Shown one piece after another: positions 1-21,633 of a DNA stretch of 21,633 bases. A program made the translations under genes and the position numbers. The notes under the pieces are model-generated. The model was given only the letters and a program-made list of their open reading frames with translations, was not told where the DNA came from and did not search any database. The stretch is from a virus. Position 1 is the stretch's first letter. Every line of letters begins with the position of its first letter. The stretch spans positions 1-21,633 of the IMG/VR virus record IMGVR_UViG_3300030380_002784, one strand, 5' to 3'.

Positions 1-407
1 GTGACACTAGAGTTAACTGTAATAGGGCCAGTAGCACTAGCATTTTCTGCACCACCTATCGTTACATCAGCACCTACTGTCTTATCATTTACACGAAACA
101 TACCACCGCCAAGAAAGTCTGACTTGTTAGCTGTTGGAGGTGTAACTGTGGCAATATTAAGACCAAGAAAGTTTACAAAGATATTACCTGTGCCTGTAGA
201 GGGGGCAGTGCTAAAGCTAAGTGTCGTACCACTTACGCTATATTTATTTGTATCTTGAATAACACCATCAACAGAAACAACAATATCCTGGTCGTTTCCT
301 ATTGTTCTAGATAATGTAAAAGATGTAGTAGAGTTATTGCCATTAAATCGCTCTACGGCTGGTATATCCACAAAGTTTGCTGTTGGTTGACCACCGATGT
401 AAGGCAT
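1..407 (-). CDS. Tail fibre / tail-tip protein, 3'-truncated by window edge
   Basis: An open frame starts with ATG at 407 after a GGAG ribosome-binding site and runs off the left edge without a stop, giving 135 residues. The N-terminus (MPYIGGQPTANFVDIPAVER) followed by a beta-rich stretch (FTLSRTIGNDQDIVVSVDGV, then YSVSGTTLSFSTAPSTGTG) matches the N-terminal module often seen at the start of tail-fibre proteins in marine phages, which has the pattern MPYIG...FTL...V.VDGV.Q....Y.VSGTTL. In those proteins this part is thought to attach the fibre to the tail. The part that would show receptor binding lies outside the window. It is the last gene visible in a run of virion genes on the same strand. 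The family call is from memory of the pattern; the reading frame itself is certain. Confidence 0.7.
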   Translation of the reverse strand, partial: MPYIGGQPTANFVDIPAVERFNGNNSTTSFTLSRTIGNDQDIVVSVDGVIQDTNKYSVSGTTLSFSTAPSTGTGNIFVNFLGLNIATVTPPTANKSDFLGGGMFRVNDKTVGADVTIGGAENASATGPITVNSSV

Positions 408-415
408 TATAGCTC

Positions 416-700
416 CTACTCCACGTTGTTATAAAAAATGGTGCATGATTTTACATTGGTCATGTTGGATATCCAAAGATTACTGGCTCTTAGTCCTGGA
501 GCAGGAACATAAATACGAAACTCGTTTTCTGGCACAAAATCAATATCTAAAATAGTAAACCCACCATCTCCGCTTGTAAAAGTTAATCTAGGAGAACCAG
601 AGGTGGTAGTTACAGTTAATTGTACTATCTCAATGTTTTGAGTTATTTCTGTATCACCAACTGAATCGTAACGCTGAGAATATGTTATAATGTTAGTCAT
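416..700 (-). CDS. Hypothetical small beta-rich virion protein (94 aa)
   Basis: A 94-residue frame with a good ribosome-binding site (AGGAAAG, 6 nt before the ATG). It ends 8 nt before the next gene. The sequence is rich in Thr, Ser, Val and Ile with alternating hydrophobic residues, as in a beta sandwich, and has no signal peptide, membrane segment or cysteine pair. I do not recognise the family. Its place between two other beta-rich tail-region genes suggests a small virion component, such as a fibre accessory or tail-tip protein, but that rests on context only. Confidence 0.6.
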   Translation of the reverse strand: MTNIITYSQRYDSVGDTEITQNIEIVQLTVTTTSGSPRLTFTSGDGGFTILDIDFVPENEFRIYVPAPGLRASNLWISNMTNVKSCTIFYNNVE

Positions 701-708
701 GATCTTTC

Positions 709-1035
709 CTATGTACTAATTGCATCAACTACTGAAACCCAAGCATCACAACTACTTGCTGTATTGCTCACGATTTTCAGAGCATCTCCCGATTGTAAAA
801 CAATCTTAGCCCCTCCGTCTAAAACTTGAAGGGAAGAACCTGTTGGTATGGGAGCATTTTTAACAATATAATAATCGGCAGAACTTGCAGTCACATATAC
901 ATCAACCAATATTTGTGATGTATGAACATTAGAAATGTTTATACCAACGATTGCATCATCTGAGTTAGCCGTTCTCAAGGTACTTGCGGAAGTCCCTATG
1001 TTTCTTGCTATGTTTCTTTCAAAGTCCTGTGCCAT
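709..1035 (-). CDS. Small virion protein, marine-phage type (108 aa)
   Basis: The start has a strong site (GTAGGAG, 7 nt before the ATG). The N-terminus (MAQDFERNIARNIGTSASTL) followed by a beta-rich domain (VGINISNVHTSQILVDVYVT, then YYIVKNAPIPTGSSLQVL and IVLQSGDALKIVS) matches a small protein repeatedly found among structural genes of marine cyanophages and pelagiphages. The beta pattern, with a TGSSL/SGDAL turn, would suit a decoration or fibre-associated beta sandwich. The exact role is unknown to me. It sits in a one-direction run of virion genes. Confidence 0.65.
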   Translation of the reverse strand: MAQDFERNIARNIGTSASTLRTANSDDAIVGINISNVHTSQILVDVYVTASSADYYIVKNAPIPTGSSLQVLDGGAKIVLQSGDALKIVSNTASSCDAWVSVVDAIST

Positions 1036-1044
1036 ATTTTACTC

Positions 1045-1563
1045 CTACAAGGCTATCGCCATAGCGGTAGCAAAACCTTTAGACGCACCATCTCCAATGC
1101 CTAAATTTGACGGTGTTATCTTTTTCATCGTACCACCATCGTCTATTAAAATAAAATCAGCGTCACCACTTGAAGTCGTAGTTGAAGGAGTGTCTGAATT
1201 TAATGTGGTCATAATTACAGCACCAGATGATAATGCGTTTAAATTATTACTTGCATCTAAAAAGACGGCTTTTTCAGCCGGATATACACAAAAAATGGTT
1301 TTTGTACCAGAACTCCAACTTACAGCATTATCTGAATTACTAGACTGTAATATAGTAGTTCGGGCTAATGTGGTGCCAGAAGCGGTGTAGGTTCCTATTC
1401 CAACTTCAAAGTTGGAACTGTCTTGGCAACAATAGTAAGTTGTGTTTCCGTTGCCTATAACAGAAAACGCTTGAAAGTTATTCTCAGCACCGCCAAGACT
1501 ATAGGTTCCTGTTCCTGTCGTAGTCGTGGTTTCTTTTACACGATCTCCTAAAACAAGAGCCAT
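1045..1563 (-). CDS. Tail/virion protein of marine phages (172 aa)
   Basis: The start is preceded by AGGTGG. The N-terminal domain (MALVLGDRVKETTTTTGTGT, then ..SLGGA..NFQAFSVIGNGNTTYY.., then VGIGTYTASGTTLARTTIL and a YPAEKAVFLD ending at about residue 103) is one I recognise as a very common marine-phage structural module. The C-terminal third is Thr/Ser-rich and lower in complexity (FILIDDGGTMKKI, then a short helical tail). These proteins are usually encoded among fibre and tail genes and are presumed virion components. No enzyme motif is visible. Neighbours on both sides are virion-type genes of the same strand. Confidence 0.7.
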   Translation of the reverse strand: MALVLGDRVKETTTTTGTGTYSLGGAENNFQAFSVIGNGNTTYYCCQDSSNFEVGIGTYTASGTTLARTTILQSSNSDNAVSWSSGTKTIFCVYPAEKAVFLDASNNLNALSSGAVIMTTLNSDTPSTTTSSGDADFILIDDGGTMKKITPSNLGIGDGASKGFATAMAIAL

Positions 1564-1574
1564 AGTACCACCTA

Positions 1575-2036
1575 TTAAGCAATACGGATGATTGCGTTAG
1601 ATGCGTCAGCGGTAGGAAACTGAATTGTAAACGTACCAGATGTAGATGTTTTATCTGAACTAAAGTCTAAAATTACACACGAAGGATTAGTCAGCGAACT
1701 TCCAGACTCATCGTTAGCACTAGGAGTAGAATTGTAAATCATTGCTCCTCTTGCTGTAATCGTTGCACTCGTAAAACTAAGGTTATCAAAATCTGTAAAC
1801 GCTGTTGTACTAGAAGTTGTAGGTGCAACCCCCGTTAAACTACCTCCTCCACTAGAATAAGTACCACTAGCACTTACCTGATTGGAAGTAGTAAATGCAG
1901 TAGTGCCTGCCCCAAGAGAAGCAGAAGATGTATACAACGCCAGTTTAAACGTATCCGCTGAATTTGTTCCAAATCTATGTACACCTAATAAACATTCTTT
2001 TTTAAAAGAAGTACACATAGCTTGAGTAATTGCCAT
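1575..2036 (-). CDS. Tail-region virion protein (153 aa)
   Basis: The ATG at 2036 overlaps the stop of the upstream gene in a TAATG junction, with GGAG upstream, suggesting translational coupling. The sequence begins MAITQAMCTSFKKECLLGVH and continues FGTNSADTFKLALYTSSASL, a pattern I recognise from marine-phage contigs. It then becomes Ser/Thr/Gly-rich, with the beta alternation typical of fibre or tail-tip proteins (ITARGAMIYNST, CVILDFSSDK). It has 2 cysteines and no paired CxxC motif. It is probably a virion surface protein; its exact position in the particle is unknown. Confidence 0.65.
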   Translation of the reverse strand: MAITQAMCTSFKKECLLGVHRFGTNSADTFKLALYTSSASLGAGTTAFTTSNQVSASGTYSSGGGSLTGVAPTTSSTTAFTDFDNLSFTSATITARGAMIYNSTPSANDESGSSLTNPSCVILDFSSDKTSTSGTFTIQFPTADASNAIIRIA

Positions 2037-2320
2037 TATAAGCTCCTTATTATTTTTGCTAAATCATTATGACCGTTTTTATCTAGCATATGCACGATAG
2101 TAGCACGTTCTTCACTTCTTGCCAATGTAATATACTGAAGCATAACTATGGCTATTCTTTCCTTAAATGCTTTAGCTTGCTCTCTAATCGCTGGATGAGC
2201 ATCATCAGATATATAAAGTAGCTTATCCAAGGCAAGTTCAACTAACTGCTCATTAGTATGACCCCCATCATTTGACGTAAACACATTTACGTCAGGAACA
2301 TTCATCTCTGCTTGAAACAT
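2036..2320 (-). CDS. Conserved small helical protein of tail module (94 aa)
   Basis: The ATG follows AAGGGG. The sequence contains NVPDVNVFTSNDGGHTNEQL followed by two or three amphipathic helices (LALDKLLYIS, HPAIREQAKAFKERIAIVML) and a C-terminus DLAKIIRSL. I recognise this arrangement as a small protein commonly encoded beside adaptor and fibre genes in marine phages, where it has no assigned function. It lies 9 nt after the adaptor-like gene and overlaps the next gene by one base. It could be a chaperone or a small neck component; I cannot tell which. Confidence 0.6.
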   Translation of the reverse strand: MFQAEMNVPDVNVFTSNDGGHTNEQLVELALDKLLYISDDAHPAIREQAKAFKERIAIVMLQYITLARSEERATIVHMLDKNGHNDLAKIIRSL

Positions 2321-2329
2321 AAAAACCCC

Positions 2330-2974
2330 TTAACTTCGCTGACCACTTCTTACGCTCTGTCTATAATAATCAGTGTTCTCTGTAAAGTCGCCATAATTCT
2401 TCAATAAAAGTAACGCCTCATTAAATTTAGCTTGGTATGATTGAAGTACATCTGCCTCACCTTTCATAAAAATGTATGCCTCAGTTAACGCTCCATACAA
2501 CATTGCGTTGGATGCGTTTGTACCCAACCAGGAAGTTCCATCTCCCGTAGCTGTTATCGAAGTAGGCCTGTAGTAATAATGAAGTTCACTTGAATAGTTT
2601 GCATCCGGTGTGGGACTTATAATAAAGTTTGTAACATCGAAAAGAGCATAATATTTGGGAGTGCCTGTAGTCGATGGATTAGGATTGTATTCTTGAATAA
2701 AGTTTACATCCTTAAAAAGTAAGAACTCTTTGTTACTGCTGTTTGTAACGGACAAAGAAAAAGGTGCAAGATAATCTGTTGGCACTGCTAAAAACTGATT
2801 GCCAGATGTCATTGACCCAGATGCATTTTTTCTAAATAGATCTAAGTTAATGCCCCTAAGTATTTTTTCTTCAGTGTTTTTTATAAAGACATCAAGATTA
2901 TTGACAAAAGTAGTTTCATCATTCTCTGTCCAGTCTTGAATTGCTTGTTTTAATGTTGTGTAAGTATAACTCAT
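2330..2974 (-). CDS. Head-to-tail adaptor / tail-tube-A-like protein (214 aa)
   Basis: The protein starts MSYTYTTLKQAIQDWTEND, then NLDVFIKNTEEKILRGINLD, then a beta domain (SGNQFLAVPTDYLAPFSLSV, then FIISPTPDANYSSELHYYYR), ending in a helical segment (LTEAYIFMKGEADVLQSYQA...NEALLLLKNYGDF). This helical/beta/helical layout, including the LPTDYL/YYRP-type motifs, is that of the gp11/SU10-type adaptor proteins that sit under the portal in short-tailed phages and form the ring receiving the tail. Its length is normal for the group. A second, distantly similar protein is encoded at 4028-4696, so this phage may have two stacked adaptor rings. The assignment rests on pattern recognition, not a search. 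Confidence 0.6.
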   Translation of the reverse strand: MSYTYTTLKQAIQDWTENDETTFVNNLDVFIKNTEEKILRGINLDLFRKNASGSMTSGNQFLAVPTDYLAPFSLSVTNSSNKEFLLFKDVNFIQEYNPNPSTTGTPKYYALFDVTNFIISPTPDANYSSELHYYYRPTSITATGDGTSWLGTNASNAMLYGALTEAYIFMKGEADVLQSYQAKFNEALLLLKNYGDFTENTDYYRQSVRSGQRS

Positions 2975-2978
2975 GGTA

Positions 2979-3632
2979 CTAAACTATCGTTATATTTCCA
3001 ACCATACTACTGTGATTAGTGCATTGGTACACTAACGAAGTATCGCTTGGTTCATGTGGTACAATAAATTGTGTTAACCCCGTGGTAGAGTTAAAGTTTT
3101 CTGTTACACCTGTAGTAAATGCAGAGCCACCATTTGATGTTCTTATTTGTAAAGGATGACTACTTACATTTGCCGTGTTATCTATAAGATAAGTATGCCC
3201 TTTGTAAAATGTAAAGTTAGGGTTATCACCAGAAGTGGCTCCTGGCCCTGTAAAAGTATATGCGCTTGATCCATTTGTTCCAGCTACATACTTAGTGACA
3301 GGTCCTGTTGTCTCATCGTTTAGTCTAAGCCAAGCACCACCATGAGCAAAGTATAAACCCCCTGTTGCATGAACATGAGCTATTGCCCCATGATATGTCG
3401 AAGCACTAGGTAGGTCGCTTAGATTTGCATAATAGAAAACAATTTTGTTAGCACCAGAGCTAACGTCAAAAAGACCATTTGCATCTATGATATCTGTCAG
3501 AACACTAGAACTGTTTCCTAATGCATTATATATCTCTGTAAAATTATCATTTATCTTATCAGCACCAGCACGGAGTGTGTCACCTGTACCGTCATTTGCA
3601 CTAGAACCAATTCCTACAGTTTGCTTTGCCAT
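2979..3632 (-). CDS. Fibre/neck structural protein with cupredoxin-like C-terminal domain (217 aa)
   Basis: Residues 1-40 (VGIGSSANDGTGDTLRAGAD...INDNFTEIYNALG) are the well-known N-terminal module shared by many fibre and neck proteins of marine T4-like and other phages. Residues 41-110 are a beta-rich linker with several His. Residues 113-217 resemble a small blue-copper fold: a strand pair with FTFYKGHTYLIDN, then SSHPLQI (His159), and near the end YQCTNHSSMVG (Cys204, His207, Met210) followed by a closing strand NITIV. The Cys-x2-His-x2-Met spacing is that of amicyanin. Related fibre-domain sequences with YYCTNHSGM-type ends occur in cyanophages. Whether copper is bound is unknown; the fold may be purely structural. 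The ATG follows GAGGG, and the upstream stop ends at the base just before it. Confidence 0.7.
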   Translation of the reverse strand: MAKQTVGIGSSANDGTGDTLRAGADKINDNFTEIYNALGNSSSVLTDIIDANGLFDVSSGANKIVFYYANLSDLPSASTYHGAIAHVHATGGLYFAHGGAWLRLNDETTGPVTKYVAGTNGSSAYTFTGPGATSGDNPNFTFYKGHTYLIDNTANVSSHPLQIRTSNGGSAFTTGVTENFNSTTGLTQFIVPHEPSDTSLVYQCTNHSSMVGNITIV

Positions 3633-4028
3633 TTAACCCTCGTCAAAAGTTTTGGTAGCTGAATCAAGTGTAACACTTGTAGAATCGAAAGTCGATGCCG
3701 AGGTGGCAGCAGTTGTTACTTCCACGGTTCCAACACTCAAAGTAAGAGCATCTAATTTAGACAGTACCCCTCCTATAAAACCATCGCCAACATTTGTTCT
3801 AACAATTACTCGAGTAATTAGATCTACATATTGGTCTGGTCTTGGGTTACGGAGTGCTTGAGGATCTGAGCCTACGTTAGCAGGTTCTAGTTGAGGATGC
3901 TTCGGTTCATACTCGTCTGGACCAACCTTTAGCCCATTCCATTCAGTTCGCATCTCTGCCAGCCGATACCTAAACCCAGATCTATCTGAAGTTCCATAAG
4001 CATTTCTACCAGATGCGTATCTACCCAT
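3633..4028 (-). CDS. Conserved virion-associated protein (131 aa)
   Basis: The protein begins MGRYASGRNAYGTSDRSGFR, then YRLAEMRTEWNGLKVGPDEY, then EPKHPQLEP and DPQALRNPRPDQY. I recognise this N-terminal half as a small protein in the structural region of many marine phages (pattern MGRYASG...SDRSG....Y.EM..EWNG..V...E.EPKHPQLEP). The C-terminal 50 residues are Thr/Ser/Val-rich and look beta-stranded. The DRSG and EPKHPQ motifs are the conserved core; their role is not known to me. The start overlaps the stop of the upstream adaptor-like gene by one base (TAATG), which ties it to the neck module. Confidence 0.6.
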   Translation of the reverse strand: MGRYASGRNAYGTSDRSGFRYRLAEMRTEWNGLKVGPDEYEPKHPQLEPANVGSDPQALRNPRPDQYVDLITRVIVRTNVGDGFIGGVLSKLDALTLSVGTVEVTTAATSASTFDSTSVTLDSATKTFDEG

Positions 4029-4696
4029 TACGTTACTCTGAGATATTCAAAACTTGGTTGTAGTTTTAAAGGAACTCTATCTTCATCCTCATCGGCTGCT
4101 CTTTGAAACTCTTCCTCATAAACAGCTTTTAAAAGTTGTATTCTATCTGGAGCCTTTTTCATTGCTAAATAGTAAGCAAGCCCAGCTACTATACAAGGCA
4201 GAAATCTAAAAGGTGCGTCAGTAGTGTTAACTAATGCGTCTGCATCTTCAATTCTTTGAATGTAATAATAGACCAAAATATCAGAAGAACTATCTGGTGT
4301 AGCCCACAAGTTTATTTCAGGTATTGTTTGCCTGTTATAATAATACTGACTAGGTCTGCCTTGTGTTGTTTTATTTGGTATACTTAAATATTCGCCTCTG
4401 GATATTCTATTTAAATCAAAATCAGTACCATCTCTTCTAAGAACTACCTCTAATAAATCAGTAAAAGTAGCGTTGAAGGCGTAGGTAGCAGTTCCAGCGG
4501 TTAAAGATTGTGTGTCTTGTTTAACAGTCCAAAGATTAATTCCTCTGTTCGCCCATTCTGCGAACATAAGATTCAGTGACCTTCTAGCAGTTTTAGCATC
4601 ATATCCAGTTCGTAATTCTAAACCACAACGCTCGTAGGCTTCCTCGATAATATCTGCAACGTCTAAGTCAAAGTCTCTAGATCCTGATGTAGCCAT
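4028..4696 (-). CDS. Head-completion / adaptor-like neck protein (222 aa)
   Basis: The start is preceded by GGAAGAG. The N-terminal helices read DVADIIEEAYERCGLELRTG and TARRSLNLMFAEWANRGINL, then WTVKQDTQSLTAGTATYAF, a beta domain with LLEVVLRRDGTDFDLNRIS, a PSQYYYNRQ...INLWATPDS segment, and C-terminal helices (FLPCIVAGLAYYLAMKKAPD...LKAVYEEEFQRAADEDEDR). This is the layout of P22 gp4 / SU10-type neck proteins, which bind the underside of the portal and close the head after packaging. It is about 50 residues longer than P22 gp4 (166 aa). The fold call is from pattern memory. Together with the 2330-2974 gene it suggests a short-tail neck. Confidence 0.65.
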   Translation of the reverse strand: MATSGSRDFDLDVADIIEEAYERCGLELRTGYDAKTARRSLNLMFAEWANRGINLWTVKQDTQSLTAGTATYAFNATFTDLLEVVLRRDGTDFDLNRISRGEYLSIPNKTTQGRPSQYYYNRQTIPEINLWATPDSSSDILVYYYIQRIEDADALVNTTDAPFRFLPCIVAGLAYYLAMKKAPDRIQLLKAVYEEEFQRAADEDEDRVPLKLQPSFEYLRVT

Positions 4697-4698
4697 GA

Positions 4699-5370
4699 TT
4701 ACTCTTCCGAATATAAATTGTTAAACGTAATATCTGGGTCCATATAACTACTATCACTTTCAGCACTGTGTGTCCATTGACTTGGTCTAAAATCAGGAGC
4801 ACCTTCACCAGTCTCCCAAAGAGCAGGGCTCGTTGCTCTGACCCTATTGTTAGGTAAGGCTACGATATTTCCTGTCCATTTACCAGCATCTGTTAGTTGT
4901 AATAAGTGACTTTGTTTGTGTTGTGCAGGGTCGTCTGCTATTTCATTTTCGGTGTAATCAACAGTGAAGATATACTTTCCAGTATAAAACTCACCATCTA
5001 TCTTACACAACCAAGGACTAGAGCTAACTCTATCAAGACAATAAACAGAGTGAAAATGAGAGCTACAATCCCAGGGTTGTGCTAAATGTGTCGGCATTTG
5101 TTCAGGCCATTCTTCTAAAGGAACGTCTGCAACAAGTGCTGTAATTGGCATTCTCGCCCACATAGCCCCTCCATGAATGTTTTCAGTTTCTCCATCATCA
5201 GCTTCATAACCTGTGAAGATTAATTGAAAACTTAAACATCTGTCAGGAATAGTTGTAACAGCAATTGCCATAGCATGTATAAAATCACCATGATAATTAG
5301 AGTGATTATGCGTATATTCTCTTCTCACCCAGCATTTAAAATACGGGATGTTGCTTTGCAAATAAGGCAT
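4699..5370 (-). CDS. Conserved marine-phage protein of unknown function (223 aa)
   Basis: A well-formed frame with no convincing ribosome-binding site: only TTCCTTAA precedes the ATG, directly after the stop of the 38-residue basic gene. The protein is rich in aromatic residues and His (YFKCWVRREYTHNHSNYHGD, MWARMPITALVADVPLEEWP, WDCSSHFHSVYCLD) and has a predicted beta-sheet character. The C-terminal part (PALWETGEGAPDFRPSQWTH, then SYMDPDITFNNLYSEE) has the look of a capping or fibre-attached domain. I have seen similar sequences in marine virome contigs without a function. Placed between the basic microprotein cluster and the neck genes, it is probably a virion or morphogenesis protein. 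Confidence 0.55.
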   Translation of the reverse strand: MPYLQSNIPYFKCWVRREYTHNHSNYHGDFIHAMAIAVTTIPDRCLSFQLIFTGYEADDGETENIHGGAMWARMPITALVADVPLEEWPEQMPTHLAQPWDCSSHFHSVYCLDRVSSSPWLCKIDGEFYTGKYIFTVDYTENEIADDPAQHKQSHLLQLTDAGKWTGNIVALPNNRVRATSPALWETGEGAPDFRPSQWTHSAESDSSYMDPDITFNNLYSEE

Positions 5371-5378
5371 TTAAGGAA

Positions 5379-5495
5379 CTAGCGTCTTCTTGCTGCCCCG
5401 CCTCTTGCTTTCTTCATCGCACCGCCTCGAGCCATGCCTTTTTTCTTTTTCATCGCACCGCCATTAGCCATGCCTTTTTTCTTTTTCATCACCAT
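5379..5495 (-). CDS. Lys/Gly-rich tandem-repeat microprotein (38 aa)
   Basis: A 38-residue gene starts at 5495 with AAGGAG 8 nt upstream. The protein is almost entirely a repeat: KKKKGMANGGAM, KKKKGMARGGAM and a shorter third copy KKARGGA, ending in ARRR. The underlying DNA repeats as well, with the 24-nt stretch of 5468-5491 largely duplicated in 5432-5455. It has no acidic residue at all. Similar KKKKGMAxGGAM microproteins occur in marine phage genomes. Its role is unknown; the charge suggests binding to nucleic acid or to an acidic protein surface. I consider it real because of its site, codon phase and tight fit between neighbours. Confidence 0.65.
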   Translation of the reverse strand: MVMKKKKGMANGGAMKKKKGMARGGAMKKARGGAARRR

Positions 5496-5507
5496 TTGGT
5501 TTCTCCT

Positions 5508-5666
5508 TTACGCTCCAGCCATTCTTTTTCTAGGACTCATATAAACCCCACCAGAATTTTTCTTAACTGCGCCACCTTTTCTCATGTAACCCATATTGTT
5601 TCTCACATTCTTGGGAAGATTAGGTAGACCCTTGTTGTCTGCTGGTACTGGTTTTAATTTAGTCAT
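5508..5666 (-). CDS. Small basic GGA-motif protein (52 aa)
   Basis: The ATG at 5666 has CAGGAG 6 nt upstream. The 52-residue protein reads MTKLKPVPADNKGLPNLPKN, then VRNNMGYMRKGGAVKKNSGG, then VYMSPRKRMAGA. The central NLPKNVRNNMGYMRKGG part is a pattern I have met in small marine-phage proteins. It carries the KGGAVKK...GGVY motif that recurs in other proteins of this window. It is strongly basic, with no predicted membrane segment and no cysteine. It lies 12 nt before the 38-residue gene, and the two are probably co-translated. Function unknown. Confidence 0.65.
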   Translation of the reverse strand: MTKLKPVPADNKGLPNLPKNVRNNMGYMRKGGAVKKNSGGVYMSPRKRMAGA

Positions 5667-5707
5667 AAAAATCTCCTGTGTTTGTTTAACCGTATCACAA
5701 CAATAAT

Positions 5708-6187
5708 TTAGAAGCTACCCCTATTAGCAAATAACCAGAATACAAAAATAAAAAAACCAACAACTGTAATCACTAAAAAACCAATACTAACAGCTTCTAC
5801 AAGGTGCCTTCTAGCCTCTCTTTGTGCATATAGTGTTTCTTTCCTTTGCTTTCGTATGTCTGCTTCCATACGAAGTAATTCTTGCCATGCGCTTGGGCCA
5901 CACATAGCAGAAATTAATTTACGAAGTTCATCTCTTTGATTCTCAAGCTGTTTTTTTTGAGTAAATAACTCTACAGCTTCTTGCTCTACACTCTTAGCAT
6001 TAAATATTTTCTTGAATAATGGAGGGTTCTTAGCCTCATGGTGAGCGCGATCAATATCAGATACTGCTGACATCCAAGTAGACAAACTTTTGCCCATTGA
6101 ATGCACATCACGGCCTATGCTCACACCTTTTTTTAAAGTGGCAAAAGCACCGGAGGCCAACGCCATTGCACTGATCGGATCGACCAT
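5708..6187 (-). CDS. Coiled-coil protein with C-terminal membrane anchor (159 aa)
   Basis: The start has AGGAG upstream. The N-terminus (VDPISAMALASGAFATLKKG) is a glycine/alanine-rich amphipathic stretch. Residues 65-130 are a long charged helix (EQEAVELFTQKKQLENQRDE, then LRMEADIRKQRKETLYAQRE) likely to form a coiled coil. Residues about 133-155 (VSIGFLVITVVGFFIFVFWL) are one hydrophobic transmembrane helix, followed by a short tail. Proteins with this plan are frequent in marine phage structural regions, function unassigned. They could be an injected or ejection-type virion protein, or a lysis accessory such as a spanin-like factor. The presence of only one C-terminal anchor makes a holin less likely. 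Confidence 0.65.
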   Translation of the reverse strand: MVDPISAMALASGAFATLKKGVSIGRDVHSMGKSLSTWMSAVSDIDRAHHEAKNPPLFKKIFNAKSVEQEAVELFTQKKQLENQRDELRKLISAMCGPSAWQELLRMEADIRKQRKETLYAQREARRHLVEAVSIGFLVITVVGFFIFVFWLFANRGSF

Positions 6188-6196
6188 TAAAATCTC

Positions 6197-6571
6197 CTAA
6201 GACCCAACAGCCCCCGTTGTTACTTTTCTTCTATTCTCCATAACTGCACCACAGCCTCTAGCTACAACAGACCCTGAATCTAACCTACCATTGAAGGGTC
6301 TTTTTGGTTTTGTCTCTAACCCACCTGAGTTTCTAGTGCTTACTTTTGCTTTTTTTGTATTAGAGACAACAGTTTTGCCTTTCCCGCCCTCACGTTTCTT
6401 TTTACGAGCAGTCTTAGCTCGTTCAGCCTTACTAAGACTATTTGCTTTTGCTCTTGGTAAACAACGGTCAGGCCTCTTTTTATTTTTTGAAGTTCCACAC
6501 GAACCTTTGATAGAGCCATCAGTTCCAATCCTCACCCAATCTTGGTCTAACCATTTTTTAAGCTCCCCCAT
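6197..6571 (-). CDS. Basic Cys/Gly motif protein, DUF5872-like (124 aa)
   Basis: The ATG overlaps the preceding stop in TAATG. The N-terminal half (KKWLDQDWVRIGTDGSIKGS, then CGTSKNKKRPDRCLPRAKAN, then SLSKAERAKTARKKKREGGK) matches a short domain I remember as DUF5872, which occurs in phages and giant viruses and has the pattern W..DWVDI....G.I..CG.....R.PRCLP..KA..LSK.ER. The C-terminus carries PKRPFNGR and then VARGCGAVMENRRKVTTG, an RGCGA motif that echoes other proteins here. Two CG/CLP cysteines in the first half and one in the RGCGA motif are possible metal or disulphide sites. Function unknown; strongly basic. Confidence 0.6.
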   Translation of the reverse strand: MGELKKWLDQDWVRIGTDGSIKGSCGTSKNKKRPDRCLPRAKANSLSKAERAKTARKKKREGGKGKTVVSNTKKAKVSTRNSGGLETKPKRPFNGRLDSGSVVARGCGAVMENRRKVTTGAVGS

Positions 6572-6783
6572 TATCTGCCCTTTCGCTTGCCACCTTTTGA
6601 CTTCTTTGCGTAGTTTGGGTCTTTGCAGTATTTTGATGCGGCCAAGTTTGCATACGCTGACGGGTATGTGTCAAAGGTGCGTTTAGCCCACGCCTTACCC
6701 TCTGGGCATATCTTTGATCCCTTGCTCTTTGCACTAGCCTTACCCCCTTTTTTAAAATAAACCAGTCTACTAGTTGCTGCCAT
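6571..6783 (-). CDS. Small basic protein, conserved KICPEGKAWAKRTF family (70 aa)
   Basis: The core KICPEGKAWAKRTFDTYPSA, then YANLAASKYCKDPNYAKK, is a pattern I know from marine phages and some large eukaryotic viruses, where it is often encoded beside the DUF5872-like and DUF6321-like genes, as here. Two cysteines (in KICPEG and KYCKDP) bracket the helical core. Both ends are Lys/Gly-rich (YFKKGGKASAKSKGSK; KSKGGKRKGR). The start follows GAGAGG at a long spacing, and the stop overlaps the next start in TAATG. Function unknown; a packaged DNA-binding or maturation protein would fit the charge. Confidence 0.6.
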   Translation of the reverse strand: MAATSRLVYFKKGGKASAKSKGSKICPEGKAWAKRTFDTYPSAYANLAASKYCKDPNYAKKSKGGKRKGR

Positions 6784-6784
6784 T

Positions 6785-6943
6785 TTATTTGCCTCTCTTA
6801 CTGCCTTTTATCTTCTTTTTTTTGTATCGAGTTCGTTGATCTCTTTCTATTTTTGAAAGAGTCTTTGCTTGTTTTGAATGAAGCTTAGATGCTTTTTTCA
6901 AACCTTTTATAACTTTCTTTAAAGGCTTTGTATAATGAGACAA
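6785..6943 (-). CDS. Lys-rich microprotein with TTG start (52 aa)
   Basis: A 52-codon frame begins with TTG at 6943, immediately after the TAG stop of the previous microgene and 9 nt after an AAGGAG site. The protein (first residue Met by initiation) reads SHYTKPLKKVIKGLKKASKL, then HSKQAKTLSKIERDQRTRYK, then KKKIKGSKRGK. The centre LKKASKLHxxQAKTL is a motif I have seen in small marine-phage proteins. It is predicted to be one long basic amphipathic helix. I take it as real because it fills the gap exactly, has a site, and resembles its neighbours in composition. Confidence 0.6.
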   Translation of the reverse strand: MSHYTKPLKKVIKGLKKASKLHSKQAKTLSKIERDQRTRYKKKKIKGSKRGK

Positions 6944-7021
6944 CTACTTTCTCCTTTTCTTCTTTTTCTTATTAGGAGGATTGTTAATTTGTTTTGGTAT
7001 ACTCGATCTTCTGATAAGCAT
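6944..7021 (-). CDS. Very small basic protein (25 aa)
   Basis: A 25-residue frame starts at an ATG that overlaps the preceding stop (TAATG) and stops with TAG directly before the next TTG start. Sequence: MLIRRSSIPKQINNPPNKKK, then KKRRK. The proline-containing centre followed by an uninterrupted Lys/Arg tail is unlike random intergenic sequence. Alternatively it is a leader that only carries ribosomes across to the following gene. Low certainty that a stable protein is made. Confidence 0.4.
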   Translation of the reverse strand: MLIRRSSIPKQINNPPNKKKKKRRK

Positions 7022-7221
7022 TATCTAATCCATCCCACTACCAGATGAGCTATAGAACCAACGATACCGCCCATGGCAAGCATTACCCAGAAAGCACCCT
7101 TCCATCTATTGGCTTGAGCCTTTAATTCAGAAACCTCTTCATGAACATGACGCACTTCATCTTGAAGCTGCGTAAGCCTCTCTTCTAATCTAGCTAAAGT
7201 TACCTCTACCTTCTCAGTCAT
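7021..7221 (-). CDS. Coiled-coil protein with C-terminal transmembrane helix (66 aa)
   Basis: The chosen ATG at 7221 overlaps the upstream stop (TAATG) and has GGAAG 5 nt upstream. An in-frame ATG at 7233 is possible (70 residues) but would overlap the upstream gene by 13 bases. Residues 3-38 form heptads (VEVTLARLEERLTQLQDEVR, then HVHEEVSELKAQ), and residues about 42-62 are hydrophobic (GAFWVMLAMGGIVGSIAHLV). Small proteins with this plan are common beside phage lysis genes and are often called holin- or spanin-like. Here the gene is far from the visible holin and sits within the basic microprotein cluster, so its role remains open. Confidence 0.6.
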   Translation of the reverse strand: MTEKVEVTLARLEERLTQLQDEVRHVHEEVSELKAQANRWKGAFWVMLAMGGIVGSIAHLVVGWIR

Positions 7222-7505
7222 TAACACTTCCATCTTCTTCTAGCTTGCCTTAATCGGCTGTTTGGATCTTTAGCTGCTTTAGGAAACTTTTTCATTTGCC
7301 CAGCAGAACGAGCGCAGAAAGACTTGCGTCTTTTAGCGTCCTTACTTCCCTTCTTTACTTTACCAGTAACGGCCGTTTTGAGTTTACTACCAGGGTTGTC
7401 TCTTCTGTATTTAGCTACCCCGGCCTTAGTCATTCCCGCCCCAGACTTGGTGGAGCGGAAATATTTTTTTGTTTTTGGCGGTTGCTTATCTCGCTTCCGA
7501 GCCAT
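7221..7505 (-). CDS. Basic conserved protein, DUF6321-like (94 aa)
   Basis: The start chosen is ATG at 7505, 4 nt after the preceding stop. A TTG at 7517 would add four residues but would overlap the upstream gene. The core (TKSGAGMTKAGVAKYRRDNP, then GSKLKTAVTGKVKKGSKDAK, then RRKSFCARSAGQMKKFPKAA, then KDPNSRLRQARRRWKC) is very highly conserved across marine phages and large viruses and is the family I remember as DUF6321. It is extremely basic, with a conserved FCARSAGQM segment and a terminal RWKC. No biochemical role is established that I know of. The KSFCARS...C ending suggests a structured core with two cysteines. Confidence 0.75.
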   Translation of the reverse strand: MARKRDKQPPKTKKYFRSTKSGAGMTKAGVAKYRRDNPGSKLKTAVTGKVKKGSKDAKRRKSFCARSAGQMKKFPKAAKDPNSRLRQARRRWKC

Positions 7506-7509
7506 AACG

Positions 7510-7785
7510 CTACCCAAAAAACCCTGTCATAGAGTCTATTGCAGTAAGTGTCACATGACAACCGTCTGGAAAGACGATGCCATGGTCAGGAATACTAACC
7601 TGAGTATCGTCTGAAGCTAAAAAAGTCATGGTCAAAAGTGTTGCTCCTGAACCACTGCCGTTTCTAAAAACTGCGGCAGGGGAACCACTGCCTGCGCTTC
7701 TCACAACAAAGGATTTTAACCTAGTTCTACCGCCATTAAACGTACCTGTGCCAGTAATTGTCTTCGCAATAATTGAACTAGCCAT
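7510..7785 (-). CDS. Small beta-rich virion protein (91 aa)
   Basis: The start is preceded by AGGAGG at ideal spacing. The protein starts MASSIIAKTITGTGTFNGGR, then TRLKSFVVRSAGSGSPAAVF, then RNGSGSGATLLTMTF, and near the end VSIPDHGIVFPDGCHVTLTA. The pattern (GRTRLKS..V, TLL, IPD.GI.F.DGCHVTLT) is one I recognise from marine-phage structural operons. Beta strands alternate with GSGSG turns, consistent with a small head or fibre decoration protein. It is the second gene after the capsid terminator, in the same unit as another beta-rich protein. Confidence 0.65.
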   Translation of the reverse strand: MASSIIAKTITGTGTFNGGRTRLKSFVVRSAGSGSPAAVFRNGSGSGATLLTMTFLASDDTQVSIPDHGIVFPDGCHVTLTAIDSMTGFFG

Positions 7786-7797
7786 CGTAGCCTCCTA

Positions 7798-8259
7798 TTA
7801 AGCTAGGTTATTATTTTGCTGATACAAAATTGTAAAGCGAACCAGTCCTGCACTTGTTGCGGCAGAGGCTGTAACAGTCAAACGAATATCCGCTGTTCCA
7901 GTATCTTGCCAAGAAAGAGCACCACCTGCTTCAGTTGTAGGGTACTTGCGGCCTGCGGTTGTTCCACTGGCAAAAGTATTTAGAATCGTTGCTGCACCAC
8001 CCACTGTGTCACCAACACTGAGGTTAGTTGCACCACTTGCTGCGGTGATAACATCAATTACGCAGTCAATAATTTGTGAGTTTGCAGGAATAACAACATC
8101 TGTTACTTGAGCGGCAAGTGCGCCACCAGAAAGGTCTGCTGAAAAAGTTTGAGCCATTACGACTTGTCCAACATTTGCAATATTGGTTCCAAGGTCTGTG
8201 CCCGTGGTGTTCTTGATAGTTCCGGCCTTAATAGGACCAGAGAAAGTTGATGAAGCCAT
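7798..8259 (-). CDS. Head-decoration-like beta-rich virion protein (153 aa)
   Basis: The start has AAGGAG 6 nt upstream. The N-terminus (ASSTFSGPIKAGTIKNTTGT, then NIANVGQVVMAQTFSADL) is a pattern common to proteins encoded directly after capsid genes in marine phages. The rest is Ala/Thr/Ser/Gly-rich and regularly beta-stranded (VIPANSQIIDCVIDVITA, then LVRFTILYQQNNNLA). Such proteins are usually taken to be capsid decoration or spike proteins; that role is inferred. It is the first gene of the transcription unit that follows the terminator at 8388-8435. Confidence 0.65.
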   Translation of the reverse strand: MASSTFSGPIKAGTIKNTTGTDLGTNIANVGQVVMAQTFSADLSGGALAAQVTDVVIPANSQIIDCVIDVITAASGATNLSVGDTVGGAATILNTFASGTTAGRKYPTTEAGGALSWQDTGTADIRLTVTASAATSAGLVRFTILYQQNNNLA

Positions 8260-8373
8260 GGTAATCTCCTTGTCTTGGCTAATGTCAGCAAAATGCTGTC
8301 AAGGGTTATTATGTGGTGAGAGGGTTTTGTAGGGGTGTCATCCAACATAAGCCCTAACTTTCTCTCAGCCACA

Positions 8374-8382
8374 ACTATACCA
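8374..8382 (-). promoter_or_regulatory. Candidate extended -10 promoter after capsid terminator
   Basis: On the minus strand the sequence reads TGGTATAGT, a good extended -10 element (TG-N-TATAGT), just downstream of the capsid-gene terminator and about 115 nt before the decoration-like gene. No clear -35 is present (it would fall within the terminator's T tract), which is tolerable for an extended -10 promoter. Its placement makes sense: terminate after the capsid gene, then restart for the tail module. A TTGACA at about 8306-8311 on the same strand has no good -10 at normal spacing. Confidence 0.35.
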
Positions 8383-8387
8383 TAACT

Positions 8388-8435
8388 GAAAAAATAAAAA
8401 ACGGCAAGGTTAGTTAATACCTAGACCTTGCCGTT
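8388..8435 (-). terminator. Intrinsic terminator after major capsid gene
   Basis: On the minus strand an 11-bp perfect stem (AACGGCAAGGT pairing with ACCTTGCCGTT) with a 14-nt loop is followed directly by a T-rich run (TTTTTATTTTTT). It begins about 23 bases after the capsid stop codon. This is a textbook Rho-independent terminator. It would let the capsid and scaffold genes be expressed to a different level from the downstream virion genes. Confidence 0.9.
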
Positions 8436-8458
8436 ACATCTACAGGAGAGATGTTTTT

Positions 8459-9370
8459 TTATGCGCCCGGTGAACCGAACACACATCTTGGATCAGAGAA
8501 TCCGAAGCTGTAACGCTCACGAGCCTTGAACCTCATGTTTCCTGTGTCGAAATCAGGATCCATGTTAGTAGACAATGCTAGACGCTCAAAATGCTTGAAG
8601 CCGTTTGGAGCATCTGTTTTTAAGAAAAACGCATCCGTGTCTGTTAGGTAGTCGTTAACGACATAGCCGTCTGGTAACATACCCATAGACTTTAGTGCGT
8701 TCACATCATTGTCTGAAGTTCCAACACGAAGGTTAGAAACAAGCAACCGCTCTGCAACAAACTGAAGCTGACGGGGAACGATTAACTTCATACCGCGTAA
8801 TGCAATAATAAGTCCTCGCTCATCAACAAATCCAGAGATACTGATTAAAGCATCTTCAAGAGAAGTTTCATTCAAGTCGGCAGCAGTTGACGGCTCGTTG
8901 TTAAACGTACCACCAGTTGTCAAAGGGTGAGATGCATCACATAAAGCAACACCGTCACCACCAGCAAAAGCCCCAGCAGTGAAAGCATTGTTCAATATTG
9001 AAGCAGCCTTAACCTGTTTTGAGTGTGCCATAGAGCGTGCAAGTGCACGAGTATAGCGTGATGCCAGACGATCATACAAGTTGTCTTCGACAGCTTCCTC
9101 AGTAATCGAAAAGGCCATAGCAACTGTCTCGTGATTATAACGAGCAGTGTATGCTTCCTGCGCATCATCAAATGATACACCTGAACCTTCACTTTTCACT
9201 GGGGCCGCACCGAAACCTGATAGCATCACCTCTTCTTCAAAAGCACGATCTGATGCTTCTGTATCGAAGATTTCAGCATGCTGACCTTCATAGCGGTTGT
9301 ATTCTAAGCCAAAGAGAGCATTTAAACCGGGCTCTAATTCTTTGGCGAGTTGTGCTCTAGAAATAGCCAT
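8459..9370 (-). CDS. Major capsid protein (303 aa)
   Basis: The protein is the expected next gene after scaffold and head proteins. The start (ATG with GGGAG upstream) gives MAISRAQLAKELEPGLNALF, then an N-terminal arm, then the core: YNHETVAMAFSITEEAVEDN, YDRLASRYTRALARSMAHSK, QVKAASILNNAFTAGAF and DGVALCDASHPLTTGG (residues about 139-153), followed by LRGMKLIVPRQLQFVAERLL and a C-terminal domain ending FSFSDP-like (YSFGFSDPRCVFGSPG). The phrases FNNAF and DGVALC..SHP are recurrent in HK97-fold capsid proteins of many phages, including the Mu gpT-like group. About 300 residues is normal. No N-terminal protease domain is fused and no separate prohead protease is visible nearby. Strong terminator downstream. 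Confidence 0.85.
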   Translation of the reverse strand: MAISRAQLAKELEPGLNALFGLEYNRYEGQHAEIFDTEASDRAFEEEVMLSGFGAAPVKSEGSGVSFDDAQEAYTARYNHETVAMAFSITEEAVEDNLYDRLASRYTRALARSMAHSKQVKAASILNNAFTAGAFAGGDGVALCDASHPLTTGGTFNNEPSTAADLNETSLEDALISISGFVDERGLIIALRGMKLIVPRQLQFVAERLLVSNLRVGTSDNDVNALKSMGMLPDGYVVNDYLTDTDAFFLKTDAPNGFKHFERLALSTNMDPDFDTGNMRFKARERYSFGFSDPRCVFGSPGA

Positions 9371-9384
9371 AATCTAGTTCTCCC

Positions 9385-10017
9385 TTAACTTACTACTGCT
9401 TCAGCAGAACCTGCTAGAAGCGCATGGTTGTTAATTACCACAATCAAAGGAATACCAGCAGCAGTAAAATCTTCATTATCTGGATCGTCAAGAATACCAA
9501 CAATCTTTAGAGGATGAGATAAATCTGAAGCATCTACAGTTGATACATCCAGTTGTGCGGCTGACAAGCCAGTGGTTGTGCTTCCATCTGCTGCACCTTT
9601 ATTAGATTCAGCAGAAAATTCGGCACCCTCAAAGATAGTAGTGATTGCTGTCGCTTTATCAGTGAGTGAGGCGTCTGAACAAACTACAAAACGCTGGAAA
9701 GGATTGTCATGAACAAACCCGAGAATATCGAAGTTTGTGTCTGCCCCTGATCCAGGCCAAAAATTTGAAAAGACTTTTTTGCCTGTTGATGATGATACAT
9801 ATTCACATCCTGCAAATACACCTACGAATTTCAACGTGTCACCAGAAGCAGAACTTGACACGGCAATTGTGCCACTGTTTGTTGCAATAACTGGAGAACC
9901 TTGAAAAATCGCAGAAGCATTACTGGCAATGTGATATGAGTTAGTGCCCTGAGTAGCGGGTGCGCCACCGAGCATGCTGATTGGTTTTAAACCAAACCCA
10001 ACATTTACGTTTGCCAT
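9385..10017 (-). CDS. Head-associated / decoration-like structural protein (210 aa)
   Basis: The start has AGGAG upstream. The N-terminus ANVNVGFGLKPISMLGGAPA, then TQGTNSYHIASNASAIFQGS, then PVIATNSGTIAVSS is a conserved start I recognise from many marine phages (pattern N..FGL.P....G.P.....Y.IAS..A..IFQGD.V...G.I). The rest is beta-rich, with VGVFAGCEYVSSSTGKKVFS and FVHDNPFQRFVVCSDASLTD. It is usually encoded between scaffold and capsid genes, as here, and is thought to be a capsid-bound structural protein. It is Ala/Ser/Thr-rich, without an enzymatic motif. Its position and size would also allow a capsid-assembly aid. Confidence 0.65.
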   Translation of the reverse strand: MANVNVGFGLKPISMLGGAPATQGTNSYHIASNASAIFQGSPVIATNSGTIAVSSSASGDTLKFVGVFAGCEYVSSSTGKKVFSNFWPGSGADTNFDILGFVHDNPFQRFVVCSDASLTDKATAITTIFEGAEFSAESNKGAADGSTTTGLSAAQLDVSTVDASDLSHPLKIVGILDDPDNEDFTAAGIPLIVVINNHALLAGSAEAVVS

Positions 10018-10041
10018 ATCTTAGCTCCTAAAATTAGGTGG

Positions 10042-10503
10042 CTAATCTTTGCCACCAAAAGTTACACGACTTCGCCTATCCGGTTTGTGAATAGGCATTG
10101 AGGAATCTTGCTCCCTCATCAAGTTTTGGTCCACGGCATCCATTTGTGTGCGGGTCTGCTCCCGAAAATATTCAGTTCTTTCTTCAACCGTTTCCTCTGG
10201 GATCCGTGCAAGCATCAAACCACCTACACCTATTGTACCTGCATGTTTCCCATCCTCAATAGAAGGGTATATGCCCTCCAATTCAGGATATTCATCAGCA
10301 CGAACTGGTTCCCATCCTTCCCGTAATTTTGCACCTACGTTCATAGAATCGTCTTCCCCACGAATGGATGTTCTAATCCAGCGGTGTTTGAAGCCTGCGG
10401 GAGCTTCTGGAGCCTCCAGTTTAGATGGAGGTGCCCAAGGCTTACGTCTTTGGGTCTTTGCGCGAGTTGCAGCTTCGCGTGGCTGTCTTTTAGAATCTGT
10501 CAT
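10042..10503 (-). CDS. Conserved head-module protein (153 aa)
   Basis: Start preceded by AAGGA. The N-terminal 30 residues are basic (KRQPREAATRAKTQRRKPWA), then PAGFKHRWIRTSIRGEDDSM, then NVGAKLREGWEPVRADEYP, IEDGKHAGTIGVGGLMLARI and a long helix (VEERTEYFREQTRTQMDAVD) ending MREQDSSMPIHKPDRRSRVT. The motif set (GFKHRW, EGWEPVRADEYP, GVGGLMLARIP, MREQ..SMPI.KP.R..RV.FG) is highly conserved in marine phages and always sits in the head-gene region in my recollection. The function is not known; a partner of scaffold or capsid is likely from context. It lies 2 nt after the scaffold gene. Confidence 0.6.
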   Translation of the reverse strand: MTDSKRQPREAATRAKTQRRKPWAPPSKLEAPEAPAGFKHRWIRTSIRGEDDSMNVGAKLREGWEPVRADEYPELEGIYPSIEDGKHAGTIGVGGLMLARIPEETVEERTEYFREQTRTQMDAVDQNLMREQDSSMPIHKPDRRSRVTFGGKD

Positions 10504-10505
10504 AA

Positions 10506-11408
10506 TTAATCCTTAACATACTTTGCGTATTCTTCCAATGGTACATTTAATCTTTTTGCAATTGCAATTTGAGAAGGTGTTAATTTAACCCTTCTTTTAC
10601 CCTTCGATGGTGCTCTTGATGCAGAAGAATCAGCAGAAGCAACTCTAGGGCTGGAGGATCTTTGAGTGTCCATAAACTTCTGTGGGAACTCAGATCGTAT
10701 TCTTCTATCTAGCTCTTTATAGTATTCATCGGATTGAGGATCAAAGCCCTCATCCTCTATCAATTGCCTGTGAACACCAAAAGCTGCGTATGTCATAGGC
10801 TGGTCTGTGCCAAACCAATCATTCTTTTCTGCCCAAGCTTCTGCCTTCGGGTCTGGTTGCGCTTGTTGTTGCGCTTGTTGTTGAGGAGTTTGCTGCTTAG
10901 GAGCCTCTTCAGCTTTCTTTGCCCTCTCTTCCATTTGTTTTTTAGATTGCTCTAACTGTGCTTGGTCAAGAGCTAACTTACTCAAATTCTTTTGAGCCTC
11001 GAACATCTCATCAGCATTACCTTCATCATATGCTTTCTGATAAGCCGTCTTTGCAGCTTGTATTTGAGAGTCTATTCTAGTTCCAAACTCACCAACATAA
11101 GACTGGTCTAACGCATCTAAGCGTTGTTTTAGAGCCTCGTTTTGTTTGTTTACTTCTTCAGCATACTCAAAAGCAGACTTTGCTCTTGCTTCCTCTTGCC
11201 TGTATTTATCAGTTATCTTCTTTATTCGCCTTTGAACACTTTTAGAATAATCTGATAACTCATCATCATTCGATGCTTCGGTCGTCTCTTCTTGAGTTTC
11301 AACTTCAGGTTTCTCTGCTTCTTTAGGAGTTTCTTCTGTCTCCTCTTTCACATCAACTTCAGTTTCAAACTCTAATTCTTGCTGTTCAGCTACGTTTTCT
11401 TTGCTCAT
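10506..11408 (-). CDS. Capsid scaffolding protein (300 aa)
   Basis: The first 50 residues are Glu/Asp/Thr-rich (QQELEFETEVDVKEETEETP). The middle is helical and heptad-like (SKSVQRRIKKITDKYRQEEA, SAFEYAEEVNKQNEALKQRL) with a Gln/Ala-rich segment (QQTPQQQAQQQAQPDPKAEA). The C-terminus is basic and compact (KGKRRVKLTPSQIAIAKRLN, then VPLEEYAKYVKD). Acidic disordered start, coiled-coil middle and basic helix-turn-helix end that binds the capsid protein are the hallmarks of phage scaffolds. About 300 residues is normal. The start at 11408 (MSKEN) has GAGG at 5-nt spacing; ATG at 11411 would add one Met at poor spacing. No protease domain is fused. Confidence 0.8.
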   Translation of the reverse strand: MSKENVAEQQELEFETEVDVKEETEETPKEAEKPEVETQEETTEASNDDELSDYSKSVQRRIKKITDKYRQEEARAKSAFEYAEEVNKQNEALKQRLDALDQSYVGEFGTRIDSQIQAAKTAYQKAYDEGNADEMFEAQKNLSKLALDQAQLEQSKKQMEERAKKAEEAPKQQTPQQQAQQQAQPDPKAEAWAEKNDWFGTDQPMTYAAFGVHRQLIEDEGFDPQSDEYYKELDRRIRSEFPQKFMDTQRSSSPRVASADSSASRAPSKGKRRVKLTPSQIAIAKRLNVPLEEYAKYVKD

Positions 11409-11416
11409 CATGTCCT

Positions 11417-11842
11417 CTATTTATAACTTTTAATGTCGTCAGGATCTACGATTGTAGCGATAACTTCGTCATCATTTATAATACGAACCTCGCCACCCGT
11501 GATATTGAAACGAGAACCTGCGTATCTGCCAATGCAGACCCAGTCTCCTTCCTTGCACCACGCCTCTCCACCAAACTTGTCTTGGTCTTGATACGCTAAC
11601 GGCCCAACTTTAATAACATACGCGACAACCGTTGCTCGAGCTTCACGTTCTCGAACTTGGTCTGGAATATACACACCGCCATCTGTTTTATCGTTACCAG
11701 TGTAAGGCATAACAAGTATGCGCCACCCTGTTGGCTGTGGTACTCTTTCTTTTAAGGACATGTCTTGTGCAGCTTTTTCGGATTCTTTTTTTGCTCTCTG
11801 CTGCTGGAGAATATAGTCAGGAACTAGAAGTGTCTTCGTCAT
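11417..11842 (-). CDS. Phage-encoded GroES-like co-chaperonin (141 aa)
   Basis: Residues 34-137 have the GroES (Cpn10) beta-barrel pattern: VPQPTGWRILVMPYTGNDKT, then a candidate mobile loop DGGVYIPDQV (residues 54-63), VVAYVIKVGPLAYQD, WCKEGDWVCIGRYAGSRFNI, and the dome-like end GGEVRIINDDEVIATIVDPD. GroES caps the GroEL folding chamber; the mobile-loop hydrophobic triplet, here probably V-Y-I, docks on GroEL. GroES is about 97 residues; this protein has an N-terminal charged extension of about 32 residues (QQQRAKKESEKAAQDMSLKE). Phage-encoded versions (T4 gp31 is the classic) help the host chaperonin fold the capsid protein, and this one lies between scaffold and upstream head genes. It overlaps the preceding small gene by 26 bases. 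Confidence 0.8.
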   Translation of the reverse strand: MTKTLLVPDYILQQQRAKKESEKAAQDMSLKERVPQPTGWRILVMPYTGNDKTDGGVYIPDQVREREARATVVAYVIKVGPLAYQDQDKFGGEAWCKEGDWVCIGRYAGSRFNITGGEVRIINDDEVIATIVDPDDIKSYK

Positions 11843-12026
11843 AATTGCTCTTCTTTAGCAGGGCCTGCAATTCATCAAGAGCATAGGTGACACCCTGTAT
11901 TTCACCGACTCTTGCTCGGTAGTCTTCCATATCGGAAATACCACCACTAGTTACACTTACACTAATATCATCTATCCTTTGTTTCAAGGCTTTTTGATAT
12001 TTTGTTACAATATTAATTAAATCCAT
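11817..12026 (-). CDS. Small helical protein, conserved in marine phages (69 aa)
   Basis: A 69-residue frame: MDLINIVTKYQKALKQRIDD, then ISVSVTSGGISDMEDYRARV, then GEIQGVTYALDELQALLKKS. The pattern KYQ...RI..I...V..G.I.D...Y...VG.IQG...A...L..LL is one I have seen in small proteins next to head genes of several marine phages. It is predicted to be two or three helices and has no cysteine. The gene overlaps the GroES-like gene by 26 bases, so both are probably made from the same mRNA by coupling. It might be a small terminase- or head-assembly partner; the sequence alone cannot tell. Confidence 0.6.
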   Translation of the reverse strand: MDLINIVTKYQKALKQRIDDISVSVTSGGISDMEDYRARVGEIQGVTYALDELQALLKKSNYDEDTSSS

Positions 12027-12028
12027 GT

Positions 12029-12943
12029 TTACATTCTACTAGGAGTGTCAGGGATGATAGAACCCCCCAACATATTTACAGAAGGAATTATAGGTTCATT
12101 TACAGCCGCTTCGATTACAGAGGGTTCATTTACAGACCTCCGCATATCAGGATAAAAAGGATTCTCTACAGGCCCTTCGTCTAAATCATTCGTTTCAGAT
12201 TCTAGGTTTAAGTTAAAGTCAGGAAGTAAACTAGATATACCACTTAAATTAAAATCAGGAAGTAACTCAGATACTTTGTCTTTAGCCTCTCTTGGGTCAA
12301 CTCCCCCTGTAAAGAAACTAAGCATGTTGCTAATCATGCCCCCAGGTTTATTACGAGGATCCAGGCCGGGGTCATAGTTAGGACTAGACTCTGGAACCAT
12401 TCTTGTTCCTGCTGGGTCAGCCATAGAAACAATCGGCCCAAAAATATTGCCAGGAAGAAGGGAAAAAATACCTCTAGCTCCCATCTCCATCGCTGACATT
12501 GGTTGAACTTGTTTACGAAGAGGACCAGAAATAGTTGCCTCTCCTTCACTGCCGCCAAACAAACTACCAAATCCTCTACGCATAGCCCTAGGATTTATAG
12601 AAGACATTGTTTCTGGAGCTAGAAACCTCTGAACTCTTTTATTGTATATATCATCAATCTGTTTTTGTTCTAAATTAGGAAAACTAATATATTGTCTAAG
12701 ACCACTTGACCCGTAAGGATTTACAATATTACCAGAAGTATCTGTTGTTGAGGGCTCAAATCCTTGCTTCTGCATACGAGCTAATAACGCTTTAGGCAGA
12801 CCGCTGTCTCTGTCTTCTTTAAAAGGTTTAGTGCGAGACTCAGGTCTAGAAGGGTCTATTCGTTTTGCTAATCTTTTTCCAAGATCCGCTCCACCAATCC
12901 GTTTGCCATCAACTATTGCTGTTGTAGAGTCCCTAGAGGCCAC
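12029..12943 (-). CDS. Repeat-bearing hypothetical head-region protein (304 aa)
   Basis: The start is GTG at 12943, directly after the previous stop, with CAGGAG 8 nt upstream. The protein is Pro/Gly/Ser/Asn-rich and probably largely disordered. It has two internal repeats: SELLPDFNLSGI followed by SSLLPDFNLNLE, and SVNEPSVIEAAVNEP. A central segment (FLAPETMSSINPRAMRRGFG) and a Gly/Phe-rich stretch (FSLLPGNIFGPIVSM) are the more ordered-looking parts. I do not recognise the family. Placed between the basic IF2-N-like gene and the GroES/scaffold block, it may be an internal virion or assembly protein. Low homology expectations are consistent with low-complexity phage proteins. Confidence 0.55.
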   Translation of the reverse strand: MASRDSTTAIVDGKRIGGADLGKRLAKRIDPSRPESRTKPFKEDRDSGLPKALLARMQKQGFEPSTTDTSGNIVNPYGSSGLRQYISFPNLEQKQIDDIYNKRVQRFLAPETMSSINPRAMRRGFGSLFGGSEGEATISGPLRKQVQPMSAMEMGARGIFSLLPGNIFGPIVSMADPAGTRMVPESSPNYDPGLDPRNKPGGMISNMLSFFTGGVDPREAKDKVSELLPDFNLSGISSLLPDFNLNLESETNDLDEGPVENPFYPDMRRSVNEPSVIEAAVNEPIIPSVNMLGGSIIPDTPSRM

Positions 12944-13444
12944 TTACTTTACTCCTGAAAAACCTGTGCCTCTAACCGCTGCACCGCCACCACGACATAC
13001 AAACTTGCCATCTCCTGCCATGATTACTGGTTGGTCATCACCGCGTCTTTCCAAGCCCCCAGTCTTACGACCTTTAGGGCCATACTTTTCCAGAAACTCT
13101 TCTCTAGTCATAAGTTTTTCTTGGACCATTTCTTTTGCTCGAGCTTTTTCTGCTTTGCTTTCCATTTCAAGCAAGTTCTTTTCAGCTATAGCCCTTCTGG
13201 CAGCCTCTTTGTCTTCTCTTCTTTTCGGGTCTAAGGCAGCAGCTAAACGAATACGTTTTGCTTCATCAGGTAACGGAATAGGACCTACGCCACCTTTTTT
13301 GTAGCCTTTCATTTTATTCATATTGTTCTCCAATACTTGTGAGCCACCATCTTTTTTACTGCGGCCTTTGTTGATTAAGTTTACAGCTTGATTTCTGCTA
13401 ATACTTAAATCGTTTGCAAATTGATTTATTCTGGGTCTTGCCAT
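12944..13444 (-). CDS. Basic protein with IF2-N-like helical N-terminus (166 aa)
   Basis: The N-terminal 40 residues (MARPRINQFANDLSISRNQA, then VNLINKGRSKKDGGSQVLE) have the shape of the small IF2-N-type helical domain (pattern R..EFA.ELGIS...A..LI..G), which can bind nucleic acid or act as a docking module. I recognise a similar domain at the start of small marine-phage proteins. Residues 60-130 are a charged helix (KRREDKEAARRAIAEKNLLE, ESKAEKARAKEMVQEKLMTR). The C-terminus carries FVCRGGGAAVRGTGFSGVK, the RGGGA motif. Highly basic. It lies in the head-gene run and its stop touches the next start (TAAGTG). Function unknown; it could bind DNA or a capsid shell. Confidence 0.6.
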   Translation of the reverse strand: MARPRINQFANDLSISRNQAVNLINKGRSKKDGGSQVLENNMNKMKGYKKGGVGPIPLPDEAKRIRLAAALDPKRREDKEAARRAIAEKNLLEMESKAEKARAKEMVQEKLMTREEFLEKYGPKGRKTGGLERRGDDQPVIMAGDGKFVCRGGGAAVRGTGFSGVK

Positions 13445-13497
13445 TTAAGTCACCTTTATGTCTTGAGAAACAGTATGCCGTAATTGTTTAATCTTGT

Positions 13498-13683
13498 CTA
13501 TTCCACTTTTGTTATGCAACTTGAACAGTACCAAGTCTCTCCATCATCCTTGGAAAACCCTGACGTTTTATTTCCACAGGCCTTGCATTCTGTGGACTGA
13601 TGTATCTTGTATTCTTTCGGCCAACGAATATCATGCCTCTTAAATTTACGCTTTCCATATCTTCTTACGCTTTTTTCGGCCAC
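13498..13683 (-). CDS. Small zinc-ribbon protein (61 aa)
   Basis: The protein has four cysteines in two CxxC pairs: CKAC (33-36) and CSSC (53-56), with a typical ribbon between them (GNKTSGFSKDDGETWYCSSC). The N-terminus is basic (KSVRRYGKRKFKRHD), with WPKEYK just before the ribbon. This is a single zinc-ribbon fold, as in small nucleic-acid-binding or transcription-related proteins. It overlaps the end of the EF-hand gene by 19 bases. The 53 bases after it (13445-13497) hold no gene. Phage zinc ribbons are often regulators of late transcription or partners of DNA enzymes; which of these applies here is unknown. Confidence 0.65.
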   Translation of the reverse strand: MAEKSVRRYGKRKFKRHDIRWPKEYKIHQSTECKACGNKTSGFSKDDGETWYCSSCITKVE

Positions 13684-14006
13684 ACAGATACAGCCATGTA
13701 GGCTCCCACTATACCTCCACCTGTTAAGTACAATAAACTAGAAAGGTCTGTAAGAAGTCTTACTCTTTCATCTGACACAAAAGGTGTGAACATCAACAGT
13801 GTATATAACGCCATAAAGCATAACACAGCCGTAGCCATACGCCTTTGTGCCGTCATTTTGCGTAGCTCGGCTGCCTCTTGCTTCTCGGCTGCCTCTATAT
13901 CGTGTAGTTTTTCGGCTGCCAACAACTCATCATCGTCTACAACTCCGTCCCCATCTAAGTCATATTTGTTGTAGTCGGAGCCTTTCTGAAGACGCTTCTG
14001 GATCAT
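13665..14006 (-). CDS. EF-hand membrane protein, lysis-module neighbour (113 aa)
   Basis: Residues 16-27 (DLDGDGVVDDDE) are a canonical 12-residue EF-hand calcium loop: Asp16, Asp18, Asp20, Gly21, Val23, Asp24, Glu27. Residues 28-50 are a charged Ala/Glu helix (ELLAAEKLHDIEAAEKQEAA) encoded by a small DNA repeat of TCGGCTGCC-type units. Residues about 58-76 and 88-108 are two transmembrane helices (MATAVLCFMALYTLLMF; LLYLTGGGIVGAYMAVSVW). The start overlaps the holin stop in an ATGA junction, so it is co-translated with the holin. It could be a holin partner, a Ca2+-sensing antiholin, or a membrane anchor. Similar EF-hand/two-TM proteins occur in marine phages, but I know of no function. Confidence 0.7.
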   Translation of the reverse strand: MIQKRLQKGSDYNKYDLDGDGVVDDDELLAAEKLHDIEAAEKQEAAELRKMTAQRRMATAVLCFMALYTLLMFTPFVSDERVRLLTDLSSLLYLTGGGIVGAYMAVSVWPKKA

Positions 14007-14398
14007 TTGGTTAACCCTTTGTATTTCTCAAAACTGCGTAATCCTCCGAGGCCCAGCATTCCAAGCAAAATCGTGGTCAACGTCTCCATGTCGAAACTAG
14101 GTAGCTCAGGAACCTCGACACCAGCATACGCTGTTGCGAACAAAATAATCGGAGCAAGGACAAAGTGGTATGCCAACGCTGTACCACAGGTCCAGCCGAT
14201 GAAGGGACGCCATCCAGAAACAAAGATGGATTTGTGTTGCGCTTCTGCTTTGTTGACTTCGATTTGAGCCATTTTTGTCTCTTGAGCATGTCTTTCTGCC
14301 ATTGTGGCAATTTCGTGCGCCAAAGCATTCTTCTGATCCTTGTCTTCAATAAATTTATCTAGTATGCCTGTTACAGGCCCTATTAAAGCTTGTATCAT
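14003..14398 (-). CDS. Holin, GTA-type 3TM family (131 aa)
   Basis: The protein matches the holin family described for gene-transfer agents (GTA_holin_3TM): an N-terminal helical part (MIQALIGPVTGILDKFIEDK, then a charged helix with MAQIEVNKAEAQHKS), the signature SGWRPFIGWTCGTALAYHFV (residues 61-80), a second hydrophobic helix, and the conserved ending LLGMLGLGGLRSFEKYKG. Holins assemble in the inner membrane late in infection and open the way for lysis. It starts inside the portal stop (ATGA overlap) and ends inside the start of the EF-hand gene. No endolysin gene is visible in the window, so the partner enzyme must be encoded elsewhere. Confidence 0.85.
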   Translation of the reverse strand: MIQALIGPVTGILDKFIEDKDQKNALAHEIATMAERHAQETKMAQIEVNKAEAQHKSIFVSGWRPFIGWTCGTALAYHFVLAPIILFATAYAGVEVPELPSFDMETLTTILLGMLGLGGLRSFEKYKGLTK

Positions 14399-16800
14399 TT
14401 AGCCCCTCTTTTCAATGCTGCCTGTGTATTTATTCTGTAGATATTTACATCGTTCCTATCTTCAGCAATCTGTGTCTGCGTATTTATCCTTTGTTGTGCC
14501 AACTCGTAAGCCTGCATCAACTTGGCTTGGTCTACTTGGAAATCCATCGCATCGCTCTGCATCTTACGCTGTATCTCCATGGTATCGTTCTCTAGCTCTT
14601 TCTGCCTAATACCTATCAATGGGTCTTGCGTATCGGCTGGTACAAGTAAAGGTGCCAACTGCTCAGTTGTATCGGCTGCTTGCTGTGCGATTGCTGCTTC
14701 AACTGCAACAGGGTCAACCTGCGGTGCCATCTCTCCAGCCATCTGTGCCTGTTGAATAACTTGACGAAACATCTCTTGTACTACATCTCGAGCATGCATG
14801 GATATGTGTTCCTGTATGTGAGACTGAAGCAAAATAAATGCCTGTGGATTTACCGTGGATACCTTAGAGCGAACCATGGCTGCATGCACTCTTATGTGTG
14901 CAATATGATCTTGTTCCTGGAATGCTTTCAAAGGCATATTCTTCAAGACATTTCCGTTCTCCGTCCCTGGATCTGTAGGTGCAGGCTGTGGTGGAGGAGG
15001 CAGAATCGCCTCGATATTCTTAATATCTAGTGCGTCATACACTCTTCGATATGCCTCATACATATTGTGCAACTGCGGTGCTTGTTGTGCCATTTGCAGT
15101 TGTGTTTGTGCCAGAGACATACGCTGTGCCATTGAAAAAATGCTTGGGTCAGACACAGGAAGTATATCTATACGGCCATCAAAGTCTTGCGCCATCAACT
15201 GCGGGTTTGCATTTGCCCCTACAAAATACGGATATGGCACTGGATTCTCGCCAAATATCTCTGCAAGCATACGGAACTCTTGCTTCTGCCCATAGTGCAT
15301 GCGCTTGTGAATACTGCTAATAACCTTTGAACCCTGTTCTATCAAAGCAACGGTTGTACCAACAGGGGCTTGTGAGTTTACATCTGCAATCTTTGCGTCT
15401 GCCACCTGTGCAAAGCGTTTACCAGAATCTACTACAACACCAAGCAATTGTGCCAATGTACCTGATGGTTCTTTGTAGGGTAACGGTATAATTGCATTGC
15501 GAACATCCCCAGCAGGAGCATCAATATCTCTAAACTCACCAGGAACCACGGGCTCATCATCGTTACGAATCCTCACACCACGTGCCTTGAAACCACCAGG
15601 AAGATTAGACAATGTGCCTGCATCGATTAGCTGACGCAGAATGGATGTGGCTGCTCGAGATAGCCCGCCTATTGTGTGCAGTAACCCAAATCCATAGAAA
15701 CCAAGCCCCGGTAAGAACTTGTAATGTACAAAATACTGCCGCTTTCTGCGAAGCGGATCCATCTCACGATAGTTTCGAGTAACCGATAACACCTGACCAG
15801 AGCCCTCATCAATCGTAACAATGTATGGAAGCTTAATACCTGTTGGCTCTCCCATCATGTCCACATCTTCAAAGCCTTCTAAATCAAGCTCGGTATGTAT
15901 CTCATACAACGTGTAAATCTCATCACTATACCCCGGACGTAACCCCTGAAGCTCATCTGCCTTGCCCTGAATTGTAGAGTCAGACTCATCTTGATCCGAA
16001 TAAGACAGAGAAACATCCCTGTAAATACCACCAATCTGTAGCTTTCTTACATCGTTGTCCGTCATTTTTACGATGTGTGTGCACCGCTCTGCCGTGCGAA
16101 TATCTGATGCATCGTAGTTCACAACCAAATCTTCGGCATGTACAAACTTGGACACCGCCCGTTGCTTGGATGGGTCGAAATAAACTTTCTTGAAGGTGGA
16201 GCCTGTGATTGGCAGATAATACAGCATCTGGTCTGTATCTTGGTCATACTCTTCCATGACCTCGGTTATCTGATAGTTCATGTAATCTTCTACACGAGTT
16301 GCCTGTGCTTCGGTTTCCGCTGTCGGTGCACCAATAATCGATGTCTTTACAGGGCCGCCTGCTGGTAGCATTTCCTTGTATGCCTGCGCTTGAAACTGTG
16401 TGATTGCTTCACTTAGCAATGGGTGGGTTACACCAGAAGACCCCGGGAACGGTTCACTTCTTTCCTCATAGCGTATGCCAAGTAACGTCAATCCCTTGGC
16501 AATCGCCTCTTCCCACTCTTCTCTAGACTCCTTGTCCTCTTCAACCTTGGACATAAGGTCCGAGGACAGTGTTCCAAGAATCGAATCATCTAGAACCTCT
16601 GCTAGATTGGCGTTGTGATTGTACTCTTCAACCTCAACCTCCATCTGCTCTTCGCCAACCATCTCAATACCTAGCGGTAATTCAGGCTGTCCTTGTACTT
16701 CTATTTCTACATCAAGCATTTGATCAGGTGCCATGTCTGGACCACCAGGGCCCATGGTTCCTTCAATCATGCCTGCGAGTGGTTTTGGAGGTAATGCCAT
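14395..16800 (-). CDS. Portal protein, P22-like long portal (801 aa)
   Basis: The portal forms the twelve-subunit ring at one capsid vertex through which the terminase drives DNA. N-terminal acidic, disordered-looking part to about residue 75, then the core: EERSEPFPGSSGVTHPLLSE (about residues 112-131), ATRVEDYMNYQITEVMEEYD, TDQMLYYLPITGSTFKKVYF (about 189-208), VHAEDLVVNYDASDIRTAER, FVHYKFLPGLGFYGFGLLHT and ADAKIADVNSQAPVGTTVAL. These match the P22-type portal pattern. A Pro-rich linker (ILPPPPQPAPTDPG, about residues 598-612) precedes a Gln/Met-rich helical C-terminus that would make the long barrel typical of short-tailed phages. 801 residues is longer than P22 gp1 (725). ATG overlaps the stop of the 73-residue gene (TAATG). 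Confidence 0.85.
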   Translation of the reverse strand: MALPPKPLAGMIEGTMGPGGPDMAPDQMLDVEIEVQGQPELPLGIEMVGEEQMEVEVEEYNHNANLAEVLDDSILGTLSSDLMSKVEEDKESREEWEEAIAKGLTLLGIRYEERSEPFPGSSGVTHPLLSEAITQFQAQAYKEMLPAGGPVKTSIIGAPTAETEAQATRVEDYMNYQITEVMEEYDQDTDQMLYYLPITGSTFKKVYFDPSKQRAVSKFVHAEDLVVNYDASDIRTAERCTHIVKMTDNDVRKLQIGGIYRDVSLSYSDQDESDSTIQGKADELQGLRPGYSDEIYTLYEIHTELDLEGFEDVDMMGEPTGIKLPYIVTIDEGSGQVLSVTRNYREMDPLRRKRQYFVHYKFLPGLGFYGFGLLHTIGGLSRAATSILRQLIDAGTLSNLPGGFKARGVRIRNDDEPVVPGEFRDIDAPAGDVRNAIIPLPYKEPSGTLAQLLGVVVDSGKRFAQVADAKIADVNSQAPVGTTVALIEQGSKVISSIHKRMHYGQKQEFRMLAEIFGENPVPYPYFVGANANPQLMAQDFDGRIDILPVSDPSIFSMAQRMSLAQTQLQMAQQAPQLHNMYEAYRRVYDALDIKNIEAILPPPPQPAPTDPGTENGNVLKNMPLKAFQEQDHIAHIRVHAAMVRSKVSTVNPQAFILLQSHIQEHISMHARDVVQEMFRQVIQQAQMAGEMAPQVDPVAVEAAIAQQAADTTEQLAPLLVPADTQDPLIGIRQKELENDTMEIQRKMQSDAMDFQVDQAKLMQAYELAQQRINTQTQIAEDRNDVNIYRINTQAALKRGAK

Positions 16801-17021
16801 TAGAATGTTCCTTTAAATGTTCCACCACGAGCCTTCATAATAGCCCCGCCTTTTTTTCTTGCTTTCTTTCCTTTGGCCCGATTAGAAAAATAAGGTTCAT
16901 AGGCAGGCAACCCCATATTACTTCTTAACCTTTTGTATTCGGGTCGTTCCATCATCTCATCTGAAAGAAGCTTTATCTGCTCTTCCATTTGTTCTAATGC
17001 AGATTTTTGTTTGTTCGTCAT
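16800..17021 (-). CDS. Small basic protein between terminase and portal (73 aa)
   Basis: The protein has an N-terminal coiled-coil-like half (KQKSALEQMEEQIKLLSDEM), then RPEYKRLRSNMGLPAYEPYF, and a basic C-terminus SNRAKGKKARKKGGAIMKAR followed by GGTFKGTF. The C-terminal GGA...ARGGTFKG segment is one of the recurring basic motifs of this window. Its stop overlaps the portal start. It lies 9 nt after the terminase gene. A small protein in this position could be a portal or terminase cofactor, but it has no helix-turn-helix signature of a small terminase subunit, which would normally lie upstream of the large one. Function unknown. Confidence 0.6.
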   Translation of the reverse strand: MTNKQKSALEQMEEQIKLLSDEMMERPEYKRLRSNMGLPAYEPYFSNRAKGKKARKKGGAIMKARGGTFKGTF

Positions 17022-17030
17022 GGTGTTCTC

Positions 17031-18569
17031 CTAATAATACTCTCTAACCGTAGGTGGGGCCCAATCATCTATCTCTTCACCTTCCAGACTTATAAAACCA
17101 CCCTGCCGAAATCGCATTAACGCCATGGTCATGCTGTCACAGAAGTCATCATGGTCCCCATTTGGAAAAGATGCAACCTCTTCTATAACCTCATCGGCAA
17201 ATTTCTCTCCTTCAGGATACCACACTTTTCCCGCTTCAAAAATAGGAGAAACCATATGCATGCGAGTTACCTTATCCATACCACCGCCTTTTCGCCTGCC
17301 CGGAGAGAACGTAACAACAGGTAAATTCTGCAACCGCATCTCGTCTGCCAGTGACATACCCGAGGCTTTTGCCTCGATTAACATCATATCCGGCTCCCAA
17401 TAGTCGTTTTCCTCTATCGCTATCTGCTTTAACTCTGGAAAGTTCCAGCGACCACGCTTCGCGTCCAGTAAAATTAGGTGGTCGCCCCCAAATTTGTCCG
17501 GTTTAAACACACCCCAAGTCGTAATCGCAGAATAATCGGCCGATTCACGCTTGCTATACGCAGTATCATACGCCTGAATCACATATTCAAGGTTCGGGGT
17601 CGATGATTCTTCCCACGGCTTCCACCATTCGCGCTTCACCATCGCTGTTTCTTCGGATGTAGGGTTCTGCTGCCACTGTGCATTCCATTTGCCCACGGAC
17701 AACGAAGCCTTGACCTTCAATAACTCGTCTTTTTCCCAAAATTCAGGCCATAAGGGCTCTCCAGAAGGCATAATCGCAGGAAATTCAACCACCTCCCACT
17801 GATCTGCCATCAAATCCTTGCCCTGTGCACGCAATAACCTGCCCGTTATGTCCTTCTTTGACCACCTCGTCTGCACAATTATAATACAACCCCCCGGTTG
17901 TAGACGCTGTCTCGGCCCCGAAGTGTACCACTCATACGCATTATCATACGCAGTCGAGGATAATGCATCCTGTTCCGAGTGCGGGTCATCAATAATCAGC
18001 AAATCTGCACCACGACCCGTCATCGCTGCACCAACACCAGCAGCAAAATACTCTCCACCAGCACTTGTCTCCCACCGCCCCGCTGCCTGGGAGTCTGGTT
18101 TTAAATCCGTGGCCGGAAATATCTGCTGATATAATGGGTCCCCTATTAAATCTCTTACCTTCCTGCCAAATCGTACAGCAAGTTCCGTGTTCATTGTTGC
18201 CTGGATAATCTTTAACTTGGGATTTCTTCCTAAAAACCAGCTAGGCATAAGATAAGAAGCAAACTCTGACTTGGAATGCCGAGGTGGCATGTTCACTATC
18301 AGTCTTTTTAACTCTCCACGAGCTATTCTCTCTAGCTTTTCTGCGATAATCTTGTGATGTCGGCCCTCAATAAACCCGTCATATACATGATGAACATAGG
18401 ACATAAAGTCATCGGCCGCCCGTTCACGGGTCACCAACACCCGCTCTTGCTGTCTCAGTAACAGGATTTCACGAAGTGCGTCCTCGGGTACGGCATCTAA
18501 ATTAGGCTGAAAGTCGTCCATGGCCCAATGATAATATTTCTGAATGAATTTATCAACCCAACATGACAT
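17031..18569 (-). CDS. Terminase large subunit (512 aa)
   Basis: The motor that cuts and pumps DNA into the capsid. ATPase domain: Walker A-like segment MPPRHSKSE (94-102), Walker B LLIIDDP (190-196), coupling motif QTRW (233-236). C-terminal RNase H-like nuclease: Asp335 in QAYDTAYSK, Glu399 in LIEAKASG and Asp474/Asp475/Asp478 in HDDFCDS. All catalytic acids expected are present. Length is normal. The ATG at 18569 has no clear ribosome-binding site. A start at 18521 (MDDFQPN) is possible, but the first ATG is preferred because the leader from the candidate promoter is short. It is the first gene of the leftward late block; no small terminase gene is next to it. Confidence 0.95.
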   Translation of the reverse strand: MSCWVDKFIQKYYHWAMDDFQPNLDAVPEDALREILLLRQQERVLVTRERAADDFMSYVHHVYDGFIEGRHHKIIAEKLERIARGELKRLIVNMPPRHSKSEFASYLMPSWFLGRNPKLKIIQATMNTELAVRFGRKVRDLIGDPLYQQIFPATDLKPDSQAAGRWETSAGGEYFAAGVGAAMTGRGADLLIIDDPHSEQDALSSTAYDNAYEWYTSGPRQRLQPGGCIIIVQTRWSKKDITGRLLRAQGKDLMADQWEVVEFPAIMPSGEPLWPEFWEKDELLKVKASLSVGKWNAQWQQNPTSEETAMVKREWWKPWEESSTPNLEYVIQAYDTAYSKRESADYSAITTWGVFKPDKFGGDHLILLDAKRGRWNFPELKQIAIEENDYWEPDMMLIEAKASGMSLADEMRLQNLPVVTFSPGRRKGGGMDKVTRMHMVSPIFEAGKVWYPEGEKFADEVIEEVASFPNGDHDDFCDSMTMALMRFRQGGFISLEGEEIDDWAPPTVREYY

Positions 18570-18597
18570 GACACGACTGTTGACGACACATCCCCAA

Positions 18598-18627
18598 AAT
18601 ATAGGGGGTAGGGGGTGCTTGGAACAA
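18598..18627 (-). promoter_or_regulatory. Candidate promoter for leftward late block
   Basis: On the minus strand TTGTTC (18622-18627) and TATATT (18598-18603) are separated by 18 bp, a near-consensus sigma70 pair with a start of transcription near 18590, about 20 nt before the terminase ATG. The -35 lies in the first copy of a 15-bp direct repeat (GTTCACGTTTTGTTC on this strand), so a regulator binding the repeat would directly control it. The other repeat copy (18697-18711) also contains TTGTTC but has no good -10 at normal distance. Confidence 0.45.
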
Positions 18628-18636
18628 AACGTGAAC
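18622..18636. repeat. 15-bp direct repeat, copy 1 (putative operator)
   Basis: GAACAAAACGTGAAC occurs identically at 18622-18636 and 18697-18711, 75 bp apart and in the same orientation, in the divergent control region. It overlaps the -35 box of the candidate leftward promoter. An identical repeat of this length by chance in 275 bp is very unlikely, so binding of a protein or other cis role is likely. Confidence 0.75.
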
Positions 18637-18661
18637 AGCTATCTGACCCAGTAACCCCAAA

Positions 18662-18677
18662 AGATTATCGATAATCT
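18662..18677. promoter_or_regulatory. Perfect 16-bp palindrome (putative operator)
   Basis: AGATTATCGATAATCT is a perfect 16-bp palindrome midway between the two copies of the 15-bp direct repeat, flanked by CCCCAAA on one side and a GGGG-containing stretch on the other. Its AT-rich symmetrical form is typical of dimeric repressor sites. It lies between the candidate divergent promoters, where a lytic switch regulator could act on both sides. Confidence 0.6.
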
Positions 18678-18696
18678 GAGACTAGGGGAGTGGTGA

Positions 18697-18711
18697 GAAC
18701 AAAACGTGAAC
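18697..18711. repeat. 15-bp direct repeat, copy 2
   Basis: The second identical copy of GAACAAAACGTGAAC, 75 bp from the first. Together with the central palindrome it makes a repeat-palindrome-repeat arrangement in the control region. Confidence 0.75.
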
Positions 18712-18716
18712 GTATG

Positions 18717-18733
18717 TTTTCCACAATGTGGAA
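18717..18733. promoter_or_regulatory. DnaA-box-like inverted repeat
   Basis: TTCCACAATGTGGAA is an inverted repeat with 7-bp arms and one central base. The left part, TTTTCCACA (18717-18725), fits the DnaA-box pattern TTWTNCACA, and the right half on the other strand (TATTCCACA) is a one-mismatch version. It is followed by an AT-rich stretch (18732-18759). That would suit a replication origin or a host-factor site, but a simple operator is equally possible. Confidence 0.35.
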
Positions 18734-18762
18734 TAATAATGTATATTATCCCATTTTTTCCC

Positions 18763-18791
18763 TTGTTATCTTTTTTATTATGTGCTACTGT
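18763..18791 (+). promoter_or_regulatory. Candidate early promoter P1 (rightward)
   Basis: TTGTTA (18763-18768), a 17-bp spacer ending TGTGC, and TACTGT (18786-18791) form a sigma70-like promoter about 47 nt upstream of the first rightward gene's mRNA start-to-ATG distance. The TGTGC before the -10 is identical to that in promoter P2 (20000-20028), where the spacer is also 17 bp. The shared details suggest a real early promoter class. Confidence 0.6.
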
Positions 18792-18798
18792 ATTTGTA

Positions 18799-18820
18799 GG
18801 TGTGTCGCTATTGATACACC
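18799..18820 (+). promoter_or_regulatory. Inverted repeat at the early transcription start
   Basis: GGTGTGTC at 18799-18806 and GATACACC at 18813-18820 form 8-bp arms with one mismatch and a 6-nt loop, right at the predicted transcription start of P1. It could be a repressor site at the start point or a 5' hairpin that protects the early mRNA. No matching element is present after promoter P2. Confidence 0.4.
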
Positions 18821-18844
18821 GTCAACAACAAAGAGAGAGAAATC

Positions 18845-19117
18845 ATGTTTGATTATAACTTAAAGTCGAGCGTCACTAATGACCCCCGAACTTCACTTGC
18901 CCTAGCCAAGTCTCATCTAAAAAAATTATCTGATGAGATAAAGTATTGGGAAAATCTTATCCGTCAAGGTGCGTTTCCTGAACATTTCGATGTTCTAGAT
19001 GCACCGCTTAAAAAGTACCTACCACAACAAGCGGTTATCGATGCGCTTGGTATGGAATGGGTTGAAGAGAACAAGATACCACAAAAGACAAGTAAGATAA
19101 TTGTTCCAAAGAAGTAA
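18845..19117 (+). CDS. First rightward (early-type) gene, hypothetical (90 aa)
   Basis: The ATG follows a GA-rich site (GAGAGAGA) about 47 nt after the P1 start. The protein has an N-terminal part (MFDYNLKSSVTNDPRTSLAL), a helical segment (AKSHLKKLSDEIKYWENLIR), then AFPEHFDVLDAPLKKYLPQQ and a C-terminal ending in IPQKTSKIIVPKK. I see no known domain: no cysteine motif, no membrane segment. As the first gene behind the early promoter, it is a candidate for host-takeover or regulation, by position only. The stop codon lies within the first copy of the intergenic hairpin repeat. Confidence 0.7.
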   Translation: MFDYNLKSSVTNDPRTSLALAKSHLKKLSDEIKYWENLIRQGAFPEHFDVLDAPLKKYLPQQAVIDALGMEWVEENKIPQKTSKIIVPKK

Positions 19118-19152
19118 TCAACAACAGGGGGGACACTGTCCCCCCAGAAAGG
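19112..19152. repeat. Intergenic hairpin repeat, copy A
   Basis: A 41-bp element (starting AAGTAATCAACAACA, then a hairpin, then AGAAAGG) occurs at 19112-19152 and again at 19421-19461 with one difference. The hairpin is GGGGGGACACTGTCCCCCC (19127-19145): nine bp of stem around one base, or eight around three. AGAAAGG at the end supplies the ribosome-binding site of the next gene. There is no T-run after it, so it is not a normal terminator. It contains the stop codon of the first early gene. Confidence 0.85.
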
Positions 19153-19159
19153 TAATACA

Positions 19160-19417
19160 ATGTCACATTCAATATTGAACAGTGCTTTACAAACACCACA
19201 TGGAATAAAAAATCCAATCAATAAAGTTCCAATGATTGATTCACCCAAAGACTGGGGGGAGATACACGATTACATCGAAAGATTTACTACAGAAGATAGA
19301 GCCTTTGCGACAGTAATCGCTGGAATGGTCTGGAACTTAGCTCATGAGCAGGTAGAAGAGCTTATTAAAACCGAAAACGAGCTTTATGACAGACGGTCCC
19401 AGCGGATACACGATTGA
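19160..19417 (+). CDS. Hypothetical early-type protein (85 aa)
   Basis: The ATG at 19160 lies 7 nt after AAAGG, which is the end of the hairpin repeat copy A. The protein has an N-terminal basic loop (LQTPHGIKNPINKVPMIDSP) and a helical remainder (EIHDYIERFTTEDRAFATVI, then AGMVWNLAHEQVEELIKTEN) ending DRRSQRIHD. No known domain is recognised; the central helix is amphipathic rather than a membrane span. It lies between the two copies of the hairpin repeat. Confidence 0.7.
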   Translation: MSHSILNSALQTPHGIKNPINKVPMIDSPKDWGEIHDYIERFTTEDRAFATVIAGMVWNLAHEQVEELIKTENELYDRRSQRIHD

Positions 19418-19420
19418 ACC

Positions 19421-19461
19421 AAGTAATCAACAACAGGGGGGACAGTGTCCCCCCAGAAAGG
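19421..19461. repeat. Intergenic hairpin repeat, copy B
   Basis: The second 41-bp copy, hairpin GGGGGGACAGTGTCCCCCC at 19436-19454. It differs from copy A only at the central base (G instead of C), so the two hairpins are exact reverse complements of one another. It follows the stop of the 85-residue gene by 3 bases and provides GAAAGG for the small membrane-protein gene at 19469. Confidence 0.85.
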
Positions 19462-19468
19462 AAACAAA

Positions 19469-19552
19469 ATGAGTGATTTTAATTTGTTTATCGGTGGCTT
19501 TATCGTCCTATTTGGATGGATGCTTGGCCTTTATGTTTTAACAGTAATTTAA
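19469..19552 (+). CDS. Tiny single-span membrane protein (27 aa)
   Basis: A 27-residue frame with AAAGG 7 nt before the ATG: MSDFNLFIGGFIVLFGWMLG, then LYVLTVI. It is a single hydrophobic helix with a short charged N-terminus. It sits between hairpin repeat B and the 97-residue gene; its stop is followed by another AAAGG site. Many phage early regions hold such tiny membrane proteins, for instance for superinfection exclusion or lysis timing; function is not assignable here. I accept it because of its ribosome-binding site, fit between neighbours and clear hydrophobic composition. Confidence 0.6.
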   Translation: MSDFNLFIGGFIVLFGWMLGLYVLTVI

Positions 19553-19566
19553 TGAAAGGAAACAAA

Positions 19567-19860
19567 ATGCCTAGACTATGGTACGAATCAGAAACCAAAG
19601 AAGAATACAATTCCCGTTTTACATTGAATCCATATGACTCGAGTATCGGAAAGCCAAGAGGCAGATACAGACTAGCACGAGGTGCCAATAGTCTGAAAGA
19701 GATTGCTAAGAATGAAGCAGGGACAGACAATATAATCACGATCCTTAAAAAAGATCGTTATTATGATACCATGCGACCAATCAAAGAATATCGAATGGTA
19801 GATGGTAAACTTAAATTTATGGGTAACCTTCATGTGTTATTGGAGGAAAGCTTTGATTAA
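19567..19860 (+). CDS. Hypothetical early-type protein (97 aa)
   Basis: The start used here is ATG at 19567 (MPRLWYESETKEEYNSRFTL), because it has AAAGG 8 nt upstream and follows the tiny membrane-protein gene. An upstream in-frame ATG at 19516 would overlap that gene and has no site. The protein is basic and rich in Tyr and Arg (DSSIGKPRGRYRLARGANSL, then KEIAKNEAGTDNIITILKKD, then YRMVDGKLKFMGNLHVLLEE). I do not recognise it. Its end overlaps the start of the 34-residue gene (19853). Confidence 0.65.
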   Translation: MPRLWYESETKEEYNSRFTLNPYDSSIGKPRGRYRLARGANSLKEIAKNEAGTDNIITILKKDRYYDTMRPIKEYRMVDGKLKFMGNLHVLLEESFD

Positions 19861-19957
19861 GGAAATATTAAAATGGGCAGGTGAGTTTATCACCTGCCTT
19901 CTGTTCATGGGCACACTCGCAGGAATCACTTGGTTTGTTCTTGTCGTCTATGGATAG
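19853..19957 (+). CDS. Tiny membrane protein with TTG start (34 aa)
   Basis: A 34-codon frame begins with TTG at 19853, overlapping the end of the previous gene by 8 bases, with GGAGG 6 nt upstream, which is one of the strongest ribosome-binding sites in this region. Sequence (first residue Met by initiation): IKEILKWAGEFITCLLFMGT, then LAGITWFVLVVYG. It is a charged N-terminal helix followed by a single transmembrane span. A 9-bp hairpin (19876-19898) lies within it. It resembles the 27-residue protein in design, not in sequence. Confidence 0.6.
   Translation: MIKEILKWAGEFITCLLFMGTLAGITWFVLVVYG
19876..19898 (+). promoter_or_regulatory. Hairpin inside the tiny TTG-start gene
   Basis: GGCAGGTGA (19876-19884) pairs perfectly with TCACCTGCC (19890-19898), with a 5-nt loop, followed by TTCTGTTC. 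It falls in the coding region of the 34-residue gene. The downstream T content is too low for a good terminator, but it could slow or attenuate transcription, or control translation. It may also be coincidental, since it codes for an ordinary stretch of the protein. Confidence 0.35.
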
Positions 19958-19959
19958 AG

Positions 19960-19980
19960 TCGCAGGTCGCAGGTCGCAGG
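19960..19980. repeat. Tandem 7-bp repeat, three copies
   Basis: TCGCAGG repeats three times without interruption between the 34-residue gene and promoter P2. The same unit, in the same orientation, forms the right edge of the window. Tandem heptamers are not explained by coding and could be iteron-like binding sites or a slippage-prone repeat. Confidence 0.85.
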
Positions 19981-19999
19981 AGAAAATATAAAATAATGT

Positions 20000-20028
20000 T
20001 TGTTTTCCTTAGTTATCTGTGCTAATCT
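20000..20028 (+). promoter_or_regulatory. Candidate early promoter P2
   Basis: TTGTTT (20000-20005), a 17-bp spacer ending TGTGC, and TAATCT (20023-20028), in the 107-bp gap before the 81-residue gene. The spacer length and the TGTGC before the -10 are the same as in P1 (18763-18791), and parts of the spacer are also shared (CCTT.GTTATCT). Both match sigma70 patterns at 3-4 positions per box. Confidence 0.55.
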
Positions 20029-20064
20029 TAACTTATCTTAAACAGTCATTACAGGAGAGAAAAA

Positions 20065-20310
20065 ATGACAGATTTTTATTACCACGGAATAGAGAAAACT
20101 CTAGTGGAAGACCACGGCCTTGCTGAAACACGGGCTAGGTCATTAGGTCAAGCCATGGGAGAAATACATAAAGCTGTATGTCATCTCGATGATCATAATC
20201 TAAATATTATCCGAAGGAATTATCCAGAGATAATTTATGTGGCGGATTATTACGCAAGATCCGAAGATGGTTTGAGAACTTTTACTCGAAAGGAACTAAA
20301 CGATGATTGA
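20065..20310 (+). CDS. Hypothetical early-type protein (81 aa)
   Basis: The ATG has AGGAGAG 6 nt upstream and is the first gene after promoter P2. The sequence (MTDFYYHGIEKTLVEDHGLA, then ETRARSLGQAMGEIHKAVCH, then LDDHNLNIIRRNYPEIIYVA) has an N-terminal helical part and a C-terminal YARSEDGLRTFTRKELND. No known domain is recognised. The single Cys and several His do not form a recognisable metal site. Its end overlaps the next gene's start by 8 bases, suggesting co-translation with the 44-residue CxxC protein. Confidence 0.7.
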   Translation: MTDFYYHGIEKTLVEDHGLAETRARSLGQAMGEIHKAVCHLDDHNLNIIRRNYPEIIYVADYYARSEDGLRTFTRKELNDD

Positions 20311-20437
20311 TTTTAAAAGTCATAATGATTGTGCAGACTGCGAATGGTTAGCAGATCAAACAGACGGAGAGATCACACTTTGCAACGAGTGTGAAGAAGA
20401 ACTACTAGAACTAGAGAGGAATATGAAAAATGACTAG
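20303..20437 (+). CDS. Mini zinc-binding protein, CxxC...CxxC (44 aa)
   Basis: The frame starts at ATG 20303 inside the end of the previous gene. Sequence: MIDFKSHNDCADCEWLADQT, then DGEITLCNECEEELLELERN, MKND. Two CxxC pairs (CADC at 10-13, CNEC at 27-30) separated by 13 residues are typical of a small zinc ribbon. The C-terminus is an acidic helix. The gene overlaps its neighbour on each side by 8 bases. One of three small CxxC...CxxC proteins encoded in this early region. Confidence 0.6.
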   Translation: MIDFKSHNDCADCEWLADQTDGEITLCNECEEELLELERNMKND

Positions 20438-20681
20438 AAAATTACCATTCGACTGCGAGGTGTTTGATTATCCTGAGACAGTCCAAAACCCATTCAGCGG
20501 TGAGAGCATTGAGCTCTCACCAGATGCCGTCGCTGTGTATGATATGATAATGGGATGCAACATGTCAGCAGAAGTGGAAACGGATCCAAAAAAGCGCGAA
20601 TACTTTTATAGGATTGTTCGCAAGGGATTAACATGGTTTAGGAAACATGAACCGAGAGGCTACATGATTCTACTAGACTAG
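20430..20681 (+). CDS. Conserved marine-phage protein (83 aa)
   Basis: The protein MTRKLPFDCEVFDYPETVQN, then PFSGESIELSPDAVAVYDMI, then MGCNMSAEVETDPKKREYFY and RIVRKGLTWFRKHEPRGYMI shows the pattern NPF.GE...L...AVAVYD.I.G....Y..VRKGL.WFRK..P..YM.LLD that I have met in short proteins of many marine phages. Its function is unknown to me. It is the last gene before the terminator at 20699-20733, so it closes the transcript from P2. Confidence 0.65.
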   Translation: MTRKLPFDCEVFDYPETVQNPFSGESIELSPDAVAVYDMIMGCNMSAEVETDPKKREYFYRIVRKGLTWFRKHEPRGYMILLD

Positions 20682-20698
20682 CGGAGTTCTCTCCAAGG

Positions 20699-20733
20699 GC
20701 AGGAAGGTTTCGACCTTCCTGCTTTTAATTTTT
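20699..20733 (+). terminator. Intrinsic terminator with TTCG loop
   Basis: GCAGGAAGGT and ACCTTCCTGC form a 10-bp perfect stem closed by a TTCG tetraloop, followed by TTTTAATTTTT. It is a strong Rho-independent terminator, 17 bases after the stop of the 83-residue gene. The gene at 20750 starts only 16 bases further on, so it is read from readthrough or from a promoter not recognised here. Confidence 0.9.
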
Positions 20734-20749
20734 AAGCAGGAGGTTAAAG

Positions 20750-20914
20750 ATGGATAGATTTTTAGTAACATTTGAATACCAGGGCATGAGAAACACTGTT
20801 GTCATTCTGGCTCATGACGAGTCAGGAGCTCGTAAGGCCTTGGATTATTATGACATTATAAATGTAGAAGAATGGGAGTATAAGACTCATGGCGAAATTG
20901 TTAACATTCGTTGA
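20750..20914 (+). CDS. Hypothetical small protein (54 aa)
   Basis: ATG at 20750 with AGGAGG at 6-nt spacing, one of the best sites in the window. Sequence: MDRFLVTFEYQGMRNTVVIL, then AHDESGARKALDYYDIINVE, then EWEYKTHGEIVNIR. It looks like a small alpha/beta domain: strand, strand, helix (ESGARKALDYY), strand. I have seen similar short proteins with pattern F.V.FEY.G......V.A.DE..A...L in phage early regions, unassigned. It follows the terminator and overlaps the 112-residue gene by 26 bases. Confidence 0.6.
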   Translation: MDRFLVTFEYQGMRNTVVILAHDESGARKALDYYDIINVEEWEYKTHGEIVNIR

Positions 20915-21227
20915 ACGTCCTGACATTCCCACGATTATCCAGCACGATGATGGTTTCTCTCGTTTCTTCTACTGTGACGATGAGTTACGGTTCGTTGTGC
21001 TGTCTGATTTCAAATCGGACATCGGAACCGAGAATTGTGGGCATCAATACTGGTACGTCTGGTATGGCCCGACATGCAGATCATGTGGCGGTGCACCTAA
21101 ATCCGTTGGAGAGATGTGCCTGGCCAAATACTCGAACGAATGGCGTTGCAACACATGCTATGCTCGTAACCCAAAAGACAACACACAGAATGGCTGGCGA
21201 TACATACCAGTTGAGGAGGAGGCATGA
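20889..21227 (+). CDS. Zinc-ribbon-like protein (112 aa)
   Basis: The protein has an N-terminal part without motifs (MAKLLTFVERPDIPTIIQHD, DGFSRFFYCDDELRFVVLSD), then Cys50, the pair CRSC (63-66), Cys77, and the pair CNTC (87-90), with an aromatic-rich stretch (GHQYWYVWYGPT) before the first pair. CxxC pairs separated by about 20 residues fit a zinc ribbon that could hold a nucleic acid or protein partner. ATG at 20889 has GGGAG about 10 nt upstream. It overlaps the preceding gene by 26 bases and the following gene by 4. Confidence 0.65.
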   Translation: MAKLLTFVERPDIPTIIQHDDGFSRFFYCDDELRFVVLSDFKSDIGTENCGHQYWYVWYGPTCRSCGGAPKSVGEMCLAKYSNEWRCNTCYARNPKDNTQNGWRYIPVEEEA

Positions 21228-21394
21228 CAGGAACATGCGTTGAATGCGGAGAGACCGAAGCAGAAGATTGTCCCGAGTTCAATAAGATAATGTGCGATGA
21301 TTGTTATACTGTTGAGCGTGTAACAGTCATGCATGAACAGGGATTAAATAACTTGTTTGAAGTCAATGAATATCTAAAGGAGAAATTAAAATGA
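21224..21394 (+). CDS. Mini zinc-binding protein, CxxC...CxxC (56 aa)
   Basis: ATG at 21224 has GAGGAGG upstream and overlaps the previous stop by 4 bases (ATGA). Sequence: MTGTCVECGETEAEDCPEFN, then KIMCDDCYTVERVTVMHEQG, then LNNLFEVNEYLKEKLK. Two CxxC pairs (CVEC at 5-8, CDDC at 24-27), plus Cys16 between them, are a compact zinc-ribbon pattern, followed by a helix. It resembles the 44-residue protein in plan and lies in the same module. Unrecognised as a named family. Confidence 0.65.
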   Translation: MTGTCVECGETEAEDCPEFNKIMCDDCYTVERVTVMHEQGLNNLFEVNEYLKEKLK

Positions 21395-21546
21395 TAGATG
21401 GACTTTTTAAATATCGAAGTGACTACATCGATGCATATTGTGAGGAATTTTATGGACATACAAACTGGGAGTATGCAGGATCGGCAGATCCAAACGTGGC
21501 CGTTACTATTGTTGTTTACAAAAAACGTGATGAAGATGAAAACTAA
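21391..21546 (+). CDS. Hypothetical small protein (51 aa)
   Basis: ATG overlaps the previous stop (ATGA), with AAGGAG about 10 nt upstream. Sequence: MIDGLFKYRSDYIDAYCEEF, then YGHTNWEYAGSADPNVAVTI, then VVYKKRDEDEN. No known domain; it starts with the same MID as the 44-residue protein but shares no further clear similarity. The final gene of the run, followed by a strong terminator. Confidence 0.6.
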   Translation: MIDGLFKYRSDYIDAYCEEFYGHTNWEYAGSADPNVAVTIVVYKKRDEDEN

Positions 21547-21556
21547 ACATAGCAAG

Positions 21557-21585
21557 CAGGACGTTATATAACGTCCTGTTTTTTT
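21557..21585 (+). terminator. Intrinsic terminator with a perfect 22-bp palindrome
   Basis: CAGGACGTTAT is followed immediately by its reverse complement (21557-21578), then TTTTTTT (21579-21585), 10 bases after the last stop codon. It is a strong Rho-independent terminator with a loop of only a few bases at the AT centre. It ends the rightward block within the window. Confidence 0.9.
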
Positions 21586-21603
21586 CTTGGATATATAGAA
21601 AGA

Positions 21604-21633
21604 CGCAGGTCGCAGGTCGCAGGTCGCAGGTCG
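21604..21633. repeat. Tandem 7-bp repeat at window right edge, more than four copies
   Basis: CGCAGGT repeats four times and is cut off in a fifth copy (CG) by the end of the window. It is the same heptamer as at 19960-19980. Assemblies often stop in such a repeat, so the right edge is probably an assembly limit and the array may be longer than shown. Confidence 0.85.

Follow-up and report, generated by a model that had tools for sequence, protein, structure and literature searches.

A cupredoxin-like domain with a full T1-copper ligand set in tail proteins of marine phages

Our main finding is that marine phages carry, in their tail and fibre-attachment proteins, a cupredoxin domain with the full T1-copper ligand set. 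We read this domain as a metal-stabilised, mobile module for surface binding, and give that reading a probability of roughly 0.6. The evidence comprises homology, a predicted fold, conservation of the ligands, their equivalence to those of plastocyanin, their joint loss and the modular spread of the domain. Note that cupredoxins are an old family, and that databases have long listed the phage proteins under different names. What is new is the use of a predicted T1-copper-type domain as a virion module. Our search of the literature covered open-licence papers, where absence is not proof; it turned up no account of a cupredoxin or copper site in the virion of any phage, or of copper in cyanophages. 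Similarly, the main text of a paper on HTVC023P-type phages (PMC9599517) mentions neither copper nor cupredoxins.

A cupredoxin-like domain at the end of a short tail protein

The gene occupies 2979..3632, on the minus strand, of the window (the whole 21,633-nucleotide stretch of viral DNA analysed). It starts with ATG at 3632 and, stop codon included in the coordinates, encodes 217 amino acids. The protein is built from a gp9/gp10-like N-terminus, a middle module and a C-terminal cupredoxin-like domain. Residues 3-61 (3450..3626, minus strand) form the T4 gp9/gp10-like domain, which would serve virion attachment. They match Pfam PF07880 with 34.3 bits, against a Pfam cut-off of 25, and phmmer also aligns them with T4-type proteins whose structures are solved, namely gp10, gp9 and wedge connectors. 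The middle module, residues 67-107 (3312..3434, minus strand), corresponds to phrog_9729, a tail fibre protein. The cupredoxin-like domain, residues 108-217 (2982..3311, minus strand), was delimited from the C-terminus of phrog_677, an AlphaFold2 (AF2) model and fold matches.

The family phrog_677 ('baseplate wedge tail fiber protein connector') matches the whole protein (E 2.3e-49), with residues 108-217 equivalent to its C-terminal 110 positions. The gp9/gp10 N-terminus and the phrog_677 C-terminal domain are thus both present, as in gp9-type connectors. The initial annotation spoke of a fibre tip; what the data show is a short tail protein of gp9/gp10 type that ends in the cupredoxin-like domain. 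Cyanomyovirus connectors of phrog_677 have the same C-terminal domain and the same kind of N-terminus. However, they are 393-501 amino acids long, so that the window protein is about half their size. They also occupy the baseplate of a contractile tail, whereas the window genome is of podovirus type.

Four residues of the C-terminal part had been singled out in the initial annotation, and both their identity and numbering are correct. These are His159, in the motif SHPLQI (codon 3156..3158; internal sequence VSSHPLQIRTS), Cys204 (3021..3023), His207 (3012..3014) and Met210 (3003..3005), all encoded on the minus strand. Cys204 is the only cysteine of the protein. The C-terminal end reads LVYQCTNHSSMVGNITIV, and the C-x2-H-x2-M spacing of Cys204, His207 and Met210, read directly, equals that of the amicyanin loop, as the same annotation had noted.

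The fold was predicted with AlphaFold2 from the window domain and 31 relatives. The domain model is all beta (pLDDT 90, pTM 0.82). A full-length prediction was poor (pLDDT 48), its alignment holding near-copies only, and was set aside. Foldseek was used to compare the domain model with the PDB, and all 50 of the 50 matches listed are cupredoxins (probability 0.96-1.00). They include a three-domain nitrite reductase (2dv6, the best, E 5.2e-4), rusticyanin, Phormidium plastocyanin and small laccases. Note that single-match E-values are modest, and that TM-scores to known cupredoxins are moderate (0.43-0.57).

Profile searches gave the same picture. Searched against the PDB, a family profile built from 32 copies found T1-copper nitrite reductase (9cck, E 0.0012), amicyanin, rusticyanin, auracyanin, plastocyanin and pseudoazurin; no solved structure of a phage member appeared in this search. 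Single members searched against NCBIfam matched rusticyanin (7.9e-5), amicyanin (12 of 32 members, best 2.4e-4), halocyanin and plastocyanin. Two relatives exceed the cut-off of 21.2 for PF00127 (Copper-bind): L091:4892-5209, with 22.9 bits, and a lipoprotein at locus L249, with 22.1 bits. The window protein by itself has no cupredoxin match in Pfam (PF00127 included), in NCBIfam or, by phmmer, in the PDB. Hence, the family profile was needed because the protein taken singly is too diverged. We conclude that the model and profiles confirm a predicted Greek-key beta-sandwich of cupredoxin type. The cupredoxin shape claimed initially therefore stands: structure prediction and structural search recovered the barrel, with only cupredoxins among the 50 PDB fold matches listed.

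Equivalence of the four residues to blue-copper ligands was examined with HHalign, against reference cupredoxin sequences. In the plastocyanin alignment, His159, Cys204, His207 and Met210 fall on the four ligand columns, which we take to be His37, Cys84, His87 and Met92, respectively. In the rusticyanin alignment, the first histidine falls on GHSFDI, and the cysteine and methionine on their rusticyanin counterparts. The first histidine is two columns off in the amicyanin alignment, and for azurin HHalign gave no alignment. In the AF2 model, His159 is just before a strand, Cys204 closes the penultimate strand, and His207 and Met210 are in the loop before the last strand. By topology, this predicted placing is the T1-copper arrangement. 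Clustering of the four residues at one site was judged indirectly, from the plastocyanin columns and these strand positions.

The small T1 copper proteins (amicyanin, rusticyanin, plastocyanin and halocyanin; PF00127, TIGR02657, TIGR03095) thus share with the domain the predicted beta-sandwich and the places of the four ligands. They differ in being free secreted carriers, whereas the window domain, with its predicted copper site, is part of a virion protein. In small cupredoxins, the first histidine is usually followed by Asn or Ser, and in amicyanin by Asn; here, Pro160 follows His159. The rusticyanin motif GHSFDI is nearer to the first-histidine motif of the domain, GHPFxI, than is the HN of plastocyanin and amicyanin. 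Likewise, the neighbours of the gene are phage structural genes rather than the methylamine dehydrogenase expected near amicyanin. The likeness to plastocyanin and amicyanin proposed at the outset hence stands for the CxxHxxM end, and for the four columns aligned with plastocyanin, but not for the first-histidine motif, which is HP-F/L and not HN. T1-copper nitrite reductases and small laccases provide the best sequence match (9cck, with the cysteine loop YICTLHPWMKG) and the best listed fold match (2dv6). These enzymes also carry type-2 or type-3 copper domains, while the phage module is a single domain without them. Copper binding by the domain is a strong prediction.

Conservation and joint loss of the ligands

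In 22 near relatives, none of the four residues varies. They are also kept in eight of eight diverse phage copies, which are 34-50% identical to the window copy. Since a search can favour the residues it looks for, the scope of each census matters. With the ligand columns of the search profile blanked, 347 of 354 distinct full copies keep the whole His-Cys-His-Met quartet. A ligand-blind scan of the collection, using an alignment masked at the ligands and patterns without any of the four residues, found it in all 51 distinct copies among the matches listed. The alignment of homologues thus bears out conservation, which the initial annotation had set as a check, and a chance motif is ruled out by the ligand-blind census. 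One further copy set and the bacterial genome scan were selected with C, H and M in the pattern; hence, only the first histidine is an unbiased test in those copies. With clustering at 50-70%, conservation is 89-98% in the four ligand columns, which puts them near the top of about 98 columns with a mean of 49-54%.

The exceptions are instructive. In L166, the first histidine is replaced by Asn, the cysteine by Ala and the second histidine by Gln, with the methionine kept. In L242 (frame +1 ORF, residues 373-473), all four ligands are replaced, by Thr, Ser, Asn and Gln. The first histidine is about 45 residues from the cysteine and second histidine, and was lost jointly with them in both cases. 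Furthermore, L166 and L242 are on separate branches of the tree. If the residues share a metal, such paired losses on different branches are to be expected. A simulation of independent loss produced such joint loss in none of 200,000 runs, a result that is only indicative, as sites were taken as independent and copies as unrelated. L343 lost Cys, His and Met in one stretch and is therefore weak evidence; L166 and L242 carry the argument. The first histidine alone is lost in L185 and L300. Apparent first-histidine losses in L320 and L332, counted among the seven exceptions, were rejected as alignment shifts, since THAI and THQL keep the histidine. The L242 locus also holds an intact copy beside the ligand-less one, and so provides a natural metal-free control.

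A disulfide was considered as the reason for Cys204 and ruled out. The cysteine stands alone in 337 of 354 domain copies, and 72 of 77 window-type proteins have one per protein. Hence, as usually the only cysteine of the domain, Cys204 is not a disulfide partner.

Source phage and spread of the domain

The window, a 21.6-kb virus record, encodes a terminase, portal, capsid and SU10-type adaptors. It shares with Pelagibacter phage HTVC023P 46% identity in the portal, 71% identity in the capsid protein, and the order of genes around the adaptors. On this basis, we class the window phage as an HTVC023P-type (pelagiphage-like) podovirus; its host is probably SAR11, the commonest ocean bacterium. 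One SU10-type head-tail adaptor (4028..4696, minus strand; PF24175) is 49% identical to HTVC023P gp54. A second (2330..2974, minus strand; PF24175), homologous to HTVC023P gp56, is directly downstream of the tail protein gene. Also on the minus strand, 4699-5370 encodes a 223-amino-acid protein matching phrog_3704 (E 6.5e-31), which is labelled 'ferredoxin' in the moron/auxiliary category. The label is doubtful because the protein is without a Pfam match.

HTVC023P lacks this tail protein gene, and its flanking genes gp55 and gp56 abut. In 023Pt_psg01, a phage of the HTVC023P type, the homologue of the 4028..4696 adaptor has its own N-terminal cupredoxin-like domain. This fused adaptor (L466:13697-14794), with the motifs DTHQIAF and YYCTAHSGM, adjoins the position of the free-standing gene in the window. 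Since the domain is absent in HTVC023P and fused to the adaptor in 023Pt_psg01, it is an accessory that moves between neighbouring virion proteins.

The domain was expected in marine phages, and is widespread there. By tblastn, it is present in 329 to at least 354 phage records, depending on the query. Nearly all are marine cyanophages, and the carriers are mostly gp9-type wedge connectors. Virus contigs with the domain number at least several hundred, and two contig scans gave at least 600 matches each. Among predicted viral structures, cyanophage wedge connectors, proximal tail fibres and subtilisin-like peptidases match the model. Beta-sandwich proteins of marseillevirus- and pithovirus-like records match it more distantly (E 1e-5 to 2e-4). 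In S-TIM5, the domain is in a protein next to the portal. S-CREM2 gp123, looked for as a carrier detected in virion proteomics (PMC10665884), is without the domain. In S8 subtilisin-like proteins of S-CAM1 and relatives (L170-L184 and L089), protease segments split the domain body from the CxxHxxM strand, which suggests a nested insertion or permutation.

Carriers in bacterial genomes include marine Bacteroidota, Alphaproteobacteria, Planctomycetota and others, and the domain is often at the extreme C-terminus of long proteins. Two of these loci, L210 and L212, are themselves of phage type, with tail-protein architecture. Some bacterial copies are small proteins with a lipoprotein-like signal (L245, L249 and L264), and so represent extracytoplasmic relatives. 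At L245 (frame +2, about 4890-5780), from a Marinoscillum-type bacterium, two such proteins of 141 and 151 amino acids are adjacent; both are candidate small cupredoxins. A lipoprotein-like protein of Flavobacterium gillisiae (L198) has three CHRD domains followed by a C-terminal cupredoxin-like domain. Virus and bacterial sequences are intermixed in a tree of 119 copies, whose supported branches require at least five changes. The window type is placed with copies from P-RSM6 and S-SSM6a (support 100/83). Details of the tree are unsure because only about 100 columns lie behind it. We conclude that the domain is a mobile module of marine phage tail proteins found also in bacterial lipoproteins.

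Possible roles of the metal and meaning for marine phages

In the reading that we prefer, the gp9/gp10-type N-terminus would anchor the protein in the tail, with the domain facing outward. The apo-domain would be made in the cytoplasm, and copper, as Cu(I)/Cu(II), would be taken up in the periplasm or, after lysis, in seawater. The metal would then lock the Cys-His-Met loop and shield the lone thiol, and the rigid beta-sandwich would give the virion a stable module for binding the host surface. That the domain is exposed on the virion and binds a receptor is presumed here. Because the domain is found in fibres and also in an adaptor, it would be a general surface module, not one for a single receptor. 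The least certain step is that the role of the metal is mainly structural or in docking, and not redox. Note also that virion proteins assemble in the copper-poor cytoplasm, which counts against copper.

A working redox blue-copper centre would challenge the least certain step. Such a centre might exchange electrons or dock with redox proteins of the host envelope, or scavenge reactive oxygen in sunlit water. The complete His-Cys-His-Met set, axial methionine included, is the redox T1 set, and the nearest profiles are those of the electron carriers amicyanin, rusticyanin and plastocyanin. Moreover, the named hosts of these phages are mostly cyanobacteria, and cyanobacteria use plastocyanin. 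However, no redox partner gene was recognised next to the tail protein gene within the window, and the domain occurs in structural proteins of very different architecture, often as one of several beta modules. We consider this reading unlikely. Somewhat less probable again is a structural site for another metal, either zinc or iron acquired at assembly. The cytoplasm, where virions assemble, has zinc available and not copper. The window protein also has an HxH motif of its own, His86-Val-His88 in the middle module, which is invariant in 22 near relatives together with His81 and His97. It is seen in P-TIM68 too, while P-RSM6 and S-SSM4 are carriers without it. T4-type tail fibres hold iron at HxH motifs, as known from the T4 gp37 crystal structure cited in PMC11705849, and a second metal site in the middle module is therefore possible. 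The HxH of T4 gp37 and of alterophage R22Y likewise places metal ligands in a phage tail protein. In the gp37 type, though, iron is held by paired histidines of the fibre trimer, whereas the site predicted here, Cys-His-His-Met, is inside one domain. Against zinc, near-absolute conservation of methionine is typical of copper sites, and every related structure among the matches listed is a copper protein.

The same source discusses a 'Ferrojan horse' idea of iron in phage tails, for which it cites a hypothesis paper (PMC11705849). In a copper version, the loaded domain would imitate a copper carrier and thereby let the virion dock on copper-uptake proteins of the host. The presence of the domain in tail-fibre attachment proteins would suit this. 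Conversely, no host receptor is known, and the head-tail adaptor of 023Pt_psg01 and the portal-adjacent protein of S-TIM5, which also have the domain, make no obvious receptor contact; we rate such mimicry as very improbable. Our lowest rating, by a little, goes to a metal-free cupredoxin shape, with the four residues kept for packing or receptor contact only. L166, L242, L343, L185 and L300 lost some or all ligands and yet retain the fold-defining residues; hence, the fold can exist without metal. Even so, few copies show such losses, and most of the losses are joint, the pattern of a metal site. Nor is it easy to see why a single conserved cysteine would face seawater unless it served as a ligand.

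Returning to the metal-stabilised surface module, its consequences are broad if the domain binds copper. As far as the literature was searched, iron is the only metal discussed in phage tails, and copper has been reported in no phage particle. A large share of ocean viruses would then be copper-bearing particles with a spectroscopic handle, and how they attach or decay could hinge on the chemistry of copper. A direct test is feasible, because the carriers syn9, P-SSM4 and S-SSM4 are isolated phages with culturable hosts. Our boldest suggestion is tentative: virions of cyanophages and some pelagiphage types might be copper proteins with genuine blue-copper sites in their tails, loaded in the periplasm or seawater, whose copper state affects attachment or stability. 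If true, this would link marine copper chemistry to infection. Proteins now named 'baseplate wedge' or 'hypothetical' would gain a meaningful label, and the particles of many ocean viruses may be copper-bearing.
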